The position numbers were made by a program, and so were the translations under genes. This document shows positions 1-64,000 of a stretch of 64,000 nucleotides of DNA, piece after piece. This stretch comes from Paenibacillus riograndensis SBR5 (GTDB taxonomy: Bacteria; Bacillota; Bacilli; Paenibacillales; Paenibacillaceae), in contig NZ_LN831776.1 in NCBI RefSeq assembly GCF_000981585.1, positions 3,331,187-3,395,186 on the forward strand. Reading direction: 5' to 3'. How positions within the stretch are numbered: the stretch's first letter is position 1; each line of letters begins with the position of its first letter. The notes under the pieces were generated by a model that ran no database searches, was not told where the DNA came from, and saw only the letters and a program-made list of their open reading frames with translations.

Positions 1-223
1 TCGGTCAGGCATCTTGCGCTTGCGGTTTGTTGTTCTGCATGGTTTCGCAGGGGGGATCGTTCTTTTTTTTGCATTTAAGAGGGGCCGGAGGATAGACCGC
101 TAGCTAATTAGTAGACTATATATCGTAAAGGGGGCGGCAATTTAAGAAGTAACCTGGCAAACAAGAGTTTTATGAAAGCGCATACTTTTAAGCGGATCAA
201 ACAATTAGGGGAGGTGGTTGTCC
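1..223. other. 5' spacer upstream of the GH87 gene
   Basis: I see no convincing gene here. A T-run at about 61-70 follows GC-rich sequence and may be the tail of a terminator belonging to a gene left of the window. The last part carries the Shine-Dalgarno of the GH87 gene (AGGGGAGGTGG, 207-217). I could not define a promoter with confidence. Confidence 0.4.
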
Positions 224-3200
224 ATGTTGACAGGAAATACAGCATCTGCCGGAAAAAGGTTGCTCATGTACTGCCTGATCACTGTTTTGTTCGCAGGCCA
301 GCTAGCGCTGTTTCCGGCTGTCAGTTCGGCTGCGGGGAACCTGGCTGCGGGCAAGACGATGACGGCAAGCTCTGTTGGAGATGTTTATGTTGCGTCCAAT
401 GCCAGTGACGGCAATCAGGCGACGTATTGGGAGAGCTCCGGCAACGCTTTTCCGGGGTGGCTCAAAGTAGATCTTGGAGCAAGCAGCAGCGTCAATCAGG
501 TGGTGCTGAAGCTTCCGGCTTCCTGGGAGGCAAGGACCCAAACGCTTTCGATTCAAGGCAGCCCCGACGATTCCTCATACAGCAATCTGGTGTCAGCCGC
601 TAGCTATACATTCAATCCCTCCAGCGGCTCTAATACGGTAACCATCCATTTCACGGCTGCCACCGCCCGGTACATCAAATTGAATTTCTCAGCAAACACA
701 GGCTGGCCGGCCGCCCAGGTGTCTGAATTCGAGGTGTATGGCACCACGGCTTCTCCCAATGGAACTTATGAAGCAGAAGCAGCCTCATTATCCGGCGGAG
801 CCAAAATCAACACCGACCACAGCGGCTATTCCGGTTCGGCTTTTGTTGACGGGTATCTCACACAGGGAGCATCTACTACCTTTACGGTTACCGCCTCTTC
901 AGCAGGCATCTACGATGCTGCGCTAAGATACGCCAATGCTTCGGGCAGCACCAGAACGCTCAGTGTCTACGTCAACGGCACGAAGGTCAAGCAGACCTCA
1001 CTCGCCAGCCTGGCCAACTGGGATACCTGGTCAACCAAAGTAGAAGCACTCAGCTTGCTATCCGGCACCAACACGATTGCTTACAAATATGATTCCACCG
1101 ATTCCGGCAACGTAAATCTGGACAATTTGCTCCTAACTCCGGGAGTCACACCGACACCAACAGCGACTCCCACGGTAGCGCCAACAGCGACTCCTACAGT
1201 AGCGCCAACAGCAACACCAACACCAACACCAACACCAACAACGACTCCTACGGCAACGCCAACAGCTACGCCATCCGCTTCACCGACAGTTGCTCCAAGT
1301 ACAGGCCCGGGGTCTAATCTGGCGATTGGTAAAAGCATCAGCGCATCGTCCTCCATCTATACGTTTGTGCCAACGAATGCCAATGACGGCGATGTCACCA
1401 CTTACTGGGAAGGCACGGGCGGGAGTTATCCCAATACGCTCAGCGTTAATCTGGGCGCCAATGCCAGCGTGACCTCGGTTGTTGTGAAGCTTAACCCGGC
1501 ATCTATCTGGTCCGCACGCACTCAGACGATTGAGGTGCTTGGGCATAACCAGGCCGCCTCAGCATTCACAAGCCTGGTTCCGCCAGCAGTGTATACCTTT
1601 AATCCGGCCAGCGGCAACTCCGTGACCATTCCGGTCACTGCCACCGTGAGTGAGCTTCAGCTGAAAATCACCGCCAATTCCGGTTCAAGCGCCGGGCAGG
1701 TGGCTGAATTCCAGATTATCGGCACACCGGCGGCCAATCCGGATTTGACGGTAACATCGATGTCCTGGTCACCGTCTGCTCCGGTAGAGACGGATGCCAT
1801 TACATTAACCGCTGCTGTCAAAAACACCGGGACTGCCGTCTCCGCAGCGACAAATGTCAGCTTCTACCTGGGCACAGCCCTGGCAGGAACAGCACCTGTC
1901 GGCGCGCTGGCCGCAGGAGCCTCAAGCAATGTGTCACTTAACATCGGGGCCAAGGAGGCGGCTGCTTATGCGCTCAGCGCCAAGGTCGATGAGGGCAACA
2001 CGGTCATTGAGCTGAATGAGGGGAACAACAGCTATACGAATCCTTCGCCGCTTACTGTAAATCCGGTATCCAGCTCGGATCTGATCGCCTCTCCTGTAAG
2101 CTGGACGCCGGGCAACCCGGCCGGCGGCAATACCGTAACCTTCTCGATAGCGGTCAAAAACCAGGGAACCGCCGCTTCAGCCGGCGGGGCGCATAACCTC
2201 ACACTGACCATCACGGATACCGCCACCAATACGGTGGTCAAAACGCTGACAGGTGCTTACAGCGGAACCATTGCCAGCGGTGCGACAACGGCCCCGGTTA
2301 CGCTGGGCACCTGGACAGCAGCGGATGGCAAATACTCAGTGAAGAGTGAAATCGCCACAGATGCCAATGAACTTGCGGTAAAACGGGCCAACAACATCCA
2401 GACCCAGCCGCTGTATATCGGCCGCGGGGCCAATATGCCCTACGACATGTATGAGGCGGAGGACGGAGTAATTGGCGGCGGAGCCGTCAAGCTTGCGCCG
2501 AACCGCAATATCGGCGATCTGGCTGGTGAAGCCTCGGGCAGAAGAGCGGTCACACTGAATTCAACCGGCAGCTATGTGGAATTCACCACCAAGGCCAACA
2601 CGAACACGCTTGTTGCCCGTTTTTCCATTCCGGATTCGCCAAGCGGCGATGGAACCAATGCCACGCTGAACGTATATGTGAATGGAGTGTTTACCAAAGC
2701 TATCAGCTTAACCTCTAAATACGCCTGGCTGTATGGTTCGGAGGCCAGTCCGGACAATTCGCCCGGTTCCGGCCCGCCGCGCCACATCTATGATGAAGCC
2801 AATATGATGTTCGACAGCACAATTCCGAAAGGAAGCACGATCCGGCTGCAAAAGGATGCGGCGAACACCTCGCAATATGCGATAGACTTCATCAGCCTGG
2901 AGCAGGTGGCGCCAATCGTCAACCCGGACCCGGCCAAATACGCTGTTCCAGCCGGATTCACCCATCAGGATGTGCAGAATGCGCTGGATAAAGTCCGCAT
3001 GGATACCACCGGTACTCTTGCAGGTGTATATTTGCCTGCCGGAACCTACCAGACCACAAGCAAGTTCCAGGTGTACGGCAAAGCTGTGAAGGTCATCGGA
3101 GCCGGTCCCTGGTATACCCGGTTTGTGGCTCCAGCCAGCCAGGAGAACACGGATGTGGGCTTCCGGGCAGAAGCTTCGGCGAATGGGTCCACTTTTGCCA

Positions 3201-4105
3201 ACTTTGCGTATTTCGGCAACTATACCTCGCGGATCGACGGTCCTGGTAAGGTATTCGACTTTTCTAATGTTGCGAATATTACGATCGACAATATCTGGAC
3301 CGAACATCAGGTATGCATGTACTGGGGTGCCAATACCGACTACATGGTGATCAAAAACTCGCGTATCCGCAACACCTTCGCCGACGGCATCAACATGACC
3401 AACGGCAGCACGAACAATCTCGTCTCGAACAATGAAGCCCGGGCTACGGGGGATGACAGCTTTGCACTGTTTTCGGCGATTGATTCCGGTGGTTCGGATA
3501 TGAAGGACAACGTGTATGAGAATCTGACCTCGATCCTGACCTGGCGCGCAGCCGGTATAGCAGTCTATGGCGGTTACGCCAACACCTTCCGCAATATTTA
3601 CATTGCCGACACGCTCTGCTATGCCGGGATTACGATCAGTTCGCTCGACTTCGGGTATCCGATGAATGGATTCGGTGCTTCACCGACGACGGACCTCCAG
3701 AATATCTCGATTGAGCGTGCAGGCGGACATTTCTGGAACGGGCAGACTTTTCCGGCCATCTGGGTTTTCTCGGCTTCAAAAATCTTCCAGGGCATCCGGG
3801 TCAGCGATGTGGACATTACAGATCCGACATATCATGGCATCATGTTCCAGACCAACTATTTCGCTTCTGCACCGCAGTTCCCTGTAGCCGATACAATCTT
3901 CACGAATATTACCATTTCCGGCGCGCAAAAGAGCGGAGACGCATTTGACGCCAAATCGGGTGTCGGCATCTGGGCCAACGAATCGGCAGAGCCCGGCCAA
4001 GGTCCGGCAGTAGGCTCAGTAGTCTTCAACAATCTGAAGATTACGAACACGGTCACACCGGTAAAAAATACTACATCCACCTTCAAGATCACCGTTAATC
4101 CTTAA
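224..4105 (+). CDS. Secreted GH87 alpha-1,3-glucanase (mutanase), multidomain
   Basis: Predicted to hydrolyse alpha-1,3-glucan (mutan, fungal cell-wall glucan) outside the cell. A signal peptide (about 1-36, ending VSSA-AG) is followed by a discoidin/F5-8C-like domain (about 39-173), a CBM6-like domain (180-305), a Thr/Pro/Ala-rich linker (308-360), a second discoidin domain (364-504), two CARDB-like Ig modules (505-736) and a C-terminal parallel beta-helix catalytic region (740-1293). This order matches the discoidin-CBM6-TP-discoidin-catalytic layout known for Paenibacillus GH87 enzymes. Three Asp in FADGIN (D1054) and GDDS (D1077, D1078) have the 23/24-residue spacing of the catalytic Asp triad described in that family. 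I chose ATG 224 over an in-frame TTG at 218 because the ribosome site is then 6-8 nt away. Single gene with its own terminator. The family assignment comes from architecture and motif, so other beta-helix glucanases remain possible. Confidence 0.85.
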   Translation: MLTGNTASAGKRLLMYCLITVLFAGQLALFPAVSSAAGNLAAGKTMTASSVGDVYVASNASDGNQATYWESSGNAFPGWLKVDLGASSSVNQVVLKLPASWEARTQTLSIQGSPDDSSYSNLVSAASYTFNPSSGSNTVTIHFTAATARYIKLNFSANTGWPAAQVSEFEVYGTTASPNGTYEAEAASLSGGAKINTDHSGYSGSAFVDGYLTQGASTTFTVTASSAGIYDAALRYANASGSTRTLSVYVNGTKVKQTSLASLANWDTWSTKVEALSLLSGTNTIAYKYDSTDSGNVNLDNLLLTPGVTPTPTATPTVAPTATPTVAPTATPTPTPTPTTTPTATPTATPSASPTVAPSTGPGSNLAIGKSISASSSIYTFVPTNANDGDVTTYWEGTGGSYPNTLSVNLGANASVTSVVVKLNPASIWSARTQTIEVLGHNQAASAFTSLVPPAVYTFNPASGNSVTIPVTATVSELQLKITANSGSSAGQVAEFQIIGTPAANPDLTVTSMSWSPSAPVETDAITLTAAVKNTGTAVSAATNVSFYLGTALAGTAPVGALAAGASSNVSLNIGAKEAAAYALSAKVDEGNTVIELNEGNNSYTNPSPLTVNPVSSSDLIASPVSWTPGNPAGGNTVTFSIAVKNQGTAASAGGAHNLTLTITDTATNTVVKTLTGAYSGTIASGATTAPVTLGTWTAADGKYSVKSEIATDANELAVKRANNIQTQPLYIGRGANMPYDMYEAEDGVIGGGAVKLAPNRNIGDLAGEASGRRAVTLNSTGSYVEFTTKANTNTLVARFSIPDSPSGDGTNATLNVYVNGVFTKAISLTSKYAWLYGSEASPDNSPGSGPPRHIYDEANMMFDSTIPKGSTIRLQKDAANTSQYAIDFISLEQVAPIVNPDPAKYAVPAGFTHQDVQNALDKVRMDTTGTLAGVYLPAGTYQTTSKFQVYGKAVKVIGAGPWYTRFVAPASQENTDVGFRAEASANGSTFANFAYFGNYTSRIDGPGKVFDFSNVANITIDNIWTEHQVCMYWGANTDYMVIKNSRIRNTFADGINMTNGSTNNLVSNNEARATGDDSFALFSAIDSGGSDMKDNVYENLTSILTWRAAGIAVYGGYANTFRNIYIADTLCYAGITISSLDFGYPMNGFGASPTTDLQNISIERAGGHFWNGQTFPAIWVFSASKIFQGIRVSDVDITDPTYHGIMFQTNYFASAPQFPVADTIFTNITISGAQKSGDAFDAKSGVGIWANESAEPGQGPAVGSVVFNNLKITNTVTPVKNTTSTFKITVNP

Positions 4106-4169
4106 GCAGGGGTTAGCCAATAAGGACGAATAGCAGAGCCTCTTCTCAGGCTCTGATGGACAGTCTGAG

Positions 4170-4201
4170 CCGTCTCTTCTTTATAAAGAGGCGGTTTTTT
4201 T
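4170..4201 (+). terminator. Rho-independent terminator after GH87 gene
   Basis: The stem CCGTCTCTT / AAGAGGCGG (one G-U pair) is followed by seven T. It lies 65 bp after the GH87 stop and points the same way. Confidence 0.8.
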
Positions 4202-4246
4202 GCTGGTTACTTGGACTGCTCCGCAATACGGCTGAATGTGGATCAG

Positions 4247-4276
4247 TCGACAAGAGCCGCCTCACAGCGCTACAAT
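4247..4276 (+). promoter_or_regulatory. Candidate sigma-A promoter for cysteine synthase
   Basis: TCGACA and TACAAT are separated by 18 bp, about 40 bp upstream of the cysteine synthase start. The -35 deviates by one base from TTGACA. I see no S-box or T-box leader between it and the gene. Confidence 0.4.
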
Positions 4277-4314
4277 GGGGGGATAGACAGCAGAAGAAAT
4301 GAGGAGGCTCACCC

Positions 4315-5235
4315 ATGTCATCTCTTGTAGTCAGCAATATCACGGAACTGATCGGCAATACGCCTGTGGTCCGCTTGAACCGGCTAGCCGGACCACAGGC
4401 TGCCGAACTGTACGTGAAGCTGGAAATGTTCAACCCCAGCGGCAGCGTCAAGGACCGGGCGGCATACAATTTGATACGCCAGGCAGAGCTTGACGGAGTC
4501 TTGAAGCCTGGCGGAACTATCATCGAGCCGACAAGCGGCAATACCGGCATCGGGCTGGCGATGAATGCGGCGGCCAAAGGCTACAAAGCCATTCTGGTTA
4601 TGCCTGACAATATGACGAAGGAACGGATCAATATTCTAAAAGCATACGGAGCAGAGGTAGTGCTGACTCCGGCCGCAGAGCGGATGCCGGGAGCGATCGC
4701 CAAGGCGCTGGAGCTGGGAAACGAGATCGCAGGCAGCTTCATTCCCCAGCAGTTCGAGAACCAAGCCAATCCCGATATTCACCGGATTACAACAGCACCG
4801 GAAATCCTGGCGCAAATGGATGGCAGGCTGGATGTATTCGTAGCTGCTTCGGGGACTGGCGGTACCATAACAGGTACCGGTGAAGCACTCCGCCAGCAGC
4901 TGCCGGAGATCCGTATTGTTGTGGTGGAGCCGCAAGGCTCACCGGTACTCTCCGGCGGCCAGCCCGGACCGCATAAGCTGGTTGGGACCAGCCCGGGTTT
5001 TGTGCCGGCCATATTGAATACGGGCATCTACGATGAAATTGTCCAGGTTTCCGATGAGGATGCGCTGGAGATGGTCAGAACCCTGGCCAGTACGGAGGGA
5101 ATCCTGATCGGACCTTCCGGCGGAGCGGCGGTATGGACGGCGCTTCAGGAAGCACGGCGGCTGGGGAGCGGCAAGCGGGTGCTGTGCATCGCTCCCGATA
5201 CAGGCGAACGTTACCTGAGTATGGGGATATTTTAA
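4315..5235 (+). CDS. cysK: Cysteine synthase (O-acetylserine sulfhydrylase)
   Basis: A PLP fold-type II enzyme making L-cysteine from O-acetylserine and sulfide in the cytoplasm. The PLP lysine lies in SGSVKDRAAYN (K46), the substrate loop is TSGNTG (73-78) and the glycine-rich phosphate-binding loop is GTGGTITGTGE. At 306 residues it is full length for CysK/CysM. ATG 4315 follows GAGGAGG at 10 nt. It is monocistronic, or weakly linked to the lipoprotein gene 34 bp downstream. Sequence alone does not separate CysK from CysM-like paralogues, so the enzyme class is firm and the symbol less so. Confidence 0.9.
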   Translation: MSSLVVSNITELIGNTPVVRLNRLAGPQAAELYVKLEMFNPSGSVKDRAAYNLIRQAELDGVLKPGGTIIEPTSGNTGIGLAMNAAAKGYKAILVMPDNMTKERINILKAYGAEVVLTPAAERMPGAIAKALELGNEIAGSFIPQQFENQANPDIHRITTAPEILAQMDGRLDVFVAASGTGGTITGTGEALRQQLPEIRIVVVEPQGSPVLSGGQPGPHKLVGTSPGFVPAILNTGIYDEIVQVSDEDALEMVRTLASTEGILIGPSGGAAVWTALQEARRLGSGKRVLCIAPDTGERYLSMGIF

Positions 5236-5269
5236 TGATAGACAGACTTCCTGTCCGGGAGGGAATGGT

Positions 5270-6289
5270 ATGCTGAAGCTGTTCCGAATGGCTGCCGTTG
5301 TCCTTCTGCTGGTTGCAGCCGGATGCAGTACACAAGAAGGCTCTACCAATGGGGGACATCCCGGCACCTCGCCAGCGGCCGCCGGGCAGACGCCACAGGT
5401 AACGCCGTTGTCTCCGGCGGCAACACACCGGCCGGAAGCGGCCCATGAAGCGACGCCGGGGACTTCAGGCGGTAATTCATCCGCTCCGGCGAATACTGCC
5501 GTACCGGCTGCCAGCCTCGATCCGGCGAAGCTGTCTTCCAGCTTTGGATTTGCCGACAGTTCAGGCAAGCGCATTCTTGCCGCATCGGACGATGACAACC
5601 GGCTGGATCAGATCAAATCGCTGAATACAGCTGTTGGCAACAATGGCCAGGTTCTCAGTGTGGCATTGGAGAAATGGCAGCCCGGCAGCGCTGACAGCAA
5701 CGGCAGGGATATGGCGAATAATTTTGCGAATCTGTCCGGGTATGTTTTTACTGTGGAGGACGGGAAGGCAGCAGCTGATGAGACTTACTACTTAGCCAAT
5801 TCTGCAGAGCTGGACCGCGGATCGCTGCTTGCAGTTAAGCCGTCAGCAGACAATGCGCAGCAGCTTGATGCAGATGATCCGGTGCGGAAGCAAATTCTTG
5901 CGCTTAAGAAGCGCGGCATTCAATCCATCTGGAAGCTCGCAGATCTGTCTGATGTGCCGGAAGACCTGCACCTGTATGTTGTCCAATTCGTGAGACAGAA
6001 CACAGATATGCTGTTCAGCCTGGTTCTCCAGAAGGGTCCGGAGCTAAGCTTCATGGACTATCCGGCTGTGACCCGGGACGATGAATTTTCAGTCTGGCGT
6101 GTTGATGACGGCGGCGAAATTACTCCCGGGATGTTCTCGCTGCTTTTTGCGGCAAGGACAGCAAACGGCGTGGCGCTTGGCGTGAATTGGTGGGGAGCGG
6201 AGGGTGTGAATTCTTTTTTTCTTCTCCAGCAAGACGCAGGGTTCAAAGATACGGGAATCGAATACGGCCGGTATACTTCACCTTTGTAG
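5270..6289 (+). CDS. Putative lipoprotein of unknown function
   Basis: A type II signal peptide ends in the lipobox LVAAGC (Cys19), so the 339-residue protein is probably anchored on the outer face of the membrane. A low-complexity Ala/Thr/Pro/Gly linker (about 20-85) leads to a globular region with no motif I recognise. It begins 34 bp after cysK, with an AGGGAATGGT-type ribosome site. No clear terminator follows. It could be a substrate-binding or stress protein, but nothing in the sequence supports either choice. Confidence 0.7.
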   Translation: MLKLFRMAAVVLLLVAAGCSTQEGSTNGGHPGTSPAAAGQTPQVTPLSPAATHRPEAAHEATPGTSGGNSSAPANTAVPAASLDPAKLSSSFGFADSSGKRILAASDDDNRLDQIKSLNTAVGNNGQVLSVALEKWQPGSADSNGRDMANNFANLSGYVFTVEDGKAAADETYYLANSAELDRGSLLAVKPSADNAQQLDADDPVRKQILALKKRGIQSIWKLADLSDVPEDLHLYVVQFVRQNTDMLFSLVLQKGPELSFMDYPAVTRDDEFSVWRVDDGGEITPGMFSLLFAARTANGVALGVNWWGAEGVNSFFLLQQDAGFKDTGIEYGRYTSPL

Positions 6290-6536
6290 GCTGGCGGGAA
6301 GAACCGGTATAGGGAGGAAATGTATAAGAATTGAACGGATGGGGTGCGAGCCGCATCTGTTTTTGTGCCAGAGGGCAAGCTGAACCGGAATAGCCAATAG
6401 CTTACAGCTCACAGCTCGCAATAAATTTTAAATACTTATTTTTGTAACATTTAAAGTCTCCGTATAGCCCGAAAGAGTCATGTCAGGTTGACGGGAGAAT
6501 GCTAATGTTAGGTTTAAGTTTTGGGAGGGGACAGCA

Positions 6537-7379
6537 ACGTATACAAGAATTAAACTGCTTATTCTGCTGCTGCCCACTGTCATGGTCGGCATTTGGGAAA
6601 TTGTGCGCCATCAGTTCCTGATGCCGTATCTCTCCATGGATATGGGCAATTACTTAACCCCTGTGCTTGTATTCTTATTCAGCATAGTGCTGCTGGTGCC
6701 GCTGTTCTCCCTTATGGAGAAAAATTCCAGAGAACTGGAGCAGGAACGCTTGCTGAAGACGGCGATGGAGGCGCGGGAGGCGCTGGCGAAAGAGCTTCAT
6801 GACGGAATCGCGCAATCTTTATTTTTGCTGTCTGTACGGATTGACCGCCTGGAGCAGAAGCATGAGCGGGGAGAAATGGATGCAGAAACGATCGGCCAGC
6901 TCAAAAAAAACGTGCATGAAACCAACCGCTATGTCCGTCAGGCCATATCCAATCTGAAGGTTCCGGTTGCAGGTGCACAGACGTCTCTGCTGGCGCAGTC
7001 CGTCCAGGAGCAGTTGACGCAGATTGCCCGTGAGGTCACAGTTGAGGTGGCCATGGACTGGAGCCTGCGGGACGAAAACCTCAGTCCTGCAGAACAGGCC
7101 GAGCTGCTCTCCTGTATACGTGAGGCAATGATAAATGTCCGCAAGCATACCCGGGCGGGCAGGGTTGCGATATCCGGCCGCGAAGACGGGCAGGGCTGGC
7201 GTGTAGCCATTTCTGATGACGGGGCCGGCATCCGGCATGAGGACCCTTTTGCCGTAAGCGGCAGCTATGGGTTGCAGATTATGAAGGAGCGTGCGGAAGG
7301 AATGGGCTGGACACTTGCGCTGAAATCCGGGGATTACGGGACCATCGTAGAAATTGCCAAAAAGGGGGCTTCCGCATGA
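6537..7379 (+). CDS. NarL/DegS-type sensor histidine kinase, apparently with an ACG start
   Basis: Sensor of a two-component pair. Two N-terminal membrane segments bracket a short loop, then come a HisKA_3 helix with the phospho-acceptor in KELHDGIAQS (H88 from the ACG) and an HATPase domain with DDGAGI and GSYGLQIMKERAEGMG. The reading frame is open from 6492, but the first ATG is at 6582. That ATG lacks a ribosome site and would cut into the first membrane helix. GGGAGGGG at 6523-6530 sits 6 nt before ACG 6537, which restores a complete helix (YTRIKLLILLLPTV). Between 6492 and 6582 no ATG, GTG or TTG lies in frame. The stop overlaps the regulator start (ATGA). The conservative alternative is ATG 6582. 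Confidence 0.8.
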   Translation, partial: TYTRIKLLILLLPTVMVGIWEIVRHQFLMPYLSMDMGNYLTPVLVFLFSIVLLVPLFSLMEKNSRELEQERLLKTAMEAREALAKELHDGIAQSLFLLSVRIDRLEQKHERGEMDAETIGQLKKNVHETNRYVRQAISNLKVPVAGAQTSLLAQSVQEQLTQIAREVTVEVAMDWSLRDENLSPAEQAELLSCIREAMINVRKHTRAGRVAISGREDGQGWRVAISDDGAGIRHEDPFAVSGSYGLQIMKERAEGMGWTLALKSGDYGTIVEIAKKGASA

Positions 7380-8041
7380 ACCGCTGCCGGGTGCTTGTTG
7401 TAGATGATCATGCCCATGCCCGTGAGGCGATGTGTGAGATTTTGGCTATGGATGAACGATTTGAGGTCATCGGTGCAGTGGGAAGCGGAGCCGAAGCCAT
7501 CGAACGGACCGGATTATGGATGCCGGATTTGATCCTGATCGACATTCAAATGCCGGAGATGGATGGTCTGGAGACTACGCGCCGGATCAAATTGGAATTT
7601 CCTTATGTCAAAATCGTGATTGTAACCGTTTCTGACGAAATCTCCTATTTATTCGAGGCGCTGAAGCAGGGGGCACAGGGCTATCTGCTGAAAAACCTGG
7701 CTCCATCCACCTGGATTGAATACCTGCTGGCGATTGTCAGTGAGGAGGTTCCGCTGAGCCGGGAGCTGGCTTTTCAGATCCTGAAGGAATTTGCTGTCGC
7801 CTCTGTCAAGGAAGAGCGGGAAGCATTAACGGCACGGGAGAAGGAGATACTGGGATGTGTGTCCTCGGGCTCCACCAATAAGGAAATCGCGGCAACGCTC
7901 GGCATCTCGGAGCATACCGTCAAAAACCATCTCAAAAATATCCTCCAGAAGCTGCAGCTCCAGAACCGCACACAGCTTACGAGATATGCTATGGAGCAGG
8001 GGCTTGCGTCGCGGGAGCGGGATTTTCCCAAAAAACCATAG
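7376..8041 (+). CDS. NarL/FixJ-family response regulator
   Basis: Partner of the preceding kinase, overlapping its stop by 4 bp. The N-terminal receiver domain has acidic residues VDDH, the phospho-acceptor in LILIDIQMPEMDG (D56), the switch Thr in VTVSDE and the Lys in GYLLKN. The C-terminal LuxR-type helix-turn-helix (about 150-215) contains LTAREKEILGCVSSG and SEHTVKNHLKNIL. It is 221 residues, normal for the family. The targets are unknown. The YcnI-like gene 52 bp downstream is the obvious candidate, or is simply co-transcribed. Confidence 0.93.
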   Translation: MNRCRVLVVDDHAHAREAMCEILAMDERFEVIGAVGSGAEAIERTGLWMPDLILIDIQMPEMDGLETTRRIKLEFPYVKIVIVTVSDEISYLFEALKQGAQGYLLKNLAPSTWIEYLLAIVSEEVPLSRELAFQILKEFAVASVKEEREALTAREKEILGCVSSGSTNKEIAATLGISEHTVKNHLKNILQKLQLQNRTQLTRYAMEQGLASRERDFPKKP

Positions 8042-8093
8042 ACCTCCGTACCGGAGAAAGAATCAGAAAGTCCATGAAAAGGGGGACATTAAT

Positions 8094-8765
8094 ATGAACA
8101 GACTGTTTCGTAAAATAGCGGTACTGGCTGCGCCATCGGCGGCAGCCTTGATGCTGTCCGCAGCGGCAGCTAGTGCGCATGTGACCGTCGCTCCGGCTCA
8201 ATCTGCCACCGGTGCATGGGAGACGTATACTCTAAAAGTGCCTTCCGAAAAAGACGTTGCTACTGTACAGATCGATCTGCGTGTTCCCGCAGGAGCGGAA
8301 TTCAAGCAATACGAGGTTGTACCGGGCTGGGATGTGAAGATTGACGGCAACAAAATCAGCTGGGTGTCCACCGGAGCAGGAATCCAGGCCGGGCAGTTTC
8401 AGCGTTTTTACTTCACGGCCAAGAACCCCGACACCAAGGGCGATATTGCCTGGGACGCCTATCAGCATTATGCTGACGGCAGCCTGGTGCAGTGGTCCGG
8501 AGAGGAAGGCTCGGAAACCCCCCATTCCGTCACCGAGATTGTACAGGCATCAGCCGGCGGCGGCAGTCATTCCGGCATGGCGATGGATGATCACGGTGCA
8601 ATGAACGTGGGTGACAAGGATTCCATGAGCATGGACGAGCACAATGCGATTATGGAGGAACAGGATAAAGCATCCGGCACATCCCCTATGATCTACATTG
8701 CACTTGGCATTTCCTTGCTGTCTTTTCTGCTGGCGGCGATTGCGCTGCTGCGAAAACGGACATAA
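8094..8765 (+). CDS. ycnI: YcnI-like DUF1775 copper-binding membrane protein
   Basis: A signal peptide (1-28) ends ...AAAASA, so the mature protein would begin with His29 (HVTVAP). Members of this family bind copper through an N-terminal monohistidine brace, and the Trp/Glu-rich DUF1775 core (about 29-165) fits. A His/Met-rich stretch (about 172-202; HSGMAMDDHG, MSMDEHN) could add copper ligands and precedes a C-terminal membrane helix and KRT tail. I chose ATG 8094 (GGGGGACATTAAT ribosome site) because the longer open frame runs back into the response regulator. Located after a two-component system, it suggests envelope copper handling. That link to the signal is inference. Confidence 0.88.
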   Translation: MNRLFRKIAVLAAPSAAALMLSAAAASAHVTVAPAQSATGAWETYTLKVPSEKDVATVQIDLRVPAGAEFKQYEVVPGWDVKIDGNKISWVSTGAGIQAGQFQRFYFTAKNPDTKGDIAWDAYQHYADGSLVQWSGEEGSETPHSVTEIVQASAGGGSHSGMAMDDHGAMNVGDKDSMSMDEHNAIMEEQDKASGTSPMIYIALGISLLSFLLAAIALLRKRT

Positions 8766-8857
8766 AGCAGCTATTTAATTAGGAATCTGAGGCAAGAACG
8801 CCAATCCAGCTGCCAAGGTGATGCAGCTCTTTTTCAAATTAGGTTTGAAGCCGCATT

Positions 8858-9172
8858 CTATCCTGAAATAACGATGTCCGATTCGTAGGAAATGGTTATG
8901 GAAGCCTCGAATTTGGCGAAACCCAATTGAGGGCCTTCTCCGAAATTTCATCGGCTGAAGTGCCGCGAATGAGCGGCATGGATGTCTGTTGCAGTTTGTG
9001 CAGCAGATGACCCATCATTCGGCCGAGAAGTTCATTCTATTGCACTCTGTGCATTAGAATTTCCTGAAAAGCTGTTTTTGGACTCCAAAACCGGAAATCG
9101 GCTGCACAAAATACAGCAGAATGCGATTTTACACATGATAATAAAGTATTCTGTTGCACGAAGTACAGTCAT
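8858..9172 (+). repeat. Dispersed intergenic repeat, copy 1 (150-bp core plus TTGCA units)
   Basis: Positions 8858-9007 match 20581-20730 almost base for base, including TCCTGAAATAACGATGTCCG and GAGGGCCTTCTCCGAAATTT. The flanking sequence (about 9101-9172) resembles 20717-20784. Within both copies the semi-palindromic unit TTGCA-N5/6-TGCAGCAGA recurs. No open reading frame is conserved between copies. Confidence 0.85.
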
Positions 9173-9360
9173 GCAAAAAAACTAACTGATTCACAATGAA
9201 GACTACAGATTTTAAGTTCAATCTATATATAGAATGGATCGGGGCAGACTTCTGCATGTTTAAGCGAGTTGAAACCTCATGCGATTTTTCTTCAAAATAA
9301 ATACTGCTAACCTGCGATTTTTTTGTCATCGGACTGAATGTGCCCCTGCTTACTTGCTTA

Positions 9361-9470
9361 TGCGGACTACAGATCCGTTATATTGGCCAAAACATCTATA
9401 TTGTGAGGATTGCGGACTCAGGAGACTTTATTTGGACTCAAACCGTGCTTATGAGAGGGGATAAACACAA
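9361..9470 (+). repeat. GCGGACT-AGGAG-GTTAT short repeat units
   Basis: Two units of the form GCGGACT-N-AGNAG/ATC-N-TTAT (about 9361 and 9411) resemble units near 14683 and 14729. They are short, imperfect and non-coding. Confidence 0.45.
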
Positions 9471-9628
9471 ATAACGTCTTCTCTGTCCGCAAGAGTGGGG
9501 AAACCCTAAGATTCCGGTGGAATAACGGTATCTGTGTCCGTATAGAATGTGGGAAGCACGCTTGGATTCTTTGGTAAATTGTTCATGAGCACCTTTCCCA
9601 CCAATAGATCACGTGGATGCTGAACCTC

Positions 9629-9681
9629 AAAGCGGGACTGTCCATAGAGCCAATTCAAGGCCTATGGATAGTCCCGCTTTT
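9629..9681. terminator. Strong bidirectional hairpin at the end of the cotH operon
   Basis: AAAGCGGGACT-G-TCCATAG pairs with CTATGGA-T-AGTCCCGCTTT around a short loop. It lies 30 bp beyond the cotH stop (minus strand), and Ts flank the stem on both strands. Confidence 0.8.
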
Positions 9682-9710
9682 GTTGTATTCTGGTTGCTAC
9701 AGCTGATGAA

Positions 9711-11396
9711 TCAGAGATGCCTGCGTTTATAAAAGGTGACAAACGCTGCCGTAAGCAGGAGGACAACAACTGCTACACCAGTGGTTATGACTTCACTCAT
9801 GCTGCCTTGCTGCTGCGCCCCGCCAGCCCCGCCAAAGCCGCCGCCTGGCATGCCGCCGCCAAAATCACCCATATCCCCGCCGGGGCCGTTGCCGCCTTCG
9901 GGGAATGCCGGTCCGCCCATGGCGCCCGGCACTCCACCAGGGCCGCCGCCTTGCGCGGCCCGGCCGTACCCCGCCGCCGCACCCTGCTGCGCGCCCGCTG
10001 CCGCGCCTGGCTGCGCACCCGCCGCACCTGGCTGCGCGCCCGCCACCGGGCCGTTCGCACCTATGCCGCCACCTTGCCCGCCGCCAAAACCGCCGCCCAT
10101 GCCACCGCCGCTGCCGCTGCCGTCACCGGAGGAGGGGAGGGTGCCGTCCAGCTGCTGGGAGACGTTTGAGGCCATAGTCGCCATGAACGTCTTCACGGCT
10201 GTAATTCCGCTCTCGTATTGCTCAAACGTGTAAAAGGCGGACGGGTCAGCCTTCACATAGCCGGATATCATGGCATCCAGCTCGTCAATGCGCGCTTGGA
10301 AGGTGCCGGTCTGCAGATAGCCATCGAGCATTTTCTGGATAATCTCATGGTATTTCGCTTTGTATTCCTTGTCCGCCAGCAGCTTGGCCACCAGCGGACG
10401 TTCGGCGAGCGCGCCTTGCGTCGGCTCGTCAATCAGCACATCCGAACTGCCCATGCCGCCAAAAGCCATATTGTAATCCCACGGCAGGATCGAAAACACC
10501 CCTTCATCCTCATACAAGTAATAGTTCTGCTTGTTCCCCCCGAGATAGCTGTCCATATTGCCGGTTACGGCATTCAGCGCAATGTAGCCCAATGCGTCAT
10601 CAATATTTATATACTTTTCAACATCAGTGCCGTTATTGAGCTCATCCAGCATATCGACAACAATATCATCGTTCGACTTCTCCGACTTCATTTCAAGCCC
10701 GGTATAGAGCGAGGCATCATCGCCGAGCCAGGTCAGATCGCTGCCTTGTCCGGTCATTACACCTTTATACAGCGCACCGTAGGAATTGCCGAAGTTGCGT
10801 TCCAGATAGGCATCGCCAATCTGCTCTACCGCAAGATAGAAACCCTTCAGCTCATCGTTGACATAGATGTTGACAAAAGAATACTTCGGCGTAGGAAGCC
10901 CTATGCTTTCCGCCAGCTCATAGGTCAGAAATTCCCTCATATATGAGGCATCGCTGTAATTATTGTTGAGATTGATTTTACTGATGCCCAATAAATTCTG
11001 GTTCACATACTCGTCAAAAGAAAGCTTGAAGCTGTAGCGGTCGGAATCGCTCATCTGGACGACACTGCGCAGGCTCAGATTGCCTTTGGTCCGCACTCCC
11101 ACATGATCCAGCTTGATCCCGCCGTATTCCACGGAGGCTTCCTTGTATTCTTCAGCACTGGCATGATCCAGCATGTCCTGAAAGTCGTCAGGCTTCATCG
11201 TAATTTTCACATCCACAACCCTGTCTTTTGGAAAAACCTCCGTATCCAGACTCTGCTCATTTGCCTGCTTATTCTGCGTGTCTGTAGTTGTACTGTTGTT
11301 ATCCGCAGATGGATTGATTGTCTGACAACCAGCTATGGTGATTGCCAGCACCAGGCCGCATATGATCAGCAGGAATGATTCAGCTCGTGCTTTCAT
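9711..11396 (-). CDS. cotH: CotH-like protein kinase, lipoprotein
   Basis: Member of the CotH atypical protein kinase family. It has a lipobox ITIAGC (Cys24), a CotH kinase core (about 55-370) with the late motif ILPWDYNMAFGG, a long Gly/Ala/Pro/Gln-rich segment (about 415-525) and a C-terminal membrane helix followed by KRRHL. The start ATG 11396 has GAGGAAGGGG 8 nt upstream. A frame-compatible ATG at 11423 would overlap the upstream gene. Last gene of a three-gene operon with DUF4956 and VTC-domain genes, an association found widely in bacteria. Spore-coat phosphorylation is known for Bacillus CotH. Whether that is its role here, alongside a polyphosphate polymerase, is unknown. Confidence 0.85.
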   Translation of the reverse strand: MKARAESFLLIICGLVLAITIAGCQTINPSADNNSTTTDTQNKQANEQSLDTEVFPKDRVVDVKITMKPDDFQDMLDHASAEEYKEASVEYGGIKLDHVGVRTKGNLSLRSVVQMSDSDRYSFKLSFDEYVNQNLLGISKINLNNNYSDASYMREFLTYELAESIGLPTPKYSFVNIYVNDELKGFYLAVEQIGDAYLERNFGNSYGALYKGVMTGQGSDLTWLGDDASLYTGLEMKSEKSNDDIVVDMLDELNNGTDVEKYINIDDALGYIALNAVTGNMDSYLGGNKQNYYLYEDEGVFSILPWDYNMAFGGMGSSDVLIDEPTQGALAERPLVAKLLADKEYKAKYHEIIQKMLDGYLQTGTFQARIDELDAMISGYVKADPSAFYTFEQYESGITAVKTFMATMASNVSQQLDGTLPSSGDGSGSGGGMGGGFGGGQGGGIGANGPVAGAQPGAAGAQPGAAAGAQQGAAAGYGRAAQGGGPGGVPGAMGGPAFPEGGNGPGGDMGDFGGGMPGGGFGGAGGAQQQGSMSEVITTGVAVVVLLLTAAFVTFYKRRHL

Positions 11397-11412
11397 CTCC
11401 GGCACCCCTTCC

Positions 11413-12159
11413 TCAGGATACATAGTCGCCGCTATAGCTGATCAGCAGAGCATTGTTTACGCCGCTGATATCGGATACGGTATTAACGAAGCTGCCTTCT
11501 TTATCGTTAAGCCGCAGTTCAAGCGTAAGCTCAATATTGCCTGCGGTTACGGTTTTTTGCTTCACATTGTAGCGTTTGACGGATTTGCTCAGATGGCTGT
11601 GTACTGCGCGTTCGCTGTCGTCGCCTTCACAGTTGATGACGAGCAGGTACGGGGTTTCCACCGAAGAATTTTTGATGAACAGGAACAGAATGAGGCCGAT
11701 AATCACCGAACCGGCGATGGCAAGCGTGAAGAAGCCTGCACCCGTTACGATCCCTGCCACCGCTGCCCAGAACAGGAAGATCAGATCGGTCGGATCTTTG
11801 ATCGGAGTTCTGAAGCGGACGATGGAGAGTGCGCCGACCATACCGAGCGACAGCACCAGATTGGAGTTGATGGCGATTATTACGGTAGCGGTAATCATGG
11901 TCATGCCCATCAGGGAGACGTTGAAGCTTTTGGAATAGAGGACGCCGCTGAAGACACGCTTGTAGAGCAGATAGATGAAGAAGCCGATCAGAAAAGCGAC
12001 CGCAAGTGTGATCAGGATCTTGGAGATGCTGATGTCGGATACGAAATTGTCGATCACGGAATTTTTGATGATGTCCGAAAACGTATTTGTTGTGTCCGCC
12101 GTCCCGCCTGAAGCAGGATTTGGCGCCGCAGCTGCGGCCTGTGCTGATAAACTGCTCAT
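11413..12159 (-). CDS. DUF4956 integral membrane protein
   Basis: A 248-residue protein with a short Ala-rich N-terminus, four predicted membrane segments (about 45-150) and a cytosolic alpha/beta C-terminal domain. The membrane part contains the DUF4956 pattern VGALSIVRFRTPIKDP. The start ATG 12159 is 3 bp after the VTC gene stop and has GGGAGG 10 nt upstream. A longer open frame back to 12204 runs into the VTC gene. It is encoded between a polyphosphate polymerase and CotH and may be a membrane partner of either. Confidence 0.85.
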   Translation of the reverse strand: MSSLSAQAAAAAPNPASGGTADTTNTFSDIIKNSVIDNFVSDISISKILITLAVAFLIGFFIYLLYKRVFSGVLYSKSFNVSLMGMTMITATVIIAINSNLVLSLGMVGALSIVRFRTPIKDPTDLIFLFWAAVAGIVTGAGFFTLAIAGSVIIGLILFLFIKNSSVETPYLLVINCEGDDSERAVHSHLSKSVKRYNVKQKTVTAGNIELTLELRLNDKEGSFVNTVSDISGVNNALLISYSGDYVS

Positions 12160-12161
12160 TG

Positions 12162-12875
12162 TCAATAATCCTCCCAAATGTTGGTTTTTAAAAACTTCCG
12201 GCATATTACGTATTTTGAAGCGGACTGCCTGTTCAGCCCGTTCAGCTGGAGCGCAATCCGGATATACTCCGGTATGTACTCATCGAATTTGACCTCAAAA
12301 ATAATGAAGTTCTCATCCAGCGCACGCACCGGCTTGAGCTCCTTGCTGAAAATATCCGTGGAATGCAGTCCCGTACGCAGCTCCTTGTCAAACGTAATCC
12401 GCACGTTGCCGTTATGGCAGACATAGGGCTCGCGGACATAATCGACAATCACCTTCGGGCGCAGCAGATTATGGCGCATCTGGTTGTAGAGCTCCATGAA
12501 CAGCGGACGGTCCGGGACATTCAGCGCCTCATAGTTGCCGGCCATGATCCGGTTGTACATTTCCCTCGTCAGCGGCTCTTTGATTTTGGCGATATAATCG
12601 TCCATTTTGATTTTTTTCTCGAAGTGAATGACGTTGTCCTGAACGTTATAGATTCGTATCCGGTATTTGGCCCGTTCCCGGAGACCGCCGAGCTTGTCGG
12701 CCAGAGCCGTATTGCTTATGTCGTCAAAATAAAGGCTCCGGATATGATACTCTCCGCTGTCGTCAGCGTTCTGGTCGGCATCAATCAGGCTTTTCAGCCT
12801 CTGCCGCAGGATAAGGTATTGATGATGGTTAATAAAAAATTTCAGTTCATGGCGGAATTGCAGCTTCTTATTCAT
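12162..12875 (-). CDS. VTC-domain polyphosphate polymerase-like protein
   Basis: Belongs to the VTC/CYTH-like tunnel-fold family whose characterised members polymerise ATP gamma-phosphate into polyphosphate. The 237-residue protein shows the expected charged strands: FRHELKFF at the N-terminus, FEKKIKMDDYIAKIKEPL in the middle, IVDYVREPYV, and a late FEVKFDEYIPEYI. There is no membrane segment, so it probably works at the membrane with the DUF4956 protein. I preferred ATG 12875 (GAGGTG upstream) to ATG 12887. First gene of the minus-strand operon. Activity in this branch is inferred from the family. Confidence 0.83.
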   Translation of the reverse strand: MNKKLQFRHELKFFINHHQYLILRQRLKSLIDADQNADDSGEYHIRSLYFDDISNTALADKLGGLRERAKYRIRIYNVQDNVIHFEKKIKMDDYIAKIKEPLTREMYNRIMAGNYEALNVPDRPLFMELYNQMRHNLLRPKVIVDYVREPYVCHNGNVRITFDKELRTGLHSTDIFSKELKPVRALDENFIIFEVKFDEYIPEYIRIALQLNGLNRQSASKYVICRKFLKTNIWEDY

Positions 12876-12940
12876 CTCACACCTCATTTCTCTCTCGGAT
12901 TTCTGTCATGTTAAGCGAAGGACCTTATTATTGTCTTAAA

Positions 12941-12982
12941 TTCACCTGAACGTTAACTGAAAGTTTTTACACTGCGTTAACA
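12941..12982. promoter_or_regulatory. Candidate PhoP (Pho box) repeats between VTC operon and phosphoesterase
   Basis: Four TT(A/T/C)ACA-like hexamers stand at 12941 (TTCACC), 12953 (TTAACT), 12966 (TTTACA) and 12977 (TTAACA). The periods are 12, 13 and 11 bp, close to the roughly 11-bp spacing of Bacillus PhoP boxes. They lie in the divergent spacer of two phosphate-related transcription units. Two of the four hexamers are weak matches. Confidence 0.4.
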
Positions 12983-13093
12983 AATGGCGGGATTTGACAT
13001 CTGTCTTCCGAAGAGATTATCTTAGGGAAACGAGAACGGAACACAGGCGGATCTGCACAGAGAGGCACTGCGCCAGCCTGGGGAAGGAGCAAT

Positions 13094-14344
13094 ATGAAGG
13101 ATTTCAAGACCCTCATCATCGCAGGGATCATCGTTGCCGTATTCATTCTGTTGGCCCTCGGCATGGAATGGCTGAAGTCGGAGCGGGCCGCAGCTACTGT
13201 TTCTCCGGGCGTGCCATATGACCTGGTCACCACCTTTAAGGGCGATGTCTCCACCAGCCGGGCTTTCACCTGGTATACCGGAGATCCCGGGACTGCCGGG
13301 TGGCTTGAGGTTGCAGAGGGCGGCGCGGCAGCTTTTTCAGCGGCAACCCTGTTAAAGGTTCAGGCAGACAATACAGTGATCCAGACAGATCTTGGCCAAA
13401 AGGGCGTACACAAAGCAGAGATCAGCGGACTTACACCAGGAACCCTGTATGCTTATAGAGTAGGGAGCGGGGCAGAAGAGGAATGGAGTCCGGTTGCCGA
13501 GTTCAGAACGGCGGAGGCTGACAGCAGCAGCGTGACTTTTATTAACGTTACCGATTCTCAGGGCGTTACCCCGGCGGATTTCAGGCTGTGGGGCAAGACC
13601 GTAGACAAGGCGTTCCAGACTTTTCCCGATGCGCAGTTTATCATGCATAACGGTGATTTTACGGAGGAACCGGAGGATTCGGCGGCCTGGGACAGTTTGT
13701 GGGGGAACGTGCAGAGCCTGGTGGCGTCGGTGCCGCTGATGCCGGTGACGGGGAATCACGATGAGGCCGGCGGAGTGGCCGCGGGCTTCACCTCACATTT
13801 TAATCTGCCGGGCAACGGAGCCAAAGGTTCGATCCCCGGCACCTCATACTCCTTCGATGTCGGCCCGGTTCATATGACTGTGCTGAATACGGAGAGCAAT
13901 CTGAAGAAGCAGGCCGAATGGCTGAAGCAGGACCTCGCGGGCACGGACAAGCCGTGGAAAATCATCGCGATGCACCGTCCGGCCTATGGCGGGAATATAT
14001 ACAGGAAGGTGGGGGAGTGGACGGCGATTTTTGACAAGTATCAGGTGGACCTGGTGCTGCAGGGGCATAATCATGAGTACTCCAGATCCTACCCGCTGTA
14101 CCAAGGGGCCATTGTTTCTGAAGCAAAGACATCAGCAGCCGCACGGAGAGGAACTGTCTATGTTGTGACTAATGCCTCTGGTGCAAAGTTTAACGGGAAG
14201 AAAGCAGACCAATTCTACCATAAGGTTCACTTTCAGAATAACAAGCAGATGTTCGCCGGCATTACTGTGAGCGGATCAAAGCTGACGTTCCAGGCCTATG
14301 ATGTGGACGGCAGCAAGCTGGATGAGTTTGTACTTCAGCATTAG
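13094..14344 (+). CDS. Membrane-anchored purple-acid-phosphatase-like metallophosphoesterase
   Basis: An N-terminal membrane anchor (about 5-26) is followed by a fibronectin-like purple acid phosphatase N-domain (about 35-145; GLTPGTLYAYRVGSG) and a calcineurin-like catalytic domain. Metal ligands are visible in TDSQG, HNGDFTEE, GNHDE, MHRPAYGG and GHNHEYSR. It probably acts outside the membrane on phosphomonoesters or diesters. Length 416. ATG 13094 follows GGGAAGGAGCA. It is divergent from the polyphosphate operon across the candidate Pho box, which fits phosphate scavenging. The substrate is unknown. Confidence 0.88.
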   Translation: MKDFKTLIIAGIIVAVFILLALGMEWLKSERAAATVSPGVPYDLVTTFKGDVSTSRAFTWYTGDPGTAGWLEVAEGGAAAFSAATLLKVQADNTVIQTDLGQKGVHKAEISGLTPGTLYAYRVGSGAEEEWSPVAEFRTAEADSSSVTFINVTDSQGVTPADFRLWGKTVDKAFQTFPDAQFIMHNGDFTEEPEDSAAWDSLWGNVQSLVASVPLMPVTGNHDEAGGVAAGFTSHFNLPGNGAKGSIPGTSYSFDVGPVHMTVLNTESNLKKQAEWLKQDLAGTDKPWKIIAMHRPAYGGNIYRKVGEWTAIFDKYQVDLVLQGHNHEYSRSYPLYQGAIVSEAKTSAAARRGTVYVVTNASGAKFNGKKADQFYHKVHFQNNKQMFAGITVSGSKLTFQAYDVDGSKLDEFVLQH

Positions 14345-14352
14345 TGTAGGAG

Positions 14353-14386
14353 GATTCTTCTGAACTGTGTTCAGGGGAGTCTTTTT
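14353..14386 (+). terminator. Terminator of phosphoesterase gene
   Basis: GATTCTTCTGAAC pairs with GTTCAGGGGAGTC (several G-U pairs) and is followed by TTTTT. It lies 8 bp after the stop. Confidence 0.6.
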
Positions 14387-14401
14387 GCAAATATAATTTA
14401 T

Positions 14402-14540
14402 CCTGAATTTCGAAAGTAAGTATCCATATATACACTAAGGGATTTTTTGCTAAAAATAACATGCACCAAACGGGTGAAGAAAAAAGAGGGTTCATCCCTT
14501 GTCCGATCTGGATTTGTTCAATTCACTTTCGAAATTCAGG
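14402..14540. mobile_element. 139-bp MITE-like element with perfect 16-bp inverted repeats and 5-bp target duplication
   Basis: CCTGAATTTCGAAAGT (14402-14417) is the exact reverse complement of 14525-14540. TTTAT flanks the element on both sides (14397-14401 and 14541-14545), as expected for a target-site duplication. It has no coding capacity, so it would need a transposase in trans. I see no second copy in this window. Confidence 0.65.
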
Positions 14541-14682
14541 TTTATATGTTTTGGGGGAAGTGACTTCCCACTTATATAAGTGTATAGGAAATTATACAGT
14601 GTAAAAAAATGCGGATATCTTGGAAGCCTCAGAGGATATAAGCGATGCAGAAGGGTTGGGCTCCATCCGCGGACTGAAGCGG

Positions 14683-14790
14683 ACCGAGGAGCCCTTATTT
14701 TGCCAAGAATCTTGTTTTTTCAGCAGTTACGGACTCAGGAGCCGTTATATCGTTTGATTGAGCCTGGAATAAAGGGGAAAAGGAGAAATA
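14683..14790 (+). repeat. GCGGAC/ACGGACT-GAGGAG-GTTAT short repeat units
   Basis: Two units near 14683 (GCGGACCGAGGAGCCCTTAT) and 14729 (ACGGACTCAGGAGCCGTTAT) resemble those at 9361-9470. Confidence 0.45.
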
Positions 14791-14858
14791 AAGGCATCTG
14801 AGTCCGTTGTCCTGTGGAATAGACGAATCTTTCTTCAATAACGGCTTTCCTGTCCGCA

Positions 14859-14955
14859 ACGGCTGCGGATAGCTCGCGAAGGAATAGGGCGATCCGTCTT
14901 CAGCATGCCCCCGTTGATTTTGGGGCGGTGGGGAATCCCTGCGGCCGTAAGCCGA
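14859..14955 (+). repeat. Long intergenic repeat module X, copy A
   Basis: Contains GGCTGCGGATAGCTCGCGAA and CGTCTTCAGCATGCCCCCGT, ending in GGAATCCCTGCGGCCGTAAG. All recur in 42132-42375. Here X precedes module Y, whereas at the second locus it follows it. Confidence 0.75.
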
Positions 14956-15007
14956 AGGCCAGTTTGCCCGGAAACAACGGCGGAAATACCGTTGTTGGGG
15001 CGGCGAA

Positions 15008-15455
15008 GGTCGAGTTCTGAGGGAGTAGCCAGTCTAAATATCCTAATTCCAACTAACACTTGCTTACCGGCTTCTTCGCAGGTGCTAGTTGGAAAAAGGG
15101 AACTTATTTTTCCGAAAATCAAGAAATCCTGAGATTTAAGTGGAAAAAGTAAACTTAATTGGGCCACTTTTCTTGAACAATGGCGAAATGAGCGGAATTA
15201 GTGTCCCTTTTTCCACTTCAACTGCCCGAGGATAGGGTACTCCGGCAAATTAATTAACCTTTTTCCACTTAAAGAGTTGCCGTAGGATTCACGGGGAGTC
15301 GTTCTCCAGGTAACGCTAGAACCAAGACAGCTGTCCCGTGGAGGACCGCACGGCCGTCTTGGTTCAAATATAAGAATTTATATGTTTCACGCTATAAATT
15401 ATCCTTCTATTTCTCGCTGAAACACCCCGTCCTTTAAAAGGACGGCGTAGTCGTT
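15008..15455 (+). repeat. Long intergenic repeat module Y, copy A (about 450 bp)
   Basis: Highly similar over its whole length to 41673-42131. Landmarks shared are GGCTTCTTCGCAGGTGCTAG, three AAGTGGAAAAAG-type motifs in both orientations, an inverted pair AACCAAG...CTTGGTT, CTATAAATTATCCTTCTATT, and a terminal hairpin built on the sequence CCGTCCTTTA/AAGGACGG. Substitutions are scattered and no reading frame is preserved, so it behaves as structured non-coding DNA or RNA. Confidence 0.8.
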
Positions 15456-15572
15456 TCCACTTCGCGCCCAAAAAATGCAATATAAAGGTAGAAAATGGTA
15501 CGGAAGCAGGCGACCATTTTCACGTAAAATCAACCATTTTCCCTAACAAATTATAATATTTACCAATTATAC

Positions 15573-15586
15573 TGTAAGCGTTACCA
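15573..15586 (+). promoter_or_regulatory. Candidate CcpA cre site for the xyloglucanase gene
   Basis: TGTAAGCGTTACCA fits the degenerate catabolite-responsive element pattern (TGNAANCGNTNNCA). It lies 120 bp before the start and immediately next to TATACT, a possible -10. This predicts glucose repression. Confidence 0.5.
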
Positions 15587-15705
15587 ATTGTACAAGCTGT
15601 TGTTTGCGGAAGGATGCCGGGATCAGAAAGGAGGGGCAAGGAAGCGAGGGAAGCGAAAGAAACCCACGGACTTGACTAGGAAAATTCAAACCTTAGGAGG
15701 CGTTA

Positions 15706-18700
15706 ATGGTGACTCGAAAACGTATCCGTAAACTGGGACTGGTTGTCCTGCTGGCCGCTATGACAAGCTCGTTATTCACTGCCTTTCCAGCGATTACCCG
15801 TGCAGCCGCAAGCGAAGCCTATAACTGGAAGAGTGTCGTTACTGGGGCAGGCGGAGGTTTTGTGCCCGGCATTATTTTTAATCAGAGCGAACCGGATTTA
15901 ATCTATGCGCGCACTGACATCGGCGGCGCTTACCGCTGGAATCAGGCCACCGGCAGCTGGGTATCCATCAGTGATGCGGTAGGCTGGGTAGACTGGAACA
16001 AGAATGGTGTAGATGCCCTTGCGACTGATCCCATCGATCCTGACAAGGTATATATGGCTACAGGCACCTATACCAACAGCTGGGATGACAACGGGCAGAT
16101 TATGCGTTCCAGCGACCGGGGAAATACCTGGCAGTCCACTCCGCTGCCGTTCAAGGTTGGAGGCAATATGCCGGGGCGGTCCGCAGGGGAACGTCTGGTG
16201 ATCGATCCTAATAAGAACAGCATCCTCTTTTTTGGAGCGCGCAGCGGCAACGGGTTGTGGAAAAGCACAGACTCGGGTGTAACCTGGTCGAAGGTCAGCT
16301 CTTTCCCGAATGCCGGCACCTATATCCAGAATCCGACGCTTGAATACGGCAATGACCTGGTCGGATTATCCTGGATTACTTTTGATCAAAGCACAGGCAC
16401 ACTGGGCAGCGCCACACAGACGATCTATGTTGGTGTTGCCGACACTGCAAGCAGCGTATACCGCAGTACCGATGGCGGAGCAACGTGGACGGCGATTCCC
16501 GGCCAGCCCACCGGCTACCTGCCGCATCACGGGGTGCTTTCTTCTACAGGGGATCTATATATTACGTACAGTAATGGTGTCGGCCCGTATGATGGCAGCA
16601 AAGGTGAAGTCTGGAAGCTGAACACAGCAAGCGGGGCCTGGACCAACATCAGCCCGTCTACCGGAACGGATAACTGGTACGGCTTCGGCGGACTCGCTGT
16701 GGATGCCCAGCATCCCGATACAGTTATGGTATCCAGCCTGAATGCCTGGTGGCCGGATGAGGTGATTTTCCGCAGCACGAACGGCGGAGCGACCTGGAGC
16801 CGGATCTGGGATTGGGGCTTTTACCCCGAGCGTACCTATAAATTTGCCATGGACATCACTGCGGCACCTTGGCTGAATCATGGTATCACCAATTCGACTT
16901 CTCTTGATCCGTCACCGAAGCTGGGCTGGATGATGGGTGATCTGGAGATTGACCCGTTCAACTCCGACCGGATGATGTACGGTACGGGAGCCACGATCTA
17001 CCGAACGAACAATCTGACCTCCTGGGATTCCGGAGGTAAAGTTAATATTGCGGTAATGGCCAAAGGAGTGGAGGAAACGGCTGTGCTCGGGCTGATCAGC
17101 CCTCCCTCAGGAACGGCCCATCTGATTACGGCGCTTGGCGACGTTTCCGGCTTCCGGTATGAAGATTTGACCCAGGCGCCGGTCAAGTTCCAGACCAGCC
17201 CGTCCTGGGCAACGACGACGGGCATCGACTATGCAGAACTGAACCCTGCCTACGTGGTGCGGGTAGGGGGCGCAGACAAGGAGAAGACGCCGAGCATGAA
17301 GTCGATTGGAATCTCCAACGACGGCGGCGTCAACTGGTACATGCCGAACAGCGAGCCTTCCAACGGCACGAAGACCACCGCAGGACAAGGCCAGGTTGCA
17401 GTATCTGCGAGCGGCAATTCCATCCTGTGGAGCACTTCGGATATTGGGGTCTATTATTCCAAAACCACCGGGAACTCCTGGAACGTAAGCTCTGGTGTCC
17501 CAGCCGGGGCCAAAGTGGCCTCCGATAGAGTGAACCCGAACAAATTCTATGCGTTCTACGCAGGAACCTTCTATATCAGCACAGATGGCGGAGCTACCTT
17601 CAGCGCTACGGCGGCGGCCGGGTTCCCGGCCAATAATGTAGGCGGGCTGCAGCCGAACCAGGCCCAGATCAGCATGAAAGCCATGCCGGGCATCGAAGGA
17701 GACATCTGGTTTGCCGGCGGCAATGCGGTGGAAGGCAAATACGGTTTGTGGCACTCTACCGATTCAGGCACAAGCTTCACTAAGCTGACGAACGTGGAGG
17801 AAGCCGATCTGATCGGCTTCGGTATGGCCGCTCCGGGCCAGAACTATATGGCACTCTATACGGTAGCCAAGATTGATGGAGTGAGAGGTGTTTTCCGTTC
17901 GGATGATGCCGGTTCATCGTGGGTGCGGATCAATGACGATGCCCACCAATACGCCAAAATTAACATGGCAATCACCGGAGACCCCAGAGTTTACGGCCGA
18001 GTGTATCTCGGTACGAACGGCAGAGGCACGCTTTACGCCGATCCGGTGAATCCGCCTGCCGCCAGCGCTTCGATTACACCAACCAGCGCCAGCTTTGACA
18101 AGAAGACAGCCAACCAGGCGGATATCGCTGTTACCCTGACGCTGAATGGGACTACCCTAAGCTCGATTAAGAATGGTACCACTGCTCTGTCGGCAGGAGC
18201 AGATTATACGGTCAGCGGCACCAATGTAACGATCAAGAAGGAGTATCTGGCCACCCAGGCAACCGGTATCACCCGGCTCAGCTTCAATTTCAGCGCAGGT
18301 GCGGCGAAGACATTGACCATAGCTGTCAGTGACACCACTGGAACGGCTAATTCAATCATTTCACCGGTCACTGCCAGCTTTGACAAGAAGACGGACAACC
18401 AAGCCGATATTCCAGTCACGCTGACGCTGAATGGCAATACCTTAAGCTCGATTAAGAACGGAACTGCTGTGTTGACAGCCGGAACCGATTATACCGTCAG
18501 CGGCACAACTGTAACAATTAAGAAAGAATATCTGGCCGCCCAGCCGGTGGGTACAACCACCCTGAGCTTCAGCTTCAGTGCAGGGGCTGCTCAGACGCTG
18601 GCTGTTACTATTGTCGATACTGTAGCCCCACCGGCAGGTGCGCTTAAGGTACAGATGTATAATAGCGGGACAGCAGCTTCTGCCAACACGATCAGTCCCA

Positions 18701-19092
18701 AATTCAAGCTTGTTAATACTGGCACCAGTGCGATTACACTGTCCGGTGTGAAATTAAGATACTATTACACCATTGACGGAGAGCAGACCCAGAATTTCTT
18801 CTGTGACTGGTCCCAGGTCGGCAGTGCGAATGTGACTGGCAGCTTTGTCAAAATGCCGTCGGCTACAACCGGCGCCGATTATTATCTGGAGCTTGGATTT
18901 AATAGCTCAGCGGGTTCCCTCGCAGCAGGCGCAAGCATCGATATCCAGGCGCGGGTGGCAAAATCGGACTGGACCAATTACACACAGACCGGGGACTATT
19001 CCTTTAATGGAGCGGACACCAATTATGCAGACTGGAGTAAAGCTCCAGCCTATATTTCCGGCACTCTGGTGTGGGGGAACGAGCCGTCGTAA
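15706..19092 (+). CDS. Secreted GH74 xyloglucanase with two X2 modules and CBM3
   Basis: Predicted endo-acting xyloglucanase, exported by a signal peptide (about 1-34). The GH74 region (37-782) shows many Asp-box-like repeats (RSTDGGATW, RSDDAGSSW) of twin seven-bladed propellers. The two catalytic Asp are D71 in RTDIGGAYRW and D479 in GDVSGF, matching the positions (70 and 480) reported for Clostridium thermocellum Xgh74A. Two X2-type Ig modules (about 786-880 and 883-973; ASFDKKT twice) and a C-terminal cellulose-binding CBM3 (978-1127) follow. ATG 15706 is 6 nt after AGGAGG. Single gene, probably CcpA-controlled. GH74 members vary in endo/exo mode, which I cannot decide. Confidence 0.93.
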   Translation: MVTRKRIRKLGLVVLLAAMTSSLFTAFPAITRAAASEAYNWKSVVTGAGGGFVPGIIFNQSEPDLIYARTDIGGAYRWNQATGSWVSISDAVGWVDWNKNGVDALATDPIDPDKVYMATGTYTNSWDDNGQIMRSSDRGNTWQSTPLPFKVGGNMPGRSAGERLVIDPNKNSILFFGARSGNGLWKSTDSGVTWSKVSSFPNAGTYIQNPTLEYGNDLVGLSWITFDQSTGTLGSATQTIYVGVADTASSVYRSTDGGATWTAIPGQPTGYLPHHGVLSSTGDLYITYSNGVGPYDGSKGEVWKLNTASGAWTNISPSTGTDNWYGFGGLAVDAQHPDTVMVSSLNAWWPDEVIFRSTNGGATWSRIWDWGFYPERTYKFAMDITAAPWLNHGITNSTSLDPSPKLGWMMGDLEIDPFNSDRMMYGTGATIYRTNNLTSWDSGGKVNIAVMAKGVEETAVLGLISPPSGTAHLITALGDVSGFRYEDLTQAPVKFQTSPSWATTTGIDYAELNPAYVVRVGGADKEKTPSMKSIGISNDGGVNWYMPNSEPSNGTKTTAGQGQVAVSASGNSILWSTSDIGVYYSKTTGNSWNVSSGVPAGAKVASDRVNPNKFYAFYAGTFYISTDGGATFSATAAAGFPANNVGGLQPNQAQISMKAMPGIEGDIWFAGGNAVEGKYGLWHSTDSGTSFTKLTNVEEADLIGFGMAAPGQNYMALYTVAKIDGVRGVFRSDDAGSSWVRINDDAHQYAKINMAITGDPRVYGRVYLGTNGRGTLYADPVNPPAASASITPTSASFDKKTANQADIAVTLTLNGTTLSSIKNGTTALSAGADYTVSGTNVTIKKEYLATQATGITRLSFNFSAGAAKTLTIAVSDTTGTANSIISPVTASFDKKTDNQADIPVTLTLNGNTLSSIKNGTAVLTAGTDYTVSGTTVTIKKEYLAAQPVGTTTLSFSFSAGAAQTLAVTIVDTVAPPAGALKVQMYNSGTAASANTISPKFKLVNTGTSAITLSGVKLRYYYTIDGEQTQNFFCDWSQVGSANVTGSFVKMPSATTGADYYLELGFNSSAGSLAAGASIDIQARVAKSDWTNYTQTGDYSFNGADTNYADWSKAPAYISGTLVWGNEPS

Positions 19093-19383
19093 TGTATAAA
19101 AAGAGTCCCAAAAGCCATCATGGCTGCTTGGGACTCCCAAGCTGCTCATGCGGCAAAATGAAAGGTATAAATAGCTTTGCAGGCGTTTGCGTGTCTGCCA
19201 TAATCTGCTGAACTGGCCGGAAGGTACTATTAAATAACGAGCAGTAAGTCCCCCACTAAGGGAGCCTTGCTGCTCGTTCACAATATGCACAGTGAACCGT
19301 ATGACTATCTCTAGCGTCACAAATTATTCGTGATAGAGCTACTTTTTAGTGCATGTGAAGACATGGGAAGCTGTTTCTTTCTA
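19093..19383. other. Spacer with two hairpins after GH74
   Basis: AGTCCCAA/TTGGGACT (19104-19136, with inner AGCCAT/ATGGCT) is the likely 3' end of the GH74 mRNA, although its T-run is on the minus strand. AACGAGCAG/CTGCTCGTT (19236-19278) encloses a second imperfect stem. No gene is seen. Confidence 0.5.
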
Positions 19384-19507
19384 ATTGAGTGTTGATACTT
19401 TCGAGATGAGTGTTGATGCTCTCGAATTGAGTGTGTAGCTTTCGCATTGAGTGTGTTGTTTTCGTAGTGAGTGTGTTACTTTCATTTTAAGTGTTGTTTC
19501 TCTCGTA
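19384..19507 (+). repeat. Degenerate 20-21 bp tandem array, about six units
   Basis: TGAGTG recurs at 19386, 19407, 19428, 19448 and 19468 (TAAGTG at 19488), and each is followed about 10 bp later by a TTTCG or CTCG core. The consensus is roughly TTGAGTGTGTTGCTTTCGNA. The units diverge, have no spacers between them and lie in non-coding DNA. Confidence 0.7.
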
Positions 19508-19582
19508 TATACGCTGCTTCCTTCCTATTGAATGCTCTGTTTATTGGTCCTGAAGCAGCTGTCTTCCTTTCTGCTTCGGTAT

Positions 19583-20323
19583 TTACAGTGTTTGCCCGCT
19601 GTCTACCGTGATGATCTGTCCGGTCATGGCCTCCTGCTCCAGGGTGGAGCAGATGAACCGCGCGATATCCTGCGGTTCCGCGATACGCTGCAGCAGCAGA
19701 TTTGGTGCAAGCCGGCGCATTTGTTCTTCCCGGCCTGCCCACCACCTGGTGGCAACAGCACCCGGTGCTACACAGTTGACCCGGATGTCGGGGGAAAGCG
19801 CGCGGGCCAGAGACTTGGTTAATCCGTGAACGGCAGCTTTGGAGACCGCATAGGGAAGAGAGGAGCCGGCACCAGTAGTTCCGGCTATGCTGCCGAGATT
19901 GACGATGGCCCCCTGTTTGTTCTTTTTCATGTAAGGCGCCACGGCTCTCGCGCACAGGAACATGCCTTTGACATTTACATCGTACAGCTCATCCCATACT
20001 TCTTCCGTTGCCGCTTCCAGATCATCCATAGGGATATACCTGGTGATGCTGGCGTTATTTACCAGAAGGTCAACCGTTCCGAAGGCTCCAGCAATTGTTT
20101 CTACCATTTTCCGCACTTCTGCGTCCCGGGCCACATTTGCTTGTACAGCCATTGCCCGCCCGCCTTGATCCGTTATTCTCTGAACAGTTTCCAGCGCTTC
20201 GGCTTCTGAACGGGAATAATTAACGGCAACTGTAGCTCCGCACGCTGCCAGTTCGAGGCTTACTGCTCTGCCGATGCCAGTTCCTCCGCCTGTGACCAGT
20301 GCCACTTTTTCTGATAAATTCAT
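19583..20323 (-). CDS. Short-chain dehydrogenase/reductase (FabG-like)
   Basis: NAD(P)-dependent classical SDR of 246 residues with the Rossmann motif TGGGTGIG, the NNAS motif, and the catalytic Ser plus YAVSK. No membrane or signal sequence. The substrate cannot be told from sequence; 3-oxoacyl-ACP reductases and sugar or alcohol dehydrogenases look alike. ATG 20323 has AAGGAGTGG upstream. It stands about 800 bp from, and divergent to, the LysR gene. Confidence 0.88.
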   Translation of the reverse strand: MNLSEKVALVTGGGTGIGRAVSLELAACGATVAVNYSRSEAEALETVQRITDQGGRAMAVQANVARDAEVRKMVETIAGAFGTVDLLVNNASITRYIPMDDLEAATEEVWDELYDVNVKGMFLCARAVAPYMKKNKQGAIVNLGSIAGTTGAGSSLPYAVSKAAVHGLTKSLARALSPDIRVNCVAPGAVATRWWAGREEQMRRLAPNLLLQRIAEPQDIARFICSTLEQEAMTGQIITVDSGQTL

Positions 20324-20467
20324 GCATATCCACTCCTTAATCGAATTTTTATCTTTTGAGGCAGTTTGAAGTAACTATTCTTTCGTCAGCAATGGCGTTC
20401 AGTCCATGCAATTACCTGGTCGATCCCCACACGAATCTCACTCCGGTTCAGGCCGAAAAGTAACTTT

Positions 20468-20784
20468 CTATTGCACTTTTTACAGCAGATCATTCCACAA
20501 TCCGCCGCAAAACTGAATCTATTGCACTCTGTGCAGCAGAATCCAGCGAATCAGTTACTTTTGGTCTGAAATCCGTAAATCTATCCTGAAATAACGATGT
20601 CCGATTCATACGACATGGTTATGGAAGCCTCGAATTCGGCGAAGCCGAATTGAGGGCCTTCTCCGAAATTTCATCGTCTGAAGTGCCGCCAATGGGCGGC
20701 ATGAATGTCTATTGCAGCAAATGCAGCAGAATGCGATTTTTCGCAGCATAGTGGGTATTCTGTTGCAGATAGTGCAGTCAAGCC
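20468..20784 (+). repeat. Dispersed intergenic repeat, copy 2 (150-bp core plus TTGCA units)
   Basis: The core 20581-20730 matches 8858-9007. Four TTGCA-N-TGCAG/ACAGCAGA units lie at about 20468, 20520, 20709 and 20758. The order of flanking units differs from copy 1, which has about 113 extra bp inside the array. Confidence 0.85.
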
Positions 20785-20972
20785 CGAAGTCTCCAAAGCC
20801 CCCGAACTCCTCGAAGCCCCGGAACTCATCAAAGTCCCCGTAGTTCTCGAACGCTCAAAAGTCCTCTTATCACCCTTCTGATATGAACGCGGTAGATTCA
20901 AGTTCAGCCAATGAATAGCCTCGTGTATAGAGTATTGTATAAAGTCTGCCCGGTTTTGTATAATTGAATGAA

Positions 20973-20989
20973 TTGAATAGTAAGTTCAA
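20973..20989. promoter_or_regulatory. Candidate LysR-type operator
   Basis: TTGAATAGTAAGTTCAA is a TTGAA-N7-TTCAA inverted repeat containing the T-N11-A motif. It lies about 130 bp upstream of the LysR gene, in the divergent spacer. Confidence 0.35.
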
Positions 20990-21120
20990 TTATTTTGAAT
21001 TAAGTCCTTGTAGTGATCCCTTATAGTGATTCATTAAATTTAATCCTTAAAGCCACTCCTTAAAGTACATTCTCAAATTGAGCTTTGATTGGGCTTTGAG
21101 GCAGAAGGGAGGGAACCAGA

Positions 21121-22023
21121 CTGGATCTAAAAACATTAAAAACCTTTCAGGCCATCATCCGCTCCGGCAGCTTTAACCGTGCCGCAGAAGAGCTGAATTA
21201 TGCCCAATCTACAGTCACGATGCAAATTCAGAAGCTGGAATCCGATCTGGGAGTTCAATTGCTGGAACGGGGCAAAGGCGTGGCCTTAACCGAAGCCGGA
21301 CGGTTGTTTCACGAACAGAGCCAGAGGATCGTCCAGGATATGGAACGGCTGCAGCACAGCATCACGGACTTAAAATCCGGCGAAGCGGGGAGCATACGCA
21401 TCGGCGCGTCTGATCCGACGGCAAGCTACCGGCTGCCTGACATTCTGCAGAAATGCATGACCCTGTTTCCTAAAATGGAGCTGTCGGTGGATATCTCCGG
21501 ATCAGGTGCGCTTTGCGACCGGCTGCTTCGCGGAGAGCTGGATATTGTAATCTGCTCCGCTCCGGAACTGGGGAAGGAGCTGCATTTTGAACCGTTGTTT
21601 ACGGAAGCATTTGTACTGTTATTGCCGGAAGATCATCCGCTTGTTTCCGCCCCCGCCGTTACTGCGGATCATCTGCGCGGACACCGGCTGCTGATTACAG
21701 CACCTACATGCCCCTACCGCAAAAAACTGGAAAGCGTCTTGACGGAAGCTGCCGGCCCGCCGCTTGATACCATGGAAATCGGCAGCATGTCGGCGCTGAA
21801 GTTCTATGTGGCGAGCAAGCTTGGCATCGCGTTTGTGCCGGAGGTGATCCTTGATCCCGTTCCTGCCGGAACCGTAAGCCGGAGGCTGGAAGGCAGCGCT
21901 GTGGACATGACCTGCGGCATCATTTGCCGGATTGCGGATTACCCCTTGAAACCGCCCGTCCGCAGGCTGTATGATTTTATCAGGCAGGAACTGGCGACGC
22001 AGCCGGGTTTTAGCCTGGAATAG
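21121..22023 (+). CDS. LysR-family transcriptional regulator, apparently with a CTG start
   Basis: Full 300-residue LysR protein: N-terminal winged helix (DLKTLKTFQAIIRSGSFNRA, NYAQSTVTMQIQKLE) and a periplasmic-binding-like effector domain (about 90-295). The first ATG in frame (21220) falls inside the recognition helix, so it cannot be the true start. In-frame CTG 21121 gives the canonical LysR N-terminus and has AAGGGAGGG 7 nt upstream. The likely target is the divergent SDR gene or itself. The effector is unknown. Confidence 0.85.
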   Translation: MDLKTLKTFQAIIRSGSFNRAAEELNYAQSTVTMQIQKLESDLGVQLLERGKGVALTEAGRLFHEQSQRIVQDMERLQHSITDLKSGEAGSIRIGASDPTASYRLPDILQKCMTLFPKMELSVDISGSGALCDRLLRGELDIVICSAPELGKELHFEPLFTEAFVLLLPEDHPLVSAPAVTADHLRGHRLLITAPTCPYRKKLESVLTEAAGPPLDTMEIGSMSALKFYVASKLGIAFVPEVILDPVPAGTVSRRLEGSAVDMTCGIICRIADYPLKPPVRRLYDFIRQELATQPGFSLE

Positions 22024-22061
22024 GAACACAGAAGAGAACAGAAGAGGTGAGCTGAGCAGAG

Positions 22062-22754
22062 ATGAGCAGAAACAAATTGGATTTGGAGCGTATTGTTTTT
22101 ATTGGCCGGACCTTTGAGGAGTACTTGCGGATGTTTAATTTGCAGCCGGGAGAACTGAAGGGACGGAGTATTTTGGATTGTCCGGCAGGAGCCTGCTCGT
22201 TTACCGCAGAGGCCAACAAGCTTGGCGCGGCATCTGTTGCCGCAGACATTGCTTACTATTATTCAGCCGAAGCACTGAGGGACAAAGGGCTGAAGGATAT
22301 TGAGCATACGGTGCAGCAGCTGGACAAAGTTCAGGATAATTTTGTGTGGAAGGAATTCACTTCCATACATGCGTTACAGCAGGCGAGGACAGCAGCCTTG
22401 GCAGCCAGTACGCTGGACCGGCAGCAAAATAGCAGCCGTTATATTCCAGTCGAGCTGCCGCTGCTGCCTTTTGCAGACCGGTCCTTTGATCTCACCCTAT
22501 CCGCCCATTTTCTGTTTATGTATGGGGACCGGCTGGACTATGATTTTCACCTCAGGACACTTCAGGAATTGATGAGGGTCACAAAGTCAGAAATCCGCAT
22601 CTTCCCGCTGGTGGACTTATCCACCCGCAGATACCATAAGCTGGACCAGCTCGTCTGTGCAGCTCAGGTCCAAGGCTGGACGGCAGAAGAGCAGCAGGTC
22701 CCCTATGAATTTCAAAAAGGTGCGGACTCCATGCTGAGGCTGCTGCGTGTCTGA
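22062..22754 (+). CDS. Class I SAM-dependent methyltransferase-like protein
   Basis: A 230-residue protein with a motif-I-like segment (SILDCPAGACSFTAEANKLG) followed by an acidic VAADIAYYY, and a late LPFADRSFDLTLSAHFLF that fits motif IV of class I methyltransferases. The DxPxGxC variant in motif I is unusual. The start ATG 22062 follows AGAGGTGAGCTGAGCAG. It sits 38 bp after the LysR gene and may be co-transcribed. The substrate is unknown. Confidence 0.75.
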   Translation: MSRNKLDLERIVFIGRTFEEYLRMFNLQPGELKGRSILDCPAGACSFTAEANKLGAASVAADIAYYYSAEALRDKGLKDIEHTVQQLDKVQDNFVWKEFTSIHALQQARTAALAASTLDRQQNSSRYIPVELPLLPFADRSFDLTLSAHFLFMYGDRLDYDFHLRTLQELMRVTKSEIRIFPLVDLSTRRYHKLDQLVCAAQVQGWTAEEQQVPYEFQKGADSMLRLLRV

Positions 22755-23399
22755 ACGGACAGGCGCTCAAATATATCCCGATGATTGGCGGCAGAACAGC
22801 TTAGCCTCACTGAAAAAAGCGGAATAGGTGAGCGCAACACACATAACCCCCTATTATTGATTATTCATCAACAAAAGGGGGTTATGCTGTACATACTATA
22901 CCCATGTTCTTCTCAGACTCCTTATCCTATCCTTGTACTCAGCCGGGTAAATCGTCCGAGGCGGCAATAAATTTGCCTATCCTGCCTTAGAGTCTTCTCG
23001 AATTCATCCGCTGGTAAACGATTGGTTTCATGAATCAATGTTTGAGCTTTAAGAAGCTCATACCCTTTCGTTCCGGGATGGATTGAAAGCTTCAGCAACA
23101 GGATCAAAGATATAGTCTCAAGCACAGGGAGTACATCTGCCAAAGATTACTTGCGAGAGAGATTTTACCTTCCCGCCGGTTCCCTTTCAGCAGTGTATGG
23201 TTCCTTGTCTTGATACTTGAATTATACCGCTGTTCTGCGGATTCGTAAAAAGGCGAATACTTTAAATTCGGGTATGTTTTCAGAATCATTCTAATGTAAG
23301 CGCTATTATTCGTCTGTATCCTTAGTTTTTTGGTGTATAATTTAACCGTACATAAGTAGCAAAAGCCAAGCTATACGCAGGAATGGAGGGTGACAGCGA
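22755..23399. other. Spacer with possible gene remnant
   Basis: An AACCCCCT/AGGGGGTT stem with a long loop (22844-22884) may terminate the methyltransferase mRNA. The region 22922-23289 holds the minus-strand remnant described separately. The promoter of the next gene should lie around 23310-23390. Confidence 0.4.
22922..23289 (-). pseudogene. Possible decayed gene with a Spo0A-C-like fragment
   Basis: Two short minus-strand frames (23289-23104 and 23143-22922) overlap in different phases and together would give about 120 residues. The second contains IHPGTKGYELLKA, which recalls the VPAHIKGYLYLREA stretch of the Spo0A DNA-binding domain. Neither has a clear ribosome site. This may be a frameshifted remnant, or chance. 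Confidence 0.25.
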
Positions 23400-24023
23400 A
23401 TGAAGCTATTTCGGGTTAAGACCGGGCTGCCCGGGGTGGGCCGGATGAAGGAGTTTCTGGAAGAAAATTACGTGTGTCTCGGATATACAGGTGTGGGGGA
23501 TCTGGAGCATGCCGGCAAAAAGGAGATTCACACGCGTCTGGTTCTAGCCGGGATTACCGCAGGAGCGGAGCTGGAAGCTGCAGCGGACAGTCTGGACATA
23601 TTCGTGAATGTCATGCAGGATGGGGATTATGTGCTGATCGAGGATGGGGAGTGGGCTTATTTGGGGGATCTGGGCGATTACTTTTATGTGGAAGCCTTCG
23701 ATTCGGCTGAAGACGGGCGCTGCCACCGGCGGGGAGTGACCTGGCTGAAGACAGTGCCTGCTCCGGCGCTTAATCCGCTGTTGAGAGCGTGGATCGGCGG
23801 AGAAGAAGCAGTCTTGCAGTACAATGGGCCGCTTCCGGAGGCAAGGCTGGAGCTGTGGATTTCTGATCCCTCTGTGGACGGTATCCAGGAAGGCGAACAG
23901 ACAGGTATAGTAGATGCCGAGACACTGTCAAAAGCACTCACTGTGCTGAAGTGTGCCTTGGACAGCGAGGATGCGGACCGGCGGGAACGTGCGGCAATCG
24001 CTCTCCTGCAATATGCCAAATGA
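23400..24023 (+). CDS. Hypothetical protein, 207 residues
   Basis: I do not recognise the family. The N-terminal half (MKLFRVKTGLPGVGRMKEFLEENYVCLGYTG..) resembles, in pattern only, small PUA/EVE-like N-terminal modules found before restriction-type nucleases. The C-terminal half is acidic and ends in a helix (about 165-207). GGAGGGTGACAGCGA precedes the ATG, so translation is credible. It is isolated and convergent with the nitroreductase gene. Confidence 0.65.
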   Translation: MKLFRVKTGLPGVGRMKEFLEENYVCLGYTGVGDLEHAGKKEIHTRLVLAGITAGAELEAAADSLDIFVNVMQDGDYVLIEDGEWAYLGDLGDYFYVEAFDSAEDGRCHRRGVTWLKTVPAPALNPLLRAWIGGEEAVLQYNGPLPEARLELWISDPSVDGIQEGEQTGIVDAETLSKALTVLKCALDSEDADRRERAAIALLQYAK

Positions 24024-24111
24024 TCCGCCGCGCCCGCCCTGGACGGTGTTTTCAGCAGTACCCTGCGGCCTTTTACAGAACCTGAAGCTTGAGGATTATT
24101 TATTGTTTTAA

Positions 24112-24154
24112 GCACAAAGAGCCTCCCGGGCGCATGCCGGAAGGCTCTTTGTGC
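24112..24154. terminator. Convergent terminator hairpin
   Basis: GCACAAAGAGCCT-CCGG pairs with CCGG-AGGCTCTTTGTGC around GCGCATG. It lies between two converging genes and can serve both. Confidence 0.8.
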
Positions 24155-24161
24155 ACTTCAA

Positions 24162-24785
24162 TCAAAAAAACTCTACAAATTCATTCACAGGCTTGCGGTA
24201 GCCGCGGGGTCTGATCTTGTGCTTGTTGTCTTTGCCGATTGTAATCAGCATGACAGGCACCATATTGTCGCTCAGGTTCAGGGCCGCTTTGACGGCTTGA
24301 ACATCGAAACCGATCATCGGGCAGGTATCCCAGCCCTTGTCCTTGGCAATCAGCATGAACTGCATGGCTGACAAAGAGGCATTACGGATCGCTTCATCAT
24401 GCTGAAAAGCATCATTTCCGCTGTAAGCGCCGTGGATATCTGCAATTGTCTGGTCAAAAGCATCCTCGCTCATGGCTCCCAGCATTTTGAGCCCGCTGTA
24501 GATTTCAGAGGCCTGCAGATAGGCATTTTTGTCTCCAAGCACGACAATGACCGCTGAAGCGGTATGGATTTTGTACTGGCCATAGGCCGCTTCGCGGATC
24601 TTTTCCTTCAGGTCTTCATCACTGACCACCTTATAATGGGTATGCTGCAAATTGTAGGCTGAAGGGGCGAGGCGGGTGAGCGAGAACATTTCTTCCAGCT
24701 CGCTTTGGGGGATTTTGATCCCCTCAACGAAGTTATTTGCCGATCTGCGTGCTTGAACCAATTCTGAAAAAGTGCTCATGTTCAT
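24162..24785 (-). CDS. NAD(P)H nitroreductase family flavoprotein
   Basis: FMN-dependent nitroreductase fold of 207 residues: N-terminal RRSANNFVEG (FMN phosphate contact), LAPSAYNLQ, a mid region with mobile helices, and the C-terminal IGKDNKHKIRPRGYRKPVNEFV. Such enzymes reduce nitro compounds, quinones or related electrophiles. The ATG 24785 has TGGAGG upstream. The region before it (24841-24859) contains TTACTATTTGTTACTT, which resembles the operator of the YodB/CatR electrophile repressors that control nitroreductases in Bacillus subtilis. The resemblance is my reading only. Confidence 0.88.
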   Translation of the reverse strand: MNMSTFSELVQARRSANNFVEGIKIPQSELEEMFSLTRLAPSAYNLQHTHYKVVSDEDLKEKIREAAYGQYKIHTASAVIVVLGDKNAYLQASEIYSGLKMLGAMSEDAFDQTIADIHGAYSGNDAFQHDEAIRNASLSAMQFMLIAKDKGWDTCPMIGFDVQAVKAALNLSDNMVPVMLITIGKDNKHKIRPRGYRKPVNEFVEFF

Positions 24786-24840
24786 TCCTCCATAATGTAT
24801 GTAGTGGTTAACAATTATTAATAGCTAATATTAATAAACA

Positions 24841-24859
24841 AACTTACTATTTGTTACTT
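24841..24859 (-). promoter_or_regulatory. Possible YodB/CatR-like operator of nitroreductase gene
   Basis: ACTTACTATTTGTTACTTG resembles half of the TACTATTTGTAAGTAGTA-type sites bound by DUF24 repressors. It lies about 60 bp upstream of the nitroreductase start. Confidence 0.25.
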
Positions 24860-24961
24860 GCTAAACATATCACGGTGTTTGGGCATAGTCAATGGTCAAA
24901 TGGATATCAGAACTAAATTTTCTTATGAAATCGTGAGAAAAACCAAAAATCGCAGAAAAGA

Positions 24962-25035
24962 CGTGATTTTAATCACAAAATAAGGATATATAGGCAAAAA
25001 GATTGTGACATTTATTACATGAAGAATGTTATAAT
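24962..25035 (+). promoter_or_regulatory. Promoter region of yjlC-ndh with FNR-like and Rex-like sites
   Basis: CGTGATTTTAATCACA (24962-24977) matches a TGTGA-N6-TCACA Fnr/Crp-type palindrome in 9 of 10 arm positions. TTGTGACATTTATTACAT (25003-25020) resembles a Rex box (TTGTGA-N6-TCACAA) with a weaker right arm. TATAAT stands at 25030-25035. In Bacillus subtilis yjlC-ndh is repressed by Rex, so NADH/oxygen control is plausible here. Confidence 0.5.
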
Positions 25036-25112
25036 AATCACATTGATTTAGGGATTAATCTTTTCATACATTTTTTATTATGAGAGAAAGCTAATGTAAA
25101 GGAGAACTCAAT

Positions 25113-25526
25113 ATGTCAGAAACAATCACGCAAAGCAAATCTTTTATTAAAGAGGATCTTCTGGATCAGCTCTTGAAGCCTGAGGTGCAGGAATCCCTAA
25201 CGACGCTGGTAGAGCAGCTTCCCCAGATTACGCAGCTGGTTGGCGCATTAACCAAGTCGCTTGATTTTGTGCAGACTGTTGCAGCGGATGAGGTGCTGAA
25301 GAATGACACGGTAGGTGCCATCAAAGAACTTGCCGAGCCTGTAGTGGATTCCGTCAAAACAATGGCAGCTACGGTTATCGAAGCCAAGGATCGTGCCAAC
25401 GAAAGCAGTGAAAACATCACATTGTTCGGCATGATGCGCATGATCAAGGACCCGCAGGTGCAAAAAATGCTCCGTTTCATGAATGCATACCTGCAGGTCA
25501 GCGGCGAACGCAATCCACAAAAATAA
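25113..25526 (+). CDS. yjlC: DUF1641 protein, YjlC-like
   Basis: A 137-residue soluble helical protein with the DUF1641 pattern (PEVQESLTTLVEQLPQITQL, and the C-terminal FGMMRMIKDPQVQKML). Bacillus yjlC is co-transcribed with ndh, and the same order and 17-bp spacing are seen here. The function is unknown; an accessory role to the dehydrogenase is inference from conserved linkage. AAAGGAGAACTCAAT precedes the ATG. Confidence 0.88.
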   Translation: MSETITQSKSFIKEDLLDQLLKPEVQESLTTLVEQLPQITQLVGALTKSLDFVQTVAADEVLKNDTVGAIKELAEPVVDSVKTMAATVIEAKDRANESSENITLFGMMRMIKDPQVQKMLRFMNAYLQVSGERNPQK

Positions 25527-25543
25527 GGGCGGAGGAAAATATC

Positions 25544-26722
25544 ATGTCAAAACATATCGTTATTCTCGGAGCCGGCTACGGCGGTCTTCTGAGTGCTATT
25601 AACGTGCGCAAATATATGAGCAAGGCTGAAGCAAAAATCACGGTTGTCAATCAATACCCGACGCATCAGATTATTACAGAGCTCCATCGTCTGGCGGCAG
25701 GAAGTGTTGCGGAACAAGCTGTAGCCATGCCGCTCACCAAGCTTTTTGCCGGAAAAGACATTGACCTGAAAATTGCCAAGGTCAAATCATTTTCCGTAGA
25801 CAGCAAGCAGGTGCAGCTGTCTGACGGCACGACGCTCTCGTATGATGCGCTTGTTGTTGCGCTGGGCAGCACTACTGCTTATTTCGGCATTCCTGGACTG
25901 GAAGAGTATAGCATGGTGCTGAAATCCGCCGCGGATGCGAAACAAATTCATGGGCATATTGAAGGCCGCATTCGTGAGTACGCCAAGACACACAATCCAG
26001 CCGATGCGGCGATTCTGATTGGCGGTGGCGGTCTGACCGGCGTAGAGCTGGTAGGCGAGATTGCTGATGTGCTGCCGAAGCTGGCTAAACGTTATGGCGT
26101 AAATCCTCAGGAAATCAAGCTGATGCTAGTAGAAGCGGGTCCCAAAATCCTTCCGGTGCTGCCGGATCACCTGATTGAGCGTGCAGTAACAAGCCTGACT
26201 GCCCGTGGTGTAACCTTCCTGACCGGCCTTCCTGTTACGAATGTTGCCGGCAATGTAATTGATCTGAAGGATGGCCAGCAAATTGTTGCCAATACCTTTG
26301 TATGGACCGGCGGTGTGCAGGGCAACCCTCTGGTCGGCGAATCCGGCCTTGAAGTGAACCGCGGCCGGGCCACAGTCAATGACTTCCTGCAGTCCACTTC
26401 GCACCCGGATGTTTTTGTGGCAGGGGACAGTGCGGTTGTCTTCGCAGCGGACGGACGTCCATACCCGCCGACAGCACAAATTGCGTGGCAGATGGGCGAG
26501 CTGATCGGCTACAATCTGTACGCTTATCTGACTAATGCAGCCTCTGAAGCCTTCAGTCCAATCAACTCCGGGACGCTTGCCAGCCTTGGGCGCAAAGACG
26601 GGGTAGCAATTATCGGAGCCAGCAATACTCCGCTTAAGGGCTTGCCTGCAACCCTTATGAAGGAAGCGAGCAATATCCGTTATTTGTCCCACATCAAAGG
26701 CCTGTTCAGCCTTGCGTACTAA
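25544..26722 (+). CDS. ndh: Type II NADH:quinone oxidoreductase
   Basis: Single-subunit NDH-2 that passes electrons from NADH to menaquinone at the inner membrane face without pumping protons. Two dinucleotide-binding motifs are visible: GAGYGG near the start (FAD) and GGGGLTGVELVGEIAD (NADH). A late FVAGDSAVVF and PPTAQIAWQMG are typical, and a C-terminal amphipathic part would bind the membrane. It is 392 residues, the usual length. ATG 25544 follows GGAGGAAAATATC. Second gene after yjlC. Confidence 0.93.
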   Translation: MSKHIVILGAGYGGLLSAINVRKYMSKAEAKITVVNQYPTHQIITELHRLAAGSVAEQAVAMPLTKLFAGKDIDLKIAKVKSFSVDSKQVQLSDGTTLSYDALVVALGSTTAYFGIPGLEEYSMVLKSAADAKQIHGHIEGRIREYAKTHNPADAAILIGGGGLTGVELVGEIADVLPKLAKRYGVNPQEIKLMLVEAGPKILPVLPDHLIERAVTSLTARGVTFLTGLPVTNVAGNVIDLKDGQQIVANTFVWTGGVQGNPLVGESGLEVNRGRATVNDFLQSTSHPDVFVAGDSAVVFAADGRPYPPTAQIAWQMGELIGYNLYAYLTNAASEAFSPINSGTLASLGRKDGVAIIGASNTPLKGLPATLMKEASNIRYLSHIKGLFSLAY

Positions 26723-26770
26723 TTATTCATTTAATCTGATTTATGAAATCTGATGTAATGCTCTGTTTAA

Positions 26771-26830
26771 CCTTCAAGCTAGACCTGTTACCCTTAGTGA
26801 ATAAGGATCGGGTCTGCTTGGAGGTTTTTT
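26771..26830 (+). terminator. Terminator of yjlC-ndh operon
   Basis: CCTTCAAGC-T-AGACC pairs with GGGTCTGCTTGGAGG (one bulge) and is followed by TTTTTT. Confidence 0.7.
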
Positions 26831-26836
26831 GGGGTT

Positions 26837-27126
26837 GTTTGGCAGCAGCAAGCTCCCCTGGCAATCCGCATCTAAAACGGCTGAGCTGTCCAGCGAAAAC
26901 CGGCGCAGCCGCCTGTTCTAATGGATAGGCTAGGGATTGTGTTAATTTACATAGTAAATAGGTGGAAGGCACTTTATGCTGGGTGAATCACGCATTGAAG
27001 GCCAAAGGCAGGGATAAGGATATGATGAAGCTGTTATCTGCCTTTGCCTTGGAACCGCCTTATCTGCTTGTGGGGCATTTAAATCAATGGTAAAGCAACT
27101 GACTGCTGAATCTTAGGAGTGAAACA
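26837..27126. other. Spacer upstream of the DUF2785 gene
   Basis: An imperfect inverted repeat, AAGGCCAAAGGCAGGGATAA with TTATCTGCCTTTGCCTT (about 26998-27048), is the only structure I see. No gene. Confidence 0.4.
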
Positions 27127-27989
27127 ATGAACAAAATCAGGACTCAGTTAATGACCGATTTGCAAAGAATAGCAGCGGAAGAGTACAGACTTCGTGAGGG
27201 TGAGGAGGTGCAGGATTTCATCCGCCTGATGCTGGAGTATATTGGAGACCCTCAGCCTGAGCTGCGGGACGGGCTGATTTATCCGACCTTTTACGCATGG
27301 ATTCTGGAGCAGCGGCTTTTCACTTCTGACGAGCTGCGCGGCATTCTGGCGGTGTTGTTGGATGAGCAGCATCTGTTCCATGGCATAGGCGGCCAAGGGG
27401 ATGAGACGGTATTTACCGAACCTTCACGATACTTGTCATCGGCCTTATTATCCAGCGGCACAGAGAAGGGCCTTTCCTGGATACTGCGGGGTTCCTGCGG
27501 TTGAAGGCAGCACTGCTTCGTTATTACACTGAAGAAAAAGATCTCCGAGGCTATGTCGAAGAAGGCGGCTGGGCTCACTCGGCGGCTCACGGGGCAGATG
27601 CCATCGATGAATTGGTGCAATGCCCGGAAAGCGGAGAGCCGGTGCAGCTTGAGGTGCTGGAAGCGGTCCGGGGCATGCTGCAGAACGGAGTATATCTCTT
27701 CAGGGAAGAAGAAGATGAACGGATGGCTACGATTGTAGATACGATGATTCTCCGTAATCTGCTTGCGCGGGAACGCATCGTTGAATGGATCGGCAGCCTT
27801 GCAGCCTGCGGCAGTCAGCCCAGAAGCAACAGCCAATACATCAACCGGATCAACAGCAAAAACTTCGTGCGGGCCCTTTATTTCAGAAGAGAAAGGGAGC
27901 ATTTCGGCAAGGAGCTCCATGAAACCTTGCTTGCCGCTGAGCTCAAAATGAACAAATTTGCAGCAGAAACTGGCGATTCTGTTCAATAG
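27127..27989 (+). pseudogene. DUF2785 family gene, broken by a one-base frameshift
   Basis: The two halves are in different frames. 27127 to about 27417 encodes the N-terminal part ending GDETVFT, and the continuation RTFTILVIGLIIQRHREGPFLDTAG runs in the frame of 27417-27989. The second half shows the DUF2785 signature GYVEEGGWAHSAAHGADAIDEL. Restoring one base at about 27417 (ACC-GAACC to ACC-CGAACC) gives a normal protein of about 287 residues. The downstream half also has its own TTG at 27501, but that removes conserved residues. It is a real pseudogene or a sequencing error. The function of the family is unknown. Confidence 0.75.
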
Positions 27990-28064
27990 ATGCTCCGCAA
28001 AAATCTATTTGCTATAATAGGTTTGTTTATACAATAAGAGCTGTTTTATAGGAGGATTTTCAGG

Positions 28065-28694
28065 ATGGAATTTCAAGAAAACGATATCATTTTGTTCCAG
28101 GGTGACAGCATTACGGATTGGGGCCGCAACTATGAAGACCCGTCCTCGCTTGGTGTAGGCTATGCATTGATGGTAGCCGCACGGCTGGGATTGCTGTATC
28201 CAGAGAAGAAGCTGACCTTTATCAACCGCGGGATCAGTGGCAACCGTGCGGCGGATCTGCAGCAGCGCTGGGACAGGGACTGCCTGGAGCTGAAGCCGAC
28301 TGTAGTTTCCATATACATCGGCATTAACGATACCTGGCGCCGCTTTGACTCCGGGGAGGAAACCACGGCTGCACAATTTGAAGCTTCCTACCGGGATATT
28401 ATTGAACGCACCCTCAGAGCAACCAATGCCAAGCTGATTCTGGTTGAGCCTTTTGTGCTGCCGGTACCCGAAGACCGCAAGGGTTGGCGCCAGGATCTGG
28501 ACCCGAAGATTCATGTAGTGCGTGAGCTTGCCCGCGAGTATGGGGCTCTGCTGGTTCCTCTGGATGGGCTGTTTGCTGCAGCATCCATGAAGGCGGATTC
28601 TGCATTCTGGGCACCGGATGGTGTGCATCCTTCTCCTGCCGGACATGCGCTTATTACCGATGCCTGGCTGAAAGCGGCAGGAGCCATCAGCTAA
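28065..28694 (+). CDS. SGNH/GDSL-family hydrolase
   Basis: Cytosolic esterase or acylhydrolase of 209 residues. Block I is FQGDSITDWG (nucleophile Ser), block II is INRGISGNRAADL (Gly), block III is IGINDTW (Asn) and block V is DGVHPSPAGH (catalytic Asp and His). No signal peptide. ATG follows AGGAGGATTTTCAGG. Such proteins deacetylate oligosaccharides or cleave small esters; the substrate is not evident. A terminator follows, so it is a single gene. Confidence 0.92.
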   Translation: MEFQENDIILFQGDSITDWGRNYEDPSSLGVGYALMVAARLGLLYPEKKLTFINRGISGNRAADLQQRWDRDCLELKPTVVSIYIGINDTWRRFDSGEETTAAQFEASYRDIIERTLRATNAKLILVEPFVLPVPEDRKGWRQDLDPKIHVVRELAREYGALLVPLDGLFAAASMKADSAFWAPDGVHPSPAGHALITDAWLKAAGAIS

Positions 28695-28742
28695 TGTGCC
28701 AGCAGGCTGCACTCTTTTACATATAACGCTGCCAATCCTTCA

Positions 28743-28781
28743 AGACCGGTCCGTTGGTTTATAGCGGACGGGTCTTTTTTT
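28743..28781 (+). terminator. Terminator of SGNH hydrolase gene
   Basis: AGACCGGTCCG pairs with CGGACGGGTCT, followed by a T-run. Confidence 0.8.
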
Positions 28782-28836
28782 ACGAAGAGCGAGAATGTTA
28801 TTTGGTTCACAAGACTGCTATAATTGGAGAATACAT

Positions 28837-29316
28837 ATGGATGTGGAGGTGGGACCCATTAAAAGGCTTCTGCTGACTGTACCTGTTCTGCTGGCTGTTC
28901 TGCTGAGCGGCTGCCAGAATGCTTTTGGATTTATCAATGCCAGGTGGATTTCAGAGATCACCCTGGATTGCCAGCCTGCCGACGGCAGGGCGCAGAGTGA
29001 ACCTTTAGAGAGCCGGACTTTTACGGATCCTGCATTTATCAAGCTGATGGCGGATGCGATGAACGGCAGCAAGCGGGTGCAGAATGATCTCTACTATGGG
29101 GCTGAGTTCAAGATGAAGCTGACCTTTGGAGATGGCTATACGGAGGATTATATTCTGAACCTTGGAGAAGCCGAGGGGAAGCAGGGACTGCTGGTCCCTG
29201 CGGAGAATAGCGCCAAAGGATACACGGTCTCCGCTAAGGATGCCGACAAGCTGAGAAAACTTGTGTATGGTGAAGCGGGTTCTGCAATACAGCTGTCCAT
29301 GTGGGATAATTTGTAA
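28837..29316 (+). CDS. Putative lipoprotein, possibly starting at ATT 28858
   Basis: A lipobox LLSGC lies at Cys27 counted from ATG 28837, followed by about 130 residues without a motif I know; a YTEDYILNL stretch and alternating strands suggest a beta-rich domain. TATAAT at 28820-28825 lies only 12 bp before ATG 28837, which also has no ribosome site and adds acidic residues to the signal peptide. GGAGGTGGG (28844-28852) instead points to in-frame ATT 28858, giving KRLLLTVPVLLAVLLSGC, a normal lipoprotein signal. I kept ATG as the conservative coordinate. Located 9 bp before map and probably in the same unit. Confidence 0.65.
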   Translation: MDVEVGPIKRLLLTVPVLLAVLLSGCQNAFGFINARWISEITLDCQPADGRAQSEPLESRTFTDPAFIKLMADAMNGSKRVQNDLYYGAEFKMKLTFGDGYTEDYILNLGEAEGKQGLLVPAENSAKGYTVSAKDADKLRKLVYGEAGSAIQLSMWDNL

Positions 29317-29325
29317 CTGAGGGGA

Positions 29326-30081
29326 ATGGAGCAGATGACGAGCGATACCGCACAGGATTTGCAAGGGTTGAAGGCAGTGGGCCATGTGGTTGGCTACACT
29401 ATTGCGGAAATGAGAAAAAGGACAGTTCCCGGTATGACCACCGCTGAGCTTGACGAGGTGGGGGCAGCGGTTCTGGAGCGGTTCGGTGCGAAATCCGCGC
29501 CAAAGGTCACGTATAATTTTCCGGGAAGCACCTGCATCAGTATTAATGAAGAGGTGGCCCACGGAATACCGGGCTCCAGAGTCATTCAGGCAGGAGACTT
29601 GGTGAACATTGATGTTTCCGCCGAGCTGAACGGTTATTATGGGGACGCTGGGGCCTCTTTTCAACTGCCGCCGTACAATGAGAAGCTTGTCCATCTGTGC
29701 CGCAGCGCTGAGGAAACAATGATGAGTGTCATCAATCATCTTAGAGCGGGAATGAAGGTTAACGAAATCGGACGGGTGATGGAGACGGAAGCCCGCAAAC
29801 GCGGCTATAACGTAGTGCGTAATCTGTGCAGCCACGGCATTGGCAGATCGCTGCATGAGAAGCCTTTTGAAATTCTTCCGTTCTATAATCCGCGTGTAAC
29901 CACTGTGCTCAAAGAAGGTCAGGTCATTACCGTCGAGCCTTTTCTGTCTACCGGAGCGGATTTCGTGGAGCAGCAGTCTGATGGGTGGACCCTCAGTGTG
30001 AATGACAGCAGCCGGGTGGCCCAGTATGAGCATACGATTATAGTCACCAAGGGTAAGCCGATTATCCTGACCAGTGCCTAG
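29326..30081 (+). CDS. map: Methionine aminopeptidase, type I
   Basis: Removes the initiator Met from nascent proteins. The five metal ligands are visible: two Asp in VNIDVSAELNGYYGDAGASF, His in LCSHGIGRSLH, Glu in TVEPFL and Glu in AQYEHTIIV. At 251 residues it is the bare type Ia enzyme. The start may be ATG 29326 or ATG 29335, the latter better spaced from GAGGGG. It is outside the usual ribosomal-protein operon context, so it may be a second, non-essential copy as in Bacillus (map/mapB). Confidence 0.92.
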   Translation: MEQMTSDTAQDLQGLKAVGHVVGYTIAEMRKRTVPGMTTAELDEVGAAVLERFGAKSAPKVTYNFPGSTCISINEEVAHGIPGSRVIQAGDLVNIDVSAELNGYYGDAGASFQLPPYNEKLVHLCRSAEETMMSVINHLRAGMKVNEIGRVMETEARKRGYNVVRNLCSHGIGRSLHEKPFEILPFYNPRVTTVLKEGQVITVEPFLSTGADFVEQQSDGWTLSVNDSSRVAQYEHTIIVTKGKPIILTSA

Positions 30082-30113
30082 ACAGGTACATATTCGAAAC
30101 GGAGGCTAAAAAA

Positions 30114-30434
30114 ATGGATCATTTACCGCAAGTGAGCAATGCATTTGCCACCTTTATGAAGGAAGCGCCACAGCAGCAGCAGGCTTGGATGGAGACCGTT
30201 CAGAAGCTGGACGCGGCAAGCCGTCTTGACCCGAAGACAGAAGAAATCGCTTATATTTCGGTATTGGCTGCGGTGCGCCTGGAAAGCGGGCTACCCTTTC
30301 ATGTAAAGCATGCCAAGGCGCTTGGAGCCACGCGGGAAGAGATCATCAGTGCTGTTCTGCTGGGTCTTCCGGCAGTAGGCAACGCGGTTATTCAGGCTTT
30401 GCCGGTGGCCTTGCAGGCATATGACAGCGAGTAG
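30114..30434 (+). CDS. Carboxymuconolactone decarboxylase-family protein without the CxxC
   Basis: A 106-residue all-helical CMD/AhpD-like fold: KTEEIAYISVLAAVRLESGLPFHVKHAKALGATREEI. In AhpD-like redox proteins the position before the conserved His holds CxxC, whereas here it reads ESGLPFH with no Cys. Peroxidase-type chemistry is therefore unlikely. Good ribosome site (GGAGG). It lies between map and a DJ-1 protein with short spacers, so it may be in one operon. Confidence 0.75.
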   Translation: MDHLPQVSNAFATFMKEAPQQQQAWMETVQKLDAASRLDPKTEEIAYISVLAAVRLESGLPFHVKHAKALGATREEIISAVLLGLPAVGNAVIQALPVALQAYDSE

Positions 30435-30465
30435 TTTTTGAATTGCCGGGAGGAGAAGGATAACG

Positions 30466-31050
30466 ATGCGTATAGCTTTTGTGCTTTTTGACGGGATCAC
30501 TTTTCTGGATTTTGCCGGCTTTTATGATGTGATTCGCCGCTTGGGGAATTTTGAAGCAGGACATGGGCTGGAGATGGATATTTGCGGGTTCAGGGAAGAA
30601 GTGCAGGATGAGCAGGGGTTGACGGTCAAGATCAGCAAGGTTCAGCCGGAACTGGGGCAGTATGATCTGCTCTTTGTACCAGGCGGAATGGGGACGAGAA
30701 TACTGCGCAATGACGGGCCGTTCATTTCCTGGCTTCAAGGTGCCAAAAGTGTTCCTTACAAGGTATCGGTGTGCACCGGTTCACTGCTGCTGGGCGCAGC
30801 CGGGTTCTTGCGGGATTGCTGGGCTACAACGCATCCTTCCTCCTACGGGCTGCTGGAGCCTTATTGCGGGCAGGTTATAGAGACGCGGATCGTTCAGGAC
30901 GGCAGGATGATTACAGGAGGCGGGGTGTCCACCTCTATTGATTTGGGATTATATATGATGTCGCTTCTGGCGGGAGAAGATGCGATGCAGGCTGTAAAGA
31001 AGCAAATTGACTATCCCTATGTGATGCAAGGAATCATTCGCAGACAGTAG
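30466..31050 (+). CDS. DJ-1/PfpI family protein
   Basis: A class I glutamine amidotransferase-like fold of 194 residues with the nucleophile elbow SVCTGSLLLGAAG and an upstream acidic residue in FLDFAGFYD. It belongs to the subgroup annotated as isonitrile hydratase or DJ-1-like. The conserved TGGGVSTSIDLGLYMM near the C-terminus supports this. Possible roles are isonitrile hydration, glyoxalase or chaperone activity; I cannot choose. The next gene starts 5 bp downstream. Confidence 0.85.
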   Translation: MRIAFVLFDGITFLDFAGFYDVIRRLGNFEAGHGLEMDICGFREEVQDEQGLTVKISKVQPELGQYDLLFVPGGMGTRILRNDGPFISWLQGAKSVPYKVSVCTGSLLLGAAGFLRDCWATTHPSSYGLLEPYCGQVIETRIVQDGRMITGGGVSTSIDLGLYMMSLLAGEDAMQAVKKQIDYPYVMQGIIRRQ

Positions 31051-31054
31051 AAGA

Positions 31055-31891
31055 ATGGAGAAACGGGGCTTTAAGATGAAAGAAAATCCAGCCATATTGA
31101 CAGCCTTGCAGCAGCAGATAGATGATCGTGAGCAATGGGCGCTGCTGACAGATTATATGCTGCATGAGAGCGGTCTGCCCGGGCCGCGGGCTAACCTTAC
31201 GCTGGCGGGCAGCTTTGCCGGGCTGTTTGCCAGACCTGAGGTGACGGAGACTGCCTGGGAATTGATCTCTGCCTGGTCACACCTCCCGGAGTCTGAAGCT
31301 AAGACAGGTGATCCGCAGGAGTACCTGCCGTTCTGTGCGGTGTGGGCCTGCGGAGCCCATTATGCCCATGCGGATAGCATCCGGCGAAGCCAGGCGGAAG
31401 AGCGCTTGCAGGCGGCGATGAATGATGGCAGGTGGAGGTTGCGCGAGGCTGCGGCGATGGGCTTGCAGTCCTTGGGTGAATACGACTTTGCGCTGCTTAG
31501 GGAGCTGCTTGACGGCTGGCGTTCGGGCGCTACGCTGCTGGAGCAGCGCGCTTTCGTGGCGGCGCTGGCGCATCCGCCATTACTGAAAGCTGAAGCCAAT
31601 GTTCTGTATTGCCTGGAGCTGGCAGCCGGGATTATGGAGGGGATCCGCAGCAGCGATTCAGTCTCAGCCGATCAGGAACATTTCCGCGTCTTGTCCAAAG
31701 GTCTGGAATATAGCCTCAGTGTATTTGCCGCCAGTCTGCCTCAGCCTGGCTTTGCCATGCTGCGTAAATATGCGGCGAGTGGAGATCCCCGGCTGATTAA
31801 GATCGTGAAGAGCAACCTGGGCAAAACAAGGCTGACCAAAAATTACCCTGACGAGGTTGCTGGGCTTCTGCAGCTATTGACAACTTGTTAG
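31055..31891 (+). CDS. HEAT-like helical repeat protein
   Basis: A 278-residue, entirely helical protein with repeated amphipathic pairs (RWRLREAAAMGLQSLGEYDFALLRELLDG..), as in HEAT/DNA-alkylation-repair-like folds. No catalytic motif is apparent. The start could be ATG 31055 or, with AACGGGGC upstream, ATG 31076. It is probably co-transcribed with the DJ-1 gene (4-bp gap). Its function is unknown. Confidence 0.7.
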   Translation: MEKRGFKMKENPAILTALQQQIDDREQWALLTDYMLHESGLPGPRANLTLAGSFAGLFARPEVTETAWELISAWSHLPESEAKTGDPQEYLPFCAVWACGAHYAHADSIRRSQAEERLQAAMNDGRWRLREAAAMGLQSLGEYDFALLRELLDGWRSGATLLEQRAFVAALAHPPLLKAEANVLYCLELAAGIMEGIRSSDSVSADQEHFRVLSKGLEYSLSVFAASLPQPGFAMLRKYAASGDPRLIKIVKSNLGKTRLTKNYPDEVAGLLQLLTTC

Positions 31892-31944
31892 AATGTAACT
31901 ATTATAGTTGCATCTATGGGCTAACGCACTAAGGAGAGATTTCC

Positions 31945-32367
31945 ATGAACATCAGCACCCGGTTTGCGGTGGCTATTCATATTTTGACGCTGATCGACAG
32001 CAACAAGGAAGGCAAGAGCACCTCGGAATGGATCGCAGGCAGTGTCAACACCAACCCGGTGGTGATCCGGCGGCTTACAGGCATGCTGCATAAGGCTGGG
32101 CTGGTCGAGGTCCGCCCTGGTGTAGCAGGAACAAAGCTTGCGCGCAGCCCTGGTGAAATCACACTGCTGGAAATTTATCGCGCAGTGAACGCGGCGGAGG
32201 CGGACACGCTGTTCTCCGTTCACGAGCATCCGAACCCGAACTGTCCTGTCGGCAAAAACATTGCCGGAGCTATAGTCCCCGTCTTTTCCCTGGCCCAGCA
32301 GGCGCTCGAGAATGTGCTTCAAGGGGTTACACTGGATCAGATCGTGAATCAGATTCCGGTGTCTTAA
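31945..32367 (+). CDS. Rrf2-family transcriptional regulator
   Basis: A 140-residue Rrf2 protein: winged helix with FAVAIHILTLID, SEWIAGSVNTNPVVIRRLTGML and a wing RPGVAGTKLARSPGEITLLEIYRAV. Only one Cys is present (NPNCPVG), so it is not an Fe-S IscR/NsrR type with three Cys. It resembles the YwnA/YwgB single-Cys group, which may sense electrophiles or oxidants. AAGGAGAGATTTCC precedes the ATG. A possible terminator and repeats follow. Confidence 0.88.
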   Translation: MNISTRFAVAIHILTLIDSNKEGKSTSEWIAGSVNTNPVVIRRLTGMLHKAGLVEVRPGVAGTKLARSPGEITLLEIYRAVNAAEADTLFSVHEHPNPNCPVGKNIAGAIVPVFSLAQQALENVLQGVTLDQIVNQIPVS

Positions 32368-32471
32368 TGAGATGTAATGCGCCGCGTCTTTAAAGGGGGA
32401 CCAGAGCCGTGTTTGTCATGGCTGCGGGCTGCCCTTTTGTTTTTTTATTGCTTGTGTCGGATTTGCAGGAA

Positions 32472-32880
32472 ATTAAGTGGAAAAAGTACAACATAAACTA
32501 GCCAATTACCTCCTGCAACAACGCTATATAGAGTGAACTTGAAAAACGAACAAAAGGGAAAAGGGATGGAGGGGAAGTTTGGAACTGTAGGAGCGAATGC
32601 GTCCGCCTTTGTCTGCGGATTTCCACCGCGAACAGCGGTACAAATCAAGAAATCTGGAGACAACAGCGGCCGGAAGTCCAAACATTCTCCGTAGTCCCGA
32701 CGAAGTCCCTAATGTAAATATCTTAAGTTCACTCTATATAGTGGGAAAAAGTACCACTAATTTGACCCATAAGACCATTTCGGCCGGGTTTTCACCAGAT
32801 TAGGTGGAGAAAATCCCACTAAACACTGTTGTTGCGCAAATTTCAGCGATTTAGTGGGAGAAATTCCACTTAATAGTATA
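32472..32880 (+). repeat. AAGTGGAAAAAGT-type intergenic repeat, split by a MITE
   Basis: AATTAAGTGGAAAAAGT (32472-) and, after the insertion, GTGGGAAAAAGTACCACTAA, GATTAGGTGGAGAAAATCCC and GATTTAGTGGGAGAAATTCC are variants of motifs inside module Y (15138-15280; 41808-41945). The unit is palindromic in style, with TGGAAAAA on one strand and TTTTTCCA on the other. Confidence 0.55.
32524..32741. mobile_element. 218-bp MITE-like element, copy 1
   Basis: Ends are CTATATAGAGTGAACTT and its inverse AAGTTCACTCTATATAG (17 bp). The interior is nearly identical to 38734-38952, including AAAAGGGATGGAGGGGAAGT and ATTCTCCGTAGTCCCGACGA. It sits inside another repeat. No transposase is encoded. Short frames in both copies share residues only because the DNA is repeated. 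Confidence 0.75.
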
Positions 32881-32965
32881 CAAGTGAAGTACTTGCTGTC
32901 TGGCAGGAAATTGAAATTTAAGAAAACCTTCAGGAAGAATTTATGTAATTTTAAGGTTCGGGGAG

Positions 32966-33038
32966 TATAGTAGAGGTCTCCACCCCCCAGTGGATAGGTT
33001 TTGATTAGATCCTGCCGTGCCTCGGCGGGATCTTGTTA
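32966..33038 (+). ncRNA. Candidate small RNA A
   Basis: TTTTAAG-N12-TATAGTA (-10 at 32966-32972) is followed by a C6 tract and then the hairpin GATCCTGCCG/CGGCGGGATC with TTGTT. The expected transcript is about 60 nt and no start codon with a ribosome site lies inside. Two similar units occur at 33111-33179 and 54681-54744. Confidence 0.4.
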
Positions 33039-33110
33039 TTGGCAGAGACGGAATCCGACAATTTCAGCAAACCTTTATTAGATTTTCATACGCTTTTAAG
33101 CTTCAGGGCT

Positions 33111-33179
33111 TATAGTAATCCTATGACCCCCTTATAAATAGACCTTGGCCCTGCCGGACGTTGGCGGGGTCCCTTTTTT
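33111..33179 (+). ncRNA. Candidate small RNA B
   Basis: TTTTAAGCTTCAGGGCTTATAGTA aligns with unit A upstream of and through the -10 box. It is followed by GACCCCC, then a CCCTGCC/GGCGGGG hairpin and six T. The predicted transcript is about 56 nt. Confidence 0.45.
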
Positions 33180-33369
33180 GTTTAAAGAAAAGGTAGGAAC
33201 CTAGCCGATCTGGTCATCCCTTCCTTTACACAATATTCCAAATGCTTTAGACTGACACCAGGCATGAACGAAGGGAGCGGATTGATGTTGCTTATAGGAG
33301 AACAAGCACATCATCGATAAACGGTTGTAACACGGGAGCGTACTATTTTGTCTATAGGAGAGGTACATC

Positions 33370-33767
33370 ATGACGGAGTTCAGAATCAGAGACACGCTGC
33401 TGAAAGTCACTAAGGGAGATATCACGAAGTGCAGGGCCGACATCATTGTTAATGCGGCGAATACCAGTCTGCTGGGCGGCGGCGGGGTGGATGGTGCTAT
33501 ACACAGGGCCGGAGGTCCGGAAATTCTTGCCGGGTGTATGGAAATTCGCAATCAACAAGGGGGATGTGCCGTTGGCGAAGCAGTCTATACTACAGCCGGC
33601 AACCTTCTGGCCCGCTATGTAATTCATACCGTGGGGCTGCGGATATTGCGATCCTGACCGTTACTGGATTTCTTGAACAGCACGAAGGTTTTCGGGAGAT
33701 TATTTTTGTTTGTTTTGACGATGAAAATTACAGCTTGTACCTGAAGCAACTGCAAACTCATATGTAA
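33370..33767 (+). pseudogene. Macro-domain (ADP-ribose-binding) gene with internal deletion
   Basis: The N-terminal half is a good macro domain: [36 protein letters not shown] and YVIHTVG. It then jumps to a C-terminal piece (TVTGFLEQHEGFREIIFVCFDDENYSLYLKQL) in another frame. A macro protein of about 170 residues should have roughly 70 more residues between these, including the GIYG phosphate loop. The junction is near 33634-33650. The intact first frame stops at 33657. Without the loop the protein should not bind ADP-ribose properly. Confidence 0.75.
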
Positions 33768-33812
33768 AAGAGATGGTGGCCATACAGAGGGACTTGAACC
33801 AAGGAGATGCTT

Positions 33813-34184
33813 ATGAAAAATCAATTATCGCTATTGGCGGCTAGCTTGATTCTGGGATTATCTATAATTACCGGCTGCATGATTATCAGCAAAGAACGGA
33901 CGGAGGGTAGCGGGCAGGCGGCTGAAGCGCAAACCACTGAGAATAAGCTTCTGCTGACGCTTCAGGAGACGGCAGCCCTTTTGGGAATCAGTGAAGATCA
34001 GGTGATGAACATTATGAAGGCTGAAAATTCCCTGTTGAGTAATGACGGGCCTTTCGGCGGCACCAAGATTCCGTACATTAAGGTCGATGACCAGTTTCTG
34101 TTCACCAAGGCGGGGCTGCTGGAGTGGGCTCAAGCCGCAACCTCCGGAAAAAGAGTCTACAGCGGCACTAAAATGCTAAAATGA
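33813..34184 (+). CDS. Lipoprotein carrying an excisionase/MerR-like helix-turn-helix fold
   Basis: The signal peptide ends in the lipobox IITGC. The rest (about 48-120) reads like an HTH_17 excisionase domain: LTLQETAALLGISEDQVMNIM, IPYIKVDDQFLFTKAGLLEWAQ. A DNA-binding-type fold tethered outside the membrane is unexpected. Either the fold serves another binding role, or the leader is uncleaved. AAGGAG ends just before ATG 33807, so in-frame ATG 33813 is the better start. It stands alone, 43 bp before the phosphoesterase. Confidence 0.7.
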   Translation: MKNQLSLLAASLILGLSIITGCMIISKERTEGSGQAAEAQTTENKLLLTLQETAALLGISEDQVMNIMKAENSLLSNDGPFGGTKIPYIKVDDQFLFTKAGLLEWAQAATSGKRVYSGTKMLK

Positions 34185-34227
34185 TCGGAGAGACATTACA
34201 TACCAGTACAGCAACGGAGGTTTATAC

Positions 34228-34959
34228 GTGGAGACGATTGCAATTATTTCAGATATTCATGGCAATACAACAGCCTTGGAGACGGTTCTGGCGGATATTC
34301 AGCAGCGCAGGATCAGCCGGATCTTCTGTCTGGGAGACCTTGTGGGCAAAGGACCCAATTCTGATTGGACTGTCGACCTGATCCGGGAGCATTGTGAAAA
34401 AGTGGTCAGGGGCAACTGGGATGAGTTCATTGCAGGTGATAGCGAGCTTGAGGTGATAAAATGGCACCAGGCTCTGCTGGGAAAAGAACGCCTGGCGTAT
34501 TTGAGCGGACTGCCGTTCTCCATTGAGTTCTGGATGAGCGGCCGGTACATCCGTCTCTTTCATGCTTCGCCGCGGAGCGTAAATGAGCGGGTCCAGCCCT
34601 GGGACGATCTGGAGCTGCGTGTGTCGCTGTTTGAGCCTTCAGAGCTGTGCGGCAGCCAGCTGCCTGCAGATGTGGCCGGTTACGGGGATATTCATGGCGC
34701 CTATCTTCAGCATCTGGCAGGAAAAACCCTATTCAATGCGGGGAGTGTCGGCAATCCGCTGGATCTGACACAGGCCTCGTATGTCATTGTGGAGGGGAAT
34801 TACGGGAGCGGAGATCCGGCACCGCTGAATATACAGTTCGTAAGGGTTCCTTATGACATTGAGCGGGCTGTGCAGCAGGCCGTAGATTCGCAAATGCCCC
34901 ATTTGGAGCCGTACATTAAAGAGCTTAGGACTGCTGAATACAGAGGCAAAGGCCAATGA
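34228..34959 (+). CDS. Calcineurin-like metallophosphoesterase (YfcE/ApaH-like)
   Basis: Cytosolic phosphoesterase of 243 residues: SDIHGNTTALETVL, LGDLVGKGPN, GNWDE, a helical insert, and GYGDIHGAYL with FNAGSVGNPLD. The GNWDE motif replaces the more usual GNHD, as in a subgroup of bacterial YfcE-like enzymes. GTG 34228 follows CGGAGG at 7-8 nt. Substrates could be nucleotides or phosphodiesters. Confidence 0.88.
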   Translation: METIAIISDIHGNTTALETVLADIQQRRISRIFCLGDLVGKGPNSDWTVDLIREHCEKVVRGNWDEFIAGDSELEVIKWHQALLGKERLAYLSGLPFSIEFWMSGRYIRLFHASPRSVNERVQPWDDLELRVSLFEPSELCGSQLPADVAGYGDIHGAYLQHLAGKTLFNAGSVGNPLDLTQASYVIVEGNYGSGDPAPLNIQFVRVPYDIERAVQQAVDSQMPHLEPYIKELRTAEYRGKGQ

Positions 34960-35006
34960 GTTCAGACAGCAGCCGTCCGGAATAAATGCAAATGAAGTTC
35001 TGATTA

Positions 35007-35036
35007 AGCCTGACCGGTGCCGGTCGGCTTTTTCTT
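35007..35036 (+). terminator. Terminator of phosphoesterase gene
   Basis: AGCCTGACCGG pairs with CCGGTCGGCT, followed by TTTTTC. Confidence 0.75.
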
Positions 35037-35051
35037 TTTACAGAAAAGTAA

Positions 35052-35113
35052 TTGACAAACTTATAGAATGCTACTAATATAAAGTTAGTTAATGTGTAAC
35101 GGAAACAGTTACA
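35052..35113 (+). promoter_or_regulatory. Promoter and two inverted-repeat operators of the dioxygenase gene
   Basis: TTGACA-N17-TAATAT (35052-35080) is a near-consensus sigma-A promoter. The inverted repeat AACTTATA...TATAAAGTT (about 35058-35087) overlaps spacer and -10. TGTAAC-N7-GTTACA (35095-35113) lies just after the start point. Both positions suit a repressor of MarR or HxlR type, and none is encoded next to the gene. Confidence 0.65.
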
Positions 35114-35200
35114 GCTTGCTGAATTGGAGTATTGGAACTTGTTAAGACTAACCGCAGACATGGAAATGGGATAACTTATGTTCATTCAGGAGGGGTTTAT

Positions 35201-36067
35201 ATGACAACAGCAGCAGTATTGCCGCAAAGTTTGGAAATTGGACTGGTGCAGCTTCGGGTAAGCGATTTGGAGCGCTCGCTTGCTTTTTATCAGAATGTGG
35301 TAGGACTGAAGGTGCTGCGCCAGAACGGGCGCGAAGTGGAAATGACGGCGGATGGCCAGCATGTGCTCCTGGTGCTGCGGGAGATTAAGAACGCGCGGGT
35401 GCTCCGGCGCAATTCGGCGGCGGGGCTGTATCACTTTGCCATTCTTGTGCCTGACCGTCCCAGTCTGGGACTGGTGCTGCGCAATCTGATCGATTCCGGT
35501 ATTCACATCGGTCAGGGTGACCATCTGGTTAGTGAGGCGCTGTACATTCAAGATCCGGATAATAACGGAATTGAGCTGTACCGCGACCGGCCGCGGGATA
35601 CATGGAAGCATGAAGCAAACGGGAATGTGGTGATGACCACAGATCCGGTGGATGTGGATGGTCTGCTGGCCGCTTCTGAAGGTCTGTCCTGGACCGGACT
35701 GCCTGCGGGCACCGTGATCGGGCATGTTCATTTTCACGTGGGCGATATTGGCGAAGCCAAGAAATTCTACGTCGATACGCTGGGCTTCGAGCTTACGGCA
35801 CATTACGGTGATGCAGCGATGTTCATCTCAGCGGGGGGATACCACCACCATATGGGGCTGAATATTTGGGCGGGCCAGGGGGCGCCGGCGGCTCCGGCAG
35901 ATGCGGCAGGCATTGATTATTTTACCCTGCTGCTGCCAAGTGTTCAGGAGCGTGATCTGGCAGCCGAACGGGTGCGCTCCGCCGGATACCGGGTGGATGA
36001 AGCAGGCGGTATTGTCACCGTTACCGATCCGTGGAACATAGGCATTCAGCTGCTGGTGAAACCCTGA
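35201..36067 (+). CDS. catE: Two-domain VOC dioxygenase, catechol 2,3-dioxygenase-like
   Basis: Contains two vicinal-oxygen-chelate modules: VQLRVSDLERSLAFYQNVVGLKVLR at the start and GHVHFHVGDIGEAKKFYVDTLGFE in the middle. The His in GHVHFH, the YHHHMGLN segment and a late acidic residue supply metal ligands of the extradiol type. At 288 residues it matches CatE/YfiE of Bacillus, part of quinone/catechol defence. I chose ATG 35201 (AGGAGGGGTTTAT) rather than an upstream frame extension without ribosome site. The substrate is inferred. Confidence 0.82.
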   Translation: MTTAAVLPQSLEIGLVQLRVSDLERSLAFYQNVVGLKVLRQNGREVEMTADGQHVLLVLREIKNARVLRRNSAAGLYHFAILVPDRPSLGLVLRNLIDSGIHIGQGDHLVSEALYIQDPDNNGIELYRDRPRDTWKHEANGNVVMTTDPVDVDGLLAASEGLSWTGLPAGTVIGHVHFHVGDIGEAKKFYVDTLGFELTAHYGDAAMFISAGGYHHHMGLNIWAGQGAPAAPADAAGIDYFTLLLPSVQERDLAAERVRSAGYRVDEAGGIVTVTDPWNIGIQLLVKP

Positions 36068-36081
36068 AATAACGCTAAGAC

Positions 36082-36110
36082 TTGTTCATCTTCGCTCATT
36101 CCCCTATAAT
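36082..36110 (+). promoter_or_regulatory. Sigma-A promoter of the GT14 gene
   Basis: TTGTTC-N17-TATAAT lies between the dioxygenase stop and the GT14 start. Confidence 0.6.
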
Positions 36111-36143
36111 ATGTGGAAATAAATGAGCGAAAGGATGAATGTC

Positions 36144-37019
36144 TTGCACAATTTCAAAATGGCATATGTTGTCCTTTGTCATAAAAATCCGGAGCAAATC
36201 AATCTGCTGCTGGAATCGTTAACGGATGAGCATGTGGAATTTTTTCTCCATGTGGACCGGAAAAGCGGGATCGAGGCGCAAATCCTCCACCGGGAAGACA
36301 TTCATTTTGTGAAGCAGCCTGTGGATGTGCAGTGGGGCCACTACGGCCAGATTGAATGCATTCTCAAATGCTTTGAACTGATTAAGGAGCATGGGCATTT
36401 TGACTACATTCATATTATAAGCGGTCAGGACCTGCCGCTGGTTTCGAACCGGACAATTGTTGACTTCTTCAAGGAACATCAGGGAAAAGAGTTCGTCAAA
36501 CATCTGCAGCTGCCGAATGAAGCGGAAATGTGGGGCTGCATGTACAGGGTGTCTGTGTACTATCCGAGGTTTCTCGTCTCCCGGGCCAAGGCCGTTTCGG
36601 AAATCCGCAACCGCTACATCAATCTGGTGATGTCGGTGCCGATGCTGAAGCGCAGCTTGAAGCACCTGCCGGATGCCCTGTATAAGGGCTCGAACTGGAT
36701 GTCTGTTACCGGAGAATGCATGGAGTATATTTTGGAGTATATCCGCGATAATCCGGGCTATGTCCGTTTATTTAAAAACTCCTTTTGCGGAGACGAAATC
36801 TTTTTTCATAGTATTATCTTGAACAGCAGGTTTAAGCATAAGGTGGTCAATGAAATCAAACGTTATACCGATTGGGATACCGGACCGGAATTTCCGAGGA
36901 CACTGCGGGCGGAGGATTACGAACGAATCCGGCAAAAGGGTACCGAATGCTTCTGGGGCCGCAAGTTTGACCTGGATGTGGACCGGGAGATCGTTCAGGA
37001 TATCCTGCAGCTGGCCTGA
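36144..37019 (+). CDS. Core-2/I-branching-type glycosyltransferase (GT14)
   Basis: Member of the GT14 family, bacterial type: MAYVVLCHKNPEQINLLLESL, FFLHVDRKS, GHYGQIECILKCFELI, YIHIISGQDLPLVSN, then YKGSNWMSVTGECMEYIL and a late CGDEIFFHSIIL. Related enzymes transfer GlcNAc or xylose to surface glycans. No membrane helix. The promoter predicts a transcript start near 36117, so ATG 36123 would be almost leaderless. TTG 36144 has AAGGAT at 7 nt and gives a typical N-terminus. ATG 36123 and 36135 remain alternatives. No surface-polysaccharide genes surround it. Confidence 0.85.
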   Translation: MHNFKMAYVVLCHKNPEQINLLLESLTDEHVEFFLHVDRKSGIEAQILHREDIHFVKQPVDVQWGHYGQIECILKCFELIKEHGHFDYIHIISGQDLPLVSNRTIVDFFKEHQGKEFVKHLQLPNEAEMWGCMYRVSVYYPRFLVSRAKAVSEIRNRYINLVMSVPMLKRSLKHLPDALYKGSNWMSVTGECMEYILEYIRDNPGYVRLFKNSFCGDEIFFHSIILNSRFKHKVVNEIKRYTDWDTGPEFPRTLRAEDYERIRQKGTECFWGRKFDLDVDREIVQDILQLA

Positions 37020-37028
37020 ATCATTGAT

Positions 37029-37076
37029 AACAAGCAGGAGCCGGACCGTCATAGACGGGTCCAGCTCCTGCTTGTT
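37029..37076. terminator. Convergent bidirectional terminator
   Basis: AACAAGCAGGAGC-GGACC pairs with GGGTCC-GCTCCTGCTTGTT. It lies between the converging GT14 and MBL genes. Confidence 0.85.
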
Positions 37077-37112
37077 ATGTTCTACCAGGCAATACCCGCC
37101 CAGGGCCGGGGA

Positions 37113-37868
37113 CTAATTGCCTGCCTGCGCCAGTTCAGCGATCCGGCGGTTAACGTCCCCCCGGAACAGGCCCCCGTGATAACAAATCACCTGATTGATT
37201 TCAAAAGCGGCAAATTTATGCAGAGACTGGAGGGCTTCAGCCATGTCCGGTGTAGCTGCTGCATCTGGACCGCACAGCTCACCTCCGCGCACAGTCAGCG
37301 CATCGGCTGCAATCAGCGTGCGGCTGGCCTGATGGTACAGGCTCAGGTGGCCCGGACTGTGGCCGGGAGTATGAATGACGGCGATTCCGCCGCCGATGGG
37401 CAAGACCTCGCCGCCTGTAAGCGTCCGGTCCACGCCTGCTCTGGGCGGATGGGCCAGCACATGCAGAAAAGCCCGCTTCCATTCCTCGGATATGTTCTTG
37501 GGGAGCATAGCTTCGGCGGCGGCCAGCGCTTCAGGAGTGTGTTTCAGCAGCATCTGCTTGCCTTCAATATAAGGCCGCTCGATTTCATGCGCGAGAACGG
37601 TGATTTTGGATTCGCTCTGTTCCAGAAGAGCAGGCAGGCTTCCGATATGATCGATATCCTGGTGAGTGATAAGGATCGTCCGCACAAGGTTCCAAGGCAC
37701 AGAGGCTGCAGCCGTAGCCTCCTTGAACTTTTGCGCTGATCCGGGAACGCCGGTGTCGATCAGTACAGCCTCTTCTTCGTCCCAGATCAAGGTCGGATAG
37801 AACGTGTCCGTTCCGCCCATGACGGGGACCGAAATCTCCAGCATTTCAATTCCTTTGGCGATATGCAT
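37113..37868 (-). CDS. MBL-fold metallo-hydrolase
   Basis: A 251-residue metallo-beta-lactamase-fold protein with ITHQDIDHIGSLP, HTPGHSPGHLSLY and a C-terminal CYHGGLF. The first motif reads HxDxDH instead of HxHxDH, a known variant in this hydrolase branch that should still hold two metals. Glyoxalase II or lactonase chemistry is typical. GGAGGGATATC precedes ATG 37868. Single gene. Confidence 0.85.
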   Translation of the reverse strand: MHIAKGIEMLEISVPVMGGTDTFYPTLIWDEEEAVLIDTGVPGSAQKFKEATAAASVPWNLVRTILITHQDIDHIGSLPALLEQSESKITVLAHEIERPYIEGKQMLLKHTPEALAAAEAMLPKNISEEWKRAFLHVLAHPPRAGVDRTLTGGEVLPIGGGIAVIHTPGHSPGHLSLYHQASRTLIAADALTVRGGELCGPDAAATPDMAEALQSLHKFAAFEINQVICYHGGLFRGDVNRRIAELAQAGN

Positions 37869-38018
37869 GATATCCCTCCGTTACAAAAGATAGGTTTGTG
37901 CCGTTAGGCTAATGCATATCATACGCAAATCCGTTTTTGTTTTCAATACTCAAATATAATATTATAACACAAATATTTATTTTTGTCAATGGGTTAAACA
38001 GTGAATAATTTAGGCTTT

Positions 38019-38082
38019 ATGTAAAGCTGGCTTTACATTTCATATGGGGCATGATATGCTATATGTAAAGCTAGCTTTACAT
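38019..38082 (+). promoter_or_regulatory. Promoter with two near-identical 20-bp palindromic operators
   Basis: ATGTAAAGCTGGCTTTACAT (38019-38038) and ATGTAAAGCTAGCTTTACAT (38063-38082) are 44 bp apart centre to centre, about four helical turns. TTTACA (38032-38037) and TATGCT (38055-38060), 17 bp apart, make a promoter whose -35 lies in the first operator and whose start point lies next to the second. This is the geometry expected for autorepression by the XRE protein that starts at 38100. Confidence 0.75.
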
Positions 38083-38099
38083 AACCGGGAGGAACAGCA

Positions 38100-38300
38100 A
38101 TGAAGAATAAGCTTGAGGCAATCCGGAAGCAGCAGGGCATCAAGCAAGAAGAACTCGCGGAGGCTTTGGAGGTATCAAGACAGACGATCTGCTCCCTGGA
38201 GAACGGGAGGTATAATCCGTCGATCATTCTGGCTTTTAAGCTGGCGAGATACTTCAAACTGAGCATCGAGGATATTTTTGAATATGAGGAGGAGGGGTAG
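38100..38300 (+). CDS. XRE/Cro-CI-family small repressor
   Basis: A 66-residue single-domain helix-turn-helix protein: LEAIRKQQGIKQEELAEALEVSRQTICSLENGRYNPSIILAFKLARYF. It is the short YozG-like type that typically controls the membrane protein gene just behind it. GGGAGGAACAGC precedes the ATG. The paired palindromes in its promoter imply autoregulation. The effector is unknown. Confidence 0.92.
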   Translation: MKNKLEAIRKQQGIKQEELAEALEVSRQTICSLENGRYNPSIILAFKLARYFKLSIEDIFEYEEEG

Positions 38301-38301
38301 T

Positions 38302-38724
38302 GTGAGGAAGGGCGGCTTGTGGCTGTATGCGGGCTTGGCAGTGATTGGTGCAGTTGCCTTATACGTCGGCGGGTTTGTTCTAAGCGGGGAAGGAATGGTT
38401 TCCGGATTATGTATCGGACTAGGGGCGGCTGTATTTTGTCTGGGGATGGGGAACTTTATAAGCAGCCTGCTGACATCAAAGCCTGAAACCGATGAACGCG
38501 CCCGCCGGAAGGCTGTCGAAGTCCAGGATGAGCGGAATATCCGCCTCCGGGAAAAGGTGGGCTCGACCATTAACCGGGTGCTTGTGTATGCGTTAAGTAT
38601 TCTGGTGCTGGCCCTTGGGTTTATGGGCGCGGGTATTACCATCATTCTTATGGTCTCATCGCTGCTGCTGCTGGAGCTGGTGCTGGCAATCGGGTTATCC
38701 AATTACTATACTAAGAGAATGTGA
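38302..38724 (+). CDS. DUF2178-like four-helix membrane protein
   Basis: A 140-residue protein with two N-terminal membrane segments, a basic/acidic cytosolic loop (TDERARRKAVEVQDERNIRLREKVG) and two C-terminal segments. The DERN..I.EK loop is the hallmark of the small membrane partners encoded with YozG-like regulators. GTG 38302 follows GAGGAGGAGGGG and begins 2 bp after the XRE stop, so the two are translationally coupled. The role is unknown; the loop may bind or sequester the regulator, which is inference. Confidence 0.78.
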   Translation: MRKGGLWLYAGLAVIGAVALYVGGFVLSGEGMVSGLCIGLGAAVFCLGMGNFISSLLTSKPETDERARRKAVEVQDERNIRLREKVGSTINRVLVYALSILVLALGFMGAGITIILMVSSLLLLELVLAIGLSNYYTKRM

Positions 38725-38733
38725 AGCTGAATG

Positions 38734-38952
38734 TATATAAAGTGAACTTGAAAAAGTAACAAAAGGGAAAAGGGATGGAGGGGAAGTTTGGATACTTACG
38801 GAGCGAATGCGTCCGCCTTTGTCTGCGGATTTCCACCGCGAAGAGCGGTAATAATCAAGAAATCTGCAGATGGGCAGCGGCCGGAAGTCCAAACATTCTC
38901 CGTAGTCCCGACGAAGTCCCTAATGTAAATATCTTAAGTTCACTCTATATAG
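38734..38952. mobile_element. 219-bp MITE-like element, copy 2
   Basis: The second copy of the element at 32524-32741, with ends TATATAAAGTGAACTT and AAGTTCACTCTATATAG. It fills almost the entire gap between the DUF2178-like gene and the antiporter gene, so any antiporter promoter must lie inside it or further upstream. Confidence 0.75.
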
Positions 38953-38979
38953 CTTAAATATCAGGGGAGGTTGATGGGA

Positions 38980-41001
38980 GTGGAGACATTTCTTGCTGTG
39001 CTTTTAATGCTGGGACTGATCGCAGTCTCCAACATCGTGAACCGGTTTATCCCTTTTGTGCCGGTTCCCCTGATCCAGATTGGACTGGGTGTTATTGCTG
39101 CGGTAATTCCAACGGGCATCCATATGTCCTTTGAGCCGGAGCTGTTTTTTGTGCTGTTCATTGCGCCGCTGCTGTTCAATGACGGGAGGCGCACACCGCG
39201 CGACGAGCTGTGGAATCTCAGGGCGCCCATTCTGCTGCTGGCGCTGGGGCTGGTTTTTGCCACAGTATTTGTGGCCGGGTACGCCATCCACTGGATGATT
39301 CCGTCGATACCGCTGGCTGCTTCCTTTGCCCTCGCAGCGATTCTATCGCCTACGGATGCCGTTGCGGTCAGCTCACTGGCCGGGAAGGTGCATCTGCCGA
39401 AGAGTATCCACCGCATACTTGAAGGCGAGTCGCTGATGAATGACGCTTCCGGTCTGGTCGCCTTCAAGTTTGCCATTGCGGCGGCAGTTACCGGAATGTT
39501 TTCGCTGCCCAAGGCGACGGTCAGCTTTGTGCTGATCGCGGCAGGGGGCCTGCTGCTTGGCGCACTGCTGTCATTTGTGCTGATCCGGCTCAGTGTATTT
39601 ATCCGCAGGTTCGGTATGGAGGATGTCACAATTCATGTGCTGCTGCAGATTCTCACGCCATTTATTATTTATTTAGTCAGCGAAGAAATCGGCGTGTCCG
39701 GTATCCTCGCCGTGGTAGCAGGCGGCGTGATGTTTGCCATTGAGAAGGACCGTGCCGTGTCTCCGCAATACAAACTGCAGCTTGTATCGGCAAGCACGTG
39801 GTCGGTGCTGCTGCTCATCCTGAATGGCCTGGTCTTTCTGATCCTTGGCGTATCCGTTCCCGACGTCATGGAGGTGATCTACCACGACAGCAGCTTGAAC
39901 AACTTCATGGTGGCAGGTTATGTGCTGGCGATTACGGCGCTGCTGATTGTGCTGCGGTTTCTCTGGGTATATGCTTATTCCCTGTTTGAGAGCCGCAGGC
40001 TGAAGACACCGAGATCACCGCTGAAGTCACAGCTGATTACTTCAATCTCGGGTGTGCGCGGGGCGGTAACGCTGGCCGGGGCTTTCTCTATTCCGCTTGT
40101 ATTGGGAGACGGTTCGCCGTTCCCGCAGCGGGATCTGATTATTGCCCTTGCGGCCGGGGTTATTCTGATGTCGCTGATCATTGCCAGCATCTTTTTGCCG
40201 CTGCTGGCCGGTGAGCAAGAGACGGCTGTGGTGGAGAGCGTCCAGGTCAGTTCGGAGCTGACCGCAAGATCCGTGGTCATTGACGCCGGCATGAGCATGC
40301 TGCGCAGCCTGATCTCGGAGAACCCCCAGCCCGCGAATCAGCCGGCACTACTGGAATTCACGGACAAAATCGACAAGCTCTGCGTTCCGAGAGCAGCCGA
40401 TGATCCGGAAGCGGAACGCTTCCGGCAGCTGGGAATTCAGGCTAAGCGGAGTGCAATTGCCGCGGAGCGTTCGGAACTCCGGAGGATGCTGGAGAATGGC
40501 TCCATCGCTGCTCCTGTAGCGTCGAAGATGGAAGAGCTGCTCGATCACAAGGAAGCCTTGATGTGCAAGCGGCTGGACACGCAGATCAAATTCTCGCTTA
40601 CTGAGATTCAGCGTCTGTTCTCGGGTCTGTTCTCGGGCCGGCTGAACGGGGATGAGGGACGGCAGGCGGCGCAGAATGCGGAAAGCGCCCGGACCGCAAA
40701 GATCTCAATGTGCCAGGCCGCCATCTCTGCCGTCAGCGCCGACATGAGCGAAGAGAACCGTCTGGTCTCGCAAAAGGTCATTGACAAGTACGAGCAGATG
40801 GAGTCCCGGCTCATTGAAGGAGAAGGCTGGATTAAGGATGGAGTTGTTGATGACCAGAAGCTTGAGCTGAAGCTCCAGGCCATCCAGGAACAGCGGAATA
40901 CCGTACAGCAAATGTATCAGGACGGAGCGATTAATCTGAAAATCGCCGGTAAGCTGCGGAAATTTGTTGATCAACTGGAAACAGCGATCTGGGAGGACTA
41001 A
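38980..41001 (+). CDS. CPA1-family Na+/H+ (cation/proton) antiporter
   Basis: A monovalent cation/proton exchanger with about 12 membrane helices (1-420). Family motifs are FALAAILSPTDAVAVSSLAG, ILEGESLMNDASGLVAFKFA, and SGVRGAVTLAGAFSIPLVLG. A long cytosolic helical tail (about 425-673) may regulate it. GTG 38980 is 9 nt after GGGGAGG and gives VETFLAVLL; ATG 38974 and TTG 38971 are too close to the ribosome site. The GNAT gene follows 2 bp later. Ion preference (Na+ or K+) is unresolved. Confidence 0.9.
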   Translation: METFLAVLLMLGLIAVSNIVNRFIPFVPVPLIQIGLGVIAAVIPTGIHMSFEPELFFVLFIAPLLFNDGRRTPRDELWNLRAPILLLALGLVFATVFVAGYAIHWMIPSIPLAASFALAAILSPTDAVAVSSLAGKVHLPKSIHRILEGESLMNDASGLVAFKFAIAAAVTGMFSLPKATVSFVLIAAGGLLLGALLSFVLIRLSVFIRRFGMEDVTIHVLLQILTPFIIYLVSEEIGVSGILAVVAGGVMFAIEKDRAVSPQYKLQLVSASTWSVLLLILNGLVFLILGVSVPDVMEVIYHDSSLNNFMVAGYVLAITALLIVLRFLWVYAYSLFESRRLKTPRSPLKSQLITSISGVRGAVTLAGAFSIPLVLGDGSPFPQRDLIIALAAGVILMSLIIASIFLPLLAGEQETAVVESVQVSSELTARSVVIDAGMSMLRSLISENPQPANQPALLEFTDKIDKLCVPRAADDPEAERFRQLGIQAKRSAIAAERSELRRMLENGSIAAPVASKMEELLDHKEALMCKRLDTQIKFSLTEIQRLFSGLFSGRLNGDEGRQAAQNAESARTAKISMCQAAISAVSADMSEENRLVSQKVIDKYEQMESRLIEGEGWIKDGVVDDQKLELKLQAIQEQRNTVQQMYQDGAINLKIAGKLRKFVDQLETAIWED

Positions 41002-41003
41002 TT

Positions 41004-41525
41004 ATGGGAGAAACAGCAGCAAGCGGGTTGTCTTTTACGGAGATTGGGGAAGAGCATCTGGCTGAGGCAGTAAATATTTATAATTATTACGTGCTGAATA
41101 CGACGGTTTCCTTTCATACAGAGCCGCTGGATGAGGCTGCTATGCGGGAGTCGGTGCTGGGCGGCGATCCGCGCTTCAAGTCCTACGCCATTTTGAAGAA
41201 CGGCGAAATGCAGGGTTATGTCCTGATTGCCAGACACAAGAACAAACAGGCCTATGACAGCTCCGGCGAAATCAGCGTTTATCTGAAGCCGGGCAGCGGC
41301 GGGAAGGGACTCGGCGGGAAAGCGCTCAGCTTCATTGAGGAGCGTGCGGCCGAGCTCGGTTTTCACGTGCTGGTGGCAACGGTATGCGCGGACAATGAAC
41401 CGAGCCGCCGGCTGTTCACCAGACACGGATATGAGCAAAGCGCTTTGTTCAAGGAAATCGGCTGCAAATTCGGCAGATGGCTGGATATCGCAAGCTACCA
41501 GAAAATTATCGGACGGACGGTTTAG
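41004..41525 (+). CDS. GNAT N-acetyltransferase, phosphinothricin acetyltransferase-like
   Basis: A 173-residue GNAT protein with the N-terminal pattern LAEAVNIYNYYVLNTTVSFHTEPLD typical of PAT/YncA-type enzymes, a motif A region (YLKPGSGGKGLGGKALSFIEE) and NEPSRRLFTRHGYEQSALFKEIGCKFGRWLDI. It may acetylate a small amine such as an amino-acid analogue. The ATG is 2 bp after the antiporter stop with GGGAGG inside that gene, so they are one operon. A strong terminator follows. Confidence 0.88.
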   Translation: MGETAASGLSFTEIGEEHLAEAVNIYNYYVLNTTVSFHTEPLDEAAMRESVLGGDPRFKSYAILKNGEMQGYVLIARHKNKQAYDSSGEISVYLKPGSGGKGLGGKALSFIEERAAELGFHVLVATVCADNEPSRRLFTRHGYEQSALFKEIGCKFGRWLDIASYQKIIGRTV

Positions 41526-41581
41526 CCGGGCGATAATTTTGTCCACCTAAATTTACTGCCAAGCGTGTCTGTAAAAATCAA

Positions 41582-41630
41582 AACGGCGGTTGCTGTCCGG
41601 TTGAAGGACAGCAGCCGCCGTTTGTTCTTG
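41582..41630 (+). terminator. Terminator of antiporter-GNAT operon
   Basis: AACGGCGG-TTGCTGTCC pairs with GGACAGCA-GCCGCCGTT around GGTTGAA, followed by TGTTCTT. Confidence 0.75.
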
Positions 41631-41672
41631 TAAATGAAACTATGAATACTTCCGCATGTGGATAAAATGATG

Positions 41673-42131
41673 TCGAAGGCTGAGTTTTGAGGGATTTGTC
41701 AGTCTAGATATCCTAAGTTCCAATTAGCACTTGCTGACCGGCTTCTTCGCAGGTGCTAGTTGGAAAAAGGGAACTTATTTTTCCGGAAATTAAAAAATCC
41801 TGAGCTTTAAGTGGAAAAAGTAATCCTAATTGGGCCATTTTACTTGTCCAATGGTGAAATGGGCTGAATTAGTGTCCCTTTTTCCACTTCATCTACCATA
41901 GGATAGGATACTGCAGCAGATTAGTTAACCTTTTTCCACTTAAAGAGTTACCGTAGGGTTCATGGGGAGTCGTTCTTCAGGTAACGCTAGAACCAAGGCG
42001 GCTGGACTGTCCAGGAGTGGACGGCACAGCCGTTTTGGTTCAAATATAAGCATTTATATGCTTCATGCTATAAATTATCCTTCTATTTCTCGCTGAAACG
42101 GGTACCGTCCTAATAAGGACGGTACCCGTTT
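41673..42131 (+). repeat. Long intergenic repeat module Y, copy B
   Basis: Matches 15008-15455 over its whole length with scattered substitutions. The terminal hairpin is longer here: AAACGGGTACCGTCC-TAATA-GGACGGTACCCGTTT (about 42096-42131), with compensating changes on both arms compared with copy A. Confidence 0.8.
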
Positions 42132-42375
42132 CTACGGCTGCGGACAGATCGTGAAGGAAGCTCATCGTGTCCGCAGAATGACCCACACGATGATCATGCA
42201 GCCCCCATTTCAAGTCTCAACTGACTTCTGGGCGAGCGTTGTGCATGTGGTATAACAATATGAGCTCTAAGCAAGTCAAAGGACGCTTCTTGCCTATTGT
42301 ACAACGATTCGTCTTCAGCATGCTCCCGTTGATTTTGGAGCGTGGAGCGGGGGGAATCCCTGCGGCCGTAAGCCC
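42132..42375 (+). repeat. Long intergenic repeat module X, copy B (interrupted)
   Basis: GGCTGCGGACAGATCGTGAA near the start, and CGTCTTCAGCATGCTCCCGT through GGAATCCCTGCGGCCGTAAG at 42311-42373, match 14859-14955. About 150 bp of unrelated sequence separates the two parts here. No gene is seen. Confidence 0.65.
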
Positions 42376-42458
42376 TGTGTTGTTATTCCCCCGCCTGGGT
42401 GATTTTACTCATTTCCGGGTGCCGGTTTATGCTAATAGCTGTGCCTTGCACGGTGCTC

Positions 42459-42890
42459 TTATGTGCTTCGGCCGTTCTTCCGCCGGAACATCTGTCCGAG
42501 CACCTCGCTGAGCACAAGGCCGGTTGCGATCGCTCCGCTGAGCAGCAGGGCCTGGACGGCAAACTGGATGGCCAGATTGTTGTCATTCTCGACGAACTTG
42601 CGCATGGCGTCATACGCCAGACCGCCCGGGACCAGCGGGATAATGCCGCCGACGCTGAAGATGATGACCGGCATCTTGAAGGAGCGGGCGAAGAACTGGC
42701 TGATCACCCCGACCGCTACAGTGGCTACAAAGGTGGCGACCACGGTATCCCATTTTTCATCGAGCTGCAGATACAGCATCCAGCCCACCATCCCGGCAAA
42801 CCCGCATTGTACCAAGGCGCGCACCGGCGCATTGAACAGAATGCAGAAGGTGGCAGCGGCAATAAAACTGGTTATCAGTTGCAAAATCAT
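42459..42890 (-). CDS. Threonine/serine exporter family protein, small subunit (YjjB-like)
   Basis: A 143-residue membrane protein with four to five helices, corresponding to the C-terminal half of ThrE (ThrE_2 type): LITSFIAAATFCILFN, MPVIIFSVGGIIPLVPGG, AIQFAVQALLLSGAIATGLVLSEVLG. Split pairs of this kind (YjjP/YjjB) export small acids or amino acids. I chose ATG 42890 with GAGG about 10 nt upstream; a longer frame runs into the partner gene. Second gene of the pair. Confidence 0.85.
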   Translation of the reverse strand: MILQLITSFIAAATFCILFNAPVRALVQCGFAGMVGWMLYLQLDEKWDTVVATFVATVAVGVISQFFARSFKMPVIIFSVGGIIPLVPGGLAYDAMRKFVENDNNLAIQFAVQALLLSGAIATGLVLSEVLGQMFRRKNGRST

Positions 42891-42918
42891 GAACAGGTTA
42901 CCTCTTTCACGTGGGGGA

Positions 42919-43686
42919 TCAAAAAAGTGACAGCACAAGCCCGATGCCTGTCCCGATGGCAAACGCCGTCAGGAAGGCGTCGGCTCCCTTGGAGAGGCCG
43001 GAGACCAGATGGCCGGCCATCAAATCGCGGACCGCATTTGTAATAAGCAGTCCGGGCACAAGCGGCATCACCGAGCCGATAATAATCTTGTCCATTTCCC
43101 GGCCCACGCCGAGCCTCACAGAGAAAAAGGCGAGCAGTCCGATCAGAAAGGAGGCGGTGAATTCTGCGAAGAACCGGATCTGTACAAGCCGGTGCAGATA
43201 TGTGGCCGCGGCGAACCCGAGACCGGACACCAGGAGGGCAGGCAGGGCATCCCACAGGCTGCCTTTGAACATGACCGTGAAGCAGGCTCCCGTTAGCGCA
43301 GCGGCTGCAATCTGCAGCCAGGCCGGATAAGCATGGGCCGCATCGTCTACGACGCCCAGCCGTTCGCGGGCTTCATTTGCCGTGATCTGGCGTTCACTCA
43401 ACCGCCGTGAGATGTCGTTAACCTCCGAAACCTTCTGCAGATCGGTCGTCCGTTCGGCAATCCGGAACAGCTTCACCGGCTCCGTCCGGCTGGTGGTGAA
43501 CATAATGACCGTCGGCGTTACGTAGCTGTGCGAGCCCGGAAAGCCGAGCGATGCCGCCATACGGCTCATGGTGTCCTCCACGCGGTAAGTTTCCGCACCG
43601 CTTTGCAGCATGATTTTGCCGGCCAGCAGGCACAGGTCGATAATGTCATGCGTGGAGGTTTTGCTGTTGCTGCTTGTGCTATCCAA
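42919..43686 (-). CDS. Threonine/serine exporter family protein, large subunit (YjjP-like)
   Basis: A 255-residue protein of the ThrE N-terminal family: cytosolic LLAGKIMLQSGAETYRVEDTMSRMA near the start, then five membrane segments (about 110-255). It needs the YjjB-like partner encoded 28 bp downstream. TTG 43686 is the start, with GGGGAGGATC upstream. The substrate may be threonine/serine or a dicarboxylate such as succinate, as for E. coli YjjPB. Confidence 0.87.
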   Translation of the reverse strand: MDSTSSNSKTSTHDIIDLCLLAGKIMLQSGAETYRVEDTMSRMAASLGFPGSHSYVTPTVIMFTTSRTEPVKLFRIAERTTDLQKVSEVNDISRRLSERQITANEARERLGVVDDAAHAYPAWLQIAAAALTGACFTVMFKGSLWDALPALLVSGLGFAAATYLHRLVQIRFFAEFTASFLIGLLAFFSVRLGVGREMDKIIIGSVMPLVPGLLITNAVRDLMAGHLVSGLSKGADAFLTAFAIGTGIGLVLSLF

Positions 43687-43778
43687 CTTCGTCGATCCTC
43701 CCCTGGAATGTTATATCTTCGATTGTCGCCGCAATTCCGCAAAAGATCAACCTTTATTCCTGTGACGGGGATTTTATT

Positions 43779-44369
43779 TTATTTTTCAAGGGTGCATAGA
43801 CCGGTTGCCACACCGCCGGAGAGGATGGTCAGGATGGAGTGGAAAAAGGTTTCTTTGGAGATCAGCAGGCCGCCGGCTCCGATAATCAGGGCATCTGTCA
43901 GAAATATGATGACTCCCAGGTTGAGCGGAATATAGCGTTTAATGAACTTGGCCAGCAGATCCGTACCGCCTGTACTCGCTCCGAACCGCAGCATAAGCCC
44001 AAGGCCGGTGCCCATCAGGAAACCGCCAATAATCGCGCTGGAAACCGAGCCAAGCTCTACATAATACAGGAAGTAATATTGAAGGGGGCCAATAAGCTCA
44101 ATCATAAAGGAGGAAATTACGAGGCCCAGCACACTGCTGTAAAAAATATCCCGCTCCTTCAGCCAGGCGAGGAGGAAGACGGGAGCACTGCACATAATGA
44201 TGGCCAGTCCAATTTTTGCCCCGGAAATATAATTAATTATGAGAGCGATGCCGATAATTCCCCCATCAAGTATTTTGTAAGGAACCAGAAAGAAGTTCGT
44301 GCCTGTGGCGATCAGCAAGCCTGCGAGAAGGATAACGGCATACTTGACAAAAGCGTTCATATTCAACAT
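43779..44369 (-). CDS. yitT: Short YitT-family membrane protein
   Basis: A 196-residue protein with five to six membrane helices showing YitT features: GTNFFLVPYKILDGGIIGIALIINY and LMLRFGASTGGTDLLAKFI. Most YitT proteins are about 280 residues with a cytosolic C-terminal DUF2179 domain. This one ends right after the last helix, as a YitT-only form. Function unknown. Start ATG 44369 or 44360. Transcribed away from a hairpin at 44448-44475. Confidence 0.85.
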   Translation of the reverse strand: MLNMNAFVKYAVILLAGLLIATGTNFFLVPYKILDGGIIGIALIINYISGAKIGLAIIMCSAPVFLLAWLKERDIFYSSVLGLVISSFMIELIGPLQYYFLYYVELGSVSSAIIGGFLMGTGLGLMLRFGASTGGTDLLAKFIKRYIPLNLGVIIFLTDALIIGAGGLLISKETFFHSILTILSGGVATGLCTLEK

Positions 44370-44447
44370 CTCCAGATCTAAGGCATGTCTTCATGTACAA
44401 CTGTTCTAATGAATATGCATTCGCATGGAAAAAAATAGCTAAAACGC

Positions 44448-44475
44448 AAAAAAATCCTGCTTGCGCAGGAGGATT
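44448..44475 (-). terminator. Hairpin with T-run upstream of yitT (possible attenuator)
   Basis: On the minus strand AATCCTCCTGC-GCAA-GCAGGATT is followed by TTTTTTT. It lies about 80 bp before the yitT start, with no minus-strand gene directly upstream, so it could be a leader terminator or the end of a short RNA. Confidence 0.35.
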
Positions 44476-44643
44476 AGGCATGAACGAGTCCAGGTTTTTC
44501 AGTTAAGACCCCCCTTTATTACATAACCCTCTCTTTAAAAGGATGAACGTGATATAGCATGTCTAGTGACAGCGGGTTTATTCGAAAACGATGCCTTATG
44601 AAAAGCATACTTGAAATTTACAGGCAGGGCAGGAGTGGTACGA

Positions 44644-44865
44644 ATGAGCTTTATTTACAAAGTGCTGGTGAGCGATATGGAATTGCTGGCAGCCGCGTTG
44701 TCGGAAGTGAATGTAACCGTAGCCGTAAAAAGCGGAGCGGGGATAGTGGAGCCCGGAGGGCCGATCAGGGCCTATACCCCTAATTCCGTCCGTATCCGGG
44801 GGTTGCCCTACAACCGGGAGCTGCATGAATTCCGGGTTACCTTAGAATGGAAGGAGCGGAATTAG
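44644..44865 (+). CDS. Small hypothetical protein, 73 residues
   Basis: AGGAGTGGTACGA precedes ATG 44644. The product is soluble, strand-rich and shows alternating charged and hydrophobic residues (SFIYKVLVSDMELLAAAL, VRIRGLPYNRELHEFRVTLEW). I do not recognise the family. It shares a terminator with the converging AraC gene. A frame extension to 44611 lacks a ribosome site. Confidence 0.6.
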   Translation: MSFIYKVLVSDMELLAAALSEVNVTVAVKSGAGIVEPGGPIRAYTPNSVRIRGLPYNRELHEFRVTLEWKERN

Positions 44866-44893
44866 AGCAGCCTCCGGCCCCGGAGGCTCTGCT
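44864..44893. terminator. Convergent hairpin between small gene and AraC gene
   Basis: AGAGCAGCCTCCGG pairs perfectly with CCGGAGGCTCTGCT. T-runs are weak on both sides. Confidence 0.6.
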
Positions 44894-44943
44894 GAAGCAC
44901 CACCGCCCGGCTGACCTGAATATTCTGTGACGTGGCGCCGTGT

Positions 44944-45816
44944 TTAGCGGGAATAGCGTTTGCGGAAGCGCAAGGGGGAGATGCCAACCTTGCTGGCAAA
45001 ACGCCGTGAGAAATAGGCCGTGCTCTCAAATCCGGTGCGTTCGGCAACGCCGGCAATGGGGATTTCGGTCTTCAGCAGCAGCAGCTTGGCCTGCTCCAGC
45101 CGGTAATCGGTTAAATATTCCATAGGAGTCAGCCCGTAGACCCGTTTCATGCAGCGCGCCAGATAGTTATAGTGGAAATGCAGCGCATCCGCCAGGCTGA
45201 CATTAGTCAGCGGCTCTGTATAGTGATTGCGTAAATAGGCTTCCGTCCGTTCGGCAATCTCCGCCCCGGGGCTTCCTCCGGCATCCTGCTGGCCAAGATC
45301 CAGCATCCGCAGCATGTCCTCAAAAATCCGCTGCTGCTGCCATACGGCGCTGGAACGCCTTCCCTGGCCCAGCTGCAGCAGCAGCTCTGCTTGGCCGCTT
45401 CGCTCAAAAGGATCGGGCAGGGAAGCGAACTGCGGCACACGGATGGTATAAGGATAGGTGAGGAACTTCTGAAGATGCTCTTCCCGGCTGGCATATACGG
45501 GATCACCCTCGGCCTCAACCCATTCGGCTACGGTGTGAAAATGCAGCCATACGAAGGACGTCGTTTCCTCGCAGGGCTTAACTGAGTAGTGGTAGCGGTC
45601 CGGCAGAAGAAGCAGGGTATGCCCGGCTGGCACAGCCCACTGTTTATGCTCCTCGCCAATGAACAGGCAGCCCTGTTCAACAATCAGCAGATCGAATTTC
45701 CCCATGCGGCTGCGGTTGGGATGCTGATCCCCCGGCTGATAGACGGTGCGGTCCCCCTCCAGAAAATAAGGGAAAGGCGGTGCCGCCAAATGGATATAAG
45801 ATGGATTAAATGGCAT
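44944..45816 (-). CDS. AraC-family transcriptional regulator
   Basis: An N-terminal cupin-type sensor (about 1-160; HTLLLLPDRYHYSVKP) and a C-terminal double helix-turn-helix (about 185-288; SLADALHFHYNYLARCMKRVYGLTPMEYLTDYRLEQAKLLL and VAERTGFESTAYFSRRFASKVGISPLRFRKRY). It is 290 residues, as expected for sugar-responsive regulators. Divergent from the GH127 gene with a 160-bp spacer, so an arabinose-type ligand and control of GH127 are likely but inferred. AAGGAGCGCAGCC precedes ATG 45816. Confidence 0.92.
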   Translation of the reverse strand: MPFNPSYIHLAAPPFPYFLEGDRTVYQPGDQHPNRSRMGKFDLLIVEQGCLFIGEEHKQWAVPAGHTLLLLPDRYHYSVKPCEETTSFVWLHFHTVAEWVEAEGDPVYASREEHLQKFLTYPYTIRVPQFASLPDPFERSGQAELLLQLGQGRRSSAVWQQQRIFEDMLRMLDLGQQDAGGSPGAEIAERTEAYLRNHYTEPLTNVSLADALHFHYNYLARCMKRVYGLTPMEYLTDYRLEQAKLLLLKTEIPIAGVAERTGFESTAYFSRRFASKVGISPLRFRKRYSR

Positions 45817-45978
45817 GGCTGCGCTCCTTTTTATTATGCTTCATCGCAATGGCCTGCATCATTTGATGAGTGTGAAATTGTACAAAAACAGGGTTGCTTC
45901 TGATCCTGTTTTTTATTTATTTTACCGTCTATAATGGCAAATAGCGAGGATGAAATGAATGTAGAGGAGAAGTGGAAA

Positions 45979-47946
45979 ATGAATAAAATCAGCGGAAATC
46001 AGCAAACAGCCGGCAATCTGTCCGCAGTTATCCGGGATGACTTCTGGGGACGTTATATCCAGCTGGTCCAGGAGGTGGTCATTCCTTATCAGTATGAAGC
46101 GCTCCATGACCGGCTGCCGGAAGCGGAGCCGAGCCATGCAATTGCCAATTTCGAGATTGCCGCCGGCAGAAGAACAGGGGAGTTTCACGGCTTTGTGTTT
46201 CAGGACAGTGATCTCGCCAAATGGTTGGAGGCCGTCGGCTACTCGCTTAGGCTGAAGCGCGACCCCGAGCTGGAGGCCCGGGCTGACGCGGTCATTGATC
46301 TGGTCGCCGCAGCGCAGCAGCCGGATGGTTATCTGAACACTTATTTTACAGTTAAGGAGCCCGGCAAACGCTGGACCAATCTTCAGGATTGCCATGAACT
46401 GTACTGTGCCGGACATTTCATCGAAGCTGCGGTTGCCTATTATGAAGCCACAGGCAAGGACAAGCTGCTGAATACGATGCGCCGTATGGTCGATCATATC
46501 AGTTCCGTATTTGGACCGGAGGAAGGCAAGCTGAAGGGCTATGACGGGCATCAGGAAATCGAGCTTGCGCTGGTGAAGCTGTACCGGCTGACGGGTGAGG
46601 AGCAATATCTGAAGCTCAGCAGCTTTTTTATCGATCAAAGAGGCCAGGAGCCTAATTTTCTGCGGCAGGAATGGGAGGCCAGGGACCGGGTTACGCATTG
46701 GAGCAGCAGTCCGGCGGGCAGCATAGATCTGAAATACTTTCAGGCACATATTCCGGTAAGGGAACAGACAGAAGCTGCGGGCCATTCCGTCAGGGCGGTC
46801 TATATGTATACGGCAATGGCGGATCTGGCAGCGCTTACCGGAGATCGTGCATTGCACGATGCCTGTGTAAGATTATGGGACAATATGACGGGCAAGCAGA
46901 TGTATATTACCGGCGGCATCGGGTCCACACATAAGGGTGAAGCGTTTACCTTCGATTATGACCTGCCCAATGATACGGTGTATGCCGAGACCTGCGCTTC
47001 AATCGGACTGATCTTTTTTGCCCGGCGGATGCTGGAGCTGGAACCGGATGCGCGCTATGCGGATGTGATGGAACGGGCGCTCTACAATAACGTTCTTGGG
47101 TCTATGGCACAGGACGGCAGACACTATTTCTATGTGAATCCGCTGGAGGTCTGGCCGCAGGCCTGCACCTGCAATCCGGATAAGCATCACGTGAAATCCG
47201 AGCGCCAGGGCTGGTTCGGCTGCGCCTGCTGTCCGCCGAATGTGGCCCGGCTGCTGACCTCAATGAATCAGTATATCTACACAGTTCACGGGGACACCCT
47301 GTACACCAATCTGTACATTGGCAGTGAATTGAACATGACACTGGGAGGGACGGCAGTCGCTGTCAGCCAGCAGAGCAACTATCCCTGGGAAGGGACCGTC
47401 ACATTGAAGGTTGATCCGGCGGAAGCTGCCGAGTTCGGCATCGCTTTGCGTATTCCTTCCTGGAGCAGCAGTGCTGAGATCAGAGTGGGCGGCGAGAAAC
47501 TGAGTCTGGATGAAAATGTGGAGCAGGGATACTGCGTGATCCGCCGGGTCTGGAACGCCGGGGACACGATTGAGCTGAAGCTCTCGATGGAAGCGCACCG
47601 GGTCTATGCCCATCCGGAGCTGCGGGCAGACGCCGGGAAGACTGCTATCCAGCGCGGACCGCTCGTCTATTGCCTGGAGGCCGCCGATAACAGCACACCG
47701 CTGAGCTCGATAGCATTACATGAATCCGCTCCGTTCACAGAGCATTTTGAAGCTTCGCTGCTAGGCGGTGCAGTAGTAGTAAAAGGCCAAGGCAGCCGGA
47801 TAGAGCAGGCGGGCTGGAGCGGCGGCTTGTACAGCAGAGCGAAGGCGCCTGTGGAAGCCGCCACGATTACGGCCATTCCCTATTATTTGTGGGGCAACCG
47901 CGGCAGCGGCGAGATGAAGGTATGGATTCCGGAGAGCAAGGCGTAA
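45979..47946 (+). CDS. GH127 beta-L-arabinofuranosidase
   Basis: Cytosolic DUF1680-family enzyme that releases L-arabinofuranose from beta-linked arabino-oligosaccharides. The zinc/catalytic set known for HypBA1 (Glu338, Cys340, Cys417, Cys418) is present as YAETCAS (E337, C339) and WFGCACCPPN (C415, C417, C418). It is 655 residues with an (alpha/alpha)6 barrel followed by beta domains. I chose ATG 45979 (AGGAGAAGTGG) rather than ATG 45934 or 45955. No signal peptide, so arabino-oligosaccharides must be imported. Controlled probably by the divergent AraC protein. Confidence 0.92.
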   Translation: MNKISGNQQTAGNLSAVIRDDFWGRYIQLVQEVVIPYQYEALHDRLPEAEPSHAIANFEIAAGRRTGEFHGFVFQDSDLAKWLEAVGYSLRLKRDPELEARADAVIDLVAAAQQPDGYLNTYFTVKEPGKRWTNLQDCHELYCAGHFIEAAVAYYEATGKDKLLNTMRRMVDHISSVFGPEEGKLKGYDGHQEIELALVKLYRLTGEEQYLKLSSFFIDQRGQEPNFLRQEWEARDRVTHWSSSPAGSIDLKYFQAHIPVREQTEAAGHSVRAVYMYTAMADLAALTGDRALHDACVRLWDNMTGKQMYITGGIGSTHKGEAFTFDYDLPNDTVYAETCASIGLIFFARRMLELEPDARYADVMERALYNNVLGSMAQDGRHYFYVNPLEVWPQACTCNPDKHHVKSERQGWFGCACCPPNVARLLTSMNQYIYTVHGDTLYTNLYIGSELNMTLGGTAVAVSQQSNYPWEGTVTLKVDPAEAAEFGIALRIPSWSSSAEIRVGGEKLSLDENVEQGYCVIRRVWNAGDTIELKLSMEAHRVYAHPELRADAGKTAIQRGPLVYCLEAADNSTPLSSIALHESAPFTEHFEASLLGGAVVVKGQGSRIEQAGWSGGLYSRAKAPVEAATITAIPYYLWGNRGSGEMKVWIPESKA

Positions 47947-47998
47947 GCTGCGCCGAATGAATGCGGGATCACGTGAGATCATAAAATGACATACCCCA

Positions 47999-48043
47999 AG
48001 CCACCCGGCATACCGCTTCGGCAGTGTACGCCGGGTGGTTTTT
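47999..48043 (+). terminator. Terminator of GH127 gene
   Basis: AGCCACCCGGC pairs with GCCGGGTGGTT around a long loop, followed by TTTTTGG. Confidence 0.75.
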
Positions 48044-48282
48044 GGTGCGCCGGGAATTGAAGACTACAAAATATGTTCAACATAAACTGAATATACGAAA
48101 CAACAATTAAGTATTCCTTATCAATCTAAATATATTGTAAAACGATAAATATCATGTTATATTCAAGCTGACCACAACGCAGCGGGGGGCTTGGCAGGCG
48201 AGGCTAAGCGAAAAGGGAATGCCACAGAGCTAGAGACGGAAGAGAGGTTAAGCCGCCCGGCGCAGAAGAGGGGAGTATACTA
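48044..48282 (+). other. AT-rich promoter region and purine-rich leader of the DUF817 gene
   Basis: The first 120 bp are very AT-rich. From about 48173 the sequence becomes purine-rich and may fold (GGGGGGCTTGG, GGTTAAGCCGCCC). I compared it from memory with common riboswitch cores (cobalamin, TPP, c-di-GMP, guanidine, SAM) and recognise none. Confidence 0.35.
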
Positions 48283-49056
48283 TTGAAATCCATAATACAG
48301 CTGCTGCATTTTGGCTATCATCAAGCGATGAGCTGCATATTTCCGGTTGCGATTTTTGGAACTTTAGCTCTTTCCAGCGCAATCGAGCTGCCCTTCATTT
48401 ACCGTTATGATGCCATTCTTTTGATCCTGCTTGCCGTGCAGTACCTTATGTACCGCAGTGGATTAGAAACAATCGACGAGATCAAAGTGATCTGCGTATT
48501 TCATGTGATTGGTTTGCTGCTGGAAATCTATAAGGTAAGGATGGGGTCATGGGCATACCCTGAGCCCGGGTTAACGAAGCTGCTCGGTGTACCGCTCTAT
48601 AGCGGATTTATGTATGCGAGTGTAGCAAGCTTTATGTGCCAGATCTGGCGCAGACTGAAGATGGATATGACCGGCTGGCCGGGGCTTGCTGCTGCGGGAT
48701 TACTGGGAGGAGCCATCTATCTGAACTTTTTTACACATCATTTTATTCCTGATTTCCGCTGGTGGCTGACCGCGCTTGTGCTGATTGTCTTTTGGAGAAC
48801 ATGGATCATCTACCGGGTTCGCAACGCCACTTACCGGATGCCCTTGACCCTTGCTTTTTTTATTGTAGGTTTTTTTATCTGGTTAGCTGAAAATATAGCT
48901 ACATTTTTTAATGCCTGGAGATATCCCAACCAATATCAGGCCTGGCATCTGGTCAGCCTCAGCAAGATCAGTTCGTGGTTCCTTCTGGTCATCATTAGCG
49001 TCATAATTGTTGCCCAGCTTAAACATGTCAAAGCCGGGCGGGAAACGAAAATCTGA
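48283..49056 (+). CDS. DUF817 integral membrane protein (YoaT-like)
   Basis: A 257-residue protein with seven or eight membrane helices, of the DUF817 family (Bacillus YoaT): GSWAYPEPGLTKLLGVPLYSGFMYASVASFMCQ and FFIWLAENIATFFNAWRYPNQY. Polar aromatic and acidic residues within the helices suggest a transporter or enzyme, but no activity is known to me. TTG 48283 follows GAGGGGAGTATACTA. Single gene. Confidence 0.85.
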   Translation: MKSIIQLLHFGYHQAMSCIFPVAIFGTLALSSAIELPFIYRYDAILLILLAVQYLMYRSGLETIDEIKVICVFHVIGLLLEIYKVRMGSWAYPEPGLTKLLGVPLYSGFMYASVASFMCQIWRRLKMDMTGWPGLAAAGLLGGAIYLNFFTHHFIPDFRWWLTALVLIVFWRTWIIYRVRNATYRMPLTLAFFIVGFFIWLAENIATFFNAWRYPNQYQAWHLVSLSKISSWFLLVIISVIIVAQLKHVKAGRETKI

Positions 49057-49094
49057 TCTAATCTATACGATGATAGAATTCCAGCTTCTGCATG

Positions 49095-49949
49095 TTAGGT
49101 TACCTGGCTAAAGTATTGGGATAGAATCTCCGCAATAACTTGCTTATATTCGTTAATGTCATAAGATGAGTTATTCACTTTTTGCTTGGCTATTTTTAAG
49201 CCGCTAAAAATTTCTGCTTCCAGCTTTCTTCTGGCCTGAAGAACCTGCAGGGTTCCCTCCAGACCTGTGTGCCCATGCTTTTTTCCATAACCCTGGTTTG
49301 TATAATATTCAATGAAGCCCCCGGACCATTCTTCAGGTCTTTCTGCAACAGCCTTTCGGAAAGAATGATCAAGATCGTTCTGTTCGACGTAAATCAACAA
49401 TGGATTCAGCCGCTCCGCGATCACTGCCAGCTCCGCAACATAACTTATAACATCTTCCTTCTGTGCGCCGTATTTAATCATTCCTATGGTTACAGGGTTT
49501 TGTATAAAGCAGCAATCAAAAACAAAGATGTCTGAGCCCTTTAGTGCACCATCTGCGAACTTTTTCCAGCGCTCTGCTATCAGTTTTCTGTTTTGATCCA
49601 GCGGCAATTCATACACATCATTTCCGGCTGATGCATGCAGCAGCTCATCTGGAAAGCTTGCTCCGTATTCATTTTTAAGTTTCCGGTAGGCCATGAAGTA
49701 ATTGTTATCTTGTTTGACCACACGATTGCTTAATAGATCTCTATGCTTTTCAAAGGTACTCAATAGTTCAACGAATTCATTTTTTGTAAAATGGGCGACT
49801 CCATCGTAATCCGCAGGATGATCCAAATCCCCTTCTAGAAAAAGCCGGGATGTTAGGTTCATTTCTGTGAGAATTTCATGAACAAGCTGAGCCGTTGTGG
49901 TCTTCCCGGACCCTGGTAATCCCTCAATCAAAACTAACTTCGATTTCAT
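49095..49949 (-). CDS. P-loop NTPase / kinase-like protein
   Basis: Begins LVLIEGLPGSGKTTTAQLVHEIL, a Walker A motif in a nucleoside-kinase-like context, followed by FLEGDLDHPADYDGV and a Walker B-like DIFVFDCCFIQ. At 284 residues it resembles thymidylate- or shikimate-kinase-like small-molecule kinases, but no substrate site is identifiable. The gene is more AT-rich than its neighbours and uses more A/T-ending codons, suggesting transfer. GGAGGGACTTTTATT precedes ATG 49949. Confidence 0.78.
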   Translation of the reverse strand: MKSKLVLIEGLPGSGKTTTAQLVHEILTEMNLTSRLFLEGDLDHPADYDGVAHFTKNEFVELLSTFEKHRDLLSNRVVKQDNNYFMAYRKLKNEYGASFPDELLHASAGNDVYELPLDQNRKLIAERWKKFADGALKGSDIFVFDCCFIQNPVTIGMIKYGAQKEDVISYVAELAVIAERLNPLLIYVEQNDLDHSFRKAVAERPEEWSGGFIEYYTNQGYGKKHGHTGLEGTLQVLQARRKLEAEIFSGLKIAKQKVNNSSYDINEYKQVIAEILSQYFSQVT

Positions 49950-50018
49950 AATAAAAGTCCCTCCATTCGTAATTTGGAGGATATGCGGGCCAGGATTAAT
50001 AGAGATGCGGCTTCCCGT

Positions 50019-50050
50019 GAAAAGAAAAGCGGATACCCTAAGGTATCCGC
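50019..50050 (-). terminator. Terminator of the small minus-strand transcript
   Basis: GCGGATACC-TTAG-GGTATCCGC (perfect 9-bp stem) is followed by TTTTCTTTTC on the minus strand, just after the small hydrophobic reading frame. Confidence 0.7.
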
Positions 50051-50064
50051 AGAATAGGTTGAAG

Positions 50065-50142
50065 TTACACCTTTCCCTGCATACCCTGTAAGATTAAAGA
50101 AAAGCATGCCAAAAAGAATAGTGTATCCACTATTACAGGCAT
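50065..50142 (-). CDS. Putative small hydrophobic peptide, 25 residues
   Basis: A minus-strand frame starts MPVIVDTLFFLACFSLILQG and ends in a short basic tail, i.e. one short membrane helix. CCGGGAGG lies at its start, so initiation could be at ATG 50142 (very close) or at GTG 50130. A strong terminator follows 15 bp after the stop, giving a self-contained unit of about 150-200 nt. This resembles type I toxin or small membrane-peptide genes in layout only. No antisense RNA promoter was identified. Confidence 0.3.
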   Translation of the reverse strand: MPVIVDTLFFLACFSLILQGMQGKV

Positions 50143-50245
50143 CCTCCCGGAATGTTAATCTTTACAGAGTAATCCACATGATAAGCTTATGCTCCTTTGT
50201 ATGCATCTCTATGATGTAGATTAACATCGTTTAGAGATAAATACA

Positions 50246-50281
50246 AACCGGGCTCCCCTATACAAAAGGAGAAGCCCGGTT
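50246..50281 (-). terminator. Terminator of cellobiose phosphorylase gene
   Basis: AACCGGGCTTCTCC pairs with GGGGAGCCCGGTT around TTTTGTATA. On the minus strand it lies about 36 bp after the GH94 stop. Confidence 0.7.
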
Positions 50282-50317
50282 GCCTTTACAAAACCGCACT
50301 GGCGGAGCAGAAGTTAA

Positions 50318-52753
50318 TTAGCCCAGCTCTACAACGACATGATGCACAGCGCCGTCGCCCACAGGGACGATGATGTTGCCTCCTACGGCTGTGCCGTCGA
50401 GGGTAAGGCTGGCTACGCCCTTGGAGACATGGTTCGGATTCTTGATCTGAATCACGTAAGTATCTCCACGGAAGACGCGGGTGATTTCGAAGCTGTCCCA
50501 CGCTGCAGGGATACAAGGATCTACTTTCAGACCGGCGAAATCCGCTTGAATTCCGAGAATCGACTGTGTGATCGCCACATAGTTCCAGGCAGCGGTACCT
50601 GTCAGCCAGGAGTTTTTCGCTTCCCCGTGGCGTACGGCATCTTTACCTGCGATCATTTGCGAGTACACGTACGGTTCCATACGGTGAACTTCGCTGATGT
50701 CTTCCAGGTAAGCCGGAGCAATTTTCTTATAGATTTCAAAAGCTCTGTCGCCATGGCCCAGCACGGTTTCGGCAATCATGATCCATGGGTTGTTGTGGCA
50801 GAAAATACCCGCATTTTCCTTGTAGCCTGGAGGGTATGTGGAAATTTCACCCAGGTTCAGATAGTACTTGGAGTAAGGCGGCTGCTGCAAAACGATACCG
50901 TATTTCGTATCCAGGCGTTCCTGTACGGAAGTCAGGGCCTTGGCCGCTTGACCGTCTTCTACCCCGATACCGGCCATTACGCAAATCCCCTGCGGCTCGA
51001 TGAAGATCTGGCCTTCCTCATTTTCCTTGCTGCCGACCTTGTCGCCGTAGTGATCGTAAGCGCGGAGGAACCAGTCGCCGTCGAAGCCGTGGGTCAGTGT
51101 GATTTCACGCATATTGTCGATCTTCGCAACTGCATCCGCAGCTGCATCGTCCAGTCCGCGCATACGGCAGATTTCGGCATAGTCCGGTCCAACGAAGACG
51201 AACAGACCTGCGATAAACACGGATTCCGCTATGCCGCCTGCGATATTCTCAGTCGTCTGGAACGATTCGCCCGGTTCGGTGGAGAAGCAGTTCAGGTTCA
51301 GACAGTCATTCCAGTCTGCGCGTCCGATCAGCGGCAGGCCATGCGGTCCGAGGTTGTTGGTGACGTGTTCGAAGGAACGCTTCAAATGCTCGAACAGGGT
51401 AGCGGTATTGTCCGGATTGCTGTCAAAAGGAACCTGCTCATCCAGAATGGAATAGTCGCCGGTTTCCTTGATGTAGGCAGCGGTTCCTGAAATCAGCCAG
51501 AGCGGATCGTCATTGAAGCCGGAGCCGACTTCGTTGTTGCCTTTTTTGGTGAGCGGCTGGTACTGGTGGTACGCGCTGCCGTCTTCGAACTGGGTAGCCG
51601 CGATATCCAGGATACGTTCTCTGGCCCGCTCAGGAATCTGATGCACGAACCCGAGCAAGTCCTGGTTGGAGTCACGGAAGCCCATGCCGCGGCCAATCCC
51701 GGATTCAAAATAGGATGCCGAACGGGACATGTTGAAGGTAACCATACATTGGTATGGATTCCAGATGTTAACCATGCGGTTAAGCTTCTCGTCGCCGCTC
51801 TGGATCTGATATTTGGACAGCAGGTTATCCCAGTGCGCAGCCAGAACTGCAAGAGCAGCATCCACCTGGGCGTCTGTAGCGAACTGTTCGATGACAGCCA
51901 GCGCCGGTTTTTTGTTGATGACATTCAGCGCTTCCCATTTCTCGTCTTCGGGATTTTCGATGTAGCCGAGCACAAAGATGAAGCTTTGCTCTTCGCCAGG
52001 CTCCAGCGTGATGTTCAGGGCGTGGGAGCCGATCGGCGACCAGCCGCTGGCTACGGAATTGGCGGCTTCACCGGCTGCAACCGCCTGCGGGTTATCCAGG
52101 CCGTTGTACATGCCGAGGAACGATTCACGGTCGGTATCGAAGCCGTCGATTGGTTTGTTCACAGAATAGAAAGCGTAATGGTTTCTGCGCTCGCGGTATT
52201 CGGTTTTGTGGTAAATGACGGAATCCTTGACTTCAACTTCGCCGGTGCTGAGGTTGCGCTGGAAGTTGGTCATATCATCCTGGGCATTCCAGAGACAGAA
52301 TTCGGCAAAAGAGAACAGCTTCACGGATTTCTTCGCGGAGCCGGTATTCTTAACCACCAGCCGGTGCACTTCGGCGTTGTGGCCCATCGGTACAAAAGCG
52401 AGCTGGTTCACGGAAATGCCGTTACGTTCGCCTGTGATCGAGGTATAGCCGAGACCGTGACGGCACTCGTAGAAATCGAGGTCGCGCTTAACCGGCATCC
52501 AGCCCGGGGTCCAGAAATCACCGCCGTCATACAGATAGTAGTAGCGTCCGCCTGTGTCCAGCGGAATATTGTTATACCGGTAACGGGTAAGTCTTCTCAT
52601 ACGGGCATCCCGGTAGAAGGTGTAACCGCCGGCAGTATTGGAGATGAGGCCGAAAAACTGCTCGTTGCCGAGGTAGTTAATCCATGGGTAAGGCGTTTTA
52701 GGAGTGTTGATTACGTACTCTTTGCGAGTGTCGTCAAAGGTTCCGAATTTCAT
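50318..52753 (-). CDS. Cellobiose phosphorylase (GH94)
   Basis: Cytosolic enzyme that splits cellobiose with phosphate into glucose-1-phosphate and glucose, saving ATP. From ATG 52753 it is 811 residues, the same as the Clostridium thermocellum enzyme. It shows the N-terminal [30 protein letters not shown], the [20 protein letters not shown] region and RADWNDCLN, which carries the proposed general acid Asp. No signal peptide. AAAGGAG lies 11 nt before ATG 52753. Its own operator (52778-52791) is the same motif as that of the upstream LacI gene. Chitobiose or laminaribiose phosphorylase activity is less likely but not excluded. Confidence 0.93.
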
Positions 52754-52777
52754 AAGAGAATAGTCTCCTTTCAATTG

Positions 52778-52791
52778 TGAACGCGCGTTTA
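52778..52791. promoter_or_regulatory. LacI-type operator at the GH94 gene
   Basis: TGAACGCGCGTTTA, centred on CGCG, 25 bp upstream of the GH94 start. The 12-bp core AACGCGCGTTTA is shared with 53960-53973. Confidence 0.75.
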
Positions 52792-52888
52792 CAAGACTGA
52801 GAAAAAATCCCTCGGGGGAAAGGGAGTTTCTCGGAATGAAAATAATTTGTAGGGCTGGAGAGGAAAATGGTATCCAGCCATGGAAGCC

Positions 52889-53944
52889 TCAGATCTTCGG
52901 CGGCTGGCAGGAATCTCTCTGGACAAGCCTGGCCGGGAAGCTGATGGTACTGAAGGTCGGCTGGCGGGAATCGCACAGCTCAATCACTTTTTCGACTGCG
53001 GCCTTGGACATTTCATAAATCGGCAGACGGACGGAGGTCAGCTTCGGATGAATGCGTGAAGCCAGCTGCACATCGTCGAATCCGGCGATGGAGATGTCCT
53101 CCGGTACGGATATTCCGTGTTCAGAGAACGCTTCCATTGCAGAGATAGCCATGTCATCGTTGGCGGAGAAGAAGGCGGTCGGCAGAGCAGCGCCGGAAGC
53201 CAGCAGCTTCGTGACCTCTTCATAAGCGGTCTCTTTGAGAAAATCACCCTGCAGGATGAAGCTCTCCCTCAGCGCCAATCCATGCTTCTTCAGCGTATCC
53301 TCGTATGCCATGTAACGCTCCCGCCCGGAGTACGTATTCATGCGCCCGCAGATCATGCCAATTTCTTCATGGCCCAGGCTGATCAGGTACTCAATCGCTT
53401 CGACGGTGCCCTCATAGTCCTTGGAATTCACGATAGCCAGATGATTGCGGTCCAGATGTTCTGACATAATCTCCGAAATGTCGTAATCGATCAGCACAAG
53501 CGGAAATTCAAGATTGACCATTTCCCGCACGATATCAATATCCTTCTGGGTGCCGACGATAATGCCGCCGTCAATCCGTTTCTGCAGGAAGGCCTGCTTC
53601 ACCTTCAGGAAATCGTCCGGAGAATATACGGTGTGGATCAGCACATAACAGCCGCGGGCATTCGCAGTGTCGACAACGGCATCAACGAAAGGCGCGAAGT
53701 AATTGTTCTGATAAATCCGGGTCGCATTCTCTTTCTCATTCATGCTGATAGCGAAAAGCCCGATCGTGTCGGTCTTCTTGCCGGCCAGAGCCCGGGCGAA
53801 GCTGTTGGGTTCGTACTGATGCTGCTCAATCACCTTCAGCACCTTGGCCCGGGTCTCCTCAGGGACGTTGGAATAATTGTTGATCACGCGGGAAACCGTG
53901 CTTCGGGATACCCCGGCGAGCTTTGCTATATCTTCGCTGCGCAT
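52889..53944 (-). CDS. LacI/GalR-family regulator of cellobiose phosphorylase
   Basis: A 351-residue repressor: N-terminal helix-turn-helix (SEDIAKLAGVSRSTVSRVIN), hinge PNSFARALAG, and a periplasmic-binding-like sugar domain. ATG 53944 follows AAAGGGGG; a much longer frame upstream is without support. It is encoded directly before GH94, and the operator TAAACGCGCGTTTA lies in its own promoter and, as a variant, before GH94. A beta-glucoside or cellodextrin is the likely inducer, by context. Confidence 0.92.
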   Translation of the reverse strand: MRSEDIAKLAGVSRSTVSRVINNYSNVPEETRAKVLKVIEQHQYEPNSFARALAGKKTDTIGLFAISMNEKENATRIYQNNYFAPFVDAVVDTANARGCYVLIHTVYSPDDFLKVKQAFLQKRIDGGIIVGTQKDIDIVREMVNLEFPLVLIDYDISEIMSEHLDRNHLAIVNSKDYEGTVEAIEYLISLGHEEIGMICGRMNTYSGRERYMAYEDTLKKHGLALRESFILQGDFLKETAYEEVTKLLASGAALPTAFFSANDDMAISAMEAFSEHGISVPEDISIAGFDDVQLASRIHPKLTSVRLPIYEMSKAAVEKVIELCDSRQPTFSTISFPARLVQRDSCQPPKI

Positions 53945-53959
53945 AATGCCCCCTTTACG

Positions 53960-53973
53960 TAAACGCGCGTTTA
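53960..53973. promoter_or_regulatory. LacI-type operator at its own gene
   Basis: TAAACGCGCGTTTA is a perfect 14-bp palindrome, 16 bp upstream of the LacI-family start. Confidence 0.78.
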
Positions 53974-54103
53974 TGAACCCATTGTAAAATAAAACCCTCC
54001 GGAAATCAATCACCCGGTCCAAGAAATTTGCTTGCCCAATCTCCTGATCTGCGTTACAAATAAATGCAGCAGGAAAAAAGAAAGGCAGAGAGGAGGAGGA
54101 GAG

Positions 54104-54565
54104 ATGCTTATTCAGGCAATAGATTCCGCCACCCGCCAAGCGGCGCTTCAGATTAGCGGAACAGTCATCGTATCCAGAGGACGGATGCATAAGCTGGCAG
54201 AGCTGCCCGGATACTGCGCTGTGCTGGACGGCAAGGTGCATGCGGCCATTTATTATTGCTGCCGGGACGGGGAATGCGAAATCGTCTCTCTGGACAGCAA
54301 GACTGAGAATATCGGGGCGGGCAGCCGGTTAATCGAACGGGTTGTGGAAGAGGCAGCCCGTGCGGGGTGCACCAGAGTATGGCTCATTACCTCAAACGAC
54401 AACAGCAAGGCCATCCGCTTTTATCAGAAAAGAGGCTTCGACCTTACAGCGGTGCATAGAGAGGCGATTACGGAAGCCCGAAAGCTCAAGCCGTCGATTC
54501 CGCTAACTGGGTATGACGGCATTCCGGTGCGGCATGAGGTGGAGTTTGAATATAGGCTGGATTAG
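54104..54565 (+). CDS. GNAT N-acetyltransferase
   Basis: A 153-residue GNAT domain: YCAVLDGKVHAAIYYC, the acetyl-CoA loop IGAGSRLIERVVEEA, and NDNSKAIRFYQKRGFDLTAVHREAI. The short tail ARKLKPSIPL..GIPVRHEVEFEY recurs in a subfamily of unknown substrate. GAGGAGGAGGAGAG precedes ATG 54104. Divergent from the LacI gene, but not obviously related in function. Confidence 0.87.
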   Translation: MLIQAIDSATRQAALQISGTVIVSRGRMHKLAELPGYCAVLDGKVHAAIYYCCRDGECEIVSLDSKTENIGAGSRLIERVVEEAARAGCTRVWLITSNDNSKAIRFYQKRGFDLTAVHREAITEARKLKPSIPLTGYDGIPVRHEVEFEYRLD

Positions 54566-54680
54566 AAGGAGGCAGCCGAGGGGAATTTGGATGGTAGACA
54601 TGAGGCTATGCTTAATGAAAGTCCCGTTCTATACGGTAAAAAATTTGAAAGTTTCATACACTCCCTTAATAATTACCCGT

Positions 54681-54744
54681 TATAGTAGGAGTAACACCTG
54701 TTGTATGCACCTGGCCTTGCCGGTTACCGGCAGGGTCCTTTTTA
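54681..54744 (+). ncRNA. Candidate small RNA C
   Basis: TTATAGTA (54680-54687) is preceded by CTTAATAATTACCCG and TTTCATACACT, similar to the region before unit B. CCTTGCCGG-TTA-CCGGCAGGG with TCCTTTTT then ends a transcript of about 50 nt. GGCC-TGCCGG and GGTCC-TTTTT are shared with unit B. Confidence 0.42.
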
Positions 54745-54833
54745 GTTTTCGGCAGCATTGGGGTTGGGATATCATGAGAATGTTGCCGGCCGATGCAGGC
54801 AGAAGAAAGGCCACGTCCGGGCGCAGCCTGGGC

Positions 54834-54956
54834 TTAGGGGGCAAACGATACATTTTGAACAATATAACGGATGATAAAAAATGCGATAATCAGCAAAGAA
54901 GCCAGTCCGAGTAAAAAAGAGACGACTGCTTTATCGGATCGTTTGAGTTTGCTCAT
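54834..54956 (-). CDS. Small membrane protein, 40 residues
   Basis: AGAGGTGAAATCA precedes the ATG. The product has a basic N-terminus (MSKLKRSDKAV), one membrane helix (about 11-33) and a short tail ending VSFAP. It overlaps the 3' end of the 78-residue gene by 26 bp and is likely translated from the same mRNA. I do not recognise the family. Confidence 0.55.
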   Translation of the reverse strand: MSKLKRSDKAVVSFLLGLASLLIIAFFIIRYIVQNVSFAP

Positions 54957-55167
54957 TGATTTCACCTCTGGGATTAAAGCTGACAAAACGTTTTATGGTC
55001 CAGTAAGGGAGCGTAAGCCGCCCTTCTTGGGTCGAAACCTCCAAAACATCGGCAACAGGATTGATTTCACATTTTCCAGTATAAGTTTCTCCGCTTACCA
55101 GATGAACACGTTGACACATACTGGTAACGAGTGCGAGCTGAATGTCCTTTTTTTTCATTTCGTCCAC
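54931..55167 (-). CDS. Small hypothetical protein, 78 residues
   Basis: Starts at GTG 55167 or ATG 55158 (AAGGGATG upstream). The pattern VHLVSGETYTGKC, DVLEVSTQEGRLTLPYWTIKRFVSF suggests a small five-stranded barrel, in the style of Sm-like or SH3-like nucleic-acid-binding folds, which is a guess from pattern only. First of two minus-strand small genes. Confidence 0.6.
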   Translation of the reverse strand: MDEMKKKDIQLALVTSMCQRVHLVSGETYTGKCEINPVADVLEVSTQEGRLTLPYWTIKRFVSFNPRGEINEQTQTIR

Positions 55168-55323
55168 ATCCCTTGCTTCTATCTCTAAAATACTTTGTAT
55201 TAATTATTTAAACCGAATTAGCAATCATTAACAGTCATTAAAGTTACATCTTTGTTATTATTTACGTGGATAGGCCTAAATGTATAGCCATTTCCTGTAT
55301 GCCCAAGCGTATGGGGGAATTCC

Positions 55324-55332
55324 GCATATTCT
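55324..55332 (+). promoter_or_regulatory. Sigma-K/E-like -10 box of the YjcZ gene
   Basis: CATATTCTA fits CATANNNTA, the -10 of mother-cell sigma factors, 34 bp before the YjcZ-type start. I could not fix a -35. Confidence 0.45.
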
Positions 55333-55365
55333 AAGCTGTACTCTATTTTAAGGAGGAATTGAATT

Positions 55366-55479
55366 ATGGGTGAAAATGTTGGCGGATACGGCGGCGGATA
55401 TGGCGCATTTACTTCTACCGGTGCTATCCTGGTTCTGTTCATTTTGCTGGTAATCATCTCCAAAACTATTTTGCTGTAA
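55366..55479 (+). CDS. YjcZ-family sporulation protein, 37 residues
   Basis: Very short protein: Gly/Tyr-rich head (GGYGGGYGAF) followed by one membrane helix (GAILVLFILLVIISKTILL). This is the pattern of YjcZ/SscA-type small spore proteins. AGGAGGAATTGAATT is an excellent ribosome site, and a hairpin terminator follows. Expected in the mother cell during sporulation. Confidence 0.88.
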   Translation: MGENVGGYGGGYGAFTSTGAILVLFILLVIISKTILL

Positions 55480-55529
55480 GCTTGATTACTACAACTCACT
55501 GCTGCTAACGCTCATTGCAACTGCAGGCC

Positions 55530-55561
55530 AAAAGCCGCCAGCTCTCAAGCTGGCGGCTTTT
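55530..55561. terminator. Bidirectional terminator
   Basis: AAAAGCCGCCAGCT-CTCA-AGCTGGCGGCTTTT, perfect 14-bp stem between the YjcZ-type and ABC transporter genes, which converge. Confidence 0.9.
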
Positions 55562-55579
55562 GATTGAAGCTGGACGGAA

Positions 55580-57286
55580 TTACCCGGCAGTGCCGACCAG
55601 TTCTTTTTCCAAAGTATAAAAGCTTCTGAATCTGCCCCCTTGCTTAAGCAGCTCCTCCAGACTTCCCGTCTCGGCGATCTGCCCATCCTCCATATATATA
55701 ATCTGGTCGTATAAGCCAAGCAGCTCCTCATTCATATTATGGGTGATCGTAATCAGGGTCAGCTCATTAATCTTCAGTAATCTGCTCTCGATTTCGTAAG
55801 CGGTCTGCATATCAATAGCCGAGGTGCCTTCATCCAGGACCAGAATCGGCTTATTGCGGATCAGTGCCCGGGCGACGGCAATCCGCTGCCGCTGGCCTCC
55901 CGACAGCTGCAGACCGTTCTCTCCGACAGGGGAGAGCAGGCCATCCGGTGTATTCTGCAAAAACTTATGAATTCCGCTGGTGTGAAGGGCCGTATCCAGC
56001 ATTTGCTCCGAAAACTCCTCATGCAGGCATATGTTGTGCCTGATATCGGAATCAAACATATATACATTCTGATGGATGGTGGAGACCATTTGCTGCAGCT
56101 TCTCCCTGTCAAGCCGTCTCACATCCGTGCCGTCAAGCTCAATGGAACCGTCAAAGCGGTCATAATACCCCGTCAACAATTTGACCAGGGTTGATTTCCC
56201 GCAGCCGCTGGGACCTACCAGCGCGTATTTTTTTCCTTTCTCCAGACTAAGGGAAATATCTTGTATTACCGGATTTCCCGGTTTGTAGCTGAACTGCAGA
56301 TGCCGGGCCTCCAATGTGCTGTTAAATACAGGAGGAAGTCCTTCTGCATCCGGCTCCTGTTTCTCTCCGGTGAGCCAATCGATGCGTTCCCGAACAGGTT
56401 TAATCCCCTGGATTTTGGGGAGATTCTCCATGATGGCCAGCATCGGACCCACAAAACCGCCGCTTAGCTGAACCAGGGCGACCAGGCTTCCGGCGGACAG
56501 CCTGCCGGTAATGATCAGATAGGCGGCAATAAAAACAACTGCAAACTGTGTCAGAATCGCTAAAGTTTGGGACACACTTTCATTGAAGGCGAACAGCCGG
56601 TCAGCGGCAAACCGGACCCCGGCGGCCCGGTGGTTCTGCTGTTTGAAGGTGTCCCCGGCATACTTGCCCATAGCGTAGGATGTAATCACCTCGTACCCGG
56701 ATAATAAATCCTTCAGGCTTGCGGTGAACGCGGACATTTGGCTGGAGACTTCACTTTGCTTATGCTGCAGCGCTTTGCCGAATAGAGAGGGAATGGCAAA
56801 CATGAGCACCATGCATCCAATCAGGATCACAGTCACCAAGGGGCTGAGATAGAGCAGTATCCCCAAAGAAACAGCAAATACCACTACATTCTGCAGAACC
56901 TGCAGCATAGGCTGGATATAGTTGTCCTCCAGCAGCTTGATATCATTGGTGAGTGCAGACAAATAATCAGCTGTATTGGTTGCTGAGAAGGTTTCGGGCT
57001 TCTGCCCGAATACGCCGCGAAACACCCGCTCGCGCAGTGAAATCGTCACATTGCGGATCAAAGCTTTGCTGCACAGCGAATAGATAAATCCGAACACCCC
57101 CAAAAGCAGCAAATAAACAGCCGACAGCAGCAGAATTTCCCGGAAAAGCTGTCTGTCTCCCTGCAAAGCAGCGTCAATCACCTTTTGCAGGATGAGAGCA
57201 ATGAGTACTCCCGCTGCTGAGGTGAGAATACTGCATAACAGTGTAACGGTAAGCAGTACTTTGTGCTCGCGGACCGCTTGTTTCAT
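55580..57286 (-). CDS. ABC exporter, fused permease and ATPase
   Basis: A 568-residue half-transporter that should dimerise: six membrane helices (about 15-300) and a nucleotide-binding domain with GPSGCGKSTLVKLL, LSGGQRQRIAVARAL and PILVLDEGTSAID. No peptidase domain, so it is of the lipid, drug or peptide exporter type. The start is ATG 57286; a GTG at 57298 overlaps the ribosome site. It lies downstream of an ArsR-like regulator with a terminator between, so it probably has its own regulated promoter. Confidence 0.9.
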   Translation of the reverse strand: MKQAVREHKVLLTVTLLCSILTSAAGVLIALILQKVIDAALQGDRQLFREILLLSAVYLLLLGVFGFIYSLCSKALIRNVTISLRERVFRGVFGQKPETFSATNTADYLSALTNDIKLLEDNYIQPMLQVLQNVVVFAVSLGILLYLSPLVTVILIGCMVLMFAIPSLFGKALQHKQSEVSSQMSAFTASLKDLLSGYEVITSYAMGKYAGDTFKQQNHRAAGVRFAADRLFAFNESVSQTLAILTQFAVVFIAAYLIITGRLSAGSLVALVQLSGGFVGPMLAIMENLPKIQGIKPVRERIDWLTGEKQEPDAEGLPPVFNSTLEARHLQFSYKPGNPVIQDISLSLEKGKKYALVGPSGCGKSTLVKLLTGYYDRFDGSIELDGTDVRRLDREKLQQMVSTIHQNVYMFDSDIRHNICLHEEFSEQMLDTALHTSGIHKFLQNTPDGLLSPVGENGLQLSGGQRQRIAVARALIRNKPILVLDEGTSAIDMQTAYEIESRLLKINELTLITITHNMNEELLGLYDQIIYMEDGQIAETGSLEELLKQGGRFRSFYTLEKELVGTAG

Positions 57287-57393
57287 AACATTTTCCACTC
57301 CCTAAGTTAGATTGCGGTAAAATAATAAATGAAATATACCATATAAATTAGATTATGGTCAAATATATAAGTTAGTTATCGAATTTACGGTTA

Positions 57394-57422
57394 TAAAAAA
57401 ACTCCCCGCAGCCTTGCGGGAA
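57394..57422 (-). terminator. Terminator of the ArsR-like regulator gene
   Basis: CTTCCCGC-AAGGCT-GCGGGGAG followed by seven T on the minus strand. Confidence 0.85.
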
Positions 57423-57433
57423 GCCTTTTGCTT

Positions 57434-58477
57434 TTACAGCAGATACCGTTCCAGTTCATCAATCAAAAGCCTTATATTGTCCGTCTCCAAATGGTAGTGG
57501 ACTTTACTGTTCTTTTTGTCAATACCCACCATCCCGCTAGCCAACAGCACATTCATATGATGGGATACTGTAGCAGCCGACAGCCCTAACTGTTCAGCGA
57601 TCTCCAGATTGTATTTGGGACTGGCCTTCAGTGAAGATAGGATCTGCAATTTGCTGTTATCGGCCAGCGCCTTTAACCGCATAAGCAGGTATTCTCTGGA
57701 ATCGGTAATATAATTACCGGAGATGGGGAGTGAAGCTACATACAATCCGCAATAGCATTGCGAGACGTACATCACCTGACCCAGAGGCATGATCAAAGTG
57801 GGATGGAGAGTACTGTTCCGGGTAAAAAACTCAATGAGCTTGAGAAACCGCTTATCACCGTTCTCATGAATCGATTGCACTAACTTGGGAATCAGCTTGC
57901 CAAGCGGCTTTTCGACCTCCTTACAGGCATGTTCAAAAGCGGGGAGATTCCTGGTTACCGCACTCACCAGCGCCGACATATGTTTGCGGGGCTGCTGCAG
58001 CAAGCTCATCAGCTTCCATTTCACGCCTTCCTCAAACGGACACTCCTCAAGAAAGCTAATGATCTCATCCAATGAACGTACATGAAGCTGCGGCCCCTCA
58101 ACGGCAGAACTGTGCTGCTCACTGTGTTCCTGTATCAATACCTGAAGCAGCGCCTCCCGGATCCGGTCTTCAGACACTTCTTCAAGCTCCGTAAGCCAGT
58201 TGGCATTTTCACACAGCAGAGCCAGCAGCACAGAGAAATACGTCTCATCCGTAAAAAACAGGCGGTCACTGTCCTCAATCATCTGATGCTTTTGAAAGGC
58301 CTGGACATATTTGTCGATGACCTTCAGATTTTTATTGTAAAAGGCCTCGCCGTCTATGCCGAATTTGTCCAGCTCAATGATCGTCTGTTCCTTATGCTGT
58401 TTCCCGTTGCTGCTGACATAGAGCAAGCCCATTATTTCAAAAAGAGGATCGAGCTGTTCCCGGATATCGAGGTTCAT
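57434..58477 (-). CDS. ArsR-type HTH regulator with large N-terminal domain
   Basis: A 347-residue protein whose C-terminal 90 residues form an ArsR-like winged helix (RLKALADNSKLQILSSLKASPKYNLEIAEQLGLSAATVSHHMNVLLASGMV). The first 250 residues are helical and unassigned, much larger than in ordinary ArsR proteins. No metal-binding Cys motif is seen. It precedes the ABC exporter and likely controls it. GGAGGCGCC precedes ATG 58477. Confidence 0.82.
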   Translation of the reverse strand: MNLDIREQLDPLFEIMGLLYVSSNGKQHKEQTIIELDKFGIDGEAFYNKNLKVIDKYVQAFQKHQMIEDSDRLFFTDETYFSVLLALLCENANWLTELEEVSEDRIREALLQVLIQEHSEQHSSAVEGPQLHVRSLDEIISFLEECPFEEGVKWKLMSLLQQPRKHMSALVSAVTRNLPAFEHACKEVEKPLGKLIPKLVQSIHENGDKRFLKLIEFFTRNSTLHPTLIMPLGQVMYVSQCYCGLYVASLPISGNYITDSREYLLMRLKALADNSKLQILSSLKASPKYNLEIAEQLGLSAATVSHHMNVLLASGMVGIDKKNSKVHYHLETDNIRLLIDELERYLL

Positions 58478-58521
58478 GGCGCCTCCAACTTATTAGTAGA
58501 ATTTGGTGTTCGTCTAATCTA

Positions 58522-59037
<516 letters not shown>

Positions 59038-59058
59038 TTAAATAGCGCTCCTTTATAA

Positions 59059-59511
59059 TTAATAAATTCTCTTGTTTCCTTTTTTTACAAATTCCCAGTC
59101 TTTTTCTACATTTTTTCTTACTCTTTGAAGCAGAGTGAACATGGTTTCTAATTCACTTTCGGAAAATCCCCTTAGTGCAACCAGATTGGAATGATCATTT
59201 TCTCTTTTTATAAAAGGATAAACATGCTGCCCTTTTTCTGTTGGAAAGAGGTTTTTATTTTTTTTGTTATGTTTGTCTTCCTTTTTTTCAATAAAACCGT
59301 TAATTTCAAGTTTTTTTATAGCACGGGTTGCTGTTGACCGGTCTACTTTTATCATCTCAGCTAACTTTTCTTGGATGATTCCTGGATGTTCACATATCCG
59401 CACAAGGTACAAATACTGCCCTTTTGTAAGGTCATATTCTTTAAATTCTATATTGCTCATGGAATCCAGTGCCCTTGCTATCATTCCGATTTCCCGAAGA
59501 ATTTCCTTCAT
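59059..59511 (-). CDS. MarR-family transcriptional repressor
   Basis: A 150-residue MarR winged helix: LTKGQYLYLVRICEHPGIIQEKLAEMIKVDRSTATRAIKKLEINGFIEKKEDKHNKKNKNL, with dimerisation helices at both ends. ATG 59511 lies 7 nt after AAGGAG; frames reaching 59550 run into the operator. Two TTGCA-N2-TGCAA operators sit immediately upstream. Co-transcribed with a GNAT gene. Markedly AT-rich. Confidence 0.92.
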   Translation of the reverse strand: MKEILREIGMIARALDSMSNIEFKEYDLTKGQYLYLVRICEHPGIIQEKLAEMIKVDRSTATRAIKKLEINGFIEKKEDKHNKKNKNLFPTEKGQHVYPFIKRENDHSNLVALRGFSESELETMFTLLQRVRKNVEKDWEFVKKGNKRIY

Positions 59512-59538
59512 CATTAAACTCCTTAGCAGATGTTTTTG

Positions 59539-59597
59539 TTGCAAATGCAATAAAAGCAGGACAGATTAAATTTAACCTAACTTTATTGCATTTGCAA
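59539..59597. promoter_or_regulatory. Paired MarR operators, nested inverted repeats
   Basis: TTGCAAATGCAA (59539-59550) and TTGCATTTGCAA (59586-59597) are each palindromic and are also inverted copies of each other within a 22-bp longer inverted repeat (about 59534-59556 and 59581-59603). Centres are 47 bp apart. They lie between marR and the SOS cassette promoter. Confidence 0.8.
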
Positions 59598-59691
59598 CAA
59601 AAAAGATTAATCCTGGAACTCCACCTTTGCTGTACAGGAAGGGCGGAGGTTCTGGTTTCTTTTTTATCCCAGCCTAAGAATATCTTACTTG

Positions 59692-59736
59692 TTGTTTATA
59701 GAACGTATGTTTGGTTATAATACAAACAAATGTTCC
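59692..59736 (+). promoter_or_regulatory. SOS promoter with two LexA boxes
   Basis: TTGTTT (59692-59697), 18 bp, TATAAT (59716-59721). AGAACGTATGTTTG (59700-59713) fills the spacer and CAAACAAATGTTCC (59723-59736) covers the start point. Both fit the Firmicute LexA/DinR consensus CGAAC-N4-GTTCG with outer mismatches. This predicts DNA-damage induction of the three following genes. Confidence 0.8.
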
Positions 59737-59755
59737 TGTAGTGGAGGCGGATCTT

Positions 59756-59953
59756 ATGCGGATTCGAGACGGTCAACTGATCGAAATTGTATATATGGAC
59801 AAGCTGGGAACCCTATCTCAGCGGAAAATTGAAGTTGTGGGCATCAGGGACGGCCGGCTCCGGGCCCATTGTCTTACTGCCGGAGCCCCCCGCGTATTTA
59901 TTGTTGCCAATATCCTCGCTTGGCGGCGGGTAGGGGAGAAGCGCTATGCCTAA
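59756..59953 (+). CDS. Small protein at the head of an SOS cassette, 65 residues
   Basis: GGAGGCGGATCTT precedes ATG 59756. The sequence (MRIRDGQLIEIVYMDKLGTLSQRKIEVVGIRDGRLRAHCL) looks like a minimal beta-barrel, close in pattern to WYL-type modules that bind nucleic acid or ligands. It overlaps the polymerase start by 8 bp, so it is translationally coupled. I know of no assigned function. Its place before a translesion polymerase suggests a cofactor or regulator. Confidence 0.7.
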   Translation: MRIRDGQLIEIVYMDKLGTLSQRKIEVVGIRDGRLRAHCLTAGAPRVFIVANILAWRRVGEKRYA

Positions 59954-61208
59954 GGATCGTGTCATTCTGCTGTCCGACTGCCAAGCCTTTTATGCCTCGG
60001 TGGAGAAAGCCGCCCATCCTGAATATAGAGATAGACCGGTTGCAGTAGGAGACCCTTCCAGAATGAACGGCATTGTACTGGCAGCCTGCCCGGTTGCCAA
60101 AGCACAGGGCGTAACGACGGCCTCACGTGTAGGTGAAGCTTTAGCAAAATGCCCGGAGCTAATTGTTATACGCCCCCGCATGGGAACTTACATTAAGGTC
60201 TCGCTTCTGATCTCAGAAATTTACCGGACCTATACCGATCTGGTGGAGCCCTACAGCATCGATGAGCAGTTTCTGGATGTCACAGGCTCTCTTGCTTACT
60301 TTGGAGGGTCATTGAAAGACATGATTCAAAAAATCCAGCACCATGTTTTGCTGTCGACAGGTGTCTGGACCCGGATAGGTATTGGTTCCACTAAAGTCAT
60401 GGCAAAAATGGCGACAGATAACTACGCCAAAAAGATGAAGGACGGGATATACGAGCTTACCTTTAACCAGTTAGAGTCCACCCTGTGGAGACTGCCGGTG
60501 CAGGATATGTTTATGGTAGCGTCTAGAATGACCAGGAATTTTTGGCGCATGGGTATATCCACAATCGGAGACATTGCACGAATGGAGCTGCCGGAGTTTA
60601 AGCAGCGAATGCGCACCACAATGGGCAAGCAGAGCGATATCCAGGCGGAGTATTATTGGCAAACCGCGCGGGGGCTTGATCCTAGTCCTGTGGTTACAGG
60701 AATACGGCATCAGATCAAGTCCGTGGGGCATGGCAAGGCCCTGCGCTGGAATTTATATACCCGGCTGACGGATATCGAGGTTGTGCTGCTTGAGCTTGTC
60801 ATCGAGGTGTGCCAGCGGGCACGGCGGTATCGTTACATGGGGTCGGTGGTCTCTATTTCCGTTTTGGAGACAGACGGAGAGAGCTCATGCTCTTATGAGC
60901 GCCAGATGACATTGCCGGAGCCTTCATCGTTGACGCATGAAGTGGCCGCAGCCGCGCTCGCATTATTCATGGACAACTGGTCCGGGCTCCCTGTAGGGCG
61001 CTTAGCCATAACGTTGTCCCGCCTTTCGGATGACGGTGTGATTCAGCTTACGCTGTTCGATGACCGGGCCCGCTCTTACAATAAGGAACACGCAATCGAC
61101 GGAATTAAAGCCCGGTATGGAAATCAAGCCTTGATCAGGGCTTCATCTTTACTTGAATCCGGAGTTGCCCGGGAGAGAGCTGAACAGATTGGGGGTCATT
61201 ATAAATGA
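59946..61208 (+). CDS. uvrX: Y-family translesion DNA polymerase, UvrX-like
   Basis: A 420-residue Y-family polymerase: LSDCQAFYASVEKAAHPEY (metal Asp and steric-gate region), EPYSIDEQFLDVTG (catalytic Asp-Glu), IGIGSTKVMAKMATDNYAKK, a helix-hairpin-helix region (about 180-215) and a little-finger domain. It resembles the UvrX/YqjW group of Bacillus rather than DinB. No classical beta-clamp motif was checked. Under the LexA promoter, second gene, and overlaps the third by ATGA. Confidence 0.9.
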   Translation: MPKDRVILLSDCQAFYASVEKAAHPEYRDRPVAVGDPSRMNGIVLAACPVAKAQGVTTASRVGEALAKCPELIVIRPRMGTYIKVSLLISEIYRTYTDLVEPYSIDEQFLDVTGSLAYFGGSLKDMIQKIQHHVLLSTGVWTRIGIGSTKVMAKMATDNYAKKMKDGIYELTFNQLESTLWRLPVQDMFMVASRMTRNFWRMGISTIGDIARMELPEFKQRMRTTMGKQSDIQAEYYWQTARGLDPSPVVTGIRHQIKSVGHGKALRWNLYTRLTDIEVVLLELVIEVCQRARRYRYMGSVVSISVLETDGESSCSYERQMTLPEPSSLTHEVAAAALALFMDNWSGLPVGRLAITLSRLSDDGVIQLTLFDDRARSYNKEHAIDGIKARYGNQALIRASSLLESGVARERAEQIGGHYK

Positions 61209-61678
61209 GCAAACTCGACGGCAATGAACGCTGGAAAACAAAAATGATCATGACCGAGCATGTTGAGCAGTTCGAGGGGCAGCAGCGTGAGGCCGGAAGT
61301 AAAATGATAACGATTGAGGAGAGGACGATGGTCCGTGACCTCATCCTGCTCCCTTACATGGATACTATGGTCAGCAAGGGCCTCAAGGAGCTCGAGCACT
61401 CCGGCAGCATTCTGAAACGCGCCTATTCAATGGCCGGCCAAGCCATCCAGCGCCGGATCATGCAGGATACCTATCAGCTGCAGAAAGAGCTGAAGCAGCG
61501 GAATATCAGAGTGCTGGCGGATGAGCAGGAGGAATTTTTGGTGTATTACAAAATCTTTTGCCGGGGCTACCAGGAACGCTTTGGGCTAACCCGTGATGTT
61601 ATGCGTACAGAGATCAGCTTAAGGCTGACCCAATATACAGCCGACCTTGGGGCGGCATTAAGAGATCATCTGAAATAA
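61205..61678 (+). CDS. YolD-like protein of the SOS cassette
   Basis: A 157-residue protein whose N-terminus (MSKLDGNERWKTKMIMTEHVEQFE) matches the YolD-like family that accompanies UvrX-type polymerases, as YqjX does with YqjW. The remaining helical C-terminal part (about 40-157) is longer than in ordinary YolD proteins (about 110). It is thought to act as a polymerase cofactor in the manner of UmuD, which is a proposal from context. ATGA coupling with the polymerase gene, followed by a strong terminator. Confidence 0.78.
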   Translation: MSKLDGNERWKTKMIMTEHVEQFEGQQREAGSKMITIEERTMVRDLILLPYMDTMVSKGLKELEHSGSILKRAYSMAGQAIQRRIMQDTYQLQKELKQRNIRVLADEQEEFLVYYKIFCRGYQERFGLTRDVMRTEISLRLTQYTADLGAALRDHLK

Positions 61679-61679
61679 G

Positions 61680-61712
61680 AAGAACCCCCGCCAACTGCTG
61701 GCGGGGGTTCTT
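61680..61712. terminator. Strong terminator after the SOS cassette
   Basis: AAGAACCCCCGCC-AACTGCT-GGCGGGGGTTCTT, perfect 13-bp stem. Confidence 0.88.
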
Positions 61713-61791
61713 CGGGCGTACTTGGAGTAACCCCGTCTGACGGGCCGGTTTTGTAGTGAATAAGTACTATACGGTAGTCCTCTTTCGGATA

Positions 61792-61797
61792 TATAAT
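61792..61797 (+). promoter_or_regulatory. Possible -10 box of the agr-like operon
   Basis: TATAAT lies 40 bp before the TTG start. I see no good -35 at 17 bp, which would fit an activator-dependent promoter. No clear LytTR-type direct repeats were recognised. Confidence 0.35.
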
Positions 61798-61837
61798 TAA
61801 TGCATTGAATGAAAATTATGTCAGGCGGTGTTGTGTG

Positions 61838-62470
61838 TTGTCATGGGAACCTGTTGGCTATATGGCATTTTCAACAATTGAAACGATTTCAGTGTATTGT
61901 CTCATAATGTCGCTGTTCAGGTTTAAATTTATGAATTATATCTGGAAAGCCTTATTTATGGTGCTTCTCATTAATCTGCAGAGTTACATCATGCGAAATG
62001 AATTTTCACTTTCATACCTGGTTCCGCTGATTACGATTTTACTGTTTGCAATCTTTTTTAAGGTTGTGGTGAAGATCCCCTTGATCTGGTCAGTCATTGT
62101 AACGGTGTTGGGTTATGTGGCATACGCTTTTTTACAAACGGGCTTGGCCAAGCTGCTATTCGGCTCCATTGCAGTTGCCCAAGGAGATACTTCGAACGGT
62201 TATTTGCTGCAGTTTGCAAGCGGGTTAATAACCATCCTTTTATCAGTGTGGCTGTATAAAACCGGTTGGGGATTTAAGTTCGATTTTGAACGGCTCCGTT
62301 TTAAATTCGAAGATATATTGATGGTCTTATTGATCGTAGTCTTCCTGGTCTTCGTTTCGGTCATCTTCTATTATAATGATTTGTTTGTGAACATATTGTT
62401 TTTTGCTTCAGTCATGATGTTTCTGCTCTACTACGCTATTCGAAAGGAGGCCGAGGAAGACATTGATTGA
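61838..62470 (+). CDS. Seven-helix AgrC-sensor-like membrane protein lacking a kinase
   Basis: A 210-residue protein with seven predicted membrane helices and only a short KEAEEDID tail. The topology resembles the peptide-sensing membrane part of AgrC, but it stops exactly where the dimerisation/kinase part should begin. TTG 61838 gives SWEPVGYMAF; the frame extends back to 61805 without a ribosome site. It overlaps agrB by 8 bp. A receptor role is inference from position and topology; an export or processing role is also possible. Confidence 0.7.
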   Translation: MSWEPVGYMAFSTIETISVYCLIMSLFRFKFMNYIWKALFMVLLINLQSYIMRNEFSLSYLVPLITILLFAIFFKVVVKIPLIWSVIVTVLGYVAYAFLQTGLAKLLFGSIAVAQGDTSNGYLLQFASGLITILLSVWLYKTGWGFKFDFERLRFKFEDILMVLLIVVFLVFVSVIFYYNDLFVNILFFASVMMFLLYYAIRKEAEEDID

Positions 62471-62993
62471 TATTCTCTCCACAAGATTGGCAACCGGAAT
62501 CAAAAATATTGTTCCCGATCACCCGGCATCACACGCCGTCCTCAAGTTCGCAATAGCCGTGGTCCTAAATGTACTATCTATCCTCTCGTTGACTTTGTTA
62601 ATTTCTCTATTTACTGGCCGCCTAACTGAAGCCGGGTTGATATTGATCTCATTCGCATTGCTGCGGCAAGTGTCCGGGGGAGTACACCTTAAATCCGGAA
62701 CCAAATGTGTAATCTTCACCACGGCACTCTTCACTCTTTTATCATTTGTGGAGCTCGGTAATGTGTACGTTCAAATATTGAACGCTGTAAGCCTGGTCCT
62801 TGTACTGTGGTTAGCGCCGATCGGGATTGAACGGCAGACCCGTATACCTAAGCGTCATTGGCCAAAACTCAAAATAGCTGCAGGCGTCCTAATCATTTTT
62901 AATATGCTGTTCTGTTCGGCAGTAGTTGCAGCGAGCTTCTTCGCGCAGGCTTGTACTCTATTTCTTGCTTGGAGGGGGGTGAAATCAATATGA
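62463..62993 (+). CDS. agrB: AgrB-like cysteine endopeptidase
   Basis: A membrane peptidase that cleaves the C-terminal part of AgrD and forms the cyclic peptide. The catalytic pair is in RQVSGGVHLKSGTKC, with His and Cys seven residues apart as in Staphylococcus AgrB (H77, C84). About six membrane helices, 176 residues. TTG 62463 overlaps the preceding gene, and the stop overlaps agrD (ATGA). Single copy here. Confidence 0.92.
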   Translation: MIDILSTRLATGIKNIVPDHPASHAVLKFAIAVVLNVLSILSLTLLISLFTGRLTEAGLILISFALLRQVSGGVHLKSGTKCVIFTTALFTLLSFVELGNVYVQILNAVSLVLVLWLAPIGIERQTRIPKRHWPKLKIAAGVLIIFNMLFCSAVVAASFFAQACTLFLAWRGVKSI

Positions 62994-63127
62994 TCAAGAG
63001 TATTCAGCGTAAAGCGGTATATGGACTGGCGTCTGTTTTGTCAGGTATGGCCGCGTTGCTTGTGCTTGTCAGTACCAGTATTGTATATATCAACCAGCCG
63101 GAAGTGCCCGAAGAACTGCTGAAATAG
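62990..63127 (+). CDS. agrD: AgrD-like autoinducer peptide precursor with a Ser ring residue
   Basis: 45 residues: basic amphipathic N-terminal helix (MIKSIQRKAVYGLASVLSG), a hydrophobic stretch, the presumed signal ..STSIVYI, then the AgrB-recognition tail NQPEVPEELLK, equivalent to DEVEVPKEL of Staphylococcus AgrD. The protein contains no Cys. The residue at the ring position (fifth from the cut) is Ser30, which predicts a five-residue lactone [SIVYI] rather than a thiolactone. GGAGGGGGGTGAAATCAAT lies upstream. It is too short for automatic gene lists but is strongly supported. Confidence 0.88.
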   Translation: MIKSIQRKAVYGLASVLSGMAALLVLVSTSIVYINQPEVPEELLK

Positions 63128-63141
63128 TTTGGAGGTTTAGC

Positions 63142-63522
63142 ATGAGTATTATAAGCGCTACTAAAGATCTGGAGGGACAGTCAGGGCTTGTTTCTGTAAA
63201 AGGGGAAGATATCATCTTTCTTGGTACAGACAGCTCATCAAGCATCATATTATTGCACACTTTGGACTCCGTATTTTACACAACCGGTACACTAAAGTAT
63301 TGGACAAGGGTTTTAAATGCATCAGGGTACACCTTTTACTTAGCGGATCGTAATAATAGTATAAACATCCACAACATCGTGGAGATCAACAGTCTCCTGA
63401 AAGTTGCTTACTTCGAACGCGAACGGACCAAGGATTCAAAATATTGCACGATGTCCAAAAGCGGCATCAAAAAAGTTTGCCAACTTGTAGGAGAACTAAA
63501 TCCATCCGTGGTGTTCAATTAG
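63142..63522 (+). CDS. Stand-alone LytTR-type DNA-binding protein
   Basis: A 126-residue protein without a receiver domain. The pattern VSVKGEDIIFLGTDSSSSIILLHTLDSVFYTTGTLKYWTRVLNASGYTFYLADRNNSINIHNIVEIN fits the beta-strand LytTR fold (DIIFLE-like strand, ADRNNSINI in place of HRSYLVN). It starts 14 bp after agrD (TTTGGAGGTTTAGC) and is probably the output of the cassette. How the peptide signal would reach it without a kinase is unclear. Confidence 0.72.
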   Translation: MSIISATKDLEGQSGLVSVKGEDIIFLGTDSSSSIILLHTLDSVFYTTGTLKYWTRVLNASGYTFYLADRNNSINIHNIVEINSLLKVAYFERERTKDSKYCTMSKSGIKKVCQLVGELNPSVVFN

Positions 63523-63624
63523 ATACAGGAAAAAATAGGGTAGAGGTTATCGCTGATCTGTCCAATCCAATGTTCCTCTCTCTGCATACTCTATGAGTAG
63601 AAAATATAGAGGAGGCAGTTTAGC

Positions 63625-64000
63625 ATGGCACAAATCATAGATGTAGGCAGCAGCACCGCATCAACAGGAAGCCAAACCTTGTCCATTCCTATTCTTTCAC
63701 CGGAACAAAATTTAATCTTAGCTGAATTTGGAGTGGCTACCGTAGCAAGCGGATCCGTTCTATTAAATTCTACAATTGAATTTCAAACTACTCTGGGCAC
63801 CCCGAGTGTAGTCTTTACCCTATACCGGGACGGTCAACCTATTTTTAATGTTGGAGCTAACGGTCTTGCTTTAATGGCTATTCAACCTATTTCTATTTCA
63901 TATTTGGAGAGAAGCGTTCCAGCGGGATATCATGGATATTCTTTAGGTGTTTCGAATAACAGTCTGAATATTTTGCTGAATACTGCCAGTGTTACTGGAC
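63625..64000 (+). CDS. Exosporium/spore-surface-like protein, partial (5' end)
   Basis: Runs off the right edge with no stop; 125 residues are visible. AGAGGAGGCAGTTTAGC precedes ATG 63625. The sequence is beta-rich (QTLSIPILSPEQNLILAEFG, VVFTLYRDGQPIFNVG, SYLERSVPAGYHGYSL) and recalls ExsC-like exosporium proteins from memory, at low certainty. It has no signal peptide. It follows the LytTR gene by 100 bp and is a possible target. Confidence 0.5.
   Translation, partial: MAQIIDVGSSTASTGSQTLSIPILSPEQNLILAEFGVATVASGSVLLNSTIEFQTTLGTPSVVFTLYRDGQPIFNVGANGLALMAIQPISISYLERSVPAGYHGYSLGVSNNSLNILLNTASVTG

Follow-up and report, generated by a model that had tools for sequence, protein, structure and literature searches.

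A kinase-less agr-like cassette of Paenibacillus riograndensis SBR5 in which a membrane protein may control a receiver-less LytTR protein directly

Canonical agr systems are composed of AgrB, AgrD, the kinase AgrC and the receiver-LytTR protein AgrA, and their secreted peptide is read by the histidine kinase. In the soil bacterium Paenibacillus riograndensis SBR5, the ORF list of the window (the whole stretch of 64,000 nucleotides analysed here) contains a four-gene agr-like cassette between positions 61838 and 63522, in which AgrB and AgrD are encoded together with a membrane protein and a small LytTR protein (Table 1). The kinase and receiver domains that carry out phosphotransfer in two-component systems are both absent from this cassette, which raises the question of how a peptide signal could reach the DNA. 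As the same two domains are missing in the commonest type of AgrB locus that we examined in the genus, the answer is either a contact between receptor and DNA-binding protein or some other unexpected wiring.

Table 1. Features of the cassette and of its minimal relatives (window positions unless a locus is named)
Feature	Position	Strand	Remarks
Likely operon promoter	61759..61797	+	AATAAGTACTATACG (61759-61773), 18 bp, TATAAT (61792-61797); aligned in relatives; function putative
Membrane protein	61838..62470	+	210 aa, TTG start; ORF; 7 predicted helices; proposed peptide receptor
Loop between helices 5 and 6 of the membrane protein, codons 143-156	62264..62305	+	G145-F146-x-F148 conserved; loop position from AlphaFold2
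AgrB peptidase	62463..62993	+	176 aa, TTG start; PF04647, 69.4 bits
AgrD pro-peptide	62990..63127	+	45 aa, ATG start; TIGR04223, 28.5 bits
Predicted AIP ring S-I-V-Y-I (Ser-lactone)	63077..63091	+	ahead of the tail NQPEVPEELLK; register set by the P-x-E-L tail; chemistry putative
Receiver-less LytTR DNA-binding protein	63142..63522	+	126 aa, ATG start; PF04397, 25.3 bits
Minimal membrane protein-LytTR pairs	L142:4992-6041; L143:4992-6050; L159:4998-6101		

The genes are tightly packed: AgrB overlaps the membrane protein gene by 8 bp, the AgrD start codon overlaps the AgrB stop codon (ATGA), and the LytTR gene follows AgrD after a gap of 14 bp. A second in-frame TTG lies upstream of the membrane protein gene, at position 61805. 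AgrB and AgrD both pass the cut-offs of their families (23 bits for PF04647 and 19 bits for TIGR04223), in agreement with an earlier note on this DNA, made from the sequence, which had called these two assignments firm. The LytTR protein passes the PF04397 cut-off of 22.6 bits. LytTR is the only domain that Pfam finds in it, with no receiver, and canonical phosphorylation is therefore not possible. Its AlphaFold2 model has a LytTR fold (pLDDT 91.7), with the LytTR domain of AgrA (4g4k, E 9.4e-8) as best match in the PDB. No match to a GHKL or receiver domain was found within 3.5 kb of the cassette, so that the absence of both phospho-transfer domains, also proposed in the earlier note, was borne out.

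AgrB was detected in 85 of 100 genomes of the genus, at no fewer than 150 places. We examined 103 of these AgrB loci, three of them from SBR5 itself, and classed them using purpose-built profiles. The membrane protein, AgrB and LytTR without GHKL were found at 82 loci, the membrane protein with AgrB only at 7, a GHKL kinase without this membrane protein at 11, both the membrane protein and a GHKL kinase at one (L093) and neither at 2. Among the 13 best-scoring AgrB places, the three examined all had a kinase and 10 were left out of the census; the latter are probably of the kinase type as well, and the share of the kinase-less form is therefore somewhat overstated. Even with this overstatement, the membrane protein and a GHKL kinase hardly ever occur together at one AgrB locus. 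The arrangement in the window is not a matter of chance, as it is found at 82 of the 103 loci and a second time in the same genome. The idea of a designed kinase-less unit is thus supported in the genus, where this form is conserved as the commonest AgrB locus type examined. An adjoining kinase and response regulator in relatives, which would have pointed to a truncated derivative, turned out to be rare (L093, 1 of 90 loci of the genus with the membrane protein). Truncation of a classical agr locus was ruled out as the origin of the window form, given its frequency in this census. In L093 the cassette contains a LytTR piece of 37 aa and is followed by a complete receiver-LytTR gene and a GHKL kinase.

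The SBR5 genome has three AgrB loci, namely the window, L005 and L006. L005 is classical, with AgrB, AgrD, a receiver-LytTR protein and a GHKL kinase; it adjoins a radical SAM/SPASM protein and an ABC transporter, the role of the latter read from the sequence (L005:3748-10103), and the region is perhaps a modified-peptide cluster. L006 is the second kinase-less cassette, with the same gene order as in the window. By BLASTP, its membrane protein and AgrB match those of the window (E 6e-9 and 5e-18, respectively), and no match is found between the two LytTR proteins (E 0.38).

Beyond the genus, the membrane protein family occurs in 121 of 197 genomes and 16 of 19 genera of the bacterial family, and in only 10 of 398 genomes of the phylum, 4 of which belong to the same bacterial family. 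Sixty loci from other genera, picked for their membrane protein from among the matches listed, comprised 49 with AgrB and LytTR, in line with a designed unit there too, 3 with LytTR and no intact AgrB, 7 with AgrB and no LytTR, and one with neither; no GHKL match lay in the examined span of these 60 loci. A further set of 34 named loci, which overlaps the others and is not independent of them, showed the three-gene order in 28 cases and lacked AgrB in 3 and LytTR in 3. Three Cohnella loci among these 28 (L172-L174) have GHKL kinase genes just upstream, on the opposite strand. Among the 120 matches listed of 202, those with names are nearly all Paenibacillus 'hypothetical protein' entries with no Pfam domain.

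The identity of the membrane protein is central to the question. It has no match in Pfam or NCBIfam at E<=1. A sequence search of the PDB with the membrane profile gave a single match at chance level (E 2.8). It matches phrog_15604 (E 9.2e-8). The AlphaFold2 model has seven helices (pLDDT 83.5), the first five of high confidence and helices 6 and 7 with a pLDDT of only 63-74. Neither Foldseek, run against the PDB and viral models, nor VIA-align gave a clear relative. Weak matches of the membrane profile in genomes of the phylum led to a set of related sensors (L133-L138). In L134 the region of similarity forms the N-terminal half of a GHKL kinase of 456 aa encoded beside a receiver-LytTR gene, in L137 the related sensor is a separate gene ahead of a GHKL gene, and in L133, L136 and L138 it precedes AgrB. 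Using hhalign, the membrane protein family aligned with this sensor set at 97.4% (E 1.6e-11), a set that was collected with the membrane profile and is not an independent sample. For the canonical AgrC sensors of the genus the value reached only 4.5-10% (E 0.003-0.009), and for AgrB, used as a control, it was 0.3%. The reverse search with the sensor set recovered the membrane proteins of the genus (E 6.8e-5 to 6.4e-4) and found relatives in 156 of 398 phylum genomes. In the best 30 of these loci (L255-L284), which include the 6 seed places, a separate GHKL gene comes next in 22, 18 of these also with AgrB; the remainder are 2 fused kinases, 5 loci with AgrB and no kinase, and one with none of these.

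On the basis of this kinship and of the layout of the sensor-set loci, the membrane protein is best interpreted as the sensor portion of a different class of agr receptors, here without its kinase. The low hhalign values given above ruled it out as an AgrC sensor of the canonical kind found in the genus. The description in the earlier note as a 7-TM AgrC-sensor-like protein next to AgrB, AgrD and a bare LytTR protein therefore stands for the gene content and the seven predicted helices and has to be changed for the sensor, which resembles another GHKL sensor class and not the AgrC sensors of the genus. From a reading of the sequences, helices 6 and 7 may be the counterparts of the helices with which the kinase genes begin. 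G145, F146 and F148, in the loop between helices 5 and 6, are invariant in 97 sequences. We propose this loop as a docking site for LytTR on the cytoplasmic side, a placement judged by eye from positive charges.

The His and Cys columns of the GGxH...C motif of AgrB, which we take to be the catalytic residues, are kept in all 130 cassettes compared, and AgrD was readable in 125 of them. Position -5 of AgrD is Ser or Cys in 81 of these 125 (75 Ser and 6 Cys), never accompanied by Lys at -4. Among the other 44, Lys is found at -4 in 41; of the remaining three, L218 and L222 carry Ser at -4 and L224 carries Cys at -6. The AgrD of the window is of the Ser type and that of L006 (L006:8057-8176) of the Lys type, as are other AgrDs of the sister branch to which L006 belongs. 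By count, a lactam through the Lys(-4) side chain and a lactone through Ser/Cys(-5) both give a ring of 16 atoms, which suggests that the Lys-type AgrD might yield a Lys-lactam autoinducer with the same ring size. A literature search by title and opening of the abstract found no Lys-lactam AgrD peptide.

The likely promoter of the window, TATACG-N18-TATAAT without a TTGACA-like -35, is conserved in relatives. The pattern TATAC-N15..20-TATA[AT]T occurs at 32 of 41 window-type loci of the genus and at 0 of 39 window-type loci of other genera; L006-type loci have a different element, in 22 of 43. An element that changes with the type of LytTR is no more than compatible with autoregulation. Within its own genome the element has 14 matches with up to 2 mismatches, compared with 37 and 34 for the reversed control pattern, and with zero mismatches only the window cassette itself is found. 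As these matches are fewer than those of the control, no regulon can be read from them. Nor was a conserved neighbour found as a fixed target at window-type loci; even in L062 and L101, which are close relatives, the first gene after the cassette is a different one. An Sda-like sporulation-checkpoint gene (L006:8752-8931; Pfam Sda, 30.8 bits) is located downstream of the L006-type cassette, and proteins of its cluster are encoded downstream in 34 of 134 loci. The upstream region of this gene is itself conserved, but unlike the cassette promoter.

Reduced loci and sequence co-variation indicate which of the genes belong together. Two loci from two species, L142 and L143 (P. wynnii), consist of the membrane protein and LytTR genes only, 25-34 bp apart, with no AgrB and no AgrD; between the two loci the dN/dS values of 0.15 and 0.13 for the two genes correspond to purifying selection. 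A third such pair (L159) lacks AgrB and has kept a scar of the AgrD tail. The genomes of L142 and L143 carry AgrB elsewhere, and these pairs may therefore listen to the peptide of another cassette; they look like listeners that no longer send. In L189 and L215 the membrane protein, AgrD and LytTR are present without AgrB, and both loci sit in stretches with several Xre-like regulators (roles read from the sequence). AgrB is reduced to short ORFs in L145, L146, L148 and L162. All pairs for which dN/dS could be computed have values of 0.05-0.31.

Across the 130 cassettes, distance matrices correlated with r = 0.83 for membrane protein and LytTR, 0.81 for membrane protein and AgrB and 0.77 for AgrB and LytTR. 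For 102 non-redundant loci the partial correlations were 0.55 (0.47-0.63), 0.49 (0.38-0.58) and 0.26 (0.13-0.39), respectively, and the bootstrap ranges separate AgrB-LytTR from membrane protein-LytTR, which makes the membrane protein the link between the other two. Within the window-type branch alone the values were 0.48, 0.41 and 0.34, with overlapping ranges. Compared with the window, L101 shows 87% identity in the membrane protein and in LytTR and only 66% in AgrB, as if AgrB had been exchanged as a separate module.

Copies of the cassette also occur in phages, where it could possibly serve a phage-level signal. The full cassette was found at five loci on four viral contigs (L235-L239), in one case between lysis genes and an integrase (L237; roles read from the sequence), and AgrB relatives were found in 8 phage records from 5 phages. 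Phages Abouo, Emery and Harrison (L252-L254) have the order membrane protein, AgrB, AgrD, LytTR, with an AgrD of the Lys type in all three. Their LytTR gene is annotated as 'peptidase' or hypothetical in the records; against Pfam its product scores above the cut-off in Abouo and Harrison and below it in Emery (19.1 bits), and the purpose-built LytTR profile matches all of them (E 6e-13 to 2e-10). The family phrog_15081, labelled 'peptidase', is a LytTR regulator (L252:5651-6019). Searches of a phage collection with DNA and with the membrane protein found nothing, and the LytTR search gave one weak match (E 0.4). In the window, a phage-type DNA polymerase gene (59946-61208; phrog_1268, E 2.3e-85) lies upstream of the cassette, and the gene that follows it (61205-61678) has a look-alike, recognised by eye, upstream of the cassette in L235.

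On the signal route, which the earlier note had left open, the evidence taken together tips towards a membrane protein that controls LytTR directly, and we favour, with reasonable though far from full confidence, the view that the four genes form a complete peptide quorum-sensing unit without phosphotransfer, in which a seven-helix receptor gates LytTR. AgrB would trim and cyclise AgrD into a Ser-lactone peptide, as expected from knowledge of the family and from the conserved Ser. The membrane protein would bind this peptide as a kinase-less receptor and would pass the signal straight to LytTR by contact on its cytoplasmic side, where the GF.F loop and the C-terminal tail are perhaps involved. 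The receptor would then either release LytTR from the membrane, as reported for the LytTR Regulatory Systems (LRS), or switch it on. LytTR would presumably go on to activate its own operon and other targets. What we observe agrees with such a route at several points: the gene content with a LytTR lacking a receiver, the near-exclusion of the membrane protein and GHKL kinases at the 103 loci, the homology to GHKL sensor parts (the L134 fusion and the hhalign value of 97.4%), conserved membrane protein-LytTR pairs that persist without AgrB under purifying selection, and the co-variation that places the membrane protein as the link. The LRS provide a mechanistic precedent, as far as the accessible part of their description goes (PMC6193735). 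Against direct control stand the promoter element confined to the genus, the search for LRS-like direct repeats upstream, which found none, the overlap of partial correlations in the window-type branch, and the lack of any membrane protein-LytTR fusion among the 120 matches listed of 202. What speaks most against a simple pairing of receptor and regulator is the existence of 14 loci (7 of the 103 in the genus and 7 of the 60 in other genera) with membrane protein, AgrB and AgrD and no LytTR nearby. Their genomes hold other LytTR proteins, as judged at a threshold that misses even the LytTR of the window.

These 14 loci would fit a cassette devoted to peptide production, in which the membrane protein assists AgrB in the synthesis or export of the peptide or in tolerance to it, and in which LytTR is a simple autoregulator that does not sense the peptide. 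The clostridial loci with membrane protein and AgrB and no kinase (5 of the best 30) point the same way. Yet purifying selection preserves membrane protein-LytTR pairs that have neither AgrB nor AgrD, and elsewhere the family forms the sensor portion of kinases; we consider this explanation unlikely.

A borrowed kinase, i.e. docking of the membrane protein on a GHKL kinase encoded elsewhere, with LytTR as a local feedback regulator only, appears quite improbable to us. It is favoured by the relatives in other Firmicutes, which adjoin a separate GHKL gene in 22 of the best 30 loci; the clostridial ones probably dock on this neighbouring kinase. Matches to PF14501 are available in all 100 genomes searched in the genus, and GHKL genes stand next to the three Cohnella cassettes, on the other strand. 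However, the LytTR protein has no receiver, membrane protein-LytTR pairs are retained alone, and the complete genome G071, with two cassettes (L035 and L099), contains only 2 PF14501 matches, the better with E 9.6e-6. Decay of a classical agr locus to a non-functional remnant without kinase and receiver, as the short AgrB ORFs of four loci and the 37-aa LytTR piece of L093 could suggest, is largely refuted by the gene order conserved at 82 of 103 loci, the active-site columns of AgrB kept in 130 of 130 and dN/dS values of 0.05-0.31, and we hold it to be very improbable.

If the receptor does control LytTR directly, the four small genes would make up a peptide circuit that works without phosphate, and with it a simple and portable sensing module. 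More tentatively, and with more doubt than belief, one may imagine such phosphate-free agr quorum sensing in much of the bacterial family and some of its phages, with one branch, including L006, using a 16-atom Lys lactam made by AgrB. The two-gene pairs and the phage-borne copies make the signalling question directly testable.

With agr the cassette shares an AgrB with the His/Cys pair, an AgrD with Ser at -5 and a P-x-E-L tail, and a LytTR fold close to that of AgrA. It differs from agr by the absence of the AgrC histidine kinase (3.5 kb searched) and of the receiver, for which reason we do not file it as agr proper, and by a membrane protein that shows no detectable kinship with the canonical AgrC sensors of its genus. 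The split sensor-kinase agr loci of other Firmicutes (L255-L284) likewise have a related sensor domain beside AgrB; there a GHKL gene comes next in 22 of 30, whereas the cassette has no kinase and its LytTR is receiver-less. Phages Davies, Emery and Abouo, in which Hargreaves et al. (2014) described kinase-less AgrC-like proteins (PMC3901668), have the membrane family, AgrB and AgrD in common with the cassette; the LytTR gene is unmentioned in the accessible part of that paper. Two phage genome papers name, in their accessible parts, only the AgrB gene (PMC4168068, PMC4909266), and Paenibacillus and Brevibacillus do not appear in the accessible part of a 2025 review (PMC11945551). In the open-licence literature we found no paper on a chromosomal kinase-less cassette or its LytTR partner.

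In the LRS, exemplified by HdrRM and BrsRM of Streptococcus mutans, a receiver-less LytTR regulator is combined, without a kinase, with a membrane protein that inhibits it, and the accessible part of the description reports release of the regulator from the membrane (PMC6193735). Both systems thus pair the same kinds of proteins and probably follow the same logic. As far as that part goes, they differ in several respects: the membrane gene is second in the LRS and first in the cassette, and DUF3021 and DUF2154 are not matched by the cassette membrane protein (Pfam, E<=1), although some published LRS membrane proteins also lack them. The LRS have direct repeats upstream of the -35, whereas near-exact repeats with periods of 12-39 were not in excess in 90 regions ahead of the membrane gene, in a search that could miss weaker repeats. 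The different gene order and the repeats not found are the reasons for not filing the cassette as an LRS, to which its coupling to an AgrB/AgrD peptide signal adds a further difference. The cassette is a real, conserved variant of agr that probably works like an LRS with a peptide ligand.
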